NCBI GenBank assembly: GCA_022482925.1
Contig: JAKVOG010000010.1
Coordinates: forward strand, 1-64,000
DNA: 64,000 nucleotides
Source of the DNA: Selenomonas sp.
GTDB lineage: Bacteria; Bacillota; Negativicutes; Selenomonadales; Selenomonadaceae
Reading direction: 5' to 3'
The position numbers and the translations under genes are program-made. Shown piece by piece: positions 1-64,000 of the stretch (within the stretch, counting starts at the first letter, position 1; each line of letters starts with the position of its first letter). Under the pieces are notes generated by a model. The model was not told the origin of the DNA. It did no database searches and saw only the letters and a list, made by a program, of their open reading frames with translations.

Positions 1-2
1 TG

Positions 3-1284
3 CTGTCCCACAACCGCAAGATCCGCATCCGGGCCGATGACACCGTCATGGACTGGCTGGATGGCGGTCCCTATATGATCCGCCGCAGCCGTGGCTTCGC
101 CCCACTGCCGGTCATGCTGAAGAACGACTGGCACGGCCAGGTCCTCGGCATCGGCGGTGAGCTCAAGAACACGTTCTGCGTCGGCAGCAATAATTTATTC
201 TATCCCTCGCCTTATGTCGGGGATATGAGCGACCTGCGCACGGTCCAGGCCCTGAAAGAGACGATAGGCCGGCTCACGACGCTGCTCGAGGCAGAGCCTT
301 CCATCGTTGCCTGCGACCTGCACCCGCGCTACAACACCGTGACCGTGGCCCGCGAACTGGGACTCCCGCTGCTGCCGGTCCAGCACCACTATGCCCATAT
401 CCTTGCCTGCATGGCCGAGAACGATGTGGATACGCCGGTCATCGGCGTATCGTTCGACGGAACCGGCTATGGCACCGATGGCACCATCTGGGGCGGAGAA
501 ATCCTGCAGGCCGACTACAGCGGCTTCACGCGGCTGGGACATATCCAGCCCTTCCAGCAGGCTGGCGGCGATAAAGCCAGTATCGAAGGCTGGCGGGTAG
601 CAGTCGCCATGCTCTATGCACTGACCGGAGACAAGAATCAGACGTCCGACATCGTACAGCAGCTGGCCCTCTGCACACCGCAGGAGCTGACCGCCCAGTT
701 CTTCATGGCCGATCATCAGGTCAACACCATCCGCAGCACAAGTGCCGGCCGTCTCTACGACGCCATGAGCGCTTTGCTCGGCATCCGCCGGTGCTCCACC
801 TTCGAAGGCGAAGCCAGCATGTATCTGGAGTTTGCCGCCGAACGCTGGCAGGAAACGCACCCGGATCAGCTGGGCATCCCGGAACTGCAGCTGATCCATG
901 AACCGGCTGCCGCCGATACGCCTTTCACGCTGGCCACCGATGTGCTCTTCCAGGACCTGCTTCAGGCAAGACTGGCCGGCGCTCCGGCGGAGCAGCTGGC
1001 CTGGCAGTTCCATGCCGGGACTGGCCCGACAGATCACCGCAGCCTGCTGTCAGGCACGCCATCAGACGGGTCTTACGACAGCTGCCCTGTCCGGCGGCGT
1101 CTTCCAGAACCACCTGCTCGTCAGCCTGACCGAACAGAGCCTGCAGGCACAGGGCTTCACCGTACTGCGCCACCATCTCATCCCGCCAAACGACGGCGGA
1201 ATCTGCCTGGGGCAGGCTGCCGCAGCCATGTGGCATATCAATCATAAGCAAGAACAGCCGGCCAGGCCGGCTAAGAAGGAGTAG
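3..1284 (+). CDS. hypF: HypF carbamoyltransferase, 5' truncated and frameshifted
   Basis: C-terminal part (about 427 residues) of the [NiFe]-hydrogenase maturation protein that makes the thiocarbamate on HypE, the precursor of the CN ligands. The window starts inside the gene: the frame is already open at base 3, reading LSHNRKIRIRADDTV. The Kae1-like domain is visible, with HHYAHILACMAEN (metal-binding His), SFDGTGYGTDGTIWGGE and, near the end, ALSGGVFQN and PPNDGGICLGQA. The frame shifts near base 1020 (one extra base after HAG), after which the other frame continues the family sequence exactly, so a sequencing error is likely. It lies six bases upstream of hypC. Family assignment is very secure; the N-terminal acylphosphatase and YrdC domains lie outside the window. 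Confidence 0.93.
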
Positions 1285-1290
1285 ATCATC

Positions 1291-1497
1291 ATGTGTGTAG
1301 GTTTACCTGCTAAAGTCGTAAGCATAAAGAACGGCACGGCCATCGTCGATGCCTCCGGTGCCCGCCGCGAAGTCTCGGCGGAACTGCTCGACGAGCTGGA
1401 CCCTGGCGACTATGTCATGGTCCATGCCGGCATCGCCATTGCAAAAATCACCAGCGATGACAAGGAAGAGACAGTCAGTGTCATGGATCAGCTCTGA
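1291..1497 (+). CDS. hypC: HypC/HybG family hydrogenase maturation chaperone
   Basis: Small (68 aa) chaperone that partners HypD in assembling the Fe(CN)2CO unit and delivers it to the hydrogenase large subunit. It begins with the family signature MCVGLPAKV, in which Cys2 is the essential iron-binding residue, and has the GDYVMVHAGIAIAKI beta-barrel segment. The length is typical. An AAGGAG ribosome site overlaps the hypF stop codon, so translation is probably coupled. It is followed by hypD after 43 bases. Confidence 0.96.
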   Translation: MCVGLPAKVVSIKNGTAIVDASGARREVSAELLDELDPGDYVMVHAGIAIAKITSDDKEETVSVMDQL

Positions 1498-1540
1498 TAC
1501 AGGCCTGTCAAAACAATAATTTGGAAATGGACTGAGCAAT

Positions 1541-2613
1541 TTGACGAATACAACAGAAAAAATGAATCAAAGCCTGCAGGAAGCCCGCGACATCATCACC
1601 GGCTACCGCGGCCCGAAGCTCCGCATCATGGAAGTCTGCGGCACCCATACCCACGAAATCTTTCGTCTGGGCATCCGCCAGCTCCTGCCGGAAAGCATCG
1701 AGCTCATCTCCGGACCGGGCTGTCCGGTCTGTGTCACCCCGACAGACTTCATCGACGAAGCAATCTGGCTGGCGACTGAAAAACAGGTGACCATCTGTAC
1801 CTTCGGCGATCTCGTCCGGGTACCGGGCACCACTCAGAACCTCGGCGAAGCCCGGGCCGCCGGTGCCAATGTCCAGGTTGTCTATACGCCGCTGGATGCC
1901 GTGACCTATGCCGCTGAGCATCCTTCAGAGGCCGTTGCCTTCCTGTCTGTCGGTTTCGAGACCACGACTCCGGCCGCCTGCCTGGCCGTCAAGCGGGCCA
2001 TGGCTCAGGGCCTCACGAATTTCTCGCTGCTGACGGCCAACAAGACCATGGATCAGGCCTATCTCGCCATGGCTGATGCCTGCGATGCCTATCTCTATCC
2101 GGGCCATGTCTGCGCCATCGCCGGCACAGCACTTCCGGAGCAGCTGGTCCATACCCATGGGATTTCCGGCGTCGCGACCGGCTTCACCGCCAGCGAGCTC
2201 CTGACTGCTCTGGCCGTCATCATCCGCAAACAGGCCGCGGGCAAACCATTCTTCGTCAACTGCTATCCGCGCGTCGTCACTCATGAGGGCAGTCCTGCCG
2301 CTCAAAAGCTCGTCCGGACACTCATGGAACCCTGCGATGCCGAATGGCGCGGTCTGGGGACCATTCCCCAAAGTGGCCTGCAGCTGCGGGCCGACTATGG
2401 CCAATTCGATGCCCGGGTAAAATACCAGATCCCGGCCATGCACGGACATGGCAATCCGGCCTGCCGCTGCGGCGATATCTGCAGGGCAAATGCACGCCGC
2501 CCGATTGCCCGCTCTTTGGCAAAATCTGCAATCCTGAGCACCCGGTCGGTGCCTGCATGGTGTCCCATGAAGGTGCCTGCTCCGCATTCTATCAGTATGG
2601 AGGGAATTTCTGA
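1541..2613 (+). CDS. hypD: HypD hydrogenase maturation protein, frameshifted
   Basis: Fe-S scaffold on which the Fe(CN)2CO moiety is built, with HypC and HypE. The visible family motifs are [37 protein letters not shown] and YPGHVCAI, and, after the break, [20 protein letters not shown] with the cluster cysteines. Frame 1 runs from the start and the sequence continues in another frame from about base 2490; one G appears lost from a G run, giving about 357 aa once corrected. The start is probably TTG at 1541 behind GGAAATGG; ATG at 1562 lacks a clear ribosome site. The stop overlaps the hypE start by one base. Confidence 0.92.
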
Positions 2614-3643
2614 TGTCCATCGATCTTAATAAAACCGTAACTCTTGCCCATGGTGCCGGTGGACGCCAGACGGCCAGCCTGATACACGAAGTCTTCCAGC
2701 AGCATTTCACCAATCCGGAATTTACGAGCGATGATGCCGCCATCCTGCCGATTGGCGGGATAAAGGCCGCCTTCACGACCGATGGCTTCATCGTCTCCCC
2801 GTGGAAGTTCCCGGCGGCAATATCGGCAAGCTCAGCATCTGCGGCACGGTAAACGACCTGGCCTGCATGGGTGCCCGCCCCCGCTATCTTTCCTGTGCCT
2901 TCCAGATTGAAGAAGGCTTCCCGCTCGCTCAGCTCGAGGAAATCGCGGCTGCCATGGAAAAAACCGCTGCCGAGGCCGGTGTCCGCATTGTCGCCGGCGA
3001 TACGAAAGTCGCCGGACGCGGCCAGGTTGACCATGTATTCATCACCACTACCGGCATCGGCGAAGTCCAGGCTGGTGCCACTCCGGCCGGCAACCGGGCC
3101 AAACCGGGTGATGCGGTCATCGTCACCGGTGATGTCGGCCGCCACGGCTGCACCATCCTGCTGGCCCGCAATGAATTCAGCATCGACGCCGATGTCACGA
3201 GCGACTGCGCACCGCTCTGGGGCACCGTCAAATCCCTGCTCGATACGATCCCGGACCGTCAGGACCTGCATGTCATCCGCGACGCCACCCGCGGCGGTGT
3301 CGGCACCGTCCTCTACGAGATTGCCGAGCAGAGTCAGGTCGGCATCCGCCTCAACGCTGCCGATGTACCGGTCGATCCGGCCGTTCGCGGCGTCTGTGGC
3401 ATGCTTGGCCTCGAGCCGCTCTATCTGGCCTGTGAAGGACGACTGGTCATCTTCGCGCCCCAGTCCGCAGCCCAGGGCATCGTTGACACGCTGCGTCAGG
3501 GCAAGTATTCCCGCGATGCTGCCATCATCGGCGAAGTCATCGATCAGCCTGAGGCAAAAGGCAAGGTCATCATAACCACGGAAATCGGAACCCAGACCAT
3601 GCTCCCGGCACCTGGTGGCGAGCTGCTGCCCCGCATCTGCTGA
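2613..3643 (+). CDS. hypE: HypE carbamoyl dehydratase, frameshifted
   Basis: PurM-like ATPase that receives the carbamoyl group on its C-terminal cysteine and dehydrates it to thiocyanate for HypD. It starts [20 protein letters not shown], typical of the family, behind GGAGGG, and ends ...GELLPRIC, so the catalytic C-terminal Cys is present as the family requires. A frameshift near 2812 (one G missing in the codons for PGG) separates the first 65 residues from the rest; corrected length is about 343 aa. The ATG overlaps the hypD stop. Secure family call. Confidence 0.94.
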
Positions 3644-3671
3644 TGGCACTACACGAAGAAGGACAATCATC

Positions 3672-4995
3672 ATGTTACAGAAAATCAATGGTCATACCAA
3701 CCGGGCCTGCCGGCTGCTGAAAGACGCGGATCCGCGGGAGTTTTTCCCCCGCACGCTCGAATTCTCGCCACCAGCCCGCGGCACCTGGAACATCGTTCAT
3801 ACCGGCCTTCAGCTGCCGGAGGCACACCAGATCTATATCTGCGCCTCCGGCTGTCTTCGCGGTGTCATTCTGACTGCCGCTGAGCGCGGTGCTATGAACC
3901 GATTTTCCACCATCGAGCTCCTGGAAAAAGACCTCGTCCGCAGTGACAATGAGCGGCTGATCATCGACGGTGTCACCGATATCCTGCAGGGCCTGCCCAA
4001 GCTGCCGCCTGCTGTGCTGATCTTCACGGCCTGCTTCCACCATTTCATGGGCACCGACCTCGCCTATGTCTACCATGAGCTGCGCCAGCGCTTTCCCGGC
4101 ACGGATTTCGCCGAGTGCATCATGGATCCCATCCGGCAGACCCGCAGCATCACGCCGGAGGAGCGGCTGCGCCGCGAAATCTACCGTCTCTGGCGTCCAC
4201 GGCCACAGGAATCCCGGACCTGCAACATCCTGTCCGGCAACCTGCCGACAGATGCCACCAGCGAGCTTACACAGCTGCTGCAGACGAACGGCTGGACCGT
4301 CCGCGATATGACCACCTGCCACAGCTATGCCGAGTTCCAGCAGATGGCAGCCAGCTGTTTCAACATCTACTGCAATCCATTCGGTCATAAAGCCGCCCGC
4401 GACCTGAAGCAGCGTCTGGGGCAGGACTACCTGTTCCTGCCCCAGTACTGGCGCTACGACGAAACCCTGAATAACCTTTCCCAGCTGGCTGCACGCATCC
4501 ATGTACCATTGCCGGACTACCGGCCGCGTATCGCCGAATGCGAGCTGGCGCTCGATGCCCTGCATGAGCAGCTAGGAGACACGCCGATTGCCCTTGACTA
4601 TACGCTCACCTTTGCCCCCTTCAGCCTGGCGCGCCTGCTCTGTGAGCACGGTTTCCAGGTCTGCCGGATCTATGCTGACGCCGTTACCCCGGAGGATCGG
4701 GCCGATTTTGACTGGCTGCAGCAGACGCACGGCGGGATTGAGCTCTGGTCGACCAAGAACCCCGACGAACGGGTGACGCCGCGTGGCACCTCCGGGAAGA
4801 TGCTCTGCCTTGGGCAGAAAGCAGGCCTGGTTCAACGGCAGCCCGTATTTCGTCGAATTCGTCGAAGGTGGCGGCCACTATGGCTTTGATGCCATCCTGA
4901 GACTGGTCCGGGCCATGAGCCAGGCTTTCCTCATTCCGAAAGATACCCGTCAGATCATCAGCCGCAAAGGCTTTGGAGGTTCCTGCTGCCTATGA
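3672..4995 (+). CDS. Nitrogenase component 1-like protein A, frameshifted
   Basis: Member of the nitrogenase/oxidoreductase component 1 superfamily (NifD/NifK/BchN-like fold); substrate unknown. About 440 aa after correcting one extra base near 4828. Superfamily-like segments are IYICASGCLRGVILTAAERG, VLIFTACFHHFMGTDLAYVY and FAECIMDPIRQ, with Cys placed as in P-cluster or 4Fe4S ligation, and a C-terminal NGSPYFVEFVEGGGHYGFD. It starts at ATG 3672 behind AGGAC; the stop overlaps the next start (ATGA). It follows hypE by 28 bases in an evident operon. No NifH-like reductase is in view. It is not a canonical nitrogenase: none of the extended NifD signatures are seen. Function is unassigned. Confidence 0.75.
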
Positions 4996-6362
4996 AACTA
5001 CATCAGACTGCGCATATCCTGTCCACTTATTCCGCCGATACCTTCGGGGTCTGCTCCGCCCTCTTCGAACTAGGCGGCATGATTGTCATGCATGACCCGT
5101 CCGGCTGCAATTCCACCTATACCACTCATGATGAGCCGCGCTGGTACGACACGGACAGCCTTATCTTCATCTCCGGCCTCAATGAGCAGGATGCCGTTCT
5201 CGGCCGCGACGACCGCTTCATCCGGGATGTCACGGAATCCGCCCGGCAGTTCCAGCCGGCCTTCATCTGCATCATCCCCTCGCAGATCACGTTCCTCATC
5301 GGCACCGATATGAAGGCACTGGCCCGCATCATCGGTCAGCAGACCGGCATTCCCTGTTTCACGCTGCCAACCAACAGCATGCATTACTATACACGAGGCA
5401 TCTACTATGCCCTCGAATGGCTGGCCACCTGGGCCTGCCAGCAGCAGGAATCAACAGCAGCCGGCCCTCAGGCTGATCAGACCGTTGCAGCGTCCCCTGC
5501 CCCGGCACAGATTACTTCGACTGCTCATCCAACCAATCCGCTGCGTGTCAACCTGCTCGGCGTCACTCCGCAGGACTTTTCCCTGAACGATGCCGATACA
5601 GCCATGAAAGAATGGCTGCAGACTGCGGGATTCAGCCCCCAGTCCTGCTGGGCCATGGGCGAAACGCTTGACAGCCTCATCCACTCAACCGAAGCGGACG
5701 TCAACCTTGTCGTAACCTACGGCGGCCTCGGCGCGGCCCGTATCCTGCAGCAGGAAAAAGGCATCCCCTACGTCATCGGCACACCAATCGGAGCAATGCA
5801 GGAACTACTCGCTGTGGCATTGCGCGCAACCGCCGAGGACAAACAGATCCGCAGTCCGTATCTTAACGGAATCTCACCAACAACAGGGCAGACTGATTCC
5901 ACAGCCAGCCTATCCACTTTGACTGCTGCGCCCCCACTTTCTTTATCATCTGCCCCTATGTCTGCCGGTACCGTCGATAATCCTGCCGCACTGGCCGATG
6001 CCCAATCCGCCCCAATGCAGCCACAACTGATTGTCGGCGAAAGCATCTATGCCCAGTCACTGGCAGCTGCCCTCGAAGCAGCCGGCTGTGGCCACTACCA
6101 GGTCATCGTTCCCGTTGAGACCGAACGCACTCTGCTGCGCCCCGATACCCTGCAGCTCACCGACGAGACTGACCTGATTCCCCGCTTTGCCAAGGCAAGA
6201 ACGATCATCGCCGACCCGATGTACGCCCCGATCATCACGGCTGACGCCCAACTCATCCGCCTCCCGCACGAAGGCTTCTCCGGCCGCCTCTACGCCAAAG
6301 AGATTCCCAATCTCATCACCCGGTCAGGCTTCACCGCCTTACGGGCAAAATGCCCGCAATAA
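4992..6362 (+). CDS. Nitrogenase component 1-like protein B
   Basis: Second component-1-like subunit (456 aa), probably the heteromeric partner of the preceding gene, which it overlaps by four bases. The N-terminus holds superfamily features: GVCSALFELGGMIVMHDPSG with the following Cys-Asn, ISGLNEQDAVLGRDDRFI (compare the D..D..FGG element of NifD/K) and IIPSQITFLIGTDM. Two low-complexity Ser/Thr/Ala/Pro stretches, about residues 150-185 and 290-345, interrupt the fold. The end, IIADPMYAPIITADAQLIRLPHEGFSGRLY, resembles the last component-1 subdomain. It is intact, last in the operon, and followed by a terminator. Role unknown; it might act on a tetrapyrrole-, sulfur- or nickel-related substrate. 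Confidence 0.72.
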   Translation: MKLHQTAHILSTYSADTFGVCSALFELGGMIVMHDPSGCNSTYTTHDEPRWYDTDSLIFISGLNEQDAVLGRDDRFIRDVTESARQFQPAFICIIPSQITFLIGTDMKALARIIGQQTGIPCFTLPTNSMHYYTRGIYYALEWLATWACQQQESTAAGPQADQTVAASPAPAQITSTAHPTNPLRVNLLGVTPQDFSLNDADTAMKEWLQTAGFSPQSCWAMGETLDSLIHSTEADVNLVVTYGGLGAARILQQEKGIPYVIGTPIGAMQELLAVALRATAEDKQIRSPYLNGISPTTGQTDSTASLSTLTAAPPLSLSSAPMSAGTVDNPAALADAQSAPMQPQLIVGESIYAQSLAAALEAAGCGHYQVIVPVETERTLLRPDTLQLTDETDLIPRFAKARTIIADPMYAPIITADAQLIRLPHEGFSGRLYAKEIPNLITRSGFTALRAKCPQ

Positions 6363-6366
6363 AATA

Positions 6367-6404
6367 ACGCCTGTCTCTATAATCTGGAGACAGGCGTATT
6401 TTAT
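6367..6404. terminator. Bidirectional terminator between convergent genes
   Basis: Perfect 11-bp stem ACGCCTGTCTC / GAGACAGGCGT with a 9-base loop, followed by TATTTTATT on the plus strand and flanked by an A-rich run on the left that gives T residues on the minus strand. It serves the hyp/nitrogenase-like operon and the convergent nucleosidase gene. Confidence 0.85.
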
Positions 6405-6429
6405 TATCAACATAGGTGTGTACTCTTAC

Positions 6430-7174
6430 TTACCCTACATGAGCTGCAATCACGGCCAGCACATAGTTCTGCAGGGCGGGACCGACAGTCAGGTCCCAGT
6501 CGGTGTCGCCGTCGAAGACGGTGTTGGAGATAACCCTGATCGACAGGAACGACACAGCATAGGTCTGGCAGATCTGGGCCACGGCGTCGCTTTCCATCTC
6601 TTCACAGGATGAGCCATAGAACTCATGCAGGAACAACACGCGGTCAGCCTCGCAGTTCCAGCTGTCGCAGGTGCCGATGGTACCCTCGGACGACCTTGCC
6701 GCGTGTATAGGCAGCCTGAGCTGCCATGGCCGACGTTACCCAGCCGGCGTCGCAGGCATGATAGACCTCCTGCGTGAATTTCTGCTGGTCATGATCATAG
6801 GCAAACACACCGAGCTTTTTCAGTGCCCGGTAGTCCACCCCTTCACCGGGTGCCGCATAGCGGGTCTGCCAGGCTGACTCGTTGACCGTGCGCTCAGCAA
6901 CCACAATATCGAATACCTTCAGCGCCGGATCATGGCCGCCAGCCGTTCCCTGACTGATGACAGCCGATGGGTGGAAACGCTCCATGGCCAGTGCCGTGCA
7001 GGCAGCCGCATTAGCCATGCCCCACTGAGTCTGGCAGATGACGAGCGGAATACCATGGAACAAACCACGAACAAACGGCCACTGGCCGATGAGAATCTCT
7101 TCTTTTTCCACCATGTGATCAAGATAAGTCCCCATCTCGACTTTCATGGCTCCCTGGATCAGGATTGGCTGCAT
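6430..7174 (-). CDS. 5'-methylthioadenosine/SAH nucleosidase-like protein, frameshifted
   Basis: Phosphorylase/nucleosidase superfamily protein (about 247 aa), likely cleaving methylthioadenosine or S-adenosylhomocysteine. Visible are an MQPILIQGAMKVEM start, VISQGTAGGHDPALKVFDIVV (nucleobase/ribose loop) and, after the break, SSCEEMESDAVAQICQTY, which carries the Met-Glu ribose-binding pair and the conserved Asp of nucleosidases. A single extra G near 6680 splits the frame; both halves join as GKVVRGTIGTCDSWNCEADR. It starts behind AGGAGG at 7174 and lies directly downstream of the TPR gene. The subfamily and exact substrate are not certain. Confidence 0.8.
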
Positions 7175-7188
7175 ACTGATACCTCCTG

Positions 7189-8040
7189 TCAGTGCTGCGT
7201 TGCAAGCTGTTCGTTCACGCCATCGAGCACCTGCTTGATCTCCTTGTTTTCCGTCAGTTTATAGGCAATATCGAGGAAATAGGAAGCATGCTGGAATTTC
7301 TTCTGTGCCAGCATCGTCTTGCCATAGAGCATAGCTGCCTCGATGACCTTCGCATCCGGGCCAATCGGGAAGCCGTACTTCTCGCCATAGGAGCGCATTA
7401 CCCCGATGGACGGGCGCTCGGCCTCGCCTTTCGTTTCCTCATAGATGTAGTGCAGTTCCTGTTCCGCCTGGTAGCGTCCCTCGGCCTCAGCAAAGCTCAT
7501 GCTCAGCAGATAGCAGCCGACCGCTTCATCCCACATCTGTTTTTCGACAAAATAATAACCGATATTACGATAGCAATGCGCAATCTCCCGCCGTTTGTAG
7601 GCAATAGGGAATATCGCTATCGTAAGCCGCTTGAAGGCTTCCATATCCTTCTTCTGCTTGAATACCTCCGCATGCTCAAAGGCGATATCCGCACTCATCG
7701 GATTCCAGTCCATCGCAATGCTCAGCGCTTCTTCGGCTTCATCGAGTTTCCCCAGCTCCAGGAGAATCGAACCATACATCGCATAAAGGCGGTTGAGCGG
7801 CTCCTCGATATCAGCTACTGGCTGCACCTCCGGATGCTGGCTCTGGAACATCACCATCTCCATCAGTGTATTGAAATCGTAATAATCCGCCTGGCCATCC
7901 TGATAAAGATTCAGTCCCTCCAGACGGTCGATCTCCTGCTTGAGTCTTGCCGCAGCATCCTCCGACTGTTTCTTTCCACACAAGTCCACGGCCTGCTGTA
8001 TCGCTGTATTGATTGCCCCTGTCAGAGCGGTTTCTTTCAT
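7189..8040 (-). CDS. Tetratricopeptide-repeat protein
   Basis: 283-aa soluble protein with no signal peptide or membrane segment. TPR-type helical repeats are visible, for example LYAMYGSILLELGKLDEAEE, then AIAMDWNPMSADIAFEHAEV-like spacing (here SIAMDWNPMSAD), CYRNIGYYFVEKQMWDEAV and AAMLYGKTMLAQKKFQHASY. TPR proteins scaffold protein contacts; the partner is unknown. The start ATG sits behind GAGGAG. It forms a two-gene unit with the nucleosidase 14 bases downstream and is separated from trmD by a terminator. Confidence 0.75.
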   Translation of the reverse strand: MKETALTGAINTAIQQAVDLCGKKQSEDAAARLKQEIDRLEGLNLYQDGQADYYDFNTLMEMVMFQSQHPEVQPVADIEEPLNRLYAMYGSILLELGKLDEAEEALSIAMDWNPMSADIAFEHAEVFKQKKDMEAFKRLTIAIFPIAYKRREIAHCYRNIGYYFVEKQMWDEAVGCYLLSMSFAEAEGRYQAEQELHYIYEETKGEAERPSIGVMRSYGEKYGFPIGPDAKVIEAAMLYGKTMLAQKKFQHASYFLDIAYKLTENKEIKQVLDGVNEQLATQH

Positions 8041-8104
8041 GGCTATTCTCCTCGCTGTTGATTGTATCTCTTATCATTCTAGCACAAGCTGTCCAGGATA
8101 CAAA

Positions 8105-8140
8105 GAGGCGGCGACAAATCCAGCGAAATGTCACCGCCTC
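8105..8140 (-). terminator. Terminator after trmD
   Basis: On the minus strand a 12-bp stem GAGGCGGTGACA / TGTCGCCGCCTC (one G-T wobble) followed by TTTGTATCC. It lies just past the trmD stop. Confidence 0.75.
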
Positions 8141-8147
8141 CGGCTTG

Positions 8148-8879
8148 TTATTCATGTTCCCGCAGGAACTTCCTGTCTTTGTCGCTGAGTGGAGCCCGGG
8201 CCAGCAGATCCGGCCGATGACGCATCGTCGCGAGCAGGGACTGCTCACGCCGCCACTGCCGTATCTTCGCATGGTCACCGGATATCAGCACATCCGGCAC
8301 CGCCATCCCCTCAAATTCGCGCGGACGCGTATACTGAGGGAATCCCAGCAGGCCCTCATAGAAGGAATCCGTTGGTGCCGAATCCTCAGCCCCCAAAACC
8401 CCCGGCAGCATACGGGATACCGCATCGGTAATCACCATAGCCGGCAGTTCTCCGCCAGTCAGCACAAAATCTCCAATGGAGATGGCCTCATCAGCCAGCT
8501 GATAGATACGGGCATCGAACCCTTCATAATGGCCGCAGATAAAAACCAGCTGATCATAGCCAGCCAGTTCCTTGGCCTTGGACTGTGTAAACGTCGGTCC
8601 CGATGGGTCCATGATGAGGACCCGCCGGCTGGCCGCATGCTCTGCTGTCTTAGCCAGGACATCCCGCACCGCACGATACATCGGTTCCGGCTTCAGTACC
8701 ATACCGGCACCACCGCCAAACGGCGTATCATCTACATGATGATGCTTATCCTCCGAGTAATCCCGAAAGTTCGTGAAATGAATATTGAGAATCCCGTTGT
8801 CCACGGCCCGTTTCGTAATGCTGTCCCCAAACGGCCCGGCGAACATCTCCGGGAAAATCGTTATCATATCAATGCGCAT
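8148..8879 (-). CDS. trmD: tRNA (guanine-N1)-methyltransferase
   Basis: Methylates G37 of tRNAs to prevent +1 frameshifting. The sequence MRIDMITIFPEMFAGPFGDS, GGGAGMVLKPEP, FICGHYEGFDARI and SIGDFVLTGGELPAM shows the SPOUT knot with the SAM-binding loop and catalytic Asp region. 243 aa from the ATG at 8879, which overlaps the end of rimM by 11 bases; a longer upstream reading lacks homology. It is the last gene of the rpsP-khpA-ylqD-rimM-trmD operon. Confidence 0.97.
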   Translation of the reverse strand: MRIDMITIFPEMFAGPFGDSITKRAVDNGILNIHFTNFRDYSEDKHHHVDDTPFGGGAGMVLKPEPMYRAVRDVLAKTAEHAASRRVLIMDPSGPTFTQSKAKELAGYDQLVFICGHYEGFDARIYQLADEAISIGDFVLTGGELPAMVITDAVSRMLPGVLGAEDSAPTDSFYEGLLGFPQYTRPREFEGMAVPDVLISGDHAKIRQWRREQSLLATMRHRPDLLARAPLSDKDRKFLREHE

Positions 8880-9411
8880 CAGACGTATCCTCAGGCATAT
8901 CGACGACCATGCGGCCGCCCTTGATGTCAATCTCCTTCACAACCGCCTTGAGAGCCGGGATCAGAAGCTCACCGCCAGCTGTAAGCCGGGTCTGATAGAC
9001 ATCATTACTGCCCGTACGCAGGACATTCTCCACTGTGCCAAGCTCCGTGCCTTCCACATCATAAACCGTCAGGCCAATGATATCGAAGGTATAGAACTCG
9101 CCATCTTCCAATGGCGCTGCCTCGCTGCGGTCAACCGTGAGCAGCCGGCCGGTCAGACGCATCGCATCTTCACGTACCGGATACTCGCGGAATTTCATGA
9201 GAACATCCTGCTTATGGTACCGGCAGCTCTCGATATGCAGCAGTTCATCACCGACCATGACTTCCGTCATCGTCTCGAACCGCTCAATGAAATCGGTCAG
9301 CGGGATAATACGCAATTCCCCATGGATGCCGTGAACTGCCCCCACTTTGCCGATAGTCACACGGTCTCCAGTTGCAGACTTCTTAGCCGCGGATGCTGAT
9401 AATCTTGTCAT
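8869..9411 (-). CDS. rimM: Ribosome maturation factor RimM
   Basis: 16S processing factor that binds S19 on the 30S head. 180 aa, with VTIGKVGAVHGIHGELRI (N-terminal RimM barrel) and a C-terminal PRC barrel containing DIIGLTVYDVEGTELGTV and PALKAVVKEIDI. Its N-terminal 16 residues are a little longer than usual. The start overlaps the ylqD 3' end and the stop overlaps trmD, consistent with translational coupling. Confidence 0.96.
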   Translation of the reverse strand: MTRLSASAAKKSATGDRVTIGKVGAVHGIHGELRIIPLTDFIERFETMTEVMVGDELLHIESCRYHKQDVLMKFREYPVREDAMRLTGRLLTVDRSEAAPLEDGEFYTFDIIGLTVYDVEGTELGTVENVLRTGSNDVYQTRLTAGGELLIPALKAVVKEIDIKGGRMVVDMPEDTSDAH

Positions 9412-9814
9412 CTTCCACCAGCACTTCCACGTTCATGATCTCGCGCATATCATCACCGACATGAACCTCAACCTGACGCTCCAGCGTTCCCTGGACAATT
9501 TCAGCGCCCAGAACCAGCTTCTCGGTCTCTTCCTTACGGGCCATAGCCTCTTCACGATACTGCAGACGCTTCTGACGCTCCTCGCCGAAATGGCCCTGGA
9601 TTGCCTGGAAGCGCTGGATTTCCTCGCTCGTCGGCTGCTCCGGGTCAGCTGGCTGATTCTCCTGCATGACACGTTTCTCCTGAAGGTTGAGCTGCTGAAC
9701 TTCCAGCTCTGCACGCTTGATGCCCTCTTCCAGGTCATTCAGGATCTTGGCTTTGAGTTTCTCGGTCAGTTTCGCTTTGACGGTAACCGGTACCTTGAGT
9801 GAAATCATATCCAT
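9383..9814 (-). CDS. ylqD: YlqD family protein
   Basis: 143-aa conserved protein of unknown role, recognised by the YlqD-type start MDMISLKVPVTVKAKLTEKL, a long charged coiled coil in the middle and the C-terminal VHVGDDMREIMNVEVLVEDD strand-rich part. The start at 9814 is chosen because GAGGA lies six bases before it. It sits between khpA and rimM, the position ylqD often has in Firmicutes, so a link to RNA or ribosome assembly is suggested by context only. Confidence 0.85.
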   Translation of the reverse strand: MDMISLKVPVTVKAKLTEKLKAKILNDLEEGIKRAELEVQQLNLQEKRVMQENQPADPEQPTSEEIQRFQAIQGHFGEERQKRLQYREEAMARKEETEKLVLGAEIVQGTLERQVEVHVGDDMREIMNVEVLVEDDKIISIRG

Positions 9815-9856
9815 GACAGTTCCTCTTTTCTGCTGAATCAGCATATACATAGAAAT

Positions 9857-9894
9857 AGCGGCTAAGCCCAGTGAAAGCTGAGCCAGCCGCTTTT
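9857..9894 (-). terminator. Hairpin between khpA and ylqD
   Basis: AGCGGCT / AGCCGCT stem with an imperfect inner helix. On the minus strand the downstream run is only ATTTCT, so it may be a partial terminator or processing site that adjusts ylqD-rimM-trmD expression relative to rpsP. Confidence 0.5.
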
Positions 9895-9897
9895 CAT

Positions 9898-10125
9898 TTA
9901 AATAATCTCAACCGTGACTTTTGTGTTCTCCCGGGTGGCCGCGGCTTTGACCACGGTACGCAGTGCTTTCGCAATACGACCCTGACGCCCGATGACCTTA
10001 CCCATGTCATCCTCGGCAACATGAAGTTCCAGCACGGTCTGCTGGCCTTCCTGCTTTTCATCGACAACGACGGCCTCGGGATGATCCACTAAGGATTTGG
10101 CGATAACTTCAACAAGTTCTTTCAT
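9898..10125 (-). CDS. khpA: KH-domain RNA-binding protein KhpA
   Basis: 75-aa KH protein with the GKVIGRQGRIAKALRTVV helix-GxxG-helix motif (GRQG loop), family of KhpA/YlqC, which works with KhpB/EloR in RNA binding and cell-size control in Firmicutes. The start ATG 10125 has GAAAGAGG upstream; six further N-terminal residues are possible but less likely. It follows rpsP by 23 bases. Confidence 0.93.
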   Translation of the reverse strand: MKELVEVIAKSLVDHPEAVVVDEKQEGQQTVLELHVAEDDMGKVIGRQGRIAKALRTVVKAAATRENTKVTVEII

Positions 10126-10148
10126 GTCGTAGCCTCTTTCCAATTAAC

Positions 10149-10418
10149 TTAGTTTTTCTTTGCTTCAGCAAACTTAGCCATGATGCCCTGCTTGCTGAGG
10201 AGATTTTTAACGGTATCGGTCGGCTGAGCACCTTTGTTCATCCAATCAAGAACCTTAGCTTCGTCAATGTTGACAACTGCCGGCTGCTTGGACGGATCGT
10301 AGTTACCGAGAACCTCGATAAAACGGCCATCACGCGGAGCACGGGAATCAGCGACAACAACGCGATAGAACGGATTCTTCTTTGCACCCATACGGTTCAA
10401 ACGAATCTTTACTGCCAT
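10149..10418 (-). CDS. rpsP: 30S ribosomal protein S16
   Basis: 89-aa S16, full length, with [40 protein letters not shown] and the [14 protein letters not shown] end that are diagnostic. Start behind AAAGGTGG. It heads the khpA-ylqD-rimM-trmD gene string and lies 38 bases after ffh, so it may be cotranscribed with ylxM-ffh. Confidence 0.98.
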
Positions 10419-10456
10419 GAAAATTCACCACCTTTCAAAAGTGAACTAAACTTTAT

Positions 10457-11846
10457 TCAATGCATGAACGGCATCTTGGGGAAGCCCCCGCCGAGTCCGC
10501 CCAGACCACCAAGGCCGGGGAACCCTTTCTTGCCCTTCTGCATCTTTTTCATTTTCTTCATCATCTTCTTCATCTCACCGAACTGCTTCAGGAGCTTGTT
10601 GACATCCTGAACACGGGTACCGGAGCCAAGCGCAATACGCTTGCGGCGGCTGCCGTTGACGAGACCGATGTCGGCCCGTTCCTGCGGTGTCATGGATTTG
10701 ATGATGGCTTCGATCTGGCGCATTTCCTTGCCGTCGAGATCGAGATCCTGGCCTTCGAGCTGCTTCTTAAGACCGCCCATACCTGGGATCATGCCGAGGA
10801 TGCTTTCCAGCGAGCCAAGTTTCTTGACCTGCTGCATCTGATTGAGGAAGTCATCAAGGGTGAACTCATCCTTGCGGAGCTTCTTCTCCATCTTCTTGGC
10901 TTCTTCCATGTCAAAGGTCTGCTGTGCCTTCTCGACCAGCGAGAGCACATCGCCCATGCCAAGGATTCGGGAAGCCATGCGGTCCGGATGGAACGGCTGA
11001 AGTGCTTCCAGCTTCTCGCCAAGACCGACGAACTTGATCGGTACATTGGTGACGGCTTTGACTGAGAGTGCCGCACCACCGCGGGCATCACCATCAAGCT
11101 TCGTCATGACCACACCATCGAGGCCAAGGCTTTCATTGAAGCTCTGGGCCACATTGACGGATTCCTGACCGGTCATCGCATCGACAACCAGCAGAATCTC
11201 ATGCGGCCGAACCTCGGACTTGATGTCCCGCAGTTCCTGCATCAGCTTCTCGTCAATCTGCAGACGACCGGCCGTATCAATGATAATGACATCATTGGCA
11301 TGCGACTGCGAATAATCGATGGACGATTTGGCGATAGTCACTGCATCGGTCCCGGTCTCCATCGTGAAGACCGGCAGCTCGAGCTGCTTACCAACTACCT
11401 GCAACTGCTTGATAGCAGCCGGACGATAGATATCGCAGGCTACCAGCAGCGGATGCTTGCCCTGCTTCTTGAGTGCAAGGCCAAGCTTGCCGGCAGACGT
11501 CGTCTTGCCGGCGCCCTGCAGACCGACCATCATGATGATTGTCGGCGGATTCGGGCTCATATTGATACGGCTCTGCGTTCCCTCCCATGAGGTTCGTGAG
11601 CTCTTCATCAACGATCTTGATGACGACCTGAGCCGGTGTCAGCGTTTCCAGGATATCCTGGCCGATGGCCCGTTCTTTGACCGTCTTGATGAACTGTTTG
11701 ACTACCTTGAAGTTGACGTCGGCCTCAAGAAGGGCCATCCGCACTTCGCGCATGGCGTCATTGACATCATCCTCCGTCAACTTGCCATGGCCGCGCAGTT
11801 TCTTGAACGTCTCCTGCAGGCGGTCGGATAAACTTTCAAATATCAA
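10457..11846 (-). CDS. ffh: Signal recognition particle protein Ffh, frameshifted
   Basis: SRP54 GTPase that binds signal sequences and 4.5S RNA. N domain MIFESLSDRLQETFKKLRGH; G domain with GLQGAGKTTSAGKLG (P loop), DTAGRLQIDEKLM, TKLDGDARGGAAL; methionine-rich M domain ending in a Gly/Phe/Met-rich tail (GGLGGLGGGFPKMPFMH). One extra G near 11585 splits the frame after ELTNLMGG; the corrected protein is about 462 aa. Ffh is essential, so the break is almost surely a sequence error. The start overlaps ylxM by four bases. Confidence 0.96.
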
Positions 11847-12205
11847 ATCGATACCTCCTGACCGTGCCCCAGGAATGGTGCCAGTCGGCCAAGGACCTCG
11901 TCCACAGCCGCTTCATTCCCCGGCTGTCTAAGTCCTTCGATGGATTCATATACCTTTGCCAGCGCCTGCCGTTCCACCTGATAGCGGTGAGCAAGCCCCA
12001 GCTTCTCCTCATACGATGCCATCGCCTTCTCAGATCGATGGATATTGTCGTAGACCGCCTGCCGGGATATTCCCAGCTCCTCGCCGATCTCCGACAGGGA
12101 GAAATCTTCAAACAGGTGCATGCGCAGACATTCCTGCTGCTTTTCAGTCAAAAGAGCCCCATAAAGGTCAAACAAAGCCGACAAATATAAGAACTGCTCC
12201 ATCAT
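11843..12205 (-). CDS. ylxM: YlxM/p13-like sigma-70 region 4 helix-turn-helix protein
   Basis: 120-aa DNA-binding-like protein usually encoded just before ffh, thought to affect SRP function or expression. The motif LFDLYGALLTEKQQECLRMH followed by LSEIGEELGISRQAVYDNIH is typical. Start 12205 is set by AGGTGA six bases upstream; the longer upstream reading runs through the promoter. It overlaps ffh (ATGA). It is preceded by a consensus promoter inside an inverted repeat. Confidence 0.92.
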   Translation of the reverse strand: MMEQFLYLSALFDLYGALLTEKQQECLRMHLFEDFSLSEIGEELGISRQAVYDNIHRSEKAMASYEEKLGLAHRYQVERQALAKVYESIEGLRQPGNEAAVDEVLGRLAPFLGHGQEVSI

Positions 12206-12230
12206 GCCTATCACCTGTTCATCACATAAT

Positions 12231-12308
12231 AAGTGCCAAGGCTTTTTCCTTGACATTGCTATTATACCGAAGCATAGTCGCACTGTCAAGCATTTTTCCT
12301 TGGCACTT
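12231..12308 (-). promoter_or_regulatory. ylxM-ffh promoter flanked by inverted repeats
   Basis: On the minus strand TTGACA (12284-12289), 17-bp spacer, TATAAT (12261-12266): a perfect consensus promoter. It is embedded in an 11-bp perfect inverted repeat, AAGTGCCAAGG at 12298-12308 (minus strand) and its complement at 12231-12241, with a second nested pair (CTTGACA / TGTCAAG) inside and the same AAGGAAAAA string near both arms. The layout looks like a two-site operator around the promoter, or a hairpin leader. Confidence 0.8.
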
Positions 12309-12317
12309 TCATTTCAA

Positions 12318-13399
12318 TCAGATTTTCACATACTCAGAGCTCATCTCAAGGATGGTTTGACCGTTGCCTTCCAATAATGTGGCAAAATCATGGGCCGTCC
12401 CCAGGAAGTCCACATCCACCGTCATATTGCCAAAGCTCGTGCTGCGGACAAAGACGTGATTGACCCCGGCCAGCCCTCCAGATACTGGGTCGCGGCACTG
12501 ATGCTGCCCAGTTTCCCGCCTGTGACTATCAGCGTCAGGTGCTGCTCCGGATTGGCCGCCTTATTCAGCGCCGCCGAGGCTACCGCCTCCGGAATATCCT
12601 CAGCAGCTGCGGTCACAGCCTCCTGCAGGGCATTCGGGCCGCGGCGCTCAGACTTGCCCGTGAAATTGCCGGAATAAACCAGCTCACCGGTATTCACATT
12701 CATCATGCGAACCGCCACCGTTACCCAGGCCTTTTTCAGATTCTGGAAGCCCGGCACAGCGGCATAGTCAGCCATACTGCCAACTGCCTTATTGACCTGC
12801 GCCGTCACCAGATAATCCATCGGAAACTGACTGGTCAGCGACTGCCGAAGCGCCGTGTCACCGGACCAGTCCGCCGACAGCAGCCGCTTGCGGATAGAGG
12901 CACCAAGCTGGTCCGTATCAACCAGCCGGGTGAAGCCCTGCTCGCGCAGACCGGCTGTCACCACATTCTCCAGGTCTGCATAGCGGATACCATCCTGGTC
13001 CATTGCCACCACAGCTACCCGAGGATCCTGCATATTGGCACCGACCACGGCCTTCTTCTGCGCATAGCTGCCCAGTGCCGCACTGAGCTTCTGCTCCTGC
13101 ACATCCGCCCGGATCTTCACGGTATAGATACCATTCGCCTTCCCGGACTCAAGCACCTCATAGCTCTTGATATAGCCCTCAGCCTGCGCATAGACCCGGT
13201 CATTGATGAGCCGGTAGTTCTGGACATAGCTGCGGCTGTCCACCATCACACCGACCTGCTGCTCGATGGCCTGCCGCATCGCCTGATGCAGTGCGCTGCG
13301 CTCCGACCCGCCCTGTCCGCTCACGGTAACCGTCGCCGCCAGACACGCCGGGGACAGTAATAGCCAGACGCAGCCTGCCAGAATCACATTCCGCCACAT
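12318..13399 (-). CDS. Secreted FlgT-like protein of unknown function, frameshifted
   Basis: About 360 aa with an N-terminal signal peptide (MWRNVILAGCVWLLLSPACLAA). The first domain, TVTVSGQGGSERSALHQAMR then AIEQQVG and AEGYIKSYEVL, resembles the N-terminal domain of flagellar assembly protein T and related periplasmic proteins. The frame breaks near 12478 at QYLEG (one G lost); the other frame continues LAGVNHVFVRSTSFGNMTV and stops at 12318. No flagellar genes are nearby. It could be a periplasmic or outer-membrane-associated structural protein. No catalytic motif recognised. Confidence 0.7.
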
Positions 13400-13483
13400 T
13401 CACATCGCCCCTCTCCACAACCTGCAGATTACATTCTACTTTTAGTATCCTGCATCCGGGCAATCCTGTCAATTATAAACAGA

Positions 13484-13936
13484 TTAGCTTTCGCCAGAAC
13501 CTGGAATCAAATTCTGATGTATCTGCCGCATCATCGTCTCCAGTTGGCGGCGTTCGGATGCCGACAGCGCGGCCAAAGCCCGCTGCCGATGTCCGACTAC
13601 CACCGCTGAGATCTGCTCACAGATCTGCTGACCTTTATCCGTCAAACGGATGAACTTGCCACGGCTGCCGGGCCGCAGTTCCCGGGCAATGATGCCTTTC
13701 TTCTCCATCTTCGTCAATGTCTTTGAGATGGCCGCCGGCTCTACTCCAAGATACTCAATCAGCACAGCCTGAGAACAGCTCTTACGATGCAGGATCAGAT
13801 TCATCACAGTCCACTCTGAGCTGTACACACCATAATCGGATATGGCCTGATTCAGCGTCTTGGAAAACGCCCGCACTGTTTGATATAGCTGATGAATCAT
13901 ACGATTATCATCTGCATCCGCCCAACATTCTGTCAT
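13484..13936 (-). CDS. MarR family transcriptional regulator
   Basis: 150-aa winged-helix regulator with SEWTVMNLILHRKSCSQAVL, GVEPAAISKTLTKMEKKGII and the wing ARELRPGSRGKFIRLTDKG. Starts behind AGGAGGAAG, four bases after the MFS gene stop, so the two are cotranscribed. It probably represses its own operon at the paired TTAACTAGTTAA palindromes upstream of the MFS gene and releases on binding a small molecule; ligand unknown. Confidence 0.9.
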   Translation of the reverse strand: MTECWADADDNRMIHQLYQTVRAFSKTLNQAISDYGVYSSEWTVMNLILHRKSCSQAVLIEYLGVEPAAISKTLTKMEKKGIIARELRPGSRGKFIRLTDKGQQICEQISAVVVGHRQRALAALSASERRQLETMMRQIHQNLIPGSGES

Positions 13937-13940
13937 AATC

Positions 13941-15137
13941 TCACTTCCTCCTGTCTATTCCCGATTTCAAGATTCCATTTCCGTGACCGGAAAAACGCTG
14001 AAGTATGCCGAACACGAGGAAAAGTCCCATAATACCAGCCACATACCAGTACATCGCAATATAACCGATGGTACCAGCTACCCCGCCCAACACGAGGATT
14101 CCTGTACTGGTACCGATATCCAGCATATTATAAAACGTCGCACTTGCGGCACTGCGCCGATCAGCCCGTACTACATTAATCATCCAGGTCATCAGTGCCG
14201 GCAGCAGCAGCCCTGCCCCCAGGCCATAGAATACCGATGCGCCAAGCAGCAGCGTCAGGCTCTTTGCCTGAATGATGAGCAACAGCGCAGCCAGATAAAG
14301 CACTGCTCCCGGCATCACAACCGCAAAGGCCCCTTTCTGATCGAGCAGGCGCCCGCCGAACGGCCGAGAAATAAAGATGAAGCAAGTTCCCACAATGAAG
14401 AACAGCCCCGCACTCTCAATGCCAGCTTCGCTGGCCATCATCGCAATGAAGGTGTTGACGCTGCCATAAGCTGCACCGAACAGGATAGTAAGTACAGCCG
14501 GAGCCCCTGTCCCCGCCTCATACAGACGATTCCGAATAGAGGAATGGATGGCCGGGACCGGCAAATCCGCCTGTTCCGGCCGGGTATGGCAGGCCCTGGC
14601 TGTGCCGATTGCCAGCAGAGTCAACACCCCGGAACACAGAAACAAGGCTGTCGGACTGATATCCGTCAACAGGACCAGACCAAAGGCCGGAGCCATTGCC
14701 ATCGCCACCGTACTACCCAGGCCGAAATACCCGATGCCCTCGCCACGACGGGCCGCCGGTATCGCATCCGCTGCCATAGCGGCAGCAAACGTCGTACTAA
14801 GCCCAAAACCAAAACCATGAATAACCCGGGCTGCGATGATAAGACCGATTGAAGGGAACACCGCATATCCGATAGTCGCCAGAATTGACAAGATTAGTCC
14901 GACATACAGGCACTTCCGCTTCCCGAAAGCCCTGACCCCCGTATCCGTAAACAATCGGATAAAGATTGCGGAATAACCAAATACACCACCGATCACTCCT
15001 ATTTCCGTTCCAGTGGCCCCTATATCAGATGCATAGATTGGCAATGTCGGCAGCAGGAAGTGGAACCCCGCAAACAACAGCCCATTCGTCAATACCAGCG
15101 CAACAAAATCCCGAGTCCAAAGTCTTTCCTTTTCCAT
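13941..15137 (-). CDS. MFS drug-type exporter
   Basis: 398-aa major facilitator with 12 predicted membrane segments (for example LVLTNGLLFAGFHFLLPTLP). Between segments 2 and 3 it has GYSAIFIRLFTDTGVRAFGKR in the loop-motif position; GFGFGLSTTFAAAMAADAIP follows further on. First gene of a two-gene unit with marR, which suggests efflux of the compound sensed by MarR. Substrate cannot be deduced from sequence. Confidence 0.88.
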   Translation of the reverse strand: MEKERLWTRDFVALVLTNGLLFAGFHFLLPTLPIYASDIGATGTEIGVIGGVFGYSAIFIRLFTDTGVRAFGKRKCLYVGLILSILATIGYAVFPSIGLIIAARVIHGFGFGLSTTFAAAMAADAIPAARRGEGIGYFGLGSTVAMAMAPAFGLVLLTDISPTALFLCSGVLTLLAIGTARACHTRPEQADLPVPAIHSSIRNRLYEAGTGAPAVLTILFGAAYGSVNTFIAMMASEAGIESAGLFFIVGTCFIFISRPFGGRLLDQKGAFAVVMPGAVLYLAALLLIIQAKSLTLLLGASVFYGLGAGLLLPALMTWMINVVRADRRSAASATFYNMLDIGTSTGILVLGGVAGTIGYIAMYWYVAGIMGLFLVFGILQRFSGHGNGILKSGIDRRK

Positions 15138-15166
15138 AATGATTCACATTCCTCTTTCTCAGCTAC

Positions 15167-15204
15167 ATTAACTAGTTAATATTCGTTGTAAATTAACTAG
15201 TTAA
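15167..15204 (-). promoter_or_regulatory. Tandem MarR-type operators over the MFS-marR promoter
   Basis: Two perfect 12-bp palindromes TTAACTAGTTAA at 15168-15179 and 15193-15204, centres 25 bp apart. On the minus strand they cover a likely -35 TTAACT (15199-15204), 17-bp spacer and -10 TATTAA (15176-15181), so a bound repressor would block RNA polymerase. The nearest candidate regulator is the MarR protein of the same unit. Confidence 0.82.
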
Positions 15205-15289
15205 CTTTATCCTTAGGCCATTATATTCTTTTATTTTGCAACAGTCAATTAAAGCTTAGACCAACGGTTAGCCAATCATACACAACTAA

Positions 15290-15329
15290 CAAAAAGAGAC
15301 CTTGAAATCATCAAGATTTCAAGGTCTCT
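15290..15329 (-). terminator. Terminator of tRNA-Ala
   Basis: Perfect 15-bp stem AGAGACCTTGAAATC with its complement, 5-base loop, followed on the minus strand by TTTTT. It begins 15 bases after the tRNA 3' end. Confidence 0.9.
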
Positions 15330-15343
15330 GTTCGTATCAATAT

Positions 15344-15419
<76 letters not shown>

Positions 15420-15548
15420 ATATTGGCTGTTGAACAGAACAACGCTGTCAACATGTAATATTATAAGGGGTCCCCCATTCCTTGTCAACACTTTTTTTCA
15501 AAAACAATAAACCATCTAAAGTAGCTCATTCTCCAACCAAAGAGCGGT

Positions 15549-15961
15549 TTATTCTCCCAATATCCGATCCAGCTGAATTGTAACATCTGATAATGTTTCA
15601 TAAGGAAATATATGATAATAGCTGTCACCTGACAGCATAGCAGAAAGTTGAGTCTCAGACTTCCGGTAGAATATATAGACTGGCTTATCGAACCGTTCCG
15701 CATAGGCCAGTTCATAACCGACTCCCAATGACGGACACGTACATTCCGCAATGACCAGATCGCTTTCTCTCAACCAGGCAGTATCCTGCTCATAGATCGC
15801 ACGATCTTTAACGCCCTGTTCCTTGGCCGCCAGATTCAGATCACCAACATGCTCGGTCAGTACCCTGTCTGTGCGCTGAATATATTGGATAATCTGTCGA
15901 TACAAAGCAGCATCCCCCGGCCACCGCGGATTGAGCCAGCAAAATATACCTTTTTATTCAT
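15549..15961 (-). CDS. DNPH1/Rcl-like deoxynucleoside monophosphate N-hydrolase, frameshifted
   Basis: Nucleoside 2-deoxyribosyltransferase superfamily, about 137 aa. The sequence KVYFAGSIRGGR, VLTEHVGDLN, ESDLVIAECTCPSLGVGYEL (catalytic Glu in GYEL) and KPVYIFYR resembles animal DNPH1 (Rcl), which hydrolyses 5-hydroxymethyl-dUMP and related nucleotides. The ATG at 15961 has GGAGG seven bases upstream, but the frame breaks near 15915 where one G of a G run is missing; the remainder alone would start at TTG 15905. A nucleotide-pool cleaning role is likely; a deoxyribosyltransferase is the alternative. Confidence 0.8.
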
Positions 15962-16012
15962 TATGGACCTCCCTGACCAGATTTTATTAAAAACAGCAAA
16001 ACAAAATACTCA

Positions 16013-16043
16013 AAAGGCCAGAGTATAGCGTACCCCGGCCTTT
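16013..16043 (-). terminator. Terminator of the rfbACB operon
   Basis: AAAGGCC / GGCCTTT stem with a partly paired interior, seven bases past the rfbB stop, followed on the minus strand by TGAGTATTTTG. Confidence 0.6.
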
Positions 16044-16049
16044 AATATA

Positions 16050-17093
16050 TCAGATTTTGGAGAACTCCAGCGTCGAACGGTTGCTGTACATGCGATCATA
16101 GTAGGTCTGATAATCCCCACTGATGATGCCCATCCACCAGTCACGGTTATCCAGATACCACTGTACAGTCTCTTTGATGCCATCCTCGAATTTCGTTTCC
16201 GGCAACCAGCCCAGTTCTTCATGGATCTTGGTCGGATCGATCGCATAGCGGCGGTCATGGCCCTTACGATCCGTCACGTACTCAATCTGATCTTCACTCT
16301 TGCCCAGCTGCTTCAGGATCGTCTTCACGACATCGATATTGGCGCGTTCATTATGCCCACCGATGTTGTAAACTTCTCCTACGCGTCCCTTATGCAGGAT
16401 TAAGTCGATAGCTGCACAGTGATCCTTAACAAACAACCAGTCGCGGACGTTGCGCCCATCGCCATAGACTGGCAATTTCTTGTCCGACAGTGCATTGATA
16501 ATCATGAGCGGGATCAGCTTCTCCGGAAAATGGAATGGCCCATAGTTATTCGAGCAACGGGAAATCGTCACCGGAATCTTGTACGTCCGATGATAAGCCA
16601 TCACCAGCAGATCAGCCGAAGCCTTGGATGCCGAGTACGGACTGGACGTATGAAGATTCGTCGTCTCCGTAAAGAACAGGTCCGGCCGATCAAGCGGCAG
16701 ATCACCATAGACTTCATCTGTCGATACCTGATGATAACGGTCAATGCCATATTTGCGGCAGGCATCAAGCAGGATGCTGGTGCCGATGATATTCGTCTGC
16801 AGGAATACTTCCGGATTCTCGATGGAGCGGTCAACATGCGACTCAGCGGCAAAATTAACGATGATATCTGGTTTTTCCTGCTCAAACAGTTTATAGACTG
16901 CCTGACGGTTAGCAATATCACCACGGACAAATTTGAATTTTTCCTTGGTCATCGCTTTAGCCAAAGTCTCCATATTGCCAGCATAAGTCAGTTTATCATA
17001 GCAGATAATCCGATCTGCCGGATGCTTTTTCAGCATGTAGTAAATGAAATTGGCGCCAATGAAGCCGGCGCCGCCAGTAACAACAATATTCAT
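16050..17093 (-). CDS. rfbB: dTDP-glucose 4,6-dehydratase
   Basis: 347-aa short-chain dehydrogenase family enzyme, second step of dTDP-rhamnose synthesis. The NAD-binding start MNIVVTGGAGFIGANFIYYM, the STDEVYGDL segment with catalytic Asp-Glu, and the YSASKASADLL Tyr-x-x-x-Lys motif are present. Start 17093 is preceded by GGGGGGAC. Last gene of rfbA-rfbC-rfbB. Confidence 0.97.
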   Translation of the reverse strand: MNIVVTGGAGFIGANFIYYMLKKHPADRIICYDKLTYAGNMETLAKAMTKEKFKFVRGDIANRQAVYKLFEQEKPDIIVNFAAESHVDRSIENPEVFLQTNIIGTSILLDACRKYGIDRYHQVSTDEVYGDLPLDRPDLFFTETTNLHTSSPYSASKASADLLVMAYHRTYKIPVTISRCSNNYGPFHFPEKLIPLMIINALSDKKLPVYGDGRNVRDWLFVKDHCAAIDLILHKGRVGEVYNIGGHNERANIDVVKTILKQLGKSEDQIEYVTDRKGHDRRYAIDPTKIHEELGWLPETKFEDGIKETVQWYLDNRDWWMGIISGDYQTYYDRMYSNRSTLEFSKI

Positions 17094-17106
17094 ATAAGTC
17101 CCCCCA

Positions 17107-17667
17107 TTATTTTCCGTATACAAAGTTCAGATTCGTACGCTCTTTCAGCAGCGGTGCCTTGACATCCTTATCGGACAGAATGACTGGCTGGATTGGCCAC
17201 TCCACACCGATATCCGGATCATCCCAACGAATATTGCCATCGCACTCCGGCGCATAGTAATTATCCGCCTTGTACTGGACTTCGACGTCATCCGTCAGCG
17301 TAATGAAGCCATGGGCAAAGCCACGCGGGATGAACAGCTGCTTCTTGTTCTCAGCCGACAGTTCCACGCCAACCCACTGTCCATACTGTGGCGAGCCCTT
17401 ACGAATATCTACTGCTACATCAAAAATCGTACCACGGGTCGCACGCAGCAGCTTGGCCTGACACTTTGGATTAAGCTGATAATGCAGACCACGCATGGTT
17501 CCCTTCTGTGCGGAAAACGACTGGTTATCCTGAACGAAGTCTACCTTAATGCCGGCTTCTTCCATCTTGTGCTGCGACCAGCTCTCCATGAACCAGCCAC
17601 GGGCATCCCCGAACACCTTCGGCTCCAGGACAAAAACGCCCTTCAATTTAGTTTCTGTTGCTTTCAT
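17107..17667 (-). CDS. rfbC: dTDP-4-dehydrorhamnose 3,5-epimerase
   Basis: 186-aa cupin-fold epimerase, third step of dTDP-rhamnose synthesis. Motifs: PKVFGDARGWFMESW, QDNQSFSAQKGTMRGLHYQL (with the catalytic His), IPRGFAHGFITLTD and YKADNYYAPECDGNIRWDDP. Complete. Thirteen bases separate it from rfbB. Confidence 0.97.
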   Translation of the reverse strand: MKATETKLKGVFVLEPKVFGDARGWFMESWSQHKMEEAGIKVDFVQDNQSFSAQKGTMRGLHYQLNPKCQAKLLRATRGTIFDVAVDIRKGSPQYGQWVGVELSAENKKQLFIPRGFAHGFITLTDDVEVQYKADNYYAPECDGNIRWDDPDIGVEWPIQPVILSDKDVKAPLLKERTNLNFVYGK

Positions 17668-17693
17668 TGCAATATATTCCCCCTGAATTCCCC

Positions 17694-18569
17694 TTATTTC
17701 TCGTCGATCATCTGCTGCAAATATTTACCATATTCATTCTTGGCCAATGGCTTTGCCAGGCGCAGGACCTGCTCTGCATCGATATACCCCATGCGATAGG
17801 CAATCTCCTCCACACAGGCAATTTTGAGACCCTGACGGGCCTGGATTGTACGCACAAATGATCCCGCATCCAGCAGCGACTCATGCGTCCCCGTATCCAG
17901 CCAGGCATACCCGCGGCGCATTTTCTCGACCTGCAGTCTGCCCTCTTCCAGATATACTTTATTGACGTCCGTGATCTCAAGTTCTCCACGTGGCGATGGC
18001 TTGATTGTCCTGGCAATATCCACGATATCTTTATCATAAAAATAAAGCCCCGTCACGGCATAATTGGACTTTGGTTGAGCCGGCTTCTCTTCCAGACTCA
18101 AAGCCTTGCCCTCCTGATCAAATTCAACAACACCATAGCGTTCCGGATCTGATACATAATAAGCAAAGACCGTAGCCCCCTTATCGGCAGCTGCCGCCCG
18201 CTGCATGGATTTCGCCAGATCCGAACCATAAAAGATATTATCTCCCAGCACCAGTGCACAAGCTTCTCCATGAATGAAGGATTCTCCTATCAGGAATGCC
18301 TGTGCCAATCCATCCGGACTCGGCTGAATCGCATAAGAGATATGAATGCCCAGCTGACTGCCATCGCCGAGCAGTCCGGCAAAGAGTTCTTTGTCCTGTG
18401 GTGTCGTAATGATCAGAATATCATTAATCCCTGCCAACATAAGCGTACTAAGCGGATAGTATATCATTGGTTTGTCGTAAATCGGCATCAGCTGTTTCGA
18501 GACCACCTTCGTCAATGGATAAAGACGCGTTCCCGAGCCGCCTGCCAAAATGATTCCCTTCTTAATCAA
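17694..18569 (-). CDS. rfbA: Glucose-1-phosphate thymidylyltransferase
   Basis: First enzyme of dTDP-sugar synthesis, 291 aa. It has [19 protein letters not shown] (nucleotide-binding loop), [31 protein letters not shown] and YGVVEFD. I place the start at TTG 18569 because GGAGGTGAG precedes it and the family starts with this KKGIILAGG segment; the longer reading adds 19 unlikely residues. The gene opens the rfbA-rfbC-rfbB unit; a TATAAT-like -10 lies at 18609-18614 without a good -35. Confidence 0.96.
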
Positions 18570-18818
18570 AAGAAGCTCACCTCCGTTGTTATATCGTATC
18601 AATACTATATTATACAACAAAAACATACGATTTTCCTCTTTTTCTATATTTTGCTATCCATCTCGAAGAATTGCACCTGAAAAATGACGATAATGGACCG
18701 AATTCCCCGCCTCCGGTTCTGCTTGCTGTCTGAAAAATTCAAACTATTCCTTTTCCCGCAAGAATTTTTATTGTATAATAAATACAGATCAACCAACCTA
18801 GACTAACAGGAGATCATT

Positions 18819-21683
18819 ATGCATATAGACCGAAAAATAGAACAAATACTGCTGCTGAGCATCCTCATTATCGGCAGTATTTTTTTTATCCAAGACACTT
18901 CTCATACAAGCGCCGAGATGCGCACAGTACGCATTGGCTATTCCAGTCACCCAGGCTTCCTTGAGCCTCAGTCGGATACCTCTCTTCCCAAGGGGATGGG
19001 CATTGATTTCTTTAATGCAGTTGCCGACTATACGCATTGGAAATATGAATATATTTCCGGCAGCCGCCAGGAACTGGAACAAGCACTTGAGCAGGGTAAG
19101 ATCGACTTTATCGCCCCCGTCATGAAAACTGCTGAACGAGCCAACTATCTGTACGATTATCCACGACACATGATTGGTACTGCGACCAGTGGGCTCTATG
19201 TGCCCAAAGACAGCACAAGCATCTATTATGATGACTACGCACATATGAAGGATATCCGTGTTGGCGGCACCAAGGGATCTTACCAGATGATTGCCGCTCG
19301 CAACTACGCACAGAAACACGGGCTCCACTTCACGGAAGTGGATTTCCCCAGTTATACAGCTGCCCTCGCTGCTCTGGATCAGGGGCAGATAGAAGCTGTA
19401 GCTTTATCCAGCCTCTACCGCGTTGACGGGTATCGGCTCATTGCGGTCACCGAGTATGCCCCATATTATGTCGTGGCCAAAAAAGATGCCCCCGACAGCC
19501 TGCTGCCTGCCTTGGATGATGCACTGGAGCATCTGACTTTTGATCATCCCGAGACCCTGAGCAGTCTGTACGATAAATACTACGGACGGTACAGCGGTGC
19601 CATCACGCCTGCGCTGACCAGACCAGAGGCCGATTACATCAACGAGCATCACACCATCCGTGTCGGCTGCTATACGGACTGGTACCCACTGGTCTATGAG
19701 GATAGCAATACGGGAGAACCCAGTGGCATCCTGATCGATCTTTTCCGGCTGATCGGTCAGCAGAGCGGACTGGATTTCACCTTTGTTCCGGTACACACTA
19801 AAAGCTCCGTTGAAGCGCTGAAACAGCAGGAACAGGATATCGATCTTTTCATAGCCGTCGTTGCGACCCAGGAACGAATGAATGACCCGAATCTTTCCCT
19901 CTCACACGGCTATATTGACAACAACCGGGCTTTTGCCGGACTGCGCAACCGCACGTTCGACATCCACCAGCCGTATACCATTGCCATCCCTGAGGAAATC
20001 AAAGGCAGTGGTACATTCCTCAAAGAAAATAACCCGCAGTTTACCATCGTCTATTACCCGACGCTCGCTGACTGCTTCCGGGCAGTGAAGCGTGGCGAAG
20101 CCGATGCTGCATTCCAGAATTCTTATATTGTAAGCGCCACCCTGCGCCATCCGGAATTTGAGGATATGACCATCTGGGATGTATCCAACCAGATGGGCGG
20201 CCAGTTCTATGCAGCCGGCCGCAGGAATATCGATCCACGTCTGATGTCGATCCTCAACAAATACATCGATGCGCTGCGCCCGGATGACATTCAGGCCATC
20301 ATCTATCAACAGACTTCTGCAGCGCTCACCGATATGACCTGGACCGATTTCCTTTATAAATACGACCTGACCCTGAAAATCGTAGTTGTCCTCGGCATAC
20401 TGATCTGCTTCATCATTGCCGCCGCCCTCGTTGCCAACCGGCGTCATATCGGCATGCTGAACACAAGGAACCAACAGCTCTCGGCAGCAATCAGCCAGGC
20501 CACGATTGCCAGTCAGGCTAAAAGCGATTTTCTTTCCCGCATGAGCCACGAAATCCGTACCCCAATGAACGCTATTATCGGGATGACCGCCATTGCCCAT
20601 AAAAACCTGCAGGATATCCGACGCGTCGACGATTCTCTGACCAAGATTGAGCAGGCCTCAAAACTTCTGCTGAACATCATCAATGATGTCCTCGACATGT
20701 CCGCTATTGAGCACCAGCGTATGAAACTTGCCAGCCTCCCGATCGATGTCCGGCAAACTGTATCCTCTATTGCTGCCATATATGCCCCGCAATGCCAGAT
20801 CAAGCACATTCATTTCCATGTATCCAACCTGTCAGGTGCACTGCCGCCACTGCGTGGTGACAGCAAACGTCTCACCCAGATTTTAGTCAATCTGCTCTCA
20901 AATGCTGTCAAATTCACGCCAATTGGTGGCACCATCACGCTGGGGCTGACTCCCCAGCGCGTGAGTTCAAAAGCCATGTACCTGCAATTCACCGTATCGG
21001 ACACTGGCATCGGTATGACCGAAGAATTCCAGCAACGATTGTTCCGCCCCTTCGAACAGGAATCAGCCAATACCTTCCAAAAATTTGGAGGCAGTGGCCT
21101 CGGACTCTCAATTGCCCATAATCTTGTCAAACTCATGAAAGGCGAATTATCCGTTGTCAGCCAGCCAGGCAAAGGCACCACTTTCACTGTTGACCTGCCG
21201 TTCCTGCTGGACACCAATTCCGAGCCCACCGTAGTAACAGCCAACGAATCAGAGACATCGGCAACGCCAACGGATGCTATTGACTTCACCGAAAAACGGA
21301 TTCTGCTGGTCGAAGACAATCTGCTAAACCAGGAAGTAGCAACTGAGCTGCTGAAATTCAAACATGCTGTTATAGTCCCCGCTGACGATGGGCAGGCTGC
21401 CCTGGATGCATTCACTCAGAATCCACCGCATACCTTCGCAGCGATCCTCATGGATATCCAGATGCCGATAATGAATGGCTACGATGCCTCCAGGGCAATC
21501 CGCGCCTCTGGCAGAGAAGATGCAACCACCATACCGATCATTGCCATGACCGCCGATGCCTTCGCCGAAGACGTTGCCAAAGCCATGTCCGCCGGAATGG
21601 ATGAGCATATTGCCAAACCGATCGACCCCAAAGTTCTTTTCCAGACTTTGAACAAATTCCTGAATATCGATAAGGCACAATAA
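18819..21683 (+). CDS. EvgS/BvgS-like hybrid sensor histidine kinase
   Basis: 954 aa. Order: N-terminal membrane anchor (about 8-24); two periplasmic solute-binding domains of the family 3 type (about 36-265, starting VRIGYSSHPGFLEPQ, and 277-510, starting IRVGCYTDWYPLVYEDS); second membrane helix (about 517-540); dimerisation domain with phosphoaccepting His577 in SRMSHEIRTPMNAIIGM; ATPase domain with NLLSNAVKF, DTGIGM and GGSGLGLSI; C-terminal receiver with Asp879 in ILMDIQMP and Lys in AKPID. It likely senses a small polar ligand, such as an amino acid. No HPt domain or response regulator gene is adjacent, so its output is unknown. AGGAG precedes the ATG; a TATAAT lies at 18774-18779. Confidence 0.93.
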   Translation: MHIDRKIEQILLLSILIIGSIFFIQDTSHTSAEMRTVRIGYSSHPGFLEPQSDTSLPKGMGIDFFNAVADYTHWKYEYISGSRQELEQALEQGKIDFIAPVMKTAERANYLYDYPRHMIGTATSGLYVPKDSTSIYYDDYAHMKDIRVGGTKGSYQMIAARNYAQKHGLHFTEVDFPSYTAALAALDQGQIEAVALSSLYRVDGYRLIAVTEYAPYYVVAKKDAPDSLLPALDDALEHLTFDHPETLSSLYDKYYGRYSGAITPALTRPEADYINEHHTIRVGCYTDWYPLVYEDSNTGEPSGILIDLFRLIGQQSGLDFTFVPVHTKSSVEALKQQEQDIDLFIAVVATQERMNDPNLSLSHGYIDNNRAFAGLRNRTFDIHQPYTIAIPEEIKGSGTFLKENNPQFTIVYYPTLADCFRAVKRGEADAAFQNSYIVSATLRHPEFEDMTIWDVSNQMGGQFYAAGRRNIDPRLMSILNKYIDALRPDDIQAIIYQQTSAALTDMTWTDFLYKYDLTLKIVVVLGILICFIIAAALVANRRHIGMLNTRNQQLSAAISQATIASQAKSDFLSRMSHEIRTPMNAIIGMTAIAHKNLQDIRRVDDSLTKIEQASKLLLNIINDVLDMSAIEHQRMKLASLPIDVRQTVSSIAAIYAPQCQIKHIHFHVSNLSGALPPLRGDSKRLTQILVNLLSNAVKFTPIGGTITLGLTPQRVSSKAMYLQFTVSDTGIGMTEEFQQRLFRPFEQESANTFQKFGGSGLGLSIAHNLVKLMKGELSVVSQPGKGTTFTVDLPFLLDTNSEPTVVTANESETSATPTDAIDFTEKRILLVEDNLLNQEVATELLKFKHAVIVPADDGQAALDAFTQNPPHTFAAILMDIQMPIMNGYDASRAIRASGREDATTIPIIAMTADAFAEDVAKAMSAGMDEHIAKPIDPKVLFQTLNKFLNIDKAQ

Positions 21684-21692
21684 CCATGCTAA

Positions 21693-21737
21693 AAACGCCC
21701 CTGTCATCAACCTATCCGGCTGATGACAGGGGCGTTT
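21693..21737. terminator. Bidirectional terminator
   Basis: Perfect 17-bp stem beginning AAACGCCCCTGTCATCA with an 11-base loop; minus-strand tail TTTTTAGC. It separates the kinase gene from the convergent S55-type gene. Confidence 0.88.
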
Positions 21738-21770
21738 CTCATACACAAGCTGCAAACGTCTTTATTCGCC

Positions 21771-23297
21771 CTATTGAATATAAATTTCCGTATCCAATGT
21801 ATTATCGATTGCATAATTCGTGCTGCAACGCGTCTTCTTCGCCGAATGAGACGTTACAGCGATCTCATTCCCCCGCAATTTCTCATTGAGTTCCTTCAGT
21901 CTTTTCGTCGTGCTCTGAACCGCCGCGGGGGTGGTATCCTGCGGTGCTGCTGCATTTACTTTGCTATCTTTGCCAGCCGCTGCTCCGACGGCAATGCCGC
22001 CCTGCAGATGCAGTTTCATCACACCAGCCGGTTGGCCCTGTGGAACCGTATACGGGATCATGACCGTCTCGATTGGCTTACGGAATGGCCGCAACTGTAC
22101 CCTGAGATTCACAGTTTCCCCCGGTCTGACCGTAGATCTGTCCGGTACTACTTTGACGATTGAGGCCGTATTCCGTTCACGGCTCACAACTACCTTCACA
22201 TCGATATCCGTCACATCCGGATCCTTCTCCGCATCCGAGAGGATGATTCCCAATGCCTGAGCCAACCGATTGCCGGCTATAGAATTGACACCCGCCTGCC
22301 GATAGCAGACATCCTCATAGCTATAGCTGCCATTCGGAACACCAGCCGCCTTGATGGTAAAATGGACTTGTGCGGCTGTGCCAGCTTCCGAAAGCACCTC
22401 TTTCCGGATTCCTGCAGACACCATCTGCCCGGCCAGCTTCCCGATCATCTCTTCATTATAGGCAATCTTTGATTGATAAGTGACTTCCTTACCCGTATCC
22501 TTATCCTTCACCGTCAAACGAATCGGCACATAATGCGGATACTCCCCAATTACCCCCGCAATACCTTTCTCAGTGTTCTGTGAGATACGACCGATCACCG
22601 GACCAAAATTCACAAAACGGTTTCCGTCCACAGGCCCATACAACGATCCGATCACAGTTGCCGTCGTCATGAACGCATTGACATTCCCCTGCTTCATACT
22701 TGAATCCGAATGTCCAAACGCCAGCATGCGACTGCCATCCACTAACGTAACGGTCCCACTACTTGCTGCAGAAATATCGCCAATCATATAAGCAACACCA
22801 ACCGGTGATCCCGCCCCGAAACCAACTTTAGCAATGTTGGCTGCAACAGCAGTGCCATCCATCTTCACTGAGCTGCCATCACAGCTGCTAGGCTGATCGA
22901 ATATCGCCAGCATATCAGCAATTGGCGTCACCTTCATATAGCGGTTATACGTTTCCTTCCTGTGCCATGCCAAGGCTCCGGCTAACTTGCCATCAATATA
23001 GACCGGACTGCCGCTGAACCCATGCACTGAACCACGATCTACATCTGCCGCCTGTCCGGAGAACTCCACATAGATATCGTTCCTTTCTCCCCAGCCAACA
23101 TCCATCACGTTCACTTTCAGTTCCCGCTTCCGACCGGAACTATCCACCACCGTGACCGCTTTGCCCTGCATCCCCGGATGAATCTCTGTCAGGCTGATGC
23201 AGGCAGGTATCTGAGCCCCTACCACAAGCGGGCTCCCAAACAAAAAAGCCCCAGCCAGACAAACCGCTGTAAATCCTTTTACCATTCCATTTTTCAT
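21771..23297 (-). CDS. SpoIVB-type (S55) peptidase domain protein, secreted
   Basis: 508 aa with a signal peptide (VKGFTAVCLAGAFLFGSPLV). The N-terminal half matches the S55 domain first known in sporulation protease SpoIVB: IHPGMQGKAVTVV, VHGFSGSPVYIDGKLAGAL with the expected nucleophilic Ser (Ser97 or Ser95), KVTPIADML and MLAFGHSDS. There is no PDZ domain before it, unlike SpoIVB. The second half is strand-rich and ends in an Ala/Thr/Lys-rich tail. Cell location is likely the periplasm. Whether the full catalytic triad is present cannot be settled by eye. Confidence 0.8.
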   Translation of the reverse strand: MKNGMVKGFTAVCLAGAFLFGSPLVVGAQIPACISLTEIHPGMQGKAVTVVDSSGRKRELKVNVMDVGWGERNDIYVEFSGQAADVDRGSVHGFSGSPVYIDGKLAGALAWHRKETYNRYMKVTPIADMLAIFDQPSSCDGSSVKMDGTAVAANIAKVGFGAGSPVGVAYMIGDISAASSGTVTLVDGSRMLAFGHSDSSMKQGNVNAFMTTATVIGSLYGPVDGNRFVNFGPVIGRISQNTEKGIAGVIGEYPHYVPIRLTVKDKDTGKEVTYQSKIAYNEEMIGKLAGQMVSAGIRKEVLSEAGTAAQVHFTIKAAGVPNGSYSYEDVCYRQAGVNSIAGNRLAQALGIILSDAEKDPDVTDIDVKVVVSRERNTASIVKVVPDRSTVRPGETVNLRVQLRPFRKPIETVMIPYTVPQGQPAGVMKLHLQGGIAVGAAAGKDSKVNAAAPQDTTPAAVQSTTKRLKELNEKLRGNEIAVTSHSAKKTRCSTNYAIDNTLDTEIYIQ

Positions 23298-23334
23298 TTT
23301 GCCATCTCCTGCTTCAATTTACATCCCTGTGATT

Positions 23335-24732
23335 TTAATCCAACTCCCAATGCCCATTTTTCCCCTTTCCAACGTAATTTACATTCCCCATCTGTGCGAT
23401 CATCCGGCCAACTGTTTTTTCATTCTTGCCAATGCGCTCAGCCATCTCACGTCTCGTAACATGAGAATTAGAATATATCATTTCCATAATGGCCTTTTTC
23501 CATTCCTCCCGAGGGACATTTCGAGAGACATTTCGAGAGACATTTCGAGAGACATTTCGAGGGACATTCTCCTCCTTCCGATAATTCAAGTTTTTCAAAG
23601 TTACACGAAAGATTGTCTGCGCAGAATAAAACACAGGCAATTTCTCACCGGTATAATTGCTAGCAGCCTGATAGTATTCCATGATCTTCCCTAACCCACT
23701 GCCTTGACGCTCCATATATCCTAACCGACCAAAGATATCCGCCAATAGCGGATTACGCCGCTTTGATGGTACATCAGACAATTCCCAATTCTGTATAAGC
23801 GTGCCATCCATCATTCCTCCTGGAGAATATATTTCCAGACGGTCATCAAAAATATCCAGATGCACTTCGCTGCCTATTTCCAGATAGTCTCTATGTACCA
23901 AGGCATTGACCAGCACCTCGAAAACACTACGCTCCACATAGTCTGGCAATTCCAGCCGCGAGGCGGGTAATTTCTTCCACATCAAATGATTGTGCTTCCG
24001 CAAAAAATTAAGACCATTTTCAAGCAGCAGGATAATACTACCACTGTATTCAGCACTATCCAGCGCCTCCAGGATGCCGCCAGTCTTGTCCAAACCATTC
24101 CAGCGTGTGCAGAATAAACGCGAAAATCGAATTGGTGAATCATCGGCCAGCAGTGCTCCAGCGTTACTGAGTTGTCCTTCATGATTGCAGATTCCATATG
24201 ACTCATAATTCTTTTCGTCAAAACTATGCTGTGTCCAAGTATGATAGCGTTCCCGGAATTTGCTGAATGCGAAATCTGCAAAATCATATCCAGAGGGCAG
24301 GATATCCCACGATGAATGCCTGCCACGCAATATGAGCCTTTTCGTTGTCATGGCATCAGCCAATACGCTCTCATTGCCTATACGTGTATAAGTCTCTAAT
24401 CTGCCATCAGCGGCGTAATAATATGGCGTCTCTTGTCCGGGAAAAACCTCTAAAGTCAAAATATCCAGGCCACTTATCCGATGAATCTGCAAACGTGTAT
24501 CGGGCACCGGCTGCATCTTCATCTTCAAGATCTCGCTGATCCGTTCCGACACACGTTTGACATCAGGCACCCCTGTTAGTCTGTCATCATCCGTTACACC
24601 AAAAATCAATACACCACCTTGTCCATTAGCAAAAGCGCTGACACTCTTTAACCAACTCTTAGGCCTGCGCTCTTCCAGGGCTTCTTTTTTATCATAATCC
24701 GTAGTTTCCCCAATGAATTTTTGTAGATCCAT
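23335..24732 (-). CDS. AlbA_2 (Schlafen-like) domain protein with C-terminal winged helix
   Basis: 465 aa from ATG 24732 (GAGGCGAAGG upstream). Domains: AlbA_2 at about 10-130 (SFANGQGGVLIFGVTDDD; a TPYYYAADGRLETYTRIGNE segment follows); an ATPase-like C-terminal region with EVLVNALVHRDYLEIGSEVH and LEIYSPGGM; then a linker of tandem NVSR units and a C-terminal winged helix (TRREMAERIGKNEKTVGRMI). Such proteins are often annotated as putative transcriptional regulators or RecG-related. The linker is encoded by five 12-bp repeats. It may act in stress or phage response, but no partner gene is nearby. Confidence 0.85.
   Translation of the reverse strand: MDLQKFIGETTDYDKKEALEERRPKSWLKSVSAFANGQGGVLIFGVTDDDRLTGVPDVKRVSERISEILKMKMQPVPDTRLQIHRISGLDILTLEVFPGQETPYYYAADGRLETYTRIGNESVLADAMTTKRLILRGRHSSWDILPSGYDFADFAFSKFRERYHTWTQHSFDEKNYESYGICNHEGQLSNAGALLADDSPIRFSRLFCTRWNGLDKTGGILEALDSAEYSGSIILLLENGLNFLRKHNHLMWKKLPASRLELPDYVERSVFEVLVNALVHRDYLEIGSEVHLDIFDDRLEIYSPGGMMDGTLIQNWELSDVPSKRRNPLLADIFGRLGYMERQGSGLGKIMEYYQAASNYTGEKLPVFYSAQTIFRVTLKNLNYRKEENVPRNVSRNVSRNVSRNVPREEWKKAIMEMIYSNSHVTRREMAERIGKNEKTVGRMIAQMGNVNYVGKGKNGHWELD
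23511..23570 (-). repeat. Five 12-bp in-frame tandem repeats
   Basis: Units of GAGAGACATTTC (plus strand) repeated five times, the two end units differing by one or two bases. They encode repeated Asn-Val-Ser/Pro-Arg in the linker before the winged helix of the AlbA_2 protein. Being multiples of three they can change copy number without breaking the frame. Confidence 0.92.
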
Positions 24733-24911
24733 ATCTGCCTTCGCCTCAATCCTACACTTATTAAGGGCTTCGCTACCATGTATAGGTAGCAAACCAGCTT
24801 TGTACTTGAAAAAACTAGAAATTGTCTGTGGCTCCCCACCCCAGGTGTTTTTCTTAAAACTCCACTAATTTGAATCTGCTTGTTTATCGGCAGCACCTTT
24901 TATGCACCTTT

Positions 24912-24940
24912 ATTATAGCCCGTATGAATTCCGTCAGCAA
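24912..24940 (-). promoter_or_regulatory. Promoter of the AlbA_2 gene
   Basis: Minus strand TTGCTG (24935-24940), 17-bp spacer, TATAAT (24912-24917). Implies a leader of about 170 nt before the ATG at 24732. Confidence 0.65.
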
Positions 24941-25104
24941 GAGCCATCGTTTCCTGCCATAACAGTGTTTTCAACAATAATAGCAAATACAGTTGAATAG
25001 AACAAGCTATACATAAATCAATTTTCAAAAATAAAATAGCATAAAACATCAGATATTTGCCAAATCATTGTAGACAAATGGCAAATGCAGACAAATCATA
25101 GATA

Positions 25105-25146
25105 AGAATAAGCCCCAGCCTTTATTTATAAGGGCCGGGGCTTATA
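25105..25146 (-). terminator. Terminator of the ilv-leu operon
   Basis: ATAAGCCCC ... GGGGCTTAT stem with an inner GCC/GGC helix, immediately after the ilvB stop; tail TCTTATC on the minus strand. Confidence 0.7.
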
Positions 25147-26811
25147 TTATTTGAATTCCACGAACTCGTCGATGCGGGCACCGCCTTTGATCATGGGCTC
25201 TACAAAACTGCGCCAGACGTTCAGGACGATGACTCTTGGGTGGGTCTTATCAGCCAGGGCACGCTGCAAGGCTTCGGCAAATTCTTCCTGTGTCGAGACG
25301 GTCTCGGCCTCGATGCCGAAACTGCTGGCATAGGCGGCAAAGTCCATCTGATAGTCGAATTCACAGGCGATGTAGCGTTCCTTATACATAACTTTCTGCA
25401 GCTGACGAATCATGCCCAGGCTGCTGTTGTTGACGATGAGCGAGAGCACTGGCAGCTGCAACCGGGCAATGGTATAGTACTCATTGCCTGTCATCTTGAT
25501 ACCGCCATCACCGGCGACATGGATGACACGCCGGGTGTCGCCATAGTAGGTCTGCGCGCCCATGGCAGCCGGCAGGCCGAATCCCATGGTGCCAAGGCCA
25601 CCTGAGGTCAGCCAGGTGCGCGGCTCATCAATACGCAGGTGCAGGGCCGCCCACATCTGATGCTGACCGACATCGGTGGCAAAAGCATAGGGCTTTCCCT
25701 TGGTACTTTGCGCCACCTGATGCATGGCCCAGGGCACGGTCAGCCGGTTCACATGATAATCATAGTCATAGGCCTCCTGCCAGGCATGAATCTTGTCCCA
25801 CCATTTTCTAAGCGCCGAGCCTGGCTCGTGCTTCATGAGCAGGCCAAGGATTACTTTCATATCACCAGCCAGCCCCAGCGAATTGCCAATGTTCTTATCG
25901 ATCTCGGCCGGGTCGATGTCAATATGGATGAATTTCGTGTTCTGGGTATATTTTTTGAGGTTGCCGGTCTGGCGGTCGCCAAAGCGGCTGCCAAGCGCAA
26001 TGACCAGATCGGCCGCACCAATGGCATGATTGGCCACTTTCTCGCCATGCATCCCCGCAAATCCCAGTGACTGGGGATGCGAGCTTGGAATAGCGCCAAG
26101 CCCCATCAGGGTGTGCACCACCGGCAGGTGATATTTCTCAATGAACGACACGACTTCTCGCGTTGCTCCGGCTGAAATCACACCACCGCCGACAATGACG
26201 ACCGGCTGTACCGCCTTGATGATCTCATCTGCAGCCTCGGCTGCACAGATCAGAAAATCTGCATCCGGCTGACTATGTTTCACGGTCTCCTGTTCCATCG
26301 GCGCATAGTTCACCTCAGTAAAGAACAGGTCCCGTGGCACATCGACCAGCACCGGTCCGGGGCGGCCCTTACGAGCCAGTTCGAAAGCCTGACGAATAGC
26401 CGGCACTAACTGCTTGGCATCTTTCACCTTATAGTTATGTTTCGTGATTGGCATGGTGACATCCAGGATATCCGTTTCCTGAAAGGCGTCTTTGCCCAAA
26501 AGAGCCGTATCAACCTGACCGGTAATGGCAACCACCGGAATAGAATCCATAAAAGCAGTTGCCAGACCAGTGACGAGATTGGTCGCCCCCGGCCCCGAGG
26601 TTGCAATGCAGACACCAACCTTGCCGGATGCACGGGCATAGCCATCGGCCGCATGGGCAGCATTCTGTTCATGCGTGACGAGTACCTGCCGGATTTCCTT
26701 ATCATCGTAGAATGCATCATAGAGCGGCAGAATCATACCGCCCGGATAACCGAAAACTGTATCGACGGCCTGCTCTTTAAGGCAGGCCGTCACTGCCTGT
26801 GCACCGTTCAT
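25147..26811 (-). CDS. ilvB: Acetolactate synthase large subunit
   Basis: 554-aa ThDP enzyme, first common step of valine/isoleucine/leucine synthesis. ThDP glutamate in VLVTHEQNAAHAADGYAR, FAD region GRPGPVLVDVPRDLF, and the ThDP-Mg motif GDGGIKMTGNEYY with NNSSLGM. Intact. It closes the operon, separated from its small subunit ilvN by the leu genes, an uncommon order. Confidence 0.95.
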   Translation of the reverse strand: MNGAQAVTACLKEQAVDTVFGYPGGMILPLYDAFYDDKEIRQVLVTHEQNAAHAADGYARASGKVGVCIATSGPGATNLVTGLATAFMDSIPVVAITGQVDTALLGKDAFQETDILDVTMPITKHNYKVKDAKQLVPAIRQAFELARKGRPGPVLVDVPRDLFFTEVNYAPMEQETVKHSQPDADFLICAAEAADEIIKAVQPVVIVGGGVISAGATREVVSFIEKYHLPVVHTLMGLGAIPSSHPQSLGFAGMHGEKVANHAIGAADLVIALGSRFGDRQTGNLKKYTQNTKFIHIDIDPAEIDKNIGNSLGLAGDMKVILGLLMKHEPGSALRKWWDKIHAWQEAYDYDYHVNRLTVPWAMHQVAQSTKGKPYAFATDVGQHQMWAALHLRIDEPRTWLTSGGLGTMGFGLPAAMGAQTYYGDTRRVIHVAGDGGIKMTGNEYYTIARLQLPVLSLIVNNSSLGMIRQLQKVMYKERYIACEFDYQMDFAAYASSFGIEAETVSTQEEFAEALQRALADKTHPRVIVLNVWRSFVEPMIKGGARIDEFVEFK

Positions 26812-26814
26812 AGT

Positions 26815-27882
26815 TTACACCCTCTCGCAGATGATTTTCGTAATTTCTTCTGTATTGGCCTTCCTGAAGCCTTCCCGCCAAAGATCCGGTGTACGGTAAC
26901 CATCAGCCAGGGCCTTGTCGACTGCTGCTTCGATAGCATCCGCGGCCTTCTCTTCATGCAGGGAATAGCGCAGCAGCATCGCTGCGGAAAGGATCGTGCC
27001 CATCGGGTTGGCAATCCCCTGCCCCGCAATATCCGGTGCGCTGCCATGGATTGGCTCGTAAAGGCTCGTGCTCGTACCGATGGAAGCCGATGGCAGCATG
27101 CCGATCGAGCCACCAACTACAGCCGCCTCATCCGACAGAATATCACCGAACAGGTTGCCCGTTACAATGACATCGAACTGGCTGGGGCGAACGGCCAGCT
27201 GCATCGAGCAGTTATCGACATAGAGATTATTGAGCTCAACATCCGGATAGCCTTCTGCCACCTTGGCAACGGTCCGACGCCAGAGACGGGAGGTCGCAAG
27301 AACGTTGGCCTTATCCACTGAGGTCACCTTACCGCGGCGCAGCTTGGCAGTCTCAAAAGCCAGCTTGGAAATCCGCTCAACTTCTGGTACCGAGTAATTC
27401 TCGAGATCCCAGGCCCGCTCAGCGCCATCATGCTGTTCGGATTCACATTTATCGCCGAAGTAGATACCGCCAATAAGCTCTCGCACGATAACCAGATCAA
27501 CGCCCTTCACACGCTCCGGCTTGAGCGGCGAGTATTCGAGCAATGCATCGGCCACTTTGACCGGACGCAGATTGGCAAAAAGGCCAAGATTCTTGCGCAG
27601 GCCCAGGATTGCCTTTTCCGGACGCAGAGCCGGATCGACATTGTCCCATTTATCGCCACCGACTGCGCCAAAGAGGACGCCGTCCGAGGCTTTGCAGGCA
27701 TCAATGGTTTCCTGCGGCAATGGCGTGCCGAATTTATCATAAGCGGTTCCGCCCGCATCATGATAGGTATAACTAAGTCCCAGACCGAATTTCTCATCGG
27801 CTTTCTTCAGTACTGCTACTGCTGAATCCGTGATTTCCTTGCCGATACCATCGCCAGGAATAACTGTAATCTTATATGACAT
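26815..27882 (-). CDS. leuB: 3-isopropylmalate dehydrogenase
   Basis: 355-aa NAD-dependent oxidative decarboxylase of leucine synthesis. Motifs: ITVIPGDGIGKEITDSAV, VRELIGGIYFG, TSVDKANVLATSRLWR (catalytic Lys) and GNLFGDILSDEAA, then EPIHGSAPDIAGQGIANPMG. Intact and complete; three bases before ilvB. Confidence 0.97.
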   Translation of the reverse strand: MSYKITVIPGDGIGKEITDSAVAVLKKADEKFGLGLSYTYHDAGGTAYDKFGTPLPQETIDACKASDGVLFGAVGGDKWDNVDPALRPEKAILGLRKNLGLFANLRPVKVADALLEYSPLKPERVKGVDLVIVRELIGGIYFGDKCESEQHDGAERAWDLENYSVPEVERISKLAFETAKLRRGKVTSVDKANVLATSRLWRRTVAKVAEGYPDVELNNLYVDNCSMQLAVRPSQFDVIVTGNLFGDILSDEAAVVGGSIGMLPSASIGTSTSLYEPIHGSAPDIAGQGIANPMGTILSAAMLLRYSLHEEKAADAIEAAVDKALADGYRTPDLWREGFRKANTEEITKIICERV

Positions 27883-27898
27883 AGCCCTACAGGCCCCC

Positions 27899-28395
27899 TT
27901 ATTTATCCTTCTTATTCTTGATATAGTTGATCAGACCGCCAGCTTTGGCGATATCCTGCACGAAAGCCTGGCAGCGGATGCGCATGGAATACATCACCAG
28001 GTCGTCAGATCCTCAATCGTACCGGTCGTCGTGTCCACCCGCAGCTGATCGTCGGCGCTGATCTTCTTCACGTCATCACCGATCTCCAGAAGCGGCAGAC
28101 CGATGTTGATGCCATTACGATAGAAGATACGGGCAAAACTGGATGCAATGACCACTGGCACGCCAGAAGCCTTGATGGCTACCGGTGCATGCTCACGAGA
28201 CGAGCCGCAGCCAAAGTTGCGGCCACCAACCATGATGTCGCCCGCTTTGACATTCTGGGCAAAACTCTCATCGATATCCACCATGCAGTGGCTGGCCAGT
28301 TCTTTCGGATCAAAGGTATTGAGATACCTTGCCGGGATGATGACATCCGTATCGATATTATCGCCGTAGCGCCATACTTTTCCTTCTAACTTCAT
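27899..28395 (-). CDS. leuD: 3-isopropylmalate dehydratase small subunit, frameshifted
   Basis: About 165 aa, swivel subunit of isopropylmalate isomerase, [12 protein letters not shown] and [16 protein letters not shown] being the signature parts. Near the C-terminus the reading frame breaks twice: an extra base after IEDLTT near 28007 and another near 27970; with both removed it continues [12 protein letters not shown] then [20 protein letters not shown] and stops at 27899. Uncorrected, the protein would stop at 27994. ATG sits one base after the leuC stop. Confidence 0.92.
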
Positions 28396-28396
28396 C

Positions 28397-29660
28397 TCAC
28401 TTTACCTCCTCTGCCGTGGCAATGCGTCCCAGGATTGCGCTGGCTGCCGCTACATGCGGACCAGCCAGATAGACTTCGCTGTCAACATGGCCCATGCGTC
28501 CACGGAAATTGCGGTTCGTCGTGGAAACGCATTTCTCGCCAGCTGCCATGATGCCCATATAGCCACCCAGGCATGGTCCGCAAGGTCGGCGTAGATACCG
28601 CACAGCCCGCATCGATAAAGATATCGATATAGCCGCGATGCATCGCCTCTTTGTAGATGGCCTGACTGCCCGGAATCACGATGCAGCGCACATTGTCAGC
28701 GACTTTATGCCCCTTGAATACGTTTGATGCAATCTCCAGATCCTCCAGACGGCCATTGGTGCAGGAACCGATGATGACCTGATCGATCCTGATTGGTTCC
28801 TTGATGTCCTCTACACGCTTCGTATTGCCCGGCAGATGCGGGAACGCTACGACCGGCTTGAGCTCAGACAGATTAATATCGACAACGCGGCAGTAGGCAG
28901 CATCCTCGTCGGCAGCAACCGGCTCGTATGCTTTGGTGACATGCTCGTCCACATAGGCTTTCGTGATCTCGTCAAACGGGAAGATACCAGCCTTGCCGCC
29001 CGCCTCGATGGCCATATTGGAAATGGTCAGACGGTCAGTCATAGTCAGCGCCTTGACGCCCGGTCCGGCAAACTCCAGAGATTTATACAGGGCGCCATCG
29101 ACGCCGATCATACCAATGAGTGTCAGGATGACATCCTTACCATTGATACCAGCCGGTTTCGTCCCCGTAAGATTGACCTTGATGGCCTCCGGCACCTTGA
29201 ACCAGGCTTCACCAGTTGCCATGGCCGCGCCAAGATCGGTCGAGCCGACACCAGTCGCAAAGCCATTGACCGCACCATAGGTGCAGGTGTGGGAGTCCGC
29301 GCCAATCGTCAGCATGCCCGGTGCCACGATGCCCTTCTCCGGCAGGATGACATGCTCGATGCCGACACGGCCCTGCTCAAAGTAGTTCACGATCTTATGT
29401 TTATGTGCAAAATCACGGACCGCCTTGGCCAGTTCCGCCGACTTGATGTCCTTTGCCGGCTGGAAATGATCCGGCACCAGCGCAATCTTCTCGCGGTCAA
29501 AGACCGGACGGCCGATTTCCTCGAATTTCTTGATGGATGGCGGTGCGGTGATATCATTGGCCAGCACCATGTCCAGCTTGCAGGTAATCAGCTGACCTGC
29601 AGTAACGGAGTCCAGCCCGGCATGCTTTGCCAGGATTTTCTCGCTCATATTCATCCCCAT
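28397..29660 (-). CDS. leuC: 3-isopropylmalate dehydratase large subunit, frameshifted
   Basis: About 420 aa, aconitase-family 4Fe-4S subunit of isopropylmalate isomerase. [20 protein letters not shown] and [16 protein letters not shown] contain cluster ligands; the third Cys lies in [11 protein letters not shown] just after a break near 28578, where an extra T follows STPT. The frame resumes exactly. ATG 29660 is preceded by AGGAGGG. Works with leuD, next in the operon. leuA is not in the window. Confidence 0.95.
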
Positions 29661-29702
29661 ATCGATACCCTCCTGATGGCTGTAAGATTTTTATATCAGA
29701 TT

Positions 29703-29733
29703 CAAATAAAAGCCTTCCCTTTTGGGAAGGCTT
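29703..29733 (-). terminator. Hairpin between ilvC and leuC
   Basis: Perfect 10-bp stem AAGCCTTCCC / GGGAAGGCTT, 4-base loop, tail TTATTTG on the minus strand. It lies between ilvC and leuC and may lower transcription into the leu genes or end an ilvN-ilvC transcript. Confidence 0.75.
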
Positions 29734-29800
29734 CTACTACCTTCTGTATTCTGTTATTCGCTAAAGGGATCCAGAATCCTTCAGGCTTTTTCTCAGGTTC

Positions 29801-30875
<1,075 letters not shown>

Positions 30876-30895
30876 TCAGACCCGTTCGGATGACT

Positions 30896-31330
30896 TCAGC
30901 GATTCCCGTAAGGCTTAACCAGCCTCAGGAATGCTGACACTTTGTCATCGCTGCCCGTTATCTCAAAGATGAGCGTAGACGATTCCACATCTACGACATG
31001 AGCCCGGAAAAGCTCTCCCATCTTCAGGACATCGAGGCGATTCGTATCATCCGCCTTGACCTTGATCAGCGTCATACCGCGGCACACAGCGTTTTTCATA
31101 TCCAGACGCTGAACTGCCTCGACGACCGGCATCTTCTCGAGCTGCTTGATCATCTGCTCAACCAAATTCTCATCTCCCTGCACCACGATCGTGATGCGGG
31201 AATAATCCGGCCGTTCAGTAACTCCCACCGACAGACTATCGATGTTGAATTCCCGTCTGGAAAACATACTTACAACCCGGACCAGCACACCAGTCTGATT
31301 CTCCACAAACACAGACAAGACATGTTTCAT
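30896..31330 (-). CDS. ilvN: Acetolactate synthase small regulatory subunit
   Basis: 144 aa with an N-terminal ACT domain (HVLSVFVENQTGVLVRVVSM, FSRREFNIDSLSVG) that confers valine feedback, and the short C-terminal ACT-like part. Start 31330 is set by AGGAGG ten bases upstream; a longer upstream reading is AT-rich leader. First gene of the ilvN-ilvC-leuCDB-ilvB string. Confidence 0.94.
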   Translation of the reverse strand: MKHVLSVFVENQTGVLVRVVSMFSRREFNIDSLSVGVTERPDYSRITIVVQGDENLVEQMIKQLEKMPVVEAVQRLDMKNAVCRGMTLIKVKADDTNRLDVLKMGELFRAHVVDVESSTLIFEITGSDDKVSAFLRLVKPYGNR

Positions 31331-31418
31331 CCTGCAAACCTCCTTAGATTCATCGGATATACTTATCATATCATCATTATCCTGTCCATTCAACATGTAA
31401 TGTTGTAAATATGTATAC

Positions 31419-31447
31419 ATTATTACTCTTGTGTACGTTTTTGTCAA
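31419..31447 (-). promoter_or_regulatory. Promoter of the ilv-leu operon
   Basis: Minus strand TTGACA (31442-31447), 17-bp spacer, AATAAT (31419-31424). Leader of roughly 80 nt before ilvN. I saw no T-box or leader peptide with a run of branched-chain codons in it. Confidence 0.65.
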
Positions 31448-31697
31448 TACATTTCTGTAACTTTTTAGCCTTATTTTATAATATTTTAAGATTTTATTCT
31501 TCACAGCAAGAACATATTCATAGGCATATCCGATAATTAGTAGATATTTGTACGCATATAAAAGATTTATGCTCCATTCTTATTACACTTTTCTGAATAC
31601 TCACTTTTAAACAGTGCTATACCTGGTTCTATTGTCCTGCTCCGCCGATGATGATACAATAACTTCTATAAAAGTCAACTGGAAAGGAACATCATCT

Positions 31698-32798
31698 GTG
31701 AAACAGGATATCCATCTCCCCCACACCAATATACTCCCTGCGATCATCAAGCCGCTGCTCACCTGGTACCACGGCCAGTCAAACGACCGGCAGCTTCCCT
31801 GGCGTCTTGCCCCCACGCCATATCATACCTGGCTGTCTGAAATCATGCTTCAGCAAACCAGGGCAAGTGCGGTAATCCCCTATTATGAACGCTTCCTGGC
31901 TGCACTGCCGGATATCGCATCCCTGGCAAACTGCGAAGATGAGCAGCTGATGAAGCTATGGCAGGGACTCGGCTACTATTCGCGAGCCCGTAACCTGAAA
32001 AAGGCTGCCATTGTCATCCAGCAACAGCATCACGGTGAACTGCCGCAGGATTTTACTGCCCTGCTCGCGCTGCCTGGTATCGGCCGCTATACTGCCAGTG
32101 CCATCGGAGCCATCAGCTGGGGCAAGCCCTGGCCAGCAGTTGATGGCAATATCCTGCGTGTCACTATGCGTGTGCTGGCAGCCGATGCCGATATCGCAGC
32201 TATCCGTACAAAAACTACCGTCGAACAAGCTCTGGCCTCGTATTACCCGGCTGACTCAGCTGCCGGCGACCTCAATCAGGCTTTCATGGACCTCGGCGCC
32301 TCCATCTGTCTGCCTCATGGAGCACCACATTGCCCACGCTGCCCGCTGCGCCAGCTCTGCCTGGCCCATGATCAGGGTAAAGAACAATTGCTTCCAATAA
32401 AAGCAGCAAAAAAAGCACGCCGTATCGAACAGCGAACCGTTCTGTTGTTAGTTCAGAACCATGCAGTTGCACTGCATCAACGCCCCGCCAAGGGACTGCT
32501 GGCCGGACTTTGGGAATTTCCAAATCTCGCAGGGAGACTTGATCAATCTGCCATAAAAGCCTGGCTTGAAGAACATAAACTGACCGCCACCCGACTGGAA
32601 GCACTCCCTCCGGCTCGTCATATCTTTTCTCACATTGAATGGCAGTTGACCGGCTGGCGTATTGAGCTAGGCACTGAAACAGACGGCTCTATCGCCGAAA
32701 CAAACAGTCAGCTGGTATGGGCCGCTCGTGATGAGTTGGCAGAACGCTACAGCCTGCCATCCGCCTTTCATTATTACCTGCCCAATATTTTTTGCTGA
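31698..32798 (+). CDS. mutY: A/G-specific adenine glycosylase
   Basis: 366-aa base-excision enzyme removing A mispaired with 8-oxoG. Catalytic Glu in SEIMLQQTRASAVIPYY, helix-hairpin-helix LPGIGRYTASAIGAI, catalytic Asp in VDGNILRV, 4Fe-4S ligands spaced C-x6-C-x2-C-x5-C in ICLPHGAPHCPRCPLRQLC, and a C-terminal NUDIX-like 8-oxoG domain (GLWEFPNL). I use GTG 31698, ten bases after AAGGAAC; an upstream reading to 31614 lacks family sequence. Confidence 0.95.
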   Translation: MKQDIHLPHTNILPAIIKPLLTWYHGQSNDRQLPWRLAPTPYHTWLSEIMLQQTRASAVIPYYERFLAALPDIASLANCEDEQLMKLWQGLGYYSRARNLKKAAIVIQQQHHGELPQDFTALLALPGIGRYTASAIGAISWGKPWPAVDGNILRVTMRVLAADADIAAIRTKTTVEQALASYYPADSAAGDLNQAFMDLGASICLPHGAPHCPRCPLRQLCLAHDQGKEQLLPIKAAKKARRIEQRTVLLLVQNHAVALHQRPAKGLLAGLWEFPNLAGRLDQSAIKAWLEEHKLTATRLEALPPARHIFSHIEWQLTGWRIELGTETDGSIAETNSQLVWAARDELAERYSLPSAFHYYLPNIFC

Positions 32799-32967
32799 AA
32801 TTTTATAAATATCCAGGCAACAGGAAGGATTTCGTTTCTTTAATATAAAATGAATACTTATATAAAGTTGTAAGCTTGTCATGGGGGAAGGATACGCTTA
32901 TAACGGATAGTGTGGCCTATATCAACACATGTAGGGCCATAAGATAAGGATTTGAGAGGTGCTGGAT

Positions 32968-35034
32968 ATGTTAAGTATTTTTTCTTCTAACAACAAGGAC
33001 GAAGCCATAAAACCCGCGGTTGCCCCGGCAGCAGCGAAAACGGCCGTACCAACCGCAGCTGCCCAGCCGGACATGAAGACCGCCTATCTCGGTAAAAATG
33101 AGCTGACAGCCACCCGGCTAAAAGAGCTGGCCGATGTAGCCGAAGGCTGCGCCCTGATGATGGGATTTGTATCACCAGATCTAAGTGTCCCGGATATTGC
33201 CCGGACCATCAAGCAGGAAATCCCATCAACGACAAAACTCATCCTCATGACCACATCCGGAGAGCTCTGCCGCTGTCAGAGCAACCAGACTCTTTATTGT
33301 GAGGCACCGGAGGGCCGTGCCAAAGTCCTGCTGCAGACATTTTCCAACCGTATGATTGAAGCTGTACAAATCATCAGTATCCCTCTGCCGGATGACGATC
33401 TTCGCAACGGCGAGGTCCGCATGACGGTCAACGACCGTGTCGAGGCCATCCAGCGGGAAATCGAAAAACATACGGCTCCATTCCGTCTCAGCATTGGCCA
33501 TGCATTCGCAATGGTCTATATCGATGGCGTGTCCGGTTGTGAGACCTTTGTTCAGCAGGCGCTGTTCCAGTGCGGTAAGTTCCCAATTCCGTTCATCGGC
33601 GGCAGTGCCGGCGGCAATATGGACTTTGCCCACACCTATATCTATGACAACAGCCAATGTCTGGAAAATCACGCAGTTGTTACGCTGGTCCGCCTGCAGA
33701 AAACCTACCGCTATGGCATCCTGAAATCACAGGCCGTCGAGCGTACAGGTGATGTCTTCACAGTCAGCGCCGCCAACACGGCTCTGCGCTACATTGAGAC
33801 AGTCGAAGGCCCGAATGGCGAACAGACTCCTTTCATCCAGGCACTCAAGAACCACTTCGGCGTCAGCACCACACAGCAGTTGCAGGATAAACTGCAGGGC
33901 TATACCTTCGCTACGGATATCAACGGCGAAAACTTCATCCGTACGATTGCCGGCATCGATGACGCCAATGATCGCATCAGTTTCTTCTGTGACGTAGTCA
34001 CGGGCGAAAAGCTCTATCTGCTGCGCCGTGAATCACTGAATGATACGCTGAGCCGCGACATCCGCGCCTTCAGCACCGGAAAACCACAGCCGATTGGCGG
34101 TATCCTCAACGACTGCATCCTGCGTCGTCTGGGCTATCCAGACGAGATCAAACATATCGACCAGTTTGCAAACCTGCCGGTAGCCGGATTCTCCAGCTTC
34201 GGTGAGATTGCCGGACTGCATGTCAATGAAACGCTGACTGCTATCTTCTTCTATCATGTCCCGGAGGGCACCGCTTTCTCGGATGAATATATCGATAATT
34301 TTGCCCGCAGCTATGCAAACTGCAATGCTTTCTTCTTCCATCGTGTCATCGACCGGCAGAAACACACGGAAGCCCTGAAAGACAACCTGATCCAAATGTT
34401 CCAGGACTACCAGGCCAAGATGCCGGGCATCGTCAAGACCATCATGAACATGTCTAAAGATGTCGATCAGCTCCAGGCCGCCATCAAGCAGCTCTCTGGC
34501 GGTATTGATGAGCAGAACGGTCTCTTCAATCAGCTGATGGAGCGCAACAGCGAGATCACACCAAAACTGGATATGCTCTCACAGAGCACCCAGAAAATCG
34601 ACAACGTCATGAAGATGATCAATGAACTGGCTGCCCAGACCAACCTGCTGGCACTCAATGCCGCAATCGAAGCAGCCCGTGCCGGTGAAGCCGGACGTGG
34701 GTTCTCTGTTGTTGCTCAGGAAGTCCGCAAACTTTCGGAGAACACCCAGACCAGCCTGCATACCTCTGATGAGGCAATCAGTGTATTGCTTCACGATGTC
34801 GAAGAGATTGACAATATCCTGGCAGACAATAAACAGTTCGAGGATAAGATCAATGAATTTGATGCCCATTTCGCTACGCAGATGAAAGACCTGCACAAAA
34901 ACCTCAGCGAGGGTGTCGCTCATATTCAGAAATCAACGGAATCCATTCGTGACCTTGAGACAATCAATGACAAGACCAAGCTCGAAATGGATAAACTCAC
35001 AACGATTATCCACAATATCGAAATGGGTATCTGA
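32968..35034 (+). CDS. Soluble chemoreceptor with FIST sensor domains
   Basis: 688 aa without membrane helices. An Ala/Pro-rich N-terminal linker leads to a FIST_N domain (about 60-240) and FIST_C domain (about 250-440), sensors thought to bind small ligands such as amino acids. The rest is a methyl-accepting signalling helical hairpin, with tip sequence [20 protein letters not shown] near residue 554 followed by [21 protein letters not shown]. The hairpin is short. ATG 32968 follows AGAGGTG. No che genes are adjacent; it probably joins a cytoplasmic signalling array or a non-motility pathway. Confidence 0.88.
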
Positions 35035-35044
35035 TTCACTCCAT

Positions 35045-35093
35045 AAATAAAACGACAGGCCACTTCGCAATGAAGTGGCCTGTCGTTTTATTT
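35045..35093. terminator. Bidirectional terminator
   Basis: Perfect 22-bp stem starting AAATAAAACGACAGGCCACT, 5-base loop, with T-rich ends in both directions. Between the convergent FIST receptor and mfrE-like genes. Confidence 0.92.
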
Positions 35094-35106
35094 ACGTGAC
35101 ATGCAC

Positions 35107-35979
35107 TTAGTCCAGTTTCAGTTTTTCCTGTGCCGATACGTGACGGTTAAAACCGACTTCCTCCCTTGATAATCCGAGGGCAAAGCCTACGAGCTGCTGC
35201 AGATGAAGGATCGGCACCTCTGCCTGGGATTTCACCGCGCTACGGCCCTCCGGCTCATACATATCCAGTTGCATCTGGCAGAGCGGACAAGGTGTCACGA
35301 TGGCATTTGCGCCAGCTTTGTCCGCACTGTCAACGATCTGCCCGGTAACGGTCAGTACATCATGTTCCGCGGCCAGCTGCGCATGGAAGCCACAGCACTT
35401 GCGGCTCGCACTGAACCATACAGCCTCAGCCCCCAGCTTGCGGATCAGGCGCTCCAGATACTCCGGATGCTTGCCATCCCCGTGGTTCATCACATCCTGT
35501 GGCCGCAGGATATGACAGCCATAATAGCCGGCTACCTTCAGGCTGCTCAATGGACGGACGATCTTGCCGTCGAGCAGTTCCGGATGATCATCAAGCACCC
35601 AGAGAAAATGTGTGATCTTGCTGGTCCCTTTATATTCATAAGGGTGTCCGGACTCCTTGAGAATCCCATTGACTTTCTCCCTCAATGCCTTGTTTTCATC
35701 CAGGCGTTTCTTGGCCGTACGCAGCTGCAGCGTGCAGGTATTGCAGACCGTCATGATGTCCAGCCCCATGTTCTCAGCAATCGAGATATTGCGGGCGTTG
35801 ACCGCCAGCGCAGCCAGGTCATTGATCCCCTGTGCATGTGAGGCACCGCAACAGGTCCAGTTCGGGATCTCTGTGATCTCAATATCCAGTTTCTCACAGG
35901 TTTTCTTAAGAGATGTATAGGCTTCCGCTGCTGCTCCGTCCAGCACACAGCCCGGGAACAATGCAAATTTCATAGTCAT
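35107..35979 (-). CDS. Fumarate reductase/SDH type E subunit (CCG-domain protein)
   Basis: 290-aa heterodisulfide-reductase-B-like subunit with two cysteine-rich CCG domains: WTCCGASHAQG with VCNTCTLQL upstream of GYYGCHILRP, and SRKCCGFHAQL with TPCPLCQMQLDM. In type E enzymes (archaeal SDH, epsilon-proteobacterial Mfr) this subunit replaces the haem membrane anchors and passes electrons from the quinone pool. It starts two bases after mfrB and completes an A-B-E operon. The name mfrE/sdhE would fit; which quinone is used is not visible. Confidence 0.87.
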   Translation of the reverse strand: MTMKFALFPGCVLDGAAAEAYTSLKKTCEKLDIEITEIPNWTCCGASHAQGINDLAALAVNARNISIAENMGLDIMTVCNTCTLQLRTAKKRLDENKALREKVNGILKESGHPYEYKGTSKITHFLWVLDDHPELLDGKIVRPLSSLKVAGYYGCHILRPQDVMNHGDGKHPEYLERLIRKLGAEAVWFSASRKCCGFHAQLAAEHDVLTVTGQIVDSADKAGANAIVTPCPLCQMQLDMYEPEGRSAVKSQAEVPILHLQQLVGFALGLSREEVGFNRHVSAQEKLKLD

Positions 35980-35981
35980 GA

Positions 35982-36938
35982 TTATTCTCCCTCCTTGGCA
36001 GCCGATTCCGCATTCTTCACGATCTTACGGATGGTATCGATCTCCGGATTGACCGGATGGCTATCGAGTGGATTCATCTTACCGGCATGCATAAGGCGTA
36101 GCGCCATCGGAGCCCGCAAGCCTGCCATCAGGAAACCTTCAGACTTGATGTTGAGCCTGGTCTCGTCAAGCGTCCCGGACTCACTGATATCATCATAGAT
36201 CGCCTTTGCATGACGGGCACCGACATTATCGGCCAGGTTATACCTGAAGGTAGCCGCCTTGAGCTTTTCGATGGCCCCTGCCGGGTCAAGTCCCTTCGGA
36301 CATTTGGCCGTACACTCCTGGCAGTTGAAGCACCGCCAGAGACCGGCATCCACTACCGCCTTCAAATGCTCTTCCGGGCTGCGGTCACGGGAATCCGCCA
36401 CGAGCTTCTCAGCTTTGACAAAAATGAACGGATCCAGGAAGTCCTTCTGGTTCAGTGTATTCTTATTGCACTCCGATACACAGGAGCCACACAGGATGCA
36501 ACCCGCATAAAGTTTGTATTTATCGAAATCTGCAGGTGACTGACGACAGCCATCTTCCGCGTTAAAATCCGGTTTTGGGTTGACCGTCGGCTTGATCTTC
36601 TTCAGTCTGGCATATTTGGGATCCCAATCCACGATAAGATCACGGATCACCTTGAAATTCCCCAACGGCTGAATAGTCAGCACATCGGTATCATAGCGCT
36701 TGACCAGATTCTCGATCAGCATTTCGCAGGCCAGCTCGGCATTACCATTGACCCGCACCGCACAGGCACCGCAAATACTGGAACGGCAGGAGCAGGTAAA
36801 GGACAAGGTCGGATCCTGCTTTTCCTTGACTGCAGTCAAAGCCTCCAGCACCGTCATGCCAGTCGTGACCCCCACGGTATATTCCTGTACCCATTTCTTG
36901 CCTTCAACGAAGCGATGGATTCTGAGTTTCACATCCAT
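35982..36938 (-). CDS. Fumarate reductase/SDH iron-sulfur subunit
   Basis: 318 aa. N-terminal plant-type ferredoxin part with FTCSCRSSICGACAVRVNG ligating 2Fe-2S, then two bacterial ferredoxin-like clusters: AGCILCGSCVSECNKN and LWRCFNCQECTAKCPKGLDP. Longer C-terminal tail than E. coli FrdB. ATG 36938 follows AAGGAAG. It links the flavoprotein to the CCG-domain subunit. Confidence 0.93.
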   Translation of the reverse strand: MDVKLRIHRFVEGKKWVQEYTVGVTTGMTVLEALTAVKEKQDPTLSFTCSCRSSICGACAVRVNGNAELACEMLIENLVKRYDTDVLTIQPLGNFKVIRDLIVDWDPKYARLKKIKPTVNPKPDFNAEDGCRQSPADFDKYKLYAGCILCGSCVSECNKNTLNQKDFLDPFIFVKAEKLVADSRDRSPEEHLKAVVDAGLWRCFNCQECTAKCPKGLDPAGAIEKLKAATFRYNLADNVGARHAKAIYDDISESGTLDETRLNIKSEGFLMAGLRAPMALRLMHAGKMNPLDSHPVNPEIDTIRKIVKNAESAAKEGE

Positions 36939-36940
36939 GA

Positions 36941-38790
36941 TCAATACTTCCTTTCTTTCGGCTGGAATTTCGTAATGACAACATCCTTATACTCGGTCTT
37001 ATACTGGCCGGTCTGACGGTCTTTCGAGATCAGCGTATGCTTGAGGAAATTCACATCATCGCGTTTCGGAAAATCGCGGCGAGTATGCGCCCCACGGCTT
37101 TCCTTGCGGGCAATGGCTCCCTGAATGATGGCTTGTGAGATCTGCAACAGCCCGCCCAACTCAAAGTACTGTTCAAATGCCGTATTGTAAACATGAGAAG
37201 TATCGCCGACATAGCAGTGTTCGTAGTCTTTTTCCAGCGCCGCAATCTCCTGTGCGGCCTGTTGCAGCTGATTTTCCTCGCGGAATACACCGACCTTGAA
37301 CCACATCGTATTGACCATGGCATCACGGATCTCCGGCACACTCTTGCCGACGCTCTTGTCGCGTCCCGTGACTTCCTCAAATTTATTCAGCCATTTCTCG
37401 CAGTCCTGCGTCAGCTTGGTCTGATTGCCGGCATAGTTGTGGGACTTGGCATAGTCTGCCGCACTGTCACCAGCAACATGGCCGAATACCAGCACCTCTG
37501 ACAGCGAATTTGCGCCAAACGATTCGCACCATGCACCGAGATGCAGCTGCACTCACCGGCTGCATAGACCCCCGGTACCCGCGTCTCACAGGTGTGGAAA
37601 TCCATCGTTTCAAGTCCGCCCATCGAATAATGACAGGTCGGGCTGATGGGAACCGGCTGCTTCGTGATATCGACACCAGCGAACCGGCGCGAAAGATCCT
37701 CGACCTGCCCCAGCCGCTCATGGATACGGTCAGCCGGGATCTTCGTAAAGTCCAGATAGACGGCAGCCTGGATTCCTTCCCCAATACCACGTCCCTGCTC
37801 GATTTCCGTGGCAATAGCCCGCGCTACGACATCACGTGTGGCCAGCTCCATCTTCTCCGGCGCATACTTGCTCATGAAGCGTTCACCATTCTTATTGATA
37901 AGCAAGGCGCCTTCAGAACGGCTGGACTCAGACAGCAGCACACCATTGACAGCCAGACCGGTCGGGTGGAACTGCACCATCTCCGGGTCTTTGAACGGAA
38001 TGCCAATATTCATGCCGGCTACGATGCCATCACCAGTCGAGCTGTACGGATTCGAAGGTGCGAATCCAGTAAGCCCGGCCAGTAGCCGCCCGTAGCGATG
38101 ATGATGGACCTGGCCGGAATACCCATGAGATGACCGCTGCGCATATCGAGCGCAATCACGCCATTAAGCGTTTCACCGTCCATGCTGATCTCCAGCATCT
38201 GGCACTCCGAGATGAAGTCGATATCATGCGCCAGGCACTGCTCGAACAACGCATGTACCATCGCATGACCGGAACGGTCCTCATAGTATGCCGCCCGGGC
38301 ATGCGATGATCCACCCATCTTGCGCTGATGGAAATGTCCATCCTCCTGACGGTTGTAAGGATAACCCATGAAGTCCATCTCATAGATATTCTTGCCTGCG
38401 CTGTTCGGCAAAGAACTCCACGGCATCCTGATCGCAGAGATAGTCTGCGCCCTTTACGGTATCAAAGACATGTGAATCCACACTGTCTGCCGGATCGGTC
38501 ACCCCGGTCACGCCATTCATGCCGCCCTGCGCCATCGTTGAAGCCGAGCGGGTCGGAATGAGTTTTGTCATGACGGCGATCTTCAGGTTCTTATTCTCGG
38601 ATGCAGCCAGTGCTGCCCGCATTCCGGCGCCACCGCTGCCGATGATCAGCACATCATAGGTGACGTCCCCTTTCTTGACCTTTTCCGGGATATTCCTACC
38701 ATCCCAGACCATATAGGACCCTGCCGCCAGCACGACGCCGGCTGCTGTCGCGCCCTTGATAAAGGTACGACGTGAAATTTCCCTTGACAT
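36941..38790 (-). CDS. Tat-exported fumarate reductase flavoprotein (MfrA-like), several frameshifts
   Basis: About 615 aa. It starts with a twin-arginine signal (SRRTFIKG) and hydrophobic stretch, so the enzyme should face the periplasm as in Wolinella 8-methylmenaquinol:fumarate reductase. FAD loop YDVLIIGSGGAGMRAALAA; substrate/FAD motifs MAQGGMNG, DPEMVQFHPTGL and HGANRLGANSLSEV (last joined across a break). At the usual covalent-FAD His position the sequence is RSASTMAQGG, with Ala83, so FAD is probably non-covalent. Breaks lie near 38403, 38073, 38048 and 37523, each one base, and each resumes the family sequence. Behind AGGAGGG. Confidence 0.9.
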
Positions 38791-38903
38791 AGCGTTCCCT
38801 CCTAAATAATTCCGTCAGATATTTGTTTATAATAAGATAACTATAATCTATTTTACCCGACATAAAGCCAGAAGGGAAATACATCCTGCCTATGCACTAT
38901 ATT

Positions 38904-38950
38904 AGAAAAAACAATAGCCATGTATCCTTCTTTTCAGAAGAACACATGGC
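38904..38950 (-). terminator. Terminator after the LysR gene
   Basis: Stem of GCCATGT paired with ACATGGC and an inner TCTTCT/AGAAGG helix, tail TATTGTTTTTTC on the minus strand, just past the lysR-type gene and upstream of the mfrA-like gene. Confidence 0.8.
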
Positions 38951-38962
38951 ATATTCTTATAT

Positions 38963-39868
38963 TCAGCGTTTCAACAGTTCGATAAAAGTCCGGGCAGCCT
39001 GGGACAGATGCTGCTGCCGGCCATAGGCGGCAACGAGCTGACGGTCCTCTGTCGGCTCCTCCAGCTCGAAGAAGAATGGTGGCTGCTGCCAACGGCAGTT
39101 CCGGGCCATCATATCCGTGACCAGAGTGATGCCCATACCAGCTGCACAAAGCTCGGCAGCATCAATGATGCTGTTGGCCTCAAAGACTACCTCCGGCTCA
39201 CACTGCGTCCGCACACAAAGTTCCTCATAAACAGAGGACATCCGTCGGCTGTCCAGCAGTTTGATGAACGGCTCATGATGCATCCGGGCAAATGACAGCT
39301 TGGGATAAGGCACAACCTGCTGGCCGCCATACTTCACCGCAAAGGGATGACTCATCGGCACCGCCAGCAATGTCCGCTCACGCAGCAGGCGGATGCGATC
39401 GAAGCTGCTGTCCGGCAAAGGCTCGTAGAGCAAGGCAAAATCCACATTGCCGTTCTGTACATCTTCTCTTAGTTCACCAACACTATGTTCCCGTACCGTC
39501 AGATGAATCCCCGGATAACGGCGATGAAATTCGATAATTGGCCGGGTCAGATAGCAGGAAAAACGGGTACGTGAACTGCCGATACACAGGCTGCCGGTCC
39601 GCAGGCTGGTCAGATCAGCCGCTTCCCGTACCAGCTCCTGTTGCAGACGCTGCATATGCCGCGCTTTTGCCACATAAACCTCACCAGCCGGTGTCAGCTG
39701 CAATGGTGTCTGACTGCGATCAAAGAGCAGCGCCCCGAGCTCTCCCTCAATCTTCTTGATGCATTGGGACAACGATGGTTGTGATACAAAAAGATGCTTA
39801 GCCGCAGCGGAGAACGTCCCATCCTCTACCGCCTGCAACACATATTTCCATTCGTGTTCATCAAGCAA
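38963..39868 (-). CDS. LysR family transcriptional regulator
   Basis: 301 aa. Winged-helix N-terminus (TFSAAAKHLFVSQPSLSQCI, KKIEGELGALLFDRS) and periplasmic-binding-like effector domain. Begins at TTG 39868 behind GGTGGAA. Its neighbours on the same strand are the fumarate reductase (downstream) and DUF445 genes (upstream); a role in either is possible but unproven. Effector unknown. Confidence 0.93.
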   Translation of the reverse strand: MLDEHEWKYVLQAVEDGTFSAAAKHLFVSQPSLSQCIKKIEGELGALLFDRSQTPLQLTPAGEVYVAKARHMQRLQQELVREAADLTSLRTGSLCIGSSRTRFSCYLTRPIIEFHRRYPGIHLTVREHSVGELREDVQNGNVDFALLYEPLPDSSFDRIRLLRERTLLAVPMSHPFAVKYGGQQVVPYPKLSFARMHHEPFIKLLDSRRMSSVYEELCVRTQCEPEVVFEANSIIDAAELCAAGMGITLVTDMMARNCRWQQPPFFFELEEPTEDRQLVAAYGRQQHLSQAARTFIELLKR

Positions 39869-39896
39869 GCGAGTTCCACCTTTCCTTTTCCAGGCC

Positions 39897-41210
39897 TCAG
39901 TGGGCTATCTGCAGCAGGATAAACAGGAGCAGACCGATGCCCGAACCAACGATCGACCCATTCATGCGAATCCACAGAAAATCCGGCTCCACCTTATCAT
40001 AGACCAGATGATTAAGCTGTTCATCGGTAAGTCGTGACAACACCTTGGTCACGATGACCCCTACCAGCGTCTGCGCATGCAGTGCCGAGCGGGCAATGAC
40101 ATCATAGAGGAAATCCCCAATGCAGTTCTGCAGCGTTTCATCCGCAGCGACCAGCTGCAATGTACGCTGATACTCCTGCTGCACGATCTGTTCCAGCCGC
40201 GACTGCAAAAGCCCGGCCGCTTCGGACACAGCCTCAGGCTCAACGGCACGATCTTCAGCCAGCAGATAATCTTTGACCTGCTGCAGCGTCTCGCCAATGG
40301 CACGCTCCAAAGGCAGTTGATGGATCAGGCTGTCCCGCAGGACAGTCAGCAGCTCATGAGTTGCCGGATCATCAGCCAATCCTGCGGCCTGTTCATAAAA
40401 GAGCTCCAGCATTTCCTGCTGCAGCGCCGAATCACGTGTTTCCAACTCGGTCAGCATACTCTGCAACTGACGCTGGATCAGTGCAGCAGCTTCTTCATAA
40501 TTCACCAGATCCACAGCCTGCGCAAAGCTGGCCAGCAAAGCCGCCAGCGGGTTGCGGGTCTGCGCTTTCCCATACTCCTCCAGCAGATGCAGGAGAGCCT
40601 GCCGTGTACTATCCTGACCAGCCAGCTGCTGTCCATAGGCAGCCAGCTTCGCCAGCCCGTCCTTGTCGCGGCCAGTCTGACGCAGCCAGCGAACGACAAG
40701 ACGCACAAAGCCTTCCGGCTCCAGCCGCAGCAGCGTCCCTCTGATCTTCTCCGCCAAGGATGCAGACTGCGTGGCAACATCCTGTTCCAGCAGGAAATTC
40801 TGCCCATAGCAGACCAGTCTGCCCGTCAACCGCGCTTCCGTCTCTGGCTGTCCCAGCCAGCCCATGAGCAGTGGCAGCAGCTTCAGCCGGTCCAGGTGAC
40901 CGAATATCTTACGCCGGGAAAAGAATTCCCTCTGCACCATCGTCACCGATGCATCGATGAAGGCCTGCCGGCGATTCGGCAGGATAGCCGTATGATACGG
41001 AAAGCCCAGTGGCTTCCGAAAAAGTGCCGTAACAGCAAACCAGTCCGCAATGCCGCCGACCAGTGCAGCCTCGGCACAGAACAGCATCCCATCTGCTACC
41101 ACACTGTGTGGATACTGCAGGTGCACGCACAGAGAAAAGAAAAACACCACCAGTGCCAGCAGCAGGGTCTTGTCGGCTTTGTTCCAATCTGACCAGATCA
41201 CAGTCCCCAC
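39897..41210 (-). CDS. DUF445 family membrane protein, copy 1
   Basis: 437 aa with membrane helices at both ends (about 14-32 and the last 20 residues) and a long helical middle. N-terminal signature AALVGGIADWFAVTALFRKPLGFPYHTAI and the C-terminal NGSIVGSGIGLLLFILL are typical of DUF445 (YheB/YjiN-like). Function unknown; the long helical domain may span the envelope. GTG start, overlapping the second DUF445 gene by 13 bases. Confidence 0.88.
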   Translation of the reverse strand: MGTVIWSDWNKADKTLLLALVVFFFSLCVHLQYPHSVVADGMLFCAEAALVGGIADWFAVTALFRKPLGFPYHTAILPNRRQAFIDASVTMVQREFFSRRKIFGHLDRLKLLPLLMGWLGQPETEARLTGRLVCYGQNFLLEQDVATQSASLAEKIRGTLLRLEPEGFVRLVVRWLRQTGRDKDGLAKLAAYGQQLAGQDSTRQALLHLLEEYGKAQTRNPLAALLASFAQAVDLVNYEEAAALIQRQLQSMLTELETRDSALQQEMLELFYEQAAGLADDPATHELLTVLRDSLIHQLPLERAIGETLQQVKDYLLAEDRAVEPEAVSEAAGLLQSRLEQIVQQEYQRTLQLVAADETLQNCIGDFLYDVIARSALHAQTLVGVIVTKVLSRLTDEQLNHLVYDKVEPDFLWIRMNGSIVGSGIGLLLFILLQIAH

Positions 41211-42434
41211 ATCCTTTCCACCACGGTTACCACCAGATAAAGACCCATGCCGACCAGGGAACCCACAATCGAACCATTGATGCGGATCATCTGCAGATCA
41301 TCTTCTACCTTGCCTTCCACAAAAGCCACCAGCGCATCATCAGAGAACTCATTGAGGCGTTCACGGATCAGGCCCGGTATCAGTTCATGATGGCGGTTCA
41401 GCTCATCAGCAAAGAAATTTTTAAGAAACTGATCGAAACGCTGCTGCGCGGATGCCGAGCGCACGAAATCATCAAGGCGGGCATCCACGAATGCATTGAG
41501 TGGTTCCAGCCAGAGTGGCTGACTGCCCTGGATATTGCAGGCCAGCCACTCCTGCAGGAATGGCACAAGATCCAGATTGGACAACAATTTTTCCCGATAG
41601 GCCTGCAGCATATCCGTAAGCCGATCCTCCCGGCTCAGGCTGCGCAGCATGGTCTCAAGGCCAGCCTTGATGCCGGCGTATGTCTGCGACTGCCCCGACA
41701 GCCAGTCGTTCAGCTGCACGCCCAGCCGCTCGGTCAGCAACTCAAGAATACGTTCATCCGTAAGCCCGATGGAAGACAATACAAACGCGCGCCCGGCAGA
41801 ATCTTTCTCATAGCTCTGGCGCAGAATCCGGATTTCCTGAAGCATCATCTGCTGAAAGGCCGGTGCCGTCAGCATCCGCTGACCGACCTGAAGCAATCCG
41901 GACAGAATGCATTCCGATTGCTTTTCCTCAGCCAGCAGTGCCACCATATCCGTCAGCACGGTCTCAAAGGTCAATTTGCCCAGTCCATCCTGTACAGCTG
42001 GTGCCAATGCCTTCTGCCATAGCCTGCGTATCAAGCGTGGCAGCCACCCGCAACGAAACCGTATCCACAGCCTCCCGAACCCGTTCCCGGCCCGAGCGGT
42101 GTTCCAGATAGTCCACCATCAAGCGGCTCATATCCTGCTCACGAAGCACACTCATGATGTTCTCCGTACTCAGCAGATCCTCACTGGCAAATGTCACGAT
42201 CGCATCCATGATCCGACCGCGATTACGCCGCAGAATATCCGTCCGATAAGAGATTCCCAGCGGCTTACGGAAAATGGCGGTCACGGCGAACCAATCCGCC
42301 AGACCGCCAATCGTTGCCGCCAGGAATCCATGATGCAGAAGCCCCGGCAGGAACCCGCCGCTCAAACTGAGCGTACCGATAAACCCTGCCGCACTTATAC
42401 CTAAAGCCAGGTTGGCTTTATTTTTCTTTTGCAA
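41198..42434 (-). CDS. DUF445 family membrane protein, copy 2, frameshifted
   Basis: About 411 aa, paralogue of the next gene: GFLAATIGGLADWFAVTAIF and the end INGSIVGSLVGMGLYLVVTV match its counterparts. One extra base near 42012 breaks the frame after MAEG; the other frame resumes LAPAVQDGLGKLTFETVLTD. TTG 42434 has GAGGTG upstream. Tandem DUF445 pairs suggest a hetero-oligomer. It follows galU by ten bases. Confidence 0.86.
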
Positions 42435-42444
42435 GAATCACACC

Positions 42445-43323
42445 TCAGATTCGTCCAGCAATTTCCTTTATATATGCCTTGAACGGCTCCCCCAGGTCCT
42501 CACGGCGCAGGGCAAACTCTACCGTTGCTTTGAGGAAGCCCAATTTGTCACCCAGATCATAACGCAGTCCCTCGAAATCATACGCATAAACGGCATCCTC
42601 ACGTGCCAGGACCTTCAAGGCATCCGTCAGCTGAATCTCATTTCCCTTGCCCGGTTTCGTCTGAGCCAGGATATCAAAGATCTGGGGCTTGATGATATAA
42701 CGCCCCAGCACGGCCATATGACTTGGTGCCTCTTTCAAAGTCGGTTTCTCGACCATATCCGAGACACGCATGAGACGGTTATTATCCGTCTTCGTACCAG
42801 CTACGATACCATAAGAAGAAACTTTTTCATCCGCTACATTCTGGCAGCCAAGTACCGATCCCCCGGTTGCCTCATAGATGTCCATCAGCTGACGGAGCGC
42901 CGGCTTCGCCGGATTATAGACTACATCATCACCAAGCAGTACAGCAAATGGCTCATTGCCCATAAAAGAACGCGCACAAAGAATCGCATCACCCAAACCA
43001 CGCATATAACGCTGACGGATATAATGGATATTGATATCAGCCGTCTCCTGAACCATCTTCAAAAGGTCGTTTTTCCCTTTGCGCTGCAGCTCAGCCTCAA
43101 GCGCTGGTGCACTGTCAAAATGATCTTCGATGGCACGTTTGCCGTGCCCGCTGATGATCAGAATATCTTCGATTCCGCTGGCCACTGCCTCTTCAACAAT
43201 ATACTGGATGGTCGGCTTATCGACGATTGGCAGCATTTCCTTTGGCGTTGCTTTCGTAGCCGGCAGGAACCGGGTACCATAGCCAGCGGCCGGAATAACT
43301 GCTTTCCTGATTTTCTGCATCAT
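42445..43323 (-). CDS. galU: UTP-glucose-1-phosphate uridylyltransferase
   Basis: 292 aa. AVIPAAGYGTRFLPATKATPKEMLP, QYIVEEAVASGI, LGDAILCARSFMGNEPFAVLLGDD and SYGIVAG show the GalU nucleotidyltransferase fold. Supplies UDP-glucose for glycans. Starts ATG-ATG behind GAGGGG. Confidence 0.96.
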   Translation of the reverse strand: MMQKIRKAVIPAAGYGTRFLPATKATPKEMLPIVDKPTIQYIVEEAVASGIEDILIISGHGKRAIEDHFDSAPALEAELQRKGKNDLLKMVQETADINIHYIRQRYMRGLGDAILCARSFMGNEPFAVLLGDDVVYNPAKPALRQLMDIYEATGGSVLGCQNVADEKVSSYGIVAGTKTDNNRLMRVSDMVEKPTLKEAPSHMAVLGRYIIKPQIFDILAQTKPGKGNEIQLTDALKVLAREDAVYAYDFEGLRYDLGDKLGFLKATVEFALRREDLGEPFKAYIKEIAGRI

Positions 43324-43458
43324 AAAAAAAACCCCTCGTTTCGTTATTTACCCCTATCTTTATATAATTATACACAAATCATCATTTTCCTGCCACCCAC
43401 AGAAAACTTCATGATCTAAAATCAATTCCTGCTACAGGTATGCCTCTGAGTCCAACGT

Positions 43459-43504
43459 AAAAAGGCTGTGACCGCCATCCACGAAATCGTGTGATCATAG
43501 CCCT
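43459..43504 (-). terminator. Terminator of the glycosyltransferase gene
   Basis: Imperfect stem pairing GGGCTATGATCACACG with CGTGGATGGCGGTCACAGCC around AAAT, overlapping the stop codon region, followed by TTTTTACG on the minus strand. Confidence 0.7.
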
Positions 43505-44664
43505 TTCTTTATCTTATGAGCTTTCCCCGCCTCAGCCGCCAGTTGCGCCCGGGATTGAGCCGCCCAGCACGCAGCTTCCTGCTCCATACCAATATACTTT
43601 ACCGGTGATGCCATGGCTTTTTCAGCATAGTATAGTGCTTTCTCATAGTCCTGCAGCACGAAATAGCAATTTGCCAGATAAAAAGCATGACGCGGCTGCT
43701 CGCCCGTTTCTGCGATTTCCCGTTGAAGCAACGCCAGATTCCGCCGGATCTTGCTCTGAATACGTCGGGAAGAATAACCGGTATGCCGGATCTGCAGGCG
43801 CTGTTCTTCTACTATGGCTTCCAACGGATGTCCATCAGCCCATTGCAGCACCTCATGCACACGCCCCGTATAGCGCAGCGCCGGATGACAACGGAAAAGC
43901 CGCACACTGACTGCCCGCTGTATCTCCAGTTCGTCCTGGTCTTCATCCACATTATGAAGCCCGGCAAAGACGGCCTCAACTTCAGGCTGCTCAGTCTCGA
44001 TCGCGGCCAGTAGTCCGCGCACGCATTCCGGTGACTGCACCGTCTCATCGGCATCCATGAAGGCAATCCAGTCGCCATCGGCTATTTCCAGCGCCACATT
44101 TCTTGCCACCGAGAAATCATCGGTCCATGGACACGACCGAATAGTCAGTGGCGGAACACCGACCGTTTCCTGCTGCCAGTGCCGGGCCAGCGAAACCGTA
44201 CGGTCCGTCGAACCAGTATCCACCAGCACAATCGCATCACTATACGAACGAACCGCATCCAGCCAGCCTGTCACCGCCTGTTCTTCATTCCGCATGATGC
44301 CACATGCCGTGATACGTATTCCGCTCATAGCGCGTACAATACGCTGCCAGCGCTGCAGCTGATCCTGACAGTACACACACTGCCGGGCAGAAAATATCCC
44401 CAGGGAAGCCGTATCACCTCGGGCAGTCGCCTCGGCAAAACAGCGCAGCGCCTCCCGCAATTCCTGTCTGGCAGCCGGATAATCAAACTGCCAGGCCAGA
44501 CATTGCGCATATTCTGCATGGAATTCCGGCATAGCCGGAAAATCCCGGACAGCCTGCCGGGCATTTTCCAGCCTTTCCTGCCAGTTTTCCACATGCTGTG
44601 CAAAATACTGCAGCTGCATGCGATAGGATTCAATATGATGATTCCTGCCAGTACACTGCTCCAT
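43495..44664 (-). CDS. Family 2 glycosyltransferase with TPR-like flanks
   Basis: 389 aa. Helical repeat-like N-terminus (about 1-110), GT-A domain in the middle: ITACGIMRNEEQAVTGWLDA, VLVDTGSTDRTVSLA, and GDWIAFMDADETV with the metal-binding DAD; then a TPR-like C-terminus (HAFYLANCYFVLQDYEKALY). Resembles SunS/YkcC-type peptide or cell-surface glycosyltransferases. I prefer ATG 44664 (GGAG nine bases before) to ATG 44673. Acceptor unknown. Confidence 0.85.
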   Translation of the reverse strand: MEQCTGRNHHIESYRMQLQYFAQHVENWQERLENARQAVRDFPAMPEFHAEYAQCLAWQFDYPAARQELREALRCFAEATARGDTASLGIFSARQCVYCQDQLQRWQRIVRAMSGIRITACGIMRNEEQAVTGWLDAVRSYSDAIVLVDTGSTDRTVSLARHWQQETVGVPPLTIRSCPWTDDFSVARNVALEIADGDWIAFMDADETVQSPECVRGLLAAIETEQPEVEAVFAGLHNVDEDQDELEIQRAVSVRLFRCHPALRYTGRVHEVLQWADGHPLEAIVEEQRLQIRHTGYSSRRIQSKIRRNLALLQREIAETGEQPRHAFYLANCYFVLQDYEKALYYAEKAMASPVKYIGMEQEAACWAAQSRAQLAAEAGKAHKIKKGL

Positions 44665-44763
44665 TTCATTCATCTCCTGTCCGTGCTGTTCTACTTTATT
44701 ATTTTATTTATTATTTATTATTTTACATCTGCCAGCAAAAATCCTGCCTGAAATAGCTGCATT

Positions 44764-44795
44764 TAAAAACGCAGCAACAAAACAGTTACTGCGTT
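44764..44795 (-). terminator. Terminator of the lacZ-alpha-galactosidase operon
   Basis: AACGCAGTAAC / GTTGCTGCGTT stem (one mismatch), tail TTTTTAAAT on the minus strand, about 30 bases past the alpha-galactosidase stop. Confidence 0.8.
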
Positions 44796-44822
44796 CTTTC
44801 TGCTGTTATAGCATTACAAACT

Positions 44823-47072
44823 TCATTTCCGATCAAATACCCAGAGGAAGCCGGCAAAATCCGTATCGATCTTCTCTACAGACAAGCCACTGTACATGAG
44901 CTCATCCCCATAGAAACACTGACCGACCAGATTGCTTCTGGCTTCACCGCCAAAGTCCATCGAGGTACGCTGGGCCGGCAGATAGGTCGTCAGCTCATAT
45001 TCGGCTTCCTGATCAAGTGCCTGCAGGTTCAGCGTACGGATTGGTGTTGCCGGAGTGGCCAACGTCTTGAAATACATCAGGACAACCTGCTTATCGTCTT
45101 CACTCACGAATTCCCAGGCCGTCTCATTGCGATCACCTGCAAACGGCGTGAGCAGCCGATAGAAGCGTCCCAGCTGCAATGTCGGACGAATCTTCTTATA
45201 AAGCGCAATATGATCCCTGACCTGCTGTTTTTCCGCATCGCTCATACGCGTGATATCCAGCTCGTAGCCGAAATCGCCGGCCATGGCACAGATGGCCCGT
45301 GTCTGCATGCTCGTCGTTCGACCCATCTGATGATTTGGCGTAACGGATACATGGGCGCCCATCGTGATTGGCGGGAACACCATGCTCGTACCGCTCTGGA
45401 TGGCGAGACGGCAGACTGCATCCGTATTGTCGCTGGCCCAGGTCTGCGGCATATAGTAGAGCATCCCCGCATCAAAGCGGCCGCCGCCGCCCGAGCAGCT
45501 CTCAAACAGGATATCCGGAAACGCCTTTGTCAGCCGTTCCAGCACATCATAGAGTCCCAGCACAAAACGGGTCTTCGTCTCACCCTGCCGCTCAGCCGGC
45601 AGAGCCGCCGAAAAGGCCTCCGACAGATGCCGGTTAAAGTCCCATTTGACATAATCGATGGGTGCCGAGTGCAGCACCTTGCTGACCGATGTCACGATAT
45701 AGTCACGAACCTCTTCACGCGACAAGTCGAGCACCAGCTGATGTCGGCTGTAACTGGCCGGATAATTAGGCACATGCAGCGTCCAGTCCGGATGAACACG
45801 ATAGAGATCTGAGTCCTCCGATACCATCTCCGGCTCAAACCACAGACCGAACTTCAATCCGCGGCGATGAGCAGAATCCGCTACACCATTGAGGCCCTTC
45901 TTGAGCTTCTTCGTATTGATGACCCAGTCTCCCAGGGAGGTATTGTCATCATTGCGATGACCGAACCAGCCGTCATCGAGGACCAGCAGCTCGATGCCAA
46001 GATCCGCCGCACAGTCAGCCAGCTTATCGATCTTCTCATCATCAAAGTCGAAATAGGTAGCCTCCCAGTTATTGACGAGGATTGGGCGCAGCGCATGCTG
46101 ATGGCGTCCGCGCACGATATGTTCGCGCACGATATGATGGAAGGCCTGGCTCATGCCATTGAATCCATCCGGACTGAACGTCATCAATGCCTCCGGGGTC
46201 TGGAAACTCTCCCCCGCCTTCAGATGCCAGCGGAACTCAGCCGGATTGATGCCACCGAGTACACGGGTCGATCCGAACTGCTCGACCTCCGTCCGGAAAG
46301 AAAACTCTCCGCTCCAGACCAGGCTGAACCCGTAGACGTCCCCGCTCATCTCAGTAGCTTCTCTACGTGCCAGGGCCAGGAACGGCGACTGCTGATGAGA
46401 GCTGGCGCCACGGCGGCTGGCAGTTTCCTGGATGCCATGCATGAGCGGCACCCGCTCCAGACTGCGCTCCGCTGCATGCCCGCCATAGAGACTCAGCCGG
46501 TCAAAATCATGGTCGGCAAAATCCATGGCAAAACTGGCGGCAGACAGAAGCTCCACGGGCTGACTGCCGGTATTGATGATGCGGGCGCTGCGGGCAATGA
46601 CCGGCTGATCGGCAAAGATCGTATAGCTCAGCTCGATGCCCAGTGCACCTTTCGTATCATTCAGGCTGATGGTCAGCGTCTCCGCTTCATCCGCTTTGGC
46701 ATAAGCGGCTGGCAGACCACGCAGGGCCGGCTTGCCCGCTTTGATCTTATAGCTGCTGTAAGCAAGCTCTGTCACCGTCGTCCCATTGCTGAGACGAACG
46801 GCATAGGCCGGCAGGCGATAGTCGCCATGTCCATAAGCCGGATATTCCTGCGGCAGCACATCCAGTGAGAAGGTCCGCTCGTTCGGCCAGGCCGCCGGCT
46901 GCGGGGAAAAAGCCCGGTCAATGGCCTGGAACGGCGTGCTGTCACGGAACGCCCGCAACGGACGTCCCCAGTAACGATGCAAGAGATATTTATTGCGGAC
47001 CAGCTGAAGCACATAGCTGGTATACGCATTCTTTAAGTGAAAGATGCCTGTTTTTTCATCAAACGTAATCAA
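44823..47072 (-). CDS. Alpha-galactosidase, GH36
   Basis: 749 aa, hydrolyses alpha-1,6-galactosides such as melibiose and raffinose. GH36 hallmarks: LVLDDGWFGHRNDDNTSLGD, nucleophile Asp in PIDYVKWDFNRHLSE, FESCSGGGGRFDAGMLYYMP and acid/base Asp in WASDNTDAVCRL. No signal peptide, so cytoplasmic. Starts TTG 47072 behind GGGGG. Nineteen bases after lacZ, forming a galactoside-use operon; no transporter gene is adjacent. Confidence 0.95.
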   Translation of the reverse strand: MITFDEKTGIFHLKNAYTSYVLQLVRNKYLLHRYWGRPLRAFRDSTPFQAIDRAFSPQPAAWPNERTFSLDVLPQEYPAYGHGDYRLPAYAVRLSNGTTVTELAYSSYKIKAGKPALRGLPAAYAKADEAETLTISLNDTKGALGIELSYTIFADQPVIARSARIINTGSQPVELLSAASFAMDFADHDFDRLSLYGGHAAERSLERVPLMHGIQETASRRGASSHQQSPFLALARREATEMSGDVYGFSLVWSGEFSFRTEVEQFGSTRVLGGINPAEFRWHLKAGESFQTPEALMTFSPDGFNGMSQAFHHIVREHIVRGRHQHALRPILVNNWEATYFDFDDEKIDKLADCAADLGIELLVLDDGWFGHRNDDNTSLGDWVINTKKLKKGLNGVADSAHRRGLKFGLWFEPEMVSEDSDLYRVHPDWTLHVPNYPASYSRHQLVLDLSREEVRDYIVTSVSKVLHSAPIDYVKWDFNRHLSEAFSAALPAERQGETKTRFVLGLYDVLERLTKAFPDILFESCSGGGGRFDAGMLYYMPQTWASDNTDAVCRLAIQSGTSMVFPPITMGAHVSVTPNHQMGRTTSMQTRAICAMAGDFGYELDITRMSDAEKQQVRDHIALYKKIRPTLQLGRFYRLLTPFAGDRNETAWEFVSEDDKQVVLMYFKTLATPATPIRTLNLQALDQEAEYELTTYLPAQRTSMDFGGEARSNLVGQCFYGDELMYSGLSVEKIDTDFAGFLWVFDRK

Positions 47073-47091
47073 AGAAAATCCCCCTTAGTCA

Positions 47092-50000
47092 TCAAATACC
47101 CTTTACATAGAATTCAAAATGCATGGATTCATTCTTTACCCGGTACTCATCCAGCACCGGTGCGCCCCAGGTGTCATCGCCGCCTACACCGCACTGACCA
47201 AGCGAAGCACGCAGATAGGTGTGATGAACCGCTGGCAGATCATAGCTGTGACGCGCGTTCTCCAGATCATGTGCACTGTATGGCAGTGCGGATGCCTCGA
47301 ACGGCTCCCCGCCCGAAAGGCGCAGTCCGCGTCCACGACGGTCCGTCACTTCAAACCAGCGGATGCCGCCATGATTGCCGCATTCCTGTGGCAGGAGATA
47401 CGGTTCAACTTCTGCCTGTGCCGTTGTCTCATAGATGCCAAGTTTCGCGCCCTGCTGACGATCCACATAGTTATCCAGCGGCCCATAGCCATAGAACCGG
47501 ATCTGATCGTAATCAGCCGGCAATGTGAAGAGCATCGCAAAGTCCGGAATTTCCGGCAGTCCCTCAGTCTGCTCATAGTCCAGCTCTGTCTTGATCGAGC
47601 CATCCTTGCAGACCGTGTAGGTGATCGTGCAGGCACTGACCGGCTGCGTAGCCAGCTCGTAAGTGAAGCGCACGGAAATCTGGCGGGCCTCATATTCTTT
47701 GATGCCCAGCTGGCCGAGCCAGTTGAACGTCTGCCATTCGCCTGCTTCCTGCTTCATTTCCTTCTTCACGCAGCGACGGTACAGGCTGGCCAGCTTCCAC
47801 TGCGCCACGGCAAAGTCACGACGGCTGCCGTAATCATTATCAACCGGCGCACGCCAGAAGCTCGGCTTCGGCATCTCTTCCACCAGTTCAACCCCATCAT
47901 ACTTATAGGAAACAAGGTTTCCCTGCGCACTCGAGAACAGGATCTCAAAGCCCTCTCCCTGAATGCCCAGCGTGATATCTCCCTGAACGATATGCAGTGG
48001 CTGATCCGTATAGGTATGCAGTCCGGCATTTGGTACATACTGCTGCACGCGCGCTGCCCTGCCGAAGTCCGTAGACTCCAGCGCCTCATCCGTCTCCGGC
48101 AGTTCCAGTTCATCTACTGTCCAGACGCCCTGTCCGAAAGCAACCTCAAAGCCGCGTTCAGCCCAGGCTGTGTCTTCTTTCAGGCGCAGCGAAGCCGTCA
48201 GGACTTCCTCCCCGGCATCCGTCAACGGCAGGAAGTCCAGCTTGACCGTCCCTTCAGCTCCCGGTGCGACCGACGGGGCCGCCATCGTCTGCTGCCAGAC
48301 CTTCCGTCCATCCAGCGCCAGCTCCAGATGCAGTTCATACTCCGCAGCATCCGTGAACAAACTCTTATTCCGGATGGTCAGCTGTTCGGCATCCACCGTC
48401 AACGTGAAATTCTGATAATTGAACTTCACATCCTGCAGTTTGGTCGTCAGGCTGCGATCAGCAAAGAGGATGCCATCGCCACTGAAGTTGTAATCCGATG
48501 GACGATCGCCCATATCACCGCCGTAGGCCATTGCTTCTTTACCATAGCGGTCACGATGCCAGATTGCCTGGTCCACGAAGTCCCAGATGAAACCGCCCTG
48601 ATACAGTGGTTCCGTCTCCGTCAGCTCCGTGTATTTGTGCATGCCGCCATTGCTGTTGCCCATCGAATGCGTGTACTCACAGCAGATGAACGGCTTATCG
48701 CGATGCTCGGCCAGGAACTTCTGGATATCTGCCACCTTCGTATACATCTGGCTTTCCATATCGCTGGTCGCATTGTAACGGCGATCCCAAAAGATGCTCT
48801 CATAATGCACGAGGCGTGATGGATCCGTCTGGCGGAAATATTCGCTCATCTGGAAGATATCCTTGCCGCCGCAGGACTCATTGCCGCAGGACCAGATCAG
48901 GATCGAAGCATGGTTCTTGTCGCGCTCCAGCATGGATTTCGCACGGTCCAGGATGATCTCCTGCCATTCGTCATGGTCATTCGGCAACGTATTCTCATCA
49001 CGGGCCAGCACGCCATTCTTCTGCCAGGTCCCATGAGTCTCCAGGTTCGTCTCATCGATGACATAAAGTCCATAGCGGTCGCAGAGTGCATAGATATAGC
49101 TGGAATTCGGATAATGCGAGCAGCGCAGCGCATTGATGTTATGGCGCTTCATCGTGAGGATATCCTGCTCAAAGGAAGCCGGGTCCATCGCCCGACCGCG
49201 ATAGCAATCGAACTCATGACGATTTGTCCCCTTGAAGACAATGCGTTTTCCATTGAGTTTCATGATATTGCCATCCAGACGGAACTCACGGAATCCAACG
49301 GCCTGCGGGATTACTTCCTGCAGATGGCCGGCCGCATCGTAGACCGACAGCACCAACTGATAGAGCGACGGGTGTTCTGCACTCCAGAGCTGAACCTCGC
49401 TGACCTCAGCCTCGAAATGCCCGGACAGCCCATCAGCCGCCACCTCTTCACGGAGCACCTGCTGACCTGCCGGATCAAGCAGCTCACAGACCACTTTTTT
49501 CGCTGCTGCACTGTTCCACTTGAGATCCAGACTCAAACGCCCATCGTGGTAATCGTTTTCCGGAATAGCCTTTACCCATACATCCTCTACATGGACAGCC
49601 GGTTTCGTATACAGCACAACCTCACGGAACAAGCCACTGAACCGCCAGAAGTCCTGATCCTCGATCCAGCTGCCGGAACTGAAGCGGATGACCTCTACAG
49701 CCAGTTTATTCTCCCCTGCCACCAGATACGGAGTCAGATTGAAATCTGCCGGCGTAAAGGAATCCTCACTATAGCCGACATAATGACCATTGAGCCAGAC
49801 GACTAGTGCCGACTCTGCCCCCTGGAAAGAAATATACGCATTATCCCATTCCTCTGGCACAACAAAATACTTCACATAGGATGCGACCGGGTTCTCACGC
49901 TCAGGAATATTCCCAGGCGTTACCGCCTCGTGCCCATCCCAGGGATAAGTCTGATTCGTGTACTGCGGTGCGCCATATCCTTCCAACTGCAAATGAGCCG

Positions 50001-50247
50001 GTACCCGGATTGTATCCCAGGCCCGGCAGTCATAGTCCGCTGCCTCAAAGCCGGCCGGACGCAGGGACAGGTTCTTGGCAAAATGGAATTTCCACAGTCC
50101 GTTCAAGGTCCGCCGGAACGAAGATTCCTCACGTGCCATCTCCACAGCATCCGCATAGAAACCGTGATCGCTGTGCGCTGGCAGCCGGTTTTCCTCAAAG
50201 AACGTCGGGTCCGCCAATTTTTCCATCGTAAATTCCTGTGCAGCCAT
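47092..50247 (-). CDS. lacZ: Beta-galactosidase, GH2
   Basis: 1051-aa LacZ-type enzyme, length close to E. coli LacZ (1023). Sugar-binding N-terminal domain (NRLPAHSDHGFYADAVEMAR), core HEFDCYRGRAMD, acid/base Glu in WSCGNESCGGKD and nucleophile in FICCEYTHSMGNSNGGMHKY, C-terminal Bgal small-chain domain ending in YLRASLGQCGVGGDDTWGAP. Cytoplasmic. AGGAGG upstream of ATG 50247. A cre-like operator sits over its promoter. Confidence 0.97.
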   Translation of the reverse strand: MAAQEFTMEKLADPTFFEENRLPAHSDHGFYADAVEMAREESSFRRTLNGLWKFHFAKNLSLRPAGFEAADYDCRAWDTIRVPAHLQLEGYGAPQYTNQTYPWDGHEAVTPGNIPERENPVASYVKYFVVPEEWDNAYISFQGAESALVVWLNGHYVGYSEDSFTPADFNLTPYLVAGENKLAVEVIRFSSGSWIEDQDFWRFSGLFREVVLYTKPAVHVEDVWVKAIPENDYHDGRLSLDLKWNSAAAKKVVCELLDPAGQQVLREEVAADGLSGHFEAEVSEVQLWSAEHPSLYQLVLSVYDAAGHLQEVIPQAVGFREFRLDGNIMKLNGKRIVFKGTNRHEFDCYRGRAMDPASFEQDILTMKRHNINALRCSHYPNSSYIYALCDRYGLYVIDETNLETHGTWQKNGVLARDENTLPNDHDEWQEIILDRAKSMLERDKNHASILIWSCGNESCGGKDIFQMSEYFRQTDPSRLVHYESIFWDRRYNATSDMESQMYTKVADIQKFLAEHRDKPFICCEYTHSMGNSNGGMHKYTELTETEPLYQGGFIWDFVDQAIWHRDRYGKEAMAYGGDMGDRPSDYNFSGDGILFADRSLTTKLQDVKFNYQNFTLTVDAEQLTIRNKSLFTDAAEYELHLELALDGRKVWQQTMAAPSVAPGAEGTVKLDFLPLTDAGEEVLTASLRLKEDTAWAERGFEVAFGQGVWTVDELELPETDEALESTDFGRAARVQQYVPNAGLHTYTDQPLHIVQGDITLGIQGEGFEILFSSAQGNLVSYKYDGVELVEEMPKPSFWRAPVDNDYGSRRDFAVAQWKLASLYRRCVKKEMKQEAGEWQTFNWLGQLGIKEYEARQISVRFTYELATQPVSACTITYTVCKDGSIKTELDYEQTEGLPEIPDFAMLFTLPADYDQIRFYGYGPLDNYVDRQQGAKLGIYETTAQAEVEPYLLPQECGNHGGIRWFEVTDRRGRGLRLSGGEPFEASALPYSAHDLENARHSYDLPAVHHTYLRASLGQCGVGGDDTWGAPVLDEYRVKNESMHFEFYVKGI

Positions 50248-50283
50248 AACTATTGCCTCCTAAATTCAAGCCAAGCGGCTATT

Positions 50284-50337
50284 AGTAAACGTTTTCTGTA
50301 TAACCTATATTATACACGAAAGAACAATATAAAACAA
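50284..50337 (-). promoter_or_regulatory. lacZ promoter with cre-like operator
   Basis: Minus strand TTGTTT (50332-50337), 17-bp spacer, TATAAT (50309-50314), with AGAAAACGTTTACT at 50284-50297 near the start point. The AACGTT-centred palindrome is close to the LacI/CcpA-type operator class, giving catabolite or substrate-linked repression of the galactoside operon. Confidence 0.7.
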
Positions 50338-50357
50338 GGATAAACCGCTTTTTGCGT

Positions 50358-50382
50358 AAAAAAAAACTGCCTTAAAAGGCAG
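50358..50382 (-). terminator. Terminator of the small 66-aa gene
   Basis: CTGCCT / AGGCAG stem followed by nine T residues on the minus strand, 17 bases past the stop. Confidence 0.85.
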
Positions 50383-50398
50383 CCATTTATCGGTTGGA

Positions 50399-50599
50399 TC
50401 AGCAATCCATCAACTCATCAAGCTCTATCCCATGGGATCTGAGTTCCCCGACATTCAATGTGTGACAATCTAATTCATAGGCCATTTTATCCCAGACTGT
50501 GTCAGCCCTGACATCCTGCCGTAAATCATTTACCTCTTTCAGCAGCTCCTGGATCTTTTCGCATAGTGAATCACATGGATCGGACTTATGCTCATCCAT
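50399..50599 (-). CDS. Small acidic protein of unknown function
   Basis: 66 aa, MDEHKSDPCDSLCEKIQELL and onward, with a probable amphipathic helix (EKIQELLKEVNDLRQDV) and three Cys. I do not recognise the family. It has its own promoter at 50654-50682, GAGGTGGG about ten bases before the ATG, and its own terminator, so it is likely a real monocistronic gene. The length and helix are compatible with a small regulatory protein (Spo0E-type length), but the Spo0E signature SQELD is absent. Confidence 0.65.
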   Translation of the reverse strand: MDEHKSDPCDSLCEKIQELLKEVNDLRQDVRADTVWDKMAYELDCHTLNVGELRSHGIELDELMDC

Positions 50600-50653
50600 T
50601 CGCTATATCCCACCTCTCTGCTGTTGTATATACCCTCTCGCATTGCTAAAGCA

Positions 50654-50682
50654 ATTATATTACAGGTTTTCTGAAAATGCAA
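50654..50682 (-). promoter_or_regulatory. Promoter of the small 66-aa gene
   Basis: Minus strand TTGCAT (50677-50682), 17-bp spacer, TATAAT (50654-50659). An ATTGC-TTTA-GCAAT inverted repeat at 50642-50655 overlaps the start region and could be an operator. Confidence 0.65.
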
Positions 50683-50725
50683 TCATTCCAGGAAACTCTA
50701 ATCCGATCATCAGAAACGCACTGTC

Positions 50726-51613
50726 TCACTGACGGGCCAGAATGAACACCGTCAACAGAATACAAGCACTGCCCAGAAAATCCAGCCAACCGAATGACTG
50801 ACCTAATAATGCCACGGACAGGATGATAGCCGTCAGCGGCTCCACTGAAGCCAGCACACCAGCCTCACCAGGCTGAATATACTTCGTGCTGCCCAAGTAG
50901 AACCAAAACGCCAGCACCGAGCCAAAGATAATCACATAGAGAAATACCGCCAGCGATAACGACGTCCAGCTCCCCTGGAATGCCCAGGGCGGTGCGATAA
51001 ATGAGAGTGCCAGACCTCCGAGCAGCATGCCCCAGCCTACGATGAGCGTCGCCCGCCATTGCCGGATCAGCCGCTTAGGCGTCAGCGTATAGACAGCCCC
51101 GGAAACCCCTGAGACAATTCCCCAGATCAGCGCCGGCAATGGAATCGTCAATGTTCCCGGCTCGCCATGCGTCACTAAAAGAAAAGTACCGCCAATGGCC
51201 AGCAGTACACATAGCAGTTCAACCGGCCGCGGCAGCTGATGGTTCCTGAGTGCCACATACAGGACAATAAATGCCGGCATCAGATATTGCAGGACAGTAG
51301 CCGCTGCTGCATTGCCATAAGCGATGCAGGCAAAATACGAATACTGCACAATGAGCATTCCGACCCAGGCAAAGGTCAAAAGTTCCCGGACATTCTGCCG
51401 CTCTTTCCAGACACTCCAGATATCGCCCTTATGCTGCGCAGCGTCAATAGCCAGAAGGATAATTCCTGCCAGCAACATCCGCGCAGTCACCAGCCAGCCA
51501 GTCGCAAAACCACAGTCCTGCAGCAGTACCTGACCAGCCACGCCGGACCCGCCCCAGAAGCTGCCGCCGGCTACCGCCAGCAGCACGCCTTTTTTTCGAT
51601 TACTTAAATTCAT
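50726..51613 (-). CDS. EamA/DMT family transporter
   Basis: 295 aa with ten predicted membrane helices in two EamA repeats (first from GVLLAVAGGSFWGGSGVAGQ, second from ALIWGIVSGVSGAVYTLTP). Such proteins export amino acids or other metabolites. Seventeen bases after the nitroreductase gene, same strand. Substrate not predictable. Confidence 0.88.
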   Translation of the reverse strand: MNLSNRKKGVLLAVAGGSFWGGSGVAGQVLLQDCGFATGWLVTARMLLAGIILLAIDAAQHKGDIWSVWKERQNVRELLTFAWVGMLIVQYSYFACIAYGNAAAATVLQYLMPAFIVLYVALRNHQLPRPVELLCVLLAIGGTFLLVTHGEPGTLTIPLPALIWGIVSGVSGAVYTLTPKRLIRQWRATLIVGWGMLLGGLALSFIAPPWAFQGSWTSLSLAVFLYVIIFGSVLAFWFYLGSTKYIQPGEAGVLASVEPLTAIILSVALLGQSFGWLDFLGSACILLTVFILARQ

Positions 51614-51629
51614 TGATTATACAAATCCC

Positions 51630-52235
51630 TCAGTCGATATAGGTAACAGCATTCCCCTTCAACGGCAATCCCTGCCGATTTGGCAAGCCATCCGCTGTAG
51701 CCGAATAGCCAATACTCACCGCGCCAAACGGTATCTCATCATCAGCCATTCCCAGATTACGCAAATATGACAGGATCACCGGATTGTCCTGCAGCCAGCG
51801 CAGCTGATTGATCCAGCAGGTACCAAGATCGAGTGCATTGGCCGCCAGCATCATGTTCTGTATGGCAATGGAAGTATCAGCAAAATTATTGCCATAGCCT
51901 TTCTTATTGGCCACCACGATAAGGATAGGCGCATTATACTTAAATACATAAGTGCCTTTCTTCGACAGCTTGATCGCGCCCCCCATATCATCGCTATTCG
52001 CCTCGGTAATCTCCATCCTGGCAAATTCCTGACGAACCAGAGCCACGAGCTCTGCGAGCACTTCCGGTTTCCGGATCACAAGGAAATGATTCTGCTGCTT
52101 ATTCTTGCCACTCGGTGCCTGACGCCCAGCCTCGATGACCTGCCTCAGCAGCTCATCTGCCACCAGTTCCGGCTTAAACTTCCGCGTACTGTGCCGGGTC
52201 GCGATGCAATCCAGCATTGCCTTCTGATTTTCCAT
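51630..52235 (-). CDS. Nitroreductase family protein
   Basis: 201-aa FMN flavoprotein: CIATRHSTRKFKPELVADE, IEAGRQAPSGKNKQQNHF (FMN phosphate loop), NALDLGTCWINQLRW and IPFGAVSIGYSAT. Reduces nitroaromatics or quinone-like compounds in vitro in the family; physiological substrate unknown. GGAGG before the ATG. Confidence 0.9.
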   Translation of the reverse strand: MENQKAMLDCIATRHSTRKFKPELVADELLRQVIEAGRQAPSGKNKQQNHFLVIRKPEVLAELVALVRQEFARMEITEANSDDMGGAIKLSKKGTYVFKYNAPILIVVANKKGYGNNFADTSIAIQNMMLAANALDLGTCWINQLRWLQDNPVILSYLRNLGMADDEIPFGAVSIGYSATADGLPNRQGLPLKGNAVTYID

Positions 52236-52291
52236 GAGGATTCCTCCCTTGTGTTAATTCAACTCTTTTATTTTATTTCGACGACGATAAA

Positions 52292-52332
52292 GAAAAACCT
52301 GCCCCGCTGAACTGAATATTCAGCAGGACAGG
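52292..52332 (-). terminator. Terminator of htpG
   Basis: CCTGTCCTGCTGAA / TTCAGCGGGGCAGG stem (one mismatch), tail TTTTTC on the minus strand, 15 bases past the htpG stop. Confidence 0.85.
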
Positions 52333-52346
52333 CTGCAATGCCATAT

Positions 52347-54310
52347 TTATTTCGCCATGAGTTTGGCAATCTTATTCGCAAAGTCAACCGGATTCTCTGG
52401 CAGGATGCCTTCAATCAGGAGTGCCTGCGTATAAAGCAGGTCGCAGTAATCCTTGAAGTCCTGGCTGTCTTTACCCGCTTCATGCAGGCTCTGCAGACGC
52501 TGGAACAGCTCATGATGCGGATTAATCTCAAGGATGCGTTTTGCCTTGAACATCGGATTATTCATCTCCGCAAAAGTCTGCTCCATCGAAAGTGACGGGC
52601 CGGCTTCATCGGCTACGAGGCAGACCGCACTGGATTTCAGACGGGCCGATACCTTGACATCTGCTACCTTGTCCGTCAGGCTCTCCTTGATATCCTTCAG
52701 CAGATCATCATTCTTCTTCTGGATATCTTCTGTTTCTTCTTGACTTCCTTGCTCTCAGCATCATCGAGGTCCAGATCACCACGGCTGATGGAATGGAACT
52801 GCTTGCCATCATATTCGCGCAGCGTCTCGATGCAGAATTCATCGACCGGATCCAGCAGATACAGTACCTCAAGCCCCTTATCACGCAGTGTCTCCATCTG
52901 CGGCAGATGCTCGATGGTCTCTTTATCCTTGGCCGTTGCATAATAGATCTTCTTCTGGCTCTCCGGCATGCGCTCTACATATTCTTTAAGCGATACCAGT
53001 TTGCTGTCTTTCGAAGTCATGAACAGCAGCAGGTCTTTGAGCTTATCAATGGTATCATTGCCGGCATACATGCTGTTATAGACACCGATCTTCAGAGACT
53101 TGCCATACTCGCCCCAGAACTTTTCATAGTCCTCACGCTTATTCTTCATCTTACGGGCCAGGCTCTTGAGGATATTCTTCTCCAGCGCCTTACCGATAAC
53201 CTTGAGCTCACGGCTCTGCTGCAGCAGCTCGCGGGAGATGTTGAGCGAGAGATCCGGAGAATCCACCAGGCCCTTTACGAAGCGCAGGTAGTCCGGCAAC
53301 AGGTCTTTACATTTATCCATGATGAAGACATGGCGGGAATAGAGCTGCACGCCCGGCTCATAGTCCGTATGATAAAGATTGAACGGTGCATGTGCCGGAA
53401 TGGCCAGCAGTGCCGTATACTCTACGGAGCCCTCAGCCTTCGTATGGAATACTTCCATCGGCTTTTCCCACTCATGGAACTGATTCTTGAAGAACTCTTC
53501 GTATTCCTCATCCTTGATGTCGGACTTATTGCGCGTCCACAGCGGCTGCATGGAGTTCAGCGTACGCAGCTCAATGTGTTTTACCTTGTCTGCGCCTTCG
53601 ATTTCCTTGCCATCTTTATCCTTTGGCGTTTCCTCGATCTCGAAATTCATCTTGATCGGGTAACGGACATAGTCGCTGTACTTCTTGACGAGGCTCTCGA
53701 GCTTATACGTATCGGTGTAGTTCTCCTCCGTGCTGTCGCCGTAGAAGTCCTTGCCGAGCTCGATCGTGATGCTCGTGCCGCGTTTCTCCTGGTCGCAGTC
53801 CTCAATGGTGTAGGAACCATCACCAGCCGACTCCCAGCGCGTTGCCTGCTTCTCGCCGGCTTTACGGGTCACGATGGTAACTTTATCCGCTACCATGAAG
53901 GCCGAATAGAAACCGACACCGAACTGACCGATGAGTTCCTTATCCGTGCTTCCTTCCCCATTCTCGCTGGCTTCCTTGGCTTTCTTGAGCTGCTCCATGA
54001 ACGCTTTCGTACCGGATTTTGCGATGGTACCGATATTTTCCACGACTTCCTCGCGGCTCATGCCGATACCGTTATCGGTAATCGTCAGGGTATGCTTCTC
54101 CGCATCCGGCTGCAGGAAGATCTCAAAGCTGTCATCGCCTTCCAGCAGGTCGCGGTTCGTCAGGCTCTCGAAATGAACCTTGTCGATAGCATCCGATGCG
54201 TTGGAGATAAGCTCACGCAGGAAAATCTCGTGATTCGTATAGATGGAGTGGATCATCAGGTCCAGGAGCTGTTTAGTCTCGGCCTGAAATTCATGGGTTT
54301 CTTTTGCCAT
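52347..54310 (-). CDS. htpG: Hsp90-family chaperone HtpG, frameshifted
   Basis: About 654 aa. ATP-binding N domain: EIFLRELISNASDAIDK, DNGIGMSREEVVENIGTIAK, GQFGVGFYSAFMVA; middle domain with FNLYHTDYEPGVQLYSRHVF; dimerisation domain after the break. One A appears lost near 52737 (codons after SKEVKK), after which the frame resumes ETEDIQKKNDDLLKD and runs to 52347. Start 54310 (MAKETHEF) is set by AAAGGCAG; ten further upstream residues are unlikely. Preceded by a promoter and CIRCE. Confidence 0.95.
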
Positions 54311-54355
54311 TTCAATCTGCCTTTCTTTATATGGATTCATGATTTGCGGAATTTG

Positions 54356-54382
54356 TTAGCACTCTATATCTCCGAGTGCTAA
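54356..54382 (-). promoter_or_regulatory. CIRCE operator (HrcA site) before htpG
   Basis: Perfect CIRCE inverted repeat: TTAGCACTC, nine bases, GAGTGCTAA. It lies just downstream of the htpG -10, where HrcA repression would keep expression low until heat shock. Confidence 0.96.
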
Positions 54383-54394
54383 CGTACGATTCAT

Positions 54395-54423
54395 AGTATA
54401 CGACAGAAATGACAAAAAGTCAA
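54395..54423 (-). promoter_or_regulatory. htpG promoter
   Basis: Minus strand TTGACT (54418-54423), 17-bp spacer, TATACT (54395-54400): near-consensus housekeeping promoter, 13 bases upstream of CIRCE. Confidence 0.88.
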
Positions 54424-55197
54424 ACGCATACTTCGTAGCATCTAGGTAAACTGAAATAGGTCACTCAGTCCATCGAAGAAGCACCAAGGCTAGGTACGAT
54501 CAACCCCGCTCAGACAAAGTTCGGAGAACGAGTATATATAACACAGCAAAGGAGCGCTTAGTTCGAGGAAATTAGATCGCCGCGGGGGCAGCGCATAGCC
54601 AACATTCCGCTGAGGTAACCTGCTAGAAAAAATTTTAGGCTTTAATTAATCATTGAAAAAGCACTTAAACGCGCTTCGCTTAAACGAAAGTCTTTTTCAA
54701 GGAAGGGTGGTAGCCTAAAATTTTTTCCTTAACGCAGAACACCAAACGCTCCATTTATGGCTATGCGCTGCCCCCGCGGCTGGGCTCGATGTACCGATGG
54801 TTGCTTTTCTCTAAATCAGCTACATTGCGGGTTCTTCCATTGATGCTGAAATCCCACCAACCTGCTCGAACCGAACTAAAACCTACCGTCAGAAAGAGAA
54901 CCATTTAAAAGCCGTTACTAATCGACGGCGGGCGAGGGGAACACTATTTCTTTTGGCTGGAACGACTGCCATAGGCTGGCACGCCGTAGGGACCTGCTAG
55001 ATCCGTCGATTCGTTGCGGCGCCGTGGTACCGGCGCGTCAGCTAAGTAAATACTATCTTCTCAGGGCGGGACATTTAGTGCAGGACGAAAAAAATAGTTC
55101 CACCGAACCCCGTGCTGAGCCTGTGCCGACTCGTCACCTGTAACTTATCTTGCCAGCCTACCTCAACCTACCTCGTTTCTCTTCTGTAACTTCCAGT
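54424..55197. ncRNA. ORF-free block with large nested secondary structure, candidate structured RNA
   Basis: No ORF of 60 codons in any frame, in a window that is otherwise almost fully coding. Perfect inverted pairs: 21 bp (54580-54600 with 54759-54779), nested 15 bp (54627-54641 with 54712-54726), nested 9 bp (54653-54661 with 54692-54700), plus CTGC/GCAG extending the middle stem. Outside this arm: 9 bp (54920-54928 with 55003-55011), 7 bp (54561-54567 with 54865-54871), 6 bp (54470-54475 with 54795-54800) and a hairpin at 55019-55036. Some pairs cross, suggesting pseudoknots. Strand unclear; no strong promoter or terminator seen. Not recognisable as tmRNA, RNase P RNA, 6S or SRP RNA. Could instead be a mobile-element remnant. 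Confidence 0.5.
54580..54779. repeat. 200-bp nested inverted repeat
   Basis: Three concentric perfect stems of 21, 15 and 9 bp separated by asymmetric internal loops, the outer stem GC-rich (CCGCGGGGGCAGC...) and the middle stem AT-rich (AAAAAATTTTAGGCT). No target-site duplication flanks the outer stem. Confidence 0.92.
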
Positions 55198-55896
55198 TTA
55201 TGGGGTCAGTGACCAGAACAGTCCAAGGAATTTCCTCAAGCTGTCCGTCCAGATGAGAATGCCCAGCAAGATCATGAAAGCACCGGCTAACATCTGAATT
55301 TTGGGCAGATGCGCATATAAAGGACGCAGCCGGCTTAAATATTTCTGCCATACCACAGTCAACAGAAAAAATGGCAACGAGAATCCCAACGAATAAATGA
55401 ACAGCAACCAGGCCCCTACCCCAACCGTTGCCGTCTCACCCGCATACCATAAGATAGCCGCCAGAACCGGTCCGGTACATGGTGTCCACCCAACCGTAAA
55501 GGCCATGCCCAATAGCAGCGAACTGAACGGACCTGTAAACTTATGCCGCAGGAACGGACGATGCTCACTCAGCAACAGCTTTGACCTGATGACTCCCATC
55601 ATAAATACGCCCATAAGGATCAGCAGGACAGCTCCAATACGCCGTACGATATCCTGATACTCCCACAACCATCGTCCTGCAAAAGAAGCGGTAGCTCCCA
55701 TCAGGACAAACATCAGTATAAATCCCAGGATAAAACTGATTCCGTTCCGGTAAAGCTGCCACTTCCCCTGTTTTTCGCCGCTGCCCTGTGCCAGGATCAG
55801 CGAATAGGTAGGCAACATTGGCAGTACACATGGCGATGCAAACGAAATTAATCCTGCCAGAAATGCACCCAAATAAGTGATATTACTCAATTCCAT
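55198..55896 (-). CDS. ccdA: Cytochrome c biogenesis protein CcdA
   Basis: 232-aa membrane thiol-disulfide transporter with six predicted helices. Both conserved cysteines are present, in ISFASPCVLPMLPTYSLILA and TVGWTPCTGPVLAAILWYAG. Passes reducing power across the membrane to the thioredoxin encoded next upstream. No cytochrome c synthesis genes in view, so general periplasmic thiol reduction is more likely. Confidence 0.94.
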   Translation of the reverse strand: MELSNITYLGAFLAGLISFASPCVLPMLPTYSLILAQGSGEKQGKWQLYRNGISFILGFILMFVLMGATASFAGRWLWEYQDIVRRIGAVLLILMGVFMMGVIRSKLLLSEHRPFLRHKFTGPFSSLLLGMAFTVGWTPCTGPVLAAILWYAGETATVGVGAWLLFIYSLGFSLPFFLLTVVWQKYLSRLRPLYAHLPKIQMLAGAFMILLGILIWTDSLRKFLGLFWSLTP

Positions 55897-55901
55897 ATAC
55901 T

Positions 55902-56459
55902 TTAGCCTTTCTCAATGCTCTGTAATACCTTTTCCAGTTCAGCCCTGGTTGTCGCACCAGATTTACGGAAACGGATGACTCCTTTAGCATCTACCACAAT
56001 CGTTGTCGGAATATCACGTACCTTGAACAAATGCCCTGCCTCACCATTCACGTCAAAGAGCAACGGAAACGTATAGCCTTGCTCCTGTATGAAAGAAGCG
56101 GCCTTTTCTTTCGGCTCTTCCATATTGATCGCATAAAAAGCTACCTTATCCTGATCTGCCTGATAGAAGGCTTCCATATCCGGCATCTCTGCCCGGCAGG
56201 GCGGGCACCAGCTGGCCCAGAAGTTCAGGACATAGATCCGGCCGATCTCATCTTTATTGACAGCAGCCTTCTCCCCTTTATCGTTTTCCAGCGTAAAAGT
56301 TGGTGCCTGATGCCCCACTGTCACGCCGACGTCTGATTCCTGCGCGGTCTCTGCTGTAGTCTGCTGCCTGTGATGTACGTTCTGCCAGGCTTCATAGCAA
56401 TTATAAATGCTCAAAGCCAATAAAATCACACCTACTGCTGCAAGTACTTTCCTGTTCAT
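55902..56459 (-). CDS. Membrane-anchored TlpA/ResA-type thioredoxin
   Basis: 185 aa: N-terminal membrane anchor (VLAAVGVILLALSIYNCYEA), then a thioredoxin fold with active site NFWASWCPPCRAEMPDMEAF and cis-proline segment VRDIPTTIVVDAKG. Faces the periplasm and should receive electrons from CcdA, five bases downstream. ATG 56459 follows GGAGGAAA. Confidence 0.92.
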   Translation of the reverse strand: MNRKVLAAVGVILLALSIYNCYEAWQNVHHRQQTTAETAQESDVGVTVGHQAPTFTLENDKGEKAAVNKDEIGRIYVLNFWASWCPPCRAEMPDMEAFYQADQDKVAFYAINMEEPKEKAASFIQEQGYTFPLLFDVNGEAGHLFKVRDIPTTIVVDAKGVIRFRKSGATTRAELEKVLQSIEKG

Positions 56460-56627
56460 GACTATTTCCTCCATCGTTTACATCTACTATCGTCAGCCTC
56501 TTTTCAATCCTCACTGCCATCGCCGGACATCAGGATTCTATGTTGTCTTATTATAGCAATATACCTCTGATATGACCAGCCACAGCACCATTTATTTTTA
56601 TTCGCCGACGCCTTCCATGATATAGAG

Positions 56628-56654
56628 AAAGAGCTGCCATTCCGGCAGCTCTTT
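56628..56654 (-). terminator. Hairpin after the asparaginase gene
   Basis: Perfect 11-bp stem AAAGAGCTGCC / GGCAGCTCTTT, 5-base loop; weak tail CTCTATATC. Confidence 0.65.
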
Positions 56655-56709
56655 AAGGGGTTTAATCAATTAGCAGTATATCGTATATCCATTGGGGAAT
56701 GGTTTATAC

Positions 56710-57780
56710 TCAATATTTGTGGAACATATCCTGAATAGCTTTCAGGTCATGGGTCTTCGTCAGAGCCAGCTGCAGGAGGATACGTGCCTTCTGCGGGTTC
56801 AGGGAATCGCCATCGATGAAATGCTCATCAATGTAGGACTGCTCAGCCGGAATGACGGAGCCAGTACCTACACGGGAACTGCGGACTACAACAATACCAG
56901 CAGCCGTTGCTTTAGCAAGAGCTGCCTCGGCATTCTTGTGTACAGAGCCATTACCCGTGCCAGCGTAGATGATGCCTTTGACACCAGCCTTGATAGCAGC
57001 ATCCACAAAAAGGGAATCGTCATTGGCCGTACCATAGATCACCTTGACATACGGCAGTTCGCTGAGATTCGATACATCGAACTCAGTCTTGGCCGTATGG
57101 ATACGCGTGGAATCGCGATAGATTTCTGGTACACCATCATTGACATAACCCAGCGCACCCAGTTCCGGCGTCTTGAACGTATCAACCGACGTCGTATTCG
57201 TCTTCGTGACATCACGGGCACCGTTGATCTGATCGTTCAGCACAACCAGCACACCATGGCCGACTGCTTTCGGGCTGGCAGCGACGCGGACTGCATTCAG
57301 CAGATTCATCGGGCCATCTGCACTGATTGCCGTAGCCGGACGCATTGCGCCTGTAATAACTACCGGTTTGTTGCTCTTGACCGTCAGGTTCAGGAAATAC
57401 GCCGTTTCCTCCAGCGTATCCGTACCGTGCGTGATCACAATCCCGTTCACATCGCCACGGGACAGCAGTTCATTGCAGCGCTTGGACAATTTCAGCCAGA
57501 TATCATTTGTCATGTCCTTACTGTCGATGCTGCAGATCTGCTCGCCGCTGACATTCGCATAATTCTTGACTTCCGGAACCGCATTGATCAGTACATCGAT
57601 TCCCAGGGCACCGGCCTTATAACCTGTCGTAGCAGTATCGGATGCAGCACTGCCGGCAATCGTTCCTCCGGTTGCCAGGATCTTCACATTCGGTTTGTCA
57701 CTGGCAGCGGCAAATGCACACTGGACACCCAGCAGCATCATTGCCATCGTCATAAGAATTACTGAGACTCTTGATTTCAC
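56710..57780 (-). CDS. ansB: Periplasmic L-asparaginase (type II)
   Basis: 356 aa with a signal peptide ending near ...GVQCAFAA. Active-site Thr motifs KILATGGTIAGSA and GIVITHGTDTLEETAYFL, and KPVVITGAMRPATAISADGP. Splits Asn to Asp and ammonia outside the cytoplasm, feeding aspartate and so fumarate respiration. GTG 57780 is chosen because GGGAGGA precedes it; a longer reading adds a basic stretch. TATAAT at 57855-57860 may be its -10. Confidence 0.94.
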   Translation of the reverse strand: MKSRVSVILMTMAMMLLGVQCAFAAASDKPNVKILATGGTIAGSAASDTATTGYKAGALGIDVLINAVPEVKNYANVSGEQICSIDSKDMTNDIWLKLSKRCNELLSRGDVNGIVITHGTDTLEETAYFLNLTVKSNKPVVITGAMRPATAISADGPMNLLNAVRVAASPKAVGHGVLVVLNDQINGARDVTKTNTTSVDTFKTPELGALGYVNDGVPEIYRDSTRIHTAKTEFDVSNLSELPYVKVIYGTANDDSLFVDAAIKAGVKGIIYAGTGNGSVHKNAEAALAKATAAGIVVVRSSRVGTGSVIPAEQSYIDEHFIDGDSLNPQKARILLQLALTKTHDLKAIQDMFHKY

Positions 57781-57904
57781 AAAAATTCCTCCCTTTTTCT
57801 TTCCCCACAGCCTTCCCCAAAGCCGTGGCATAGATAATTAAAACCTATGCTACGATTATAGACAGCTATCTACTGAAAACTATAGAAAAACTACTAAAAA
57901 CTAC

Positions 57905-57937
57905 AAAAGCCCGCCACATGAATATCATGCGACGGGC
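57905..57937 (-). terminator. Terminator of the DapF-like gene
   Basis: GCCCGTCGCATG / CATGTGGCGGGC stem (one wobble), tail TTTTGTAG on the minus strand. Confidence 0.82.
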
Positions 57938-57964
57938 AGGAGTCCATTTTCAGTGTCTGTTTGT

Positions 57965-58300
57965 TCAACCAGCGACAGACACACTCACAGCATCAGCCTG
58001 ACGGAGCTGGCCGACGAAATGTTCCGTTACGTGAAGCTCGAAATCCTCACGGCTGCGGGACAGCACGCGGTAATCCTCAGCCGTCATCTCCTGCTGTATG
58101 CCATCTGCCGTATAAACACGGAAGGAAGGAATCTCTTCGGTCCCTGTGAAGATGATGATGCGATCGGCGCCAATGCCCTGATGACGGTCGGCCAGCAGAC
58201 GAATCGCACCTGCTCCTGGCATGAAACCTGCTGTACCATCAAGTACCATAATCTCTTTATCCTCCACCAGATAACTACGCACTAACATCATCTCTGTCAC
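57965..58300 (-). CDS. DapF N-terminal-half-like small protein
   Basis: 111 aa. IRLLADRHQGIGADRIIIFT and FRVYTADGIQQEM recall the diaminopimelate epimerase segment (cDRH.GiGaDG ... FNADGSEAEMCGNG), but the CGN with the catalytic Cys is missing and the protein stops after about half of DapF. It has its own terminator. It could be a degenerate or repurposed epimerase half, or one protomer of a split enzyme. Start GTG 58300 or ATG 58291, both near GGTGA. Confidence 0.6.
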   Translation of the reverse strand: MTEMMLVRSYLVEDKEIMVLDGTAGFMPGAGAIRLLADRHQGIGADRIIIFTGTEEIPSFRVYTADGIQQEMTAEDYRVLSRSREDFELHVTEHFVGQLRQADAVSVSVAG

Positions 58301-58482
58301 CGGCCTTTCTAAAACGCTCTGCCTTCACGGCTCTTTCTTTTCGATGATTTTATTATAGCAATCTTTTATTTGCAATAAAAGCTCAAAATATGCTCCAGAT
58401 ATTGCATATCGTGTTTTCCCCTTGTTATTTTTAGATGCATTTGGTAAAGTAAACATAATATTTGAAGTTCCGAGGTGCTAGT

Positions 58483-59331
58483 TTGAAAGATTACGAGAAG
58501 AAAGGCTATCTGGTCAGCGATTTCCGGGTATTCCGCCTGAAGGATGCTTCGCTGAAGCCGATTCCGTTCCATTATCACGATTTTCATAAGATCATCCTCT
58601 TCCTGGACGGTGATGTTGACTACGTCATTGAAGGCAAGACGTACCACCTGGCGGCCAGGGATATCGTCTTTGTCTCGGCTGGTGAAATCCATCGGCCGAT
58701 TTTCCTGCCGAGCAAGGCGGCCTACGAACGCATTGTCATCTACGTTGCACCGGATTTCCTGCAACGCTGGCAGGAACAGGGCCGTGAGCATGCCGATCTG
58801 GCCCACTGCTTCCAGCAGGCACGCGAAACCGCCAGTGTCATGCATCAGGCCCCAGGAACCAATCATGACCTCCTCTTCCATATGGAACGCCTCGAGCGGG
58901 CGGCCCGTGGCGAGGGATTTGCCAATGGACTCTATACAGAGCTTGTGTTCATCGAGTTCATGATCCTGCTGAACCGATCGCTTGAAGATCACGAGCTGGC
59001 CGGTCTCGACAATGCCTCCTATGATCCAAAGATACAGGAAATCCTCGCTTATATCAACCAGCATCTGGCCGAAACCCTGAGCGTAGACGATCTGGCCTCC
59101 CATGCCTATATGAGCAAATTCTACCTCATGCGCAAGTTCAAAGCAGACACCGGCTATGGCATCCACCAGTATATCCGCAGCAAACGCCTGCTGCTTGCCC
59201 GTGATCTCCTGAAGACTGATCTGCCGATTACCCAGATCAGTGCAGAAGTTGGCTTTGCCGACTACTCGACATTCTCACGAGCCTTCAAGGAAATGTTCCA
59301 GTGCTCCCCCCGTGAATACCGGGCAAAATAA
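58483..59331 (+). CDS. AraC family transcriptional regulator with cupin sensor
   Basis: 282 aa. N-terminal cupin-like ligand domain (PFHYHDFHKIILFLDGDVDY, VFVSAGEIHRPIF) and two C-terminal HTH motifs (LSVDDLASHAYMSKFYLMRK and ITQISAEVGFADYSTFSRAF). Start TTG 58483 behind GAGGTG; a TTG 21 bases upstream lacks a site. Sugar or small-molecule sensing is usual. Target genes unknown; it is divergent from the DapF-like gene. Confidence 0.9.
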   Translation: MKDYEKKGYLVSDFRVFRLKDASLKPIPFHYHDFHKIILFLDGDVDYVIEGKTYHLAARDIVFVSAGEIHRPIFLPSKAAYERIVIYVAPDFLQRWQEQGREHADLAHCFQQARETASVMHQAPGTNHDLLFHMERLERAARGEGFANGLYTELVFIEFMILLNRSLEDHELAGLDNASYDPKIQEILAYINQHLAETLSVDDLASHAYMSKFYLMRKFKADTGYGIHQYIRSKRLLLARDLLKTDLPITQISAEVGFADYSTFSRAFKEMFQCSPREYRAK

Positions 59332-59353
59332 CCACATGACAAAACATACGCTA

Positions 59354-59403
59354 AAACAGCCCCGAACGAATCACCTGTAAAGGTAATCCGTCCGGGGCTG
59401 TTG
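59354..59403. terminator. Bidirectional terminator
   Basis: Long stem AACAGCCCCG ... CGGGGCTGTT with inner ATTACCT-type pairing, between convergent AraC and mrp genes; T-rich on both sides. Confidence 0.85.
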
Positions 59404-59422
59404 TTCACTTTGATCCCAATGC

Positions 59423-60257
59423 CTATTTATTTGCTGCCAGGATCTTCTCAGCGGCTTCATTGAGCCAATCACCATCGGTCGTCTCAATCTGTCCGGCATC
59501 GCATTCTGCGGCCAGTGCAGGCATGATAGGAATACGGCCCAGAATGTCCAGCTTGTACTGGCTGGCAATCTCCTCGATATGGCTGTGTCCGTAGATCTCA
59601 TGACGCTTGCCACAATCCGGGCATTCGAAATAACTCATATTCTCCACGAGGCCAAGGATTGGTACCTTCATGGCTTCAGCCATCTTGACCGCCTTCTCGA
59701 CGATCATGGAGACCAGTTCCTGCGGACTCGTGACGATGACAATACCATCCAGCTTTATCGACTGCATGACGGTAAGCGGAACATCACCGGTTCCCGGTGG
59801 CATATCGACAAACATGTAATCCACATCCTGCCAGATGAAATCATGCCAGAACTGCTTGACCACGCCACTGATGATCGGGCCACGCCATACGACCGGATCG
59901 GTCGTATGCTCAAGCAGCAGGTTCATGCTGACAATGTCAATGCCGCCGGCCGTGGTGACCGGATAGGCACCGGCCTCACTGCCGCGAATCTCCCCGCTGA
60001 CACCGAACATCTTCGGGGATAGATGGGCCGGTGATATCGGCATCCATGATCCCGACATGCTGCCCTTTACGGGACATCGCAACGGACATAAGACCGGTCA
60101 CGAGCGATTTGCCAACACCGCCTTTGCCACTGACCACCGCAATGACGTGACGGATGTCACTAAGCTCATTCGGTGCTTCATGCAGGTCCTTCTTACGGGT
60201 ATCTGAGCCACAGGTCGTTCCACACGAGCTGCAGTCATGCGTACATTCTTCTGCCAT
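59423..60257 (-). CDS. mrp: Mrp/NBP35 family Fe-S cluster carrier ATPase, frameshifted
   Basis: About 277 aa. N-terminal Cys cluster (CTHDCSSCGTTC), deviant Walker A VVSGKGGVGKSLVTGLMSV, FVDMPPGTGDVPLT and the C-terminal CxxC in FECPDCGKRHEIYG that holds a bridging 4Fe-4S. One extra G near 60020 splits the frame after TGPSIP; it resumes KMFGVSGEIRG. ATG 60257 follows GGAGGG. Confidence 0.94.
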
Positions 60258-60279
60258 GTTATTGCCCTCCAGTTTACTA

Positions 60280-60341
60280 TAAAAATAAGCCTGCCCCGTT
60301 GTGCCGGATGGCACTGGATGCATACGCACCCCGGGGCAGGT
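60280..60341 (-). terminator. Terminator of rpoC
   Basis: CCTGCCCCG / CGGGGCAGG stem with a 33-base partly paired interior, tail CTTATTTTTATAG on the minus strand. It closes the rpoBC unit before mrp. Confidence 0.82.
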
Positions 60342-60355
60342 TTTAATTTGTTCTT

Positions 60356-63300
60356 TTACGCCTTAGCTGTCTCTGCTTCAGCGGTTTCTTCAGAAGTGAC
60401 CTCAGTCGGTTCCTCCGGAGTCGGTTTCGGGTCATTATCGACAATCTTGAGGTTGCGATAACGGCTCATGCCCGTACCAGCCGGAATGAGTTTACCGATG
60501 ATGACGTTCTCCTTAAGACCGATGAGCGGATCAACCTTGCCCTTGATTGCTGCATCCGTGAGAACACGCGTGGTCTCCTGGAAGGATGCGGCTGACATAA
60601 AGGAATCCGTAGCCAGCGAAGCCTTGGTGATACCAAGAAGAATTGGCTTGGCCACTGCTGGCTCGCCGCTTTCCTCGATAGCCTTGGTGTTGGCTGCCTC
60701 GAACTGGTTGATGTCGATGTATTCGCCCGGCAGGAAATCCGTATTGCCGGATTCCTCGATCTTCACTTTGTGAAGCATCTGACGGACCATTACCTCGATA
60801 TGCTTATCGTTGATCTCAACACCCTGGGATTTGTATACTTTCTGTACTTCGTATACCAGATAACGCTGGGTAGCCTGCAAACCGCAGACACGCAGGATAT
60901 CGTGCGGGTTGATGGAACCTTCAGTGAGCTTGTCACCCGGTTTGAGATGCATCCCCTGCTTGGCAGCCATACGGGCACCATACGGGATTGCATACTCGCG
61001 GGCATCGCCCTCATCCGGTACAATCGTAACCTTGCGCATACCCTTACCGGTATCTTCAACGTCGGCACGGCCTTCGATCTCAGCGATGATGGCATGATGC
61101 TTCGGTTTACGTGCCTCGAAAAGCTCCTCGACACGTGGAAGACCCTGGGTGATATCGTCACCGGCAACACCGCCGGAATGGAACGTACGCATGGTGAGCT
61201 GAGTACCCGGCTCGCCGATGGACTGGGCAGCGATGATACCAACTGCCTCGCCGATCTCGACCTCAGCCTGGTTAGCCAGGTCACGGCCGTAGCACTTGAT
61301 GCAGACACCGAACTGTGACTTACAGGTCAGCACGCTGCGGATGGATACACGGTCACGTACCTTCTCGATACGCTTAGCCAGTGCTTCATCGACAGAATCA
61401 TTGATAGAAGCAACGCGTTCGCCCGTCTCCGGATCGTCGATGTTCTCAGCGAGCACACGGCCGACGATACGCTCTGCCAGCGACTCGATGATGCCGTCGC
61501 CTTCTTTGATGGCTTCGACTTCGATACCGCGGACATTGTTGTTGCGGACACGGATTTCCTTGGCATCGCTGGCCATAACTGCTGCCAGGCGCTCCTCAGA
61601 GAGGTGCTCACCAGCCGTCATAACGACGTTGCCTTCAGAATCCACCACATCACGGGTAACTTCTTTGCCACCCATCTCGTGGATCATGGAATCCTTGATC
61701 TTGGCACGACCAGCCTCATCCGGCTCGCCGAGTGTAATGGCCTCAGTGATCATCGCGTTGCTGATAGCAGCCTCGGATGCCAGAGAAGAACCGCGGACCA
61801 TGATCTCGCGAACGTTCTTTTCACCAAGAACAGCCAGTTTCTCTTCGTCCAGGATCGTATCCTTTGCAAAGATAACTTCCTTTGTCCCGGCATCGATGAC
61901 ATCGGCCCCCAGCAGACGGCCCATAAGGCTGTCATTAAGGATCTCGAGGGCATCGAACGTGGACTCAGCCAGACGCGCACGCGCCTGAACCAGGTTCAGC
62001 GTCGAAATATCGCAATCTTCCTCACGGACAATAACGTCCTGAGCAACGTCGACCAGACGACGGGTCAGATAACCCGAGTCTGCCGTACGCAGTGCGGTAT
62101 CGGCCAGACCCTTACGGGCACCATGGGAAGAAATGAAGTAATCGGATACAGACAGACCTTCACGGAAGTTTGCCGTGATTGGCAGGTCAATGATCTTACC
62201 AGACGGATCCGCCATCAGACCACGCATACCAGCCAGCTGACGCATCTGCTGTTTATTACCACGGGCACCGGAGTCAGCCATCATGAAGATTGGGTTGAAA
62301 GCATCCATGTTGTCCATCATGGCATCAGCGACGTCATCCGTAGCCACCGACCAGAGGTCGACAACCTTGTGATAACGCTCTTCTTCCGTAATGAGACCAC
62401 GGTCGAACTGGCGCTCAACCTTGTTGACAACCTTCTGCGTATCGCCGATGATCGTCTTTTTCTTCTCTGGCACGATAACGTCAGAGATAGCAACAGTCAT
62501 GCCGGCGATGCAGGCATAATGATAGCCAAGGTTCTTAACGCTGTCGATGACCTCAGCGGTCTTCGTCGCACCAAAGTGGTTGTAGCAGTTCGCAACGAGC
62601 TTGCCGAGTTCCTTCTTGTTCATGAGGATACCCAGCGACCACTGTTCGGAACCTTTTTCCTTGTAGTAGTAGCAGAGTTCCTGCGGCAGGATCTCGTTGA
62701 AAATCATGCGGCCCAGCGACGTCTTGACGAGGCCATAGCCTTCGATACGACACTGGATAGCAGCCTGCAGGTCGAGATCATGCTGCTGATAAGCAAGCAA
62801 TGCCTCGGCAATACCGGTAACCACCTTGCCCTCGCCCTTAGCGCCCGGACGAAGAATCGTCAGGTAGTAGGAACCGAGAACCATGTCCTGCGTCGGAACG
62901 ATGATAGGTTTACCATCTTTCGGTGCGAGGATGTGGTTGGCAGCCAGCATGAGGATACGGGCCTCAGTCTGAGCCTCAGAGGACAGCGGCAGATGGATAG
63001 CCATCTGGTCACCATCGAAGTCGGCGTTGTAAGCCGTGCAGGCCAGCGGATGCAGTTTCAGGGCACGGCCCTCAGTGAGAACCGGCTCGAACGCCTGGAT
63101 ACCCAGACGATGCAGCGTCGGTGCACGGTTCAGGAGCACCGGATGCTCTTTGATGACATCCTCCAGTACGTCCCAGACCTCCGGACGCGCACGTTCAACC
63201 ATGCGCTTCGCGGATTTGATATTATGAGCGGCACCCGAAGATACCAGCTTTTTCATGACAAATGGTTTAAACAGCTCCAGAGCCATTTCTTTCGGCAGGC

Positions 63301-64000
63301 CGCACTGATGGAGCTTGAGCTCCGGACCGACAACGATAACGGAACGGCCGGAGTAGTCGACACGTTTACCGAGCAGATTCTGACGGAAACGTCCCTGCTT
63401 ACCCTTCAGCATGTCAGACAGGGATTTGAGTGGACGGTTGCCCGGGCCCGTGACCGGACGGCCACGACGGCCATTATCGATCAGGGCATCCACAGCCTCC
63501 TGCAACATGCGTTTCTCGTTGCGGACGATGATGTCCGGTGCACCGAGATCCAGCAGACGCTTCAGGCGGTTGTTACGGTTGATGACACGACGATACAGAT
63601 CATTGAGGTCGGACGTCGCAAAACGGCCACCATCAAGCTGTACCATCGGGCGCAGCTCCGGCGGAATAACCGGAACAACATCCAGGATCATCCATGACGG
63701 CTTGTTGCCGGACTTACGGAAAGCCTCAACAACCTCCAGACGGCGGATCGCGCGGATCTTCTTCTGGCCGGAAGTCGTACGGACCTCCTTGCGCAGGACT
63801 TCCGTCATGCGCTCCAGATCCAGTTCCTCGAGAAGTTCCTTGATTGCCTCGGCACCCATGCCAACACGGAACGTGTTGCCATATTTTTCAAGGGCATCAT
63901 GGTATTCCTTCTCAGACAGCAGGCTCTTCTTGGCCAGATCCGTGCTCTCGCCCGGGTCCAGTACGATATAGTAAGCGAAGTACAGTACTTTCTCGAGGGC
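60356..64000 (-). CDS. rpoC: RNA polymerase beta' subunit, 5' truncated by the window
   Basis: The last ~1,214 residues; the frame stays open to the window end ([20 protein letters not shown]...). Motifs: [20 protein letters not shown], catalytic Mg loop [17 protein letters not shown], bridge helix and trigger loop around MGGKEVT-type jaw and [21 protein letters not shown]-terminus is an acidic Thr/Glu-rich tail ([16 protein letters not shown]). No break seen. Confidence 0.98.

Follow-up and report, generated by a model that had tools for sequence, protein, structure and literature searches.

Bacterial MITEs are non-coding, multicopy and intergenic sequences with terminal inverted repeats, and 0.6-0.8 kb is large for a MITE. 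REP and BIME sequences are dispersed extragenic palindromes with RAYT transposases, and attC is much shorter than the hairpin described below. In the available text of PMC8632094 the motif OTH-22-1 is described as attC-like. Among large structured RNAs, ROOL and GOLLD are encoded in phages and prophages, often near tRNA islands, according to the available part of PMC12286853. The nearest published kind, as far as the accessible text of PMC11109978 goes, is the class of 'mobile/repeat sequence candidates', which includes MRSC-65-2. That text marks such candidates by their inconsistent orientation, and its authors allow that the structure may matter as DNA. MRSC-65-2 is described there as a single long covarying stem, often present in dozens of copies per genome and found in diverse phyla, with a conserved UYCCGG repeat.

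Here we describe a repeat found in a window of 64,000 nucleotides from Selenomonas sp. We hold, with rather more belief than doubt, that the stretch under study belongs to a new, dispersed family of MITE/REP-like mobile palindromic repeats that are non-coding and non-autonomous. Like MITEs, the unit is non-coding, multicopy and intergenic and has terminal inverted repeats; unlike them, it has a mosaic build, and neither a target duplication nor a parent transposon has come to light. It shares with REP/BIME the dispersed extragenic palindromes, but its hairpins are about 200 bp long and PF01797 (Y1/RAYT transposase) has no match in the source genome (assembly 89% complete), while five of 14 control genomes do match. 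A RAYT-driven REP was rejected on this result. ROOL, GOLLD and OLE resemble it as large ornate non-coding sequences; they differ in that about 30 copies of the present repeat lie on the source contigs and that it has no match in Rfam, phages or plasmids. The likeness to attC and OTH-22-1, so far as the available text of PMC8632094 describes them, is that a DNA hairpin, once folded, may serve for recombination.

With MRSC-65-2, as presented in the accessible text of PMC11109978, the repeat has in common a long covarying stem and many copies. However, TYCCGG occurs on the plus strand of 9 and on the minus strand of 6 of 87 representative hairpins, never twice per strand; here the mark is the hairpin tip, and the hairpin lies within a larger unit with terminal repeats. 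Size, two-hairpin units and the shared tip set the repeat apart from the mobile/repeat sequence candidates. Nothing recognisable as this repeat was found in the accessible parts of the literature searched, which included PMC2267715, PMC6429828, PMC12306157 and PMC2864571, although their supplementary tables could hold it as an unnamed candidate.

The locus between htpG and ccdA

An initial annotation, made from the sequence alone, had described about 770 bp without an ORF between htpG and ccdA. Both points are borne out: one flank encodes HSP90/HtpG and the other DsbD_TM/CcdA followed by a thioredoxin-like protein, and no ORF of at least 60 aa lies wholly inside the 762-bp unit (the longest in the list of ORFs of at least 40 aa has 47 aa). 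The three-tier perfect inverted repeat reported there is real, with tiers of 23, 16 and 9 bp in place of 21, 15 and 9. An inverted-repeat search gave a 23-bp perfect outer arm (54579-54601 pairing with 54758-54780) and a 36-nt inner pair at 78% (54626-54661 with 54692-54727). Reading of the sequence showed that the inner pair holds perfect tiers of 16 bp (54626-54641/54712-54727) and 9 bp (54653-54661/54692-54700). After mononucleotide shuffling of the 774-bp stretch (20 times), inverted repeats reached at most 8-14 bp. Minimum free energy z-scores for the 774-bp stretch were -4.2 on the plus strand and -5.5 on the minus strand, and on either strand none of 20 shuffles folded equally well. The limits 54424-55197 of the initial annotation are better replaced by 54443-55204, and the features of the unit are listed in Table 1.

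Table 1. Features of the repeat unit in the window
Feature	Position	Strand	Basis
Whole repeat unit, 762 bp	54443..55204		Similarity among the 25 long copies starts and stops approximately here
Left terminal inverted repeat, here TAGGTAAACTGAAA, consensus TCGATAAACTGGAA	54443..54456	+	Aligned copy ends
Central conserved hairpin module, about 200 bp	54579..54780		Homologues in several Selenomonadaceae genera
Near-invariant hairpin tip, here AACGCGCTTCGCTTAAACG, complement contains GCGAAGC	54668..54686	+	Tip pattern scans
Second region	54781..55145		Among the loci fetched, carried only by those of the source genome and G015
Right terminal inverted repeat, here TTCCAGTTTATGGG, consensus TTCCAGTTTATCGA	55191..55204	+	Aligned copy ends

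No known motif had been matched to the stretch by the initial annotation, and Rfam agrees. A cmscan of the window against Rfam 15 at gathering scores returned one tRNA only, the region itself at E<=1 gave nothing beyond a miRNA model that scored far under its cut-off, and 18 relative loci had no match at their hairpins.

Two observations concern the neighbouring genes. Upstream of htpG and just outside the repeat unit, positions 54356..54382 (TTAGCACTC-N9-GAGTGCTAA) form what we take to be the CIRCE-like heat-shock operator of that gene. On the other side the right terminal repeat contributes the TAA stop codon of ccdA (55198-55200, minus strand). Small negative gaps show that a few further copies likewise stop at the edge of an adjacent ORF or within it, and the end repeat (TAAAC...) may at times give neighbouring genes their stops.

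Copies in the source genome

The multicopy nature of the stretch was hidden from the initial annotation and is visible by a search of the source genome (2.94 Mb, 22 contigs), performed with positions 54380-55230 of the window. The search gave 47 matches, many of them pieces or self-complementary matches, which come down to 29 places with the window counted; a further one turned up subsequently, making about 30. Twenty-five of these places (window included) match over at least 580 bp and five are shorter. The 24 long copies besides that in the window are 80-95% identical to the query, and some copies are 98% identical to each other though they lie at unrelated sites. When the 25 long copies were aligned, similarity began and ended abruptly, with unrelated flanks. 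Across copies the unit measures 0.6-0.8 kb and its terminal inverted repeats about 14-20 bp, lengthened in many copies to GTTACAG/CTGTAAC.

Both ends were located in 19 of the 31 extracted sequences, and not every copy retains both; by eye, no target-site duplication was recognised. No clean empty site was found in five genomes searched with queries from 16 of the approximately 30 places. A gene-bearing element with the same ends was sought in the 89% complete assembly as well: there were no plausible paired ends among 20 further stretches, and the other end-like matches fetched were unpaired, so that no gene-bearing parent was found. These three results tell against a mobile repeat, as does the lack of a PF01797 match.

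Two of the 25 long copies have a damaged left end and were left out of the alignment used to study block structure. The remaining 23 copies share blocks in differing combinations, with all four combinations present at 4492 of 6903 informative site pairs (a count made without a null for repeated mutation). About 90 bp of additional sequence is present in 4 of the 23, and end segments vary. One end segment, GGTCACAGAGAACCGTCCCCTGTGACC (L046 3039-3065 and L048 8914-8940), is itself a palindrome and looks like a separate small nested repeat.

Hairpin partners, which lie 32-183 bp apart, stay matched in these mosaic copies. Eighteen hairpin pairs changed on both sides; of their 413 gap-free cells in the 23 copies, 399 are Watson-Crick, and the others are 10 G-T (five of them at one pair), 2 A-C and 2 of other kinds.

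Covariation in the central hairpin

The central hairpin was aligned across 31 homologues, 15 from the source genome, three from the related species G015 and 13 from elsewhere in the genus and family. Two-sided changes were found at 42 of 51 consensus pairs. Cells were paired in 95.0% of cases, compared with 74.8% after shuffling and at most 49.6% when the partner was slid. The internal loops and the tip of the hairpin are conserved as well. Judged from the alignment, the central hairpin is truly conserved, and its covariation points to constraint and not to decay.

Homologues and covariation were among the checks proposed by the initial annotation, and both were found: independent homologues are present in many genomes and can be aligned at the central hairpin, with the changes given above. 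That annotation had also named a decayed mobile element or an assembly artefact as what might undo its proposal. A mobile element comes close to the answer reached here, but the covariation does not fit decay. An artefact of assembly, or a chance palindrome, is already refuted by the independent homologues, which include those in the single-contig genomes G256 and G264, and by covariation far above the shuffled and slid controls; nothing was found in its favour, and we consider it extremely improbable.

Relatives in other genomes

Twenty-nine of 100 genomes (source included) matched the window query 54380-55230 at E<=0.01, several only at the htpG promoter part. Longer homologues, of 71-79% identity, are found in G015. 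The sites L040 and L044 of the source genome are occupied in this species by short forms, about 190 and 170 bp long, whose ends are similar; at L054 its copy is long and has the same orientation. Since some sites are also occupied in G015, the copies are old, which is a further point against the mobile reading. A stretch of 31 bases in the second region, 55006-55036 (TCGATTCGTTGCGGCGCCGTGGTACCGGCGC), is identical in both G015 copies that contain this part, whereas these copies are overall 74-79% identical to the window over the matched length. Positions 55006-55036 appear from this comparison to be another part of the unit under strong constraint.

In two places the G015 element has the opposite orientation beside one kept flank (L066 2496-2873 compared with L043, and L065 1634-2018 compared with L048). 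Inversion in place at the L043 and L048 sites is only suggested, because the other flank is without a match in G015. G015, G008 and G002 retain the region upstream of htpG at the window site and have no match to the element; as the right flank is also without a match there, this is not a clean empty site.

Units of about 560-690 bp in G018, G019 and G010 contain two central-type hairpins in opposite orientation and have different end repeats. Terminator-like ends made of an A-run and a T-run occur in some units of the S. ruminantium type, and no target duplications were recognised at the ends of S. ruminantium units in seven pairs examined. A terminator-like hairpin (GAAGCCTCCATAAG...CTTATGGAGGCTTC) adjoins S. 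ruminantium-type units (L069 853-894, L071 1491-1532 and L067 1511-1552); in L069 and L071 it sits within the A-run/T-run outer repeats. In Centipeda and in a Veillonellaceae MAG there are genes between two inverted hairpins. These were considered and led nowhere, their ORFs looking by eye like ordinary chromosomal genes.

Distribution of the hairpin tip

Among the matches listed, the tip AAACGCGCTTCGCTTRRACG was present in at least 116 stretches of named genomes. Its carriers among these matches were Selenomonas, Centipeda and Mitsuokella, together with records titled Lachnospiraceae, Eubacterium/Clostridia and Bacteroidales, which are mostly metagenome-assembled and open to misassignment; the taxa are a sample, taken from the titles of 36 of the 116 listed records. 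The pattern was absent from viral contigs. A slightly looser pattern was found in 29 of 108 genomes of the family (source included), with 1-61 copies each, and the reversed pattern, used as a control over the same 108 genomes, gave no matches. Among 149 genomes drawn from the phylum, two contained the looser pattern, namely the source genome and one member of the family.

At the loci fetched, the tip is enclosed by at least 30 nested pairs in 123 of 127 distinct windows of the Selenomonadaceae group and in 26 of 30 windows from other records (a division made from record titles), compared with 48 of 287 control windows. The sequences thus compared place the 20-base tip at the apex of long hairpins with differing stems in several families, and perhaps phyla. 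On the minus strand the tip contains GCGAAGC, which we take to be the very stable DNA mini-hairpin; a folding program applied to the isolated tip gave no support for special stability.

Strand tests

Selection on an RNA structure should leave more G-U pairs than A-C mismatches on the strand that is transcribed. As a control, RNase P sequences of 30 genomes from the family were taken through the same steps and gave a ratio of 75:19 on the true strand and 35:76 on the other. A filtered G-T:A-C count, which keeps only pairs that are at least 70% Watson-Crick, gave 30:23 on the tip strand of the 31 homologues (Fisher p=0.004 against the 75:19 of RNase P), 33:34 in 26 sequences of oral Selenomonas type and 5:12 in eight of Clostridiales type.

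Other counts lean towards one strand and disagree on which. Without filtering, the 31 homologues gave 40:22, a lean to the tip strand shared by the 18 hairpin pairs of the source-genome copies (G-T 10 against A-C 2). Single mismatches within Watson-Crick helices lean to the opposite strand (A-C 57, G-T 22), in part from positions common to related hairpins; they were counted in 87 representatives, to which 157 distinct hairpins had been reduced by k-mer similarity. The second region, 54781-55145, gave 50:53 when folded as the plus strand and 71:33 as the minus strand, each on its own predicted structure.

These data bear on the possibility that the repeat is a multicopy structured RNA. Its copies would be transcribed, and the hairpin would be a trans-acting RNA or the RNA component of a ribonucleoprotein that is mobile; the tip would then be where a protein binds. 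Several counts do favour one functional strand, as expected of RNA, though they differ in the strand, and conservation of loops on one strand is also typical of RNA; both facts weigh against a mobile DNA repeat. Strong covariation, conserved internal loops and tip, and the better folding of each strand than of its shuffles fit an RNA as well. The filtered tip-strand ratios fall short of that of RNase P, however, and the Rfam searches gave no match. Promoter-like sites are few (three in 1 kb, of which one lies beyond the unit; shuffles gave 1.2, sd 1.2), orientation in the source genome is not fixed, and the units of G018, G019 and G010 contain hairpins facing opposite ways. Altogether we regard a multicopy RNA as unlikely.

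The initial annotation had proposed a large structured RNA of the OLE, ROOL or GOLLD sort. Its grounds stand, in that the sequence is large and ornate, is without an Rfam match and covaries at its centre, but a single large RNA gene is not supported, given some 30 dispersed mosaic copies with common terminal repeats and no consistent orientation to genes in the source genome. On balance, a DNA element is favoured over RNA, the pairing probably being kept mainly at the DNA level.

Genomic context

Copies in the source genome have no preferred orientation to the flanking genes (9/7/6/6 among the 29 places, with one undetermined). At the named loci hairpins are more often at the 3′ ends of genes: the upstream gene points at the hairpin in 68 cases vs 44 and the downstream gene in 59 vs 43. 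Gene directions in both counts, for the source genome and for the named loci, were taken from a simple longest-ORF caller. There is no common neighbour family, the largest cluster holding 9 of 214 neighbouring ORFs, and a neighbouring gene as shared partner was rejected on this count.

The excess at 3′ ends could be explained by an extragenic palindrome that serves the host (REP/BIME-like, a bidirectional terminator or a nucleoid site), is retained because it acts on mRNA ends or on the structure of the chromosome, and spreads only by recombination between copies. The A-run/T-run terminator-like ends of some S. ruminantium-type units and the occupation of some orthologous sites in two species agree with this. 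The source genome shows no such bias, however, and presence in 29 of 108 family genomes is patchy. The unit is also far larger than REPs, whose size we take from general knowledge, PF01797 is absent, and copies that are 98% identical occupy unrelated sites. A host-serving palindrome therefore seems improbable to us.

The position of dnaA was found in three genomes, and there the tip strand has the sense of the leading strand in a ratio of 44:22 (p=0.009). The count covers 37 of 39 tips of G256, 17 of 21 of G264 and 12 of 12 of G261, with genome lengths partly rounded and the terminus taken as opposite dnaA. This ratio fits exposure of the hairpin as lagging-strand template, but could reflect gene orientation.

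Discussion

As the mobile DNA repeat favoured here, the unit would spread within the genome in the manner of a MITE, carrying a palindromic hairpin and a second conserved region. What the sequences show directly is the dispersal of the copies, their common ends, block exchange among them, matched hairpin arms and the tip at the apex of hairpins in distant bacteria. The lack of orientation bias in the source genome and of a common neighbour family, the presence of the tip in 29 of 108 family genomes, the filtered strand ratio, the leading-strand excess and the absence of matches in phages, plasmids and viral contigs also count in its favour. Copies would be moved by a recombinase or transposase supplied in trans and acting on the ends, on the extruded hairpin or on both. 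The hairpin would extrude from single-stranded DNA at the replication fork, and the complementarity of its arms would be restored at the DNA level, either by selection on the extruded hairpin or by template switching. Copies would be tolerated between genes, and the observed exchange of blocks would have come about through recombination.

For the discovery of structured RNAs the repeat is a caution: mobile DNA palindromes can yield strong covariation. A cheap test, though not always a decisive one, is to weigh G-U against A-C changes beside a control RNA taken from the same genomes.

Within the loci searched, the tip motif matched no family of Rfam 15, and it did not turn up in the literature searched. 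Shared as it is, it would imply a recogniser common to these bacteria. A wider proposal, which we put forward tentatively and regard as rather doubtful, is that the tip marks a widespread undescribed class of DNA hairpins in Bacillota and perhaps Bacteroidota. One conserved enzyme would act on the single-stranded tip at the replication fork, stems would be free to vary while they keep pairing, and the long mosaic unit of the window would be a chromosome-resident carrier of this site.
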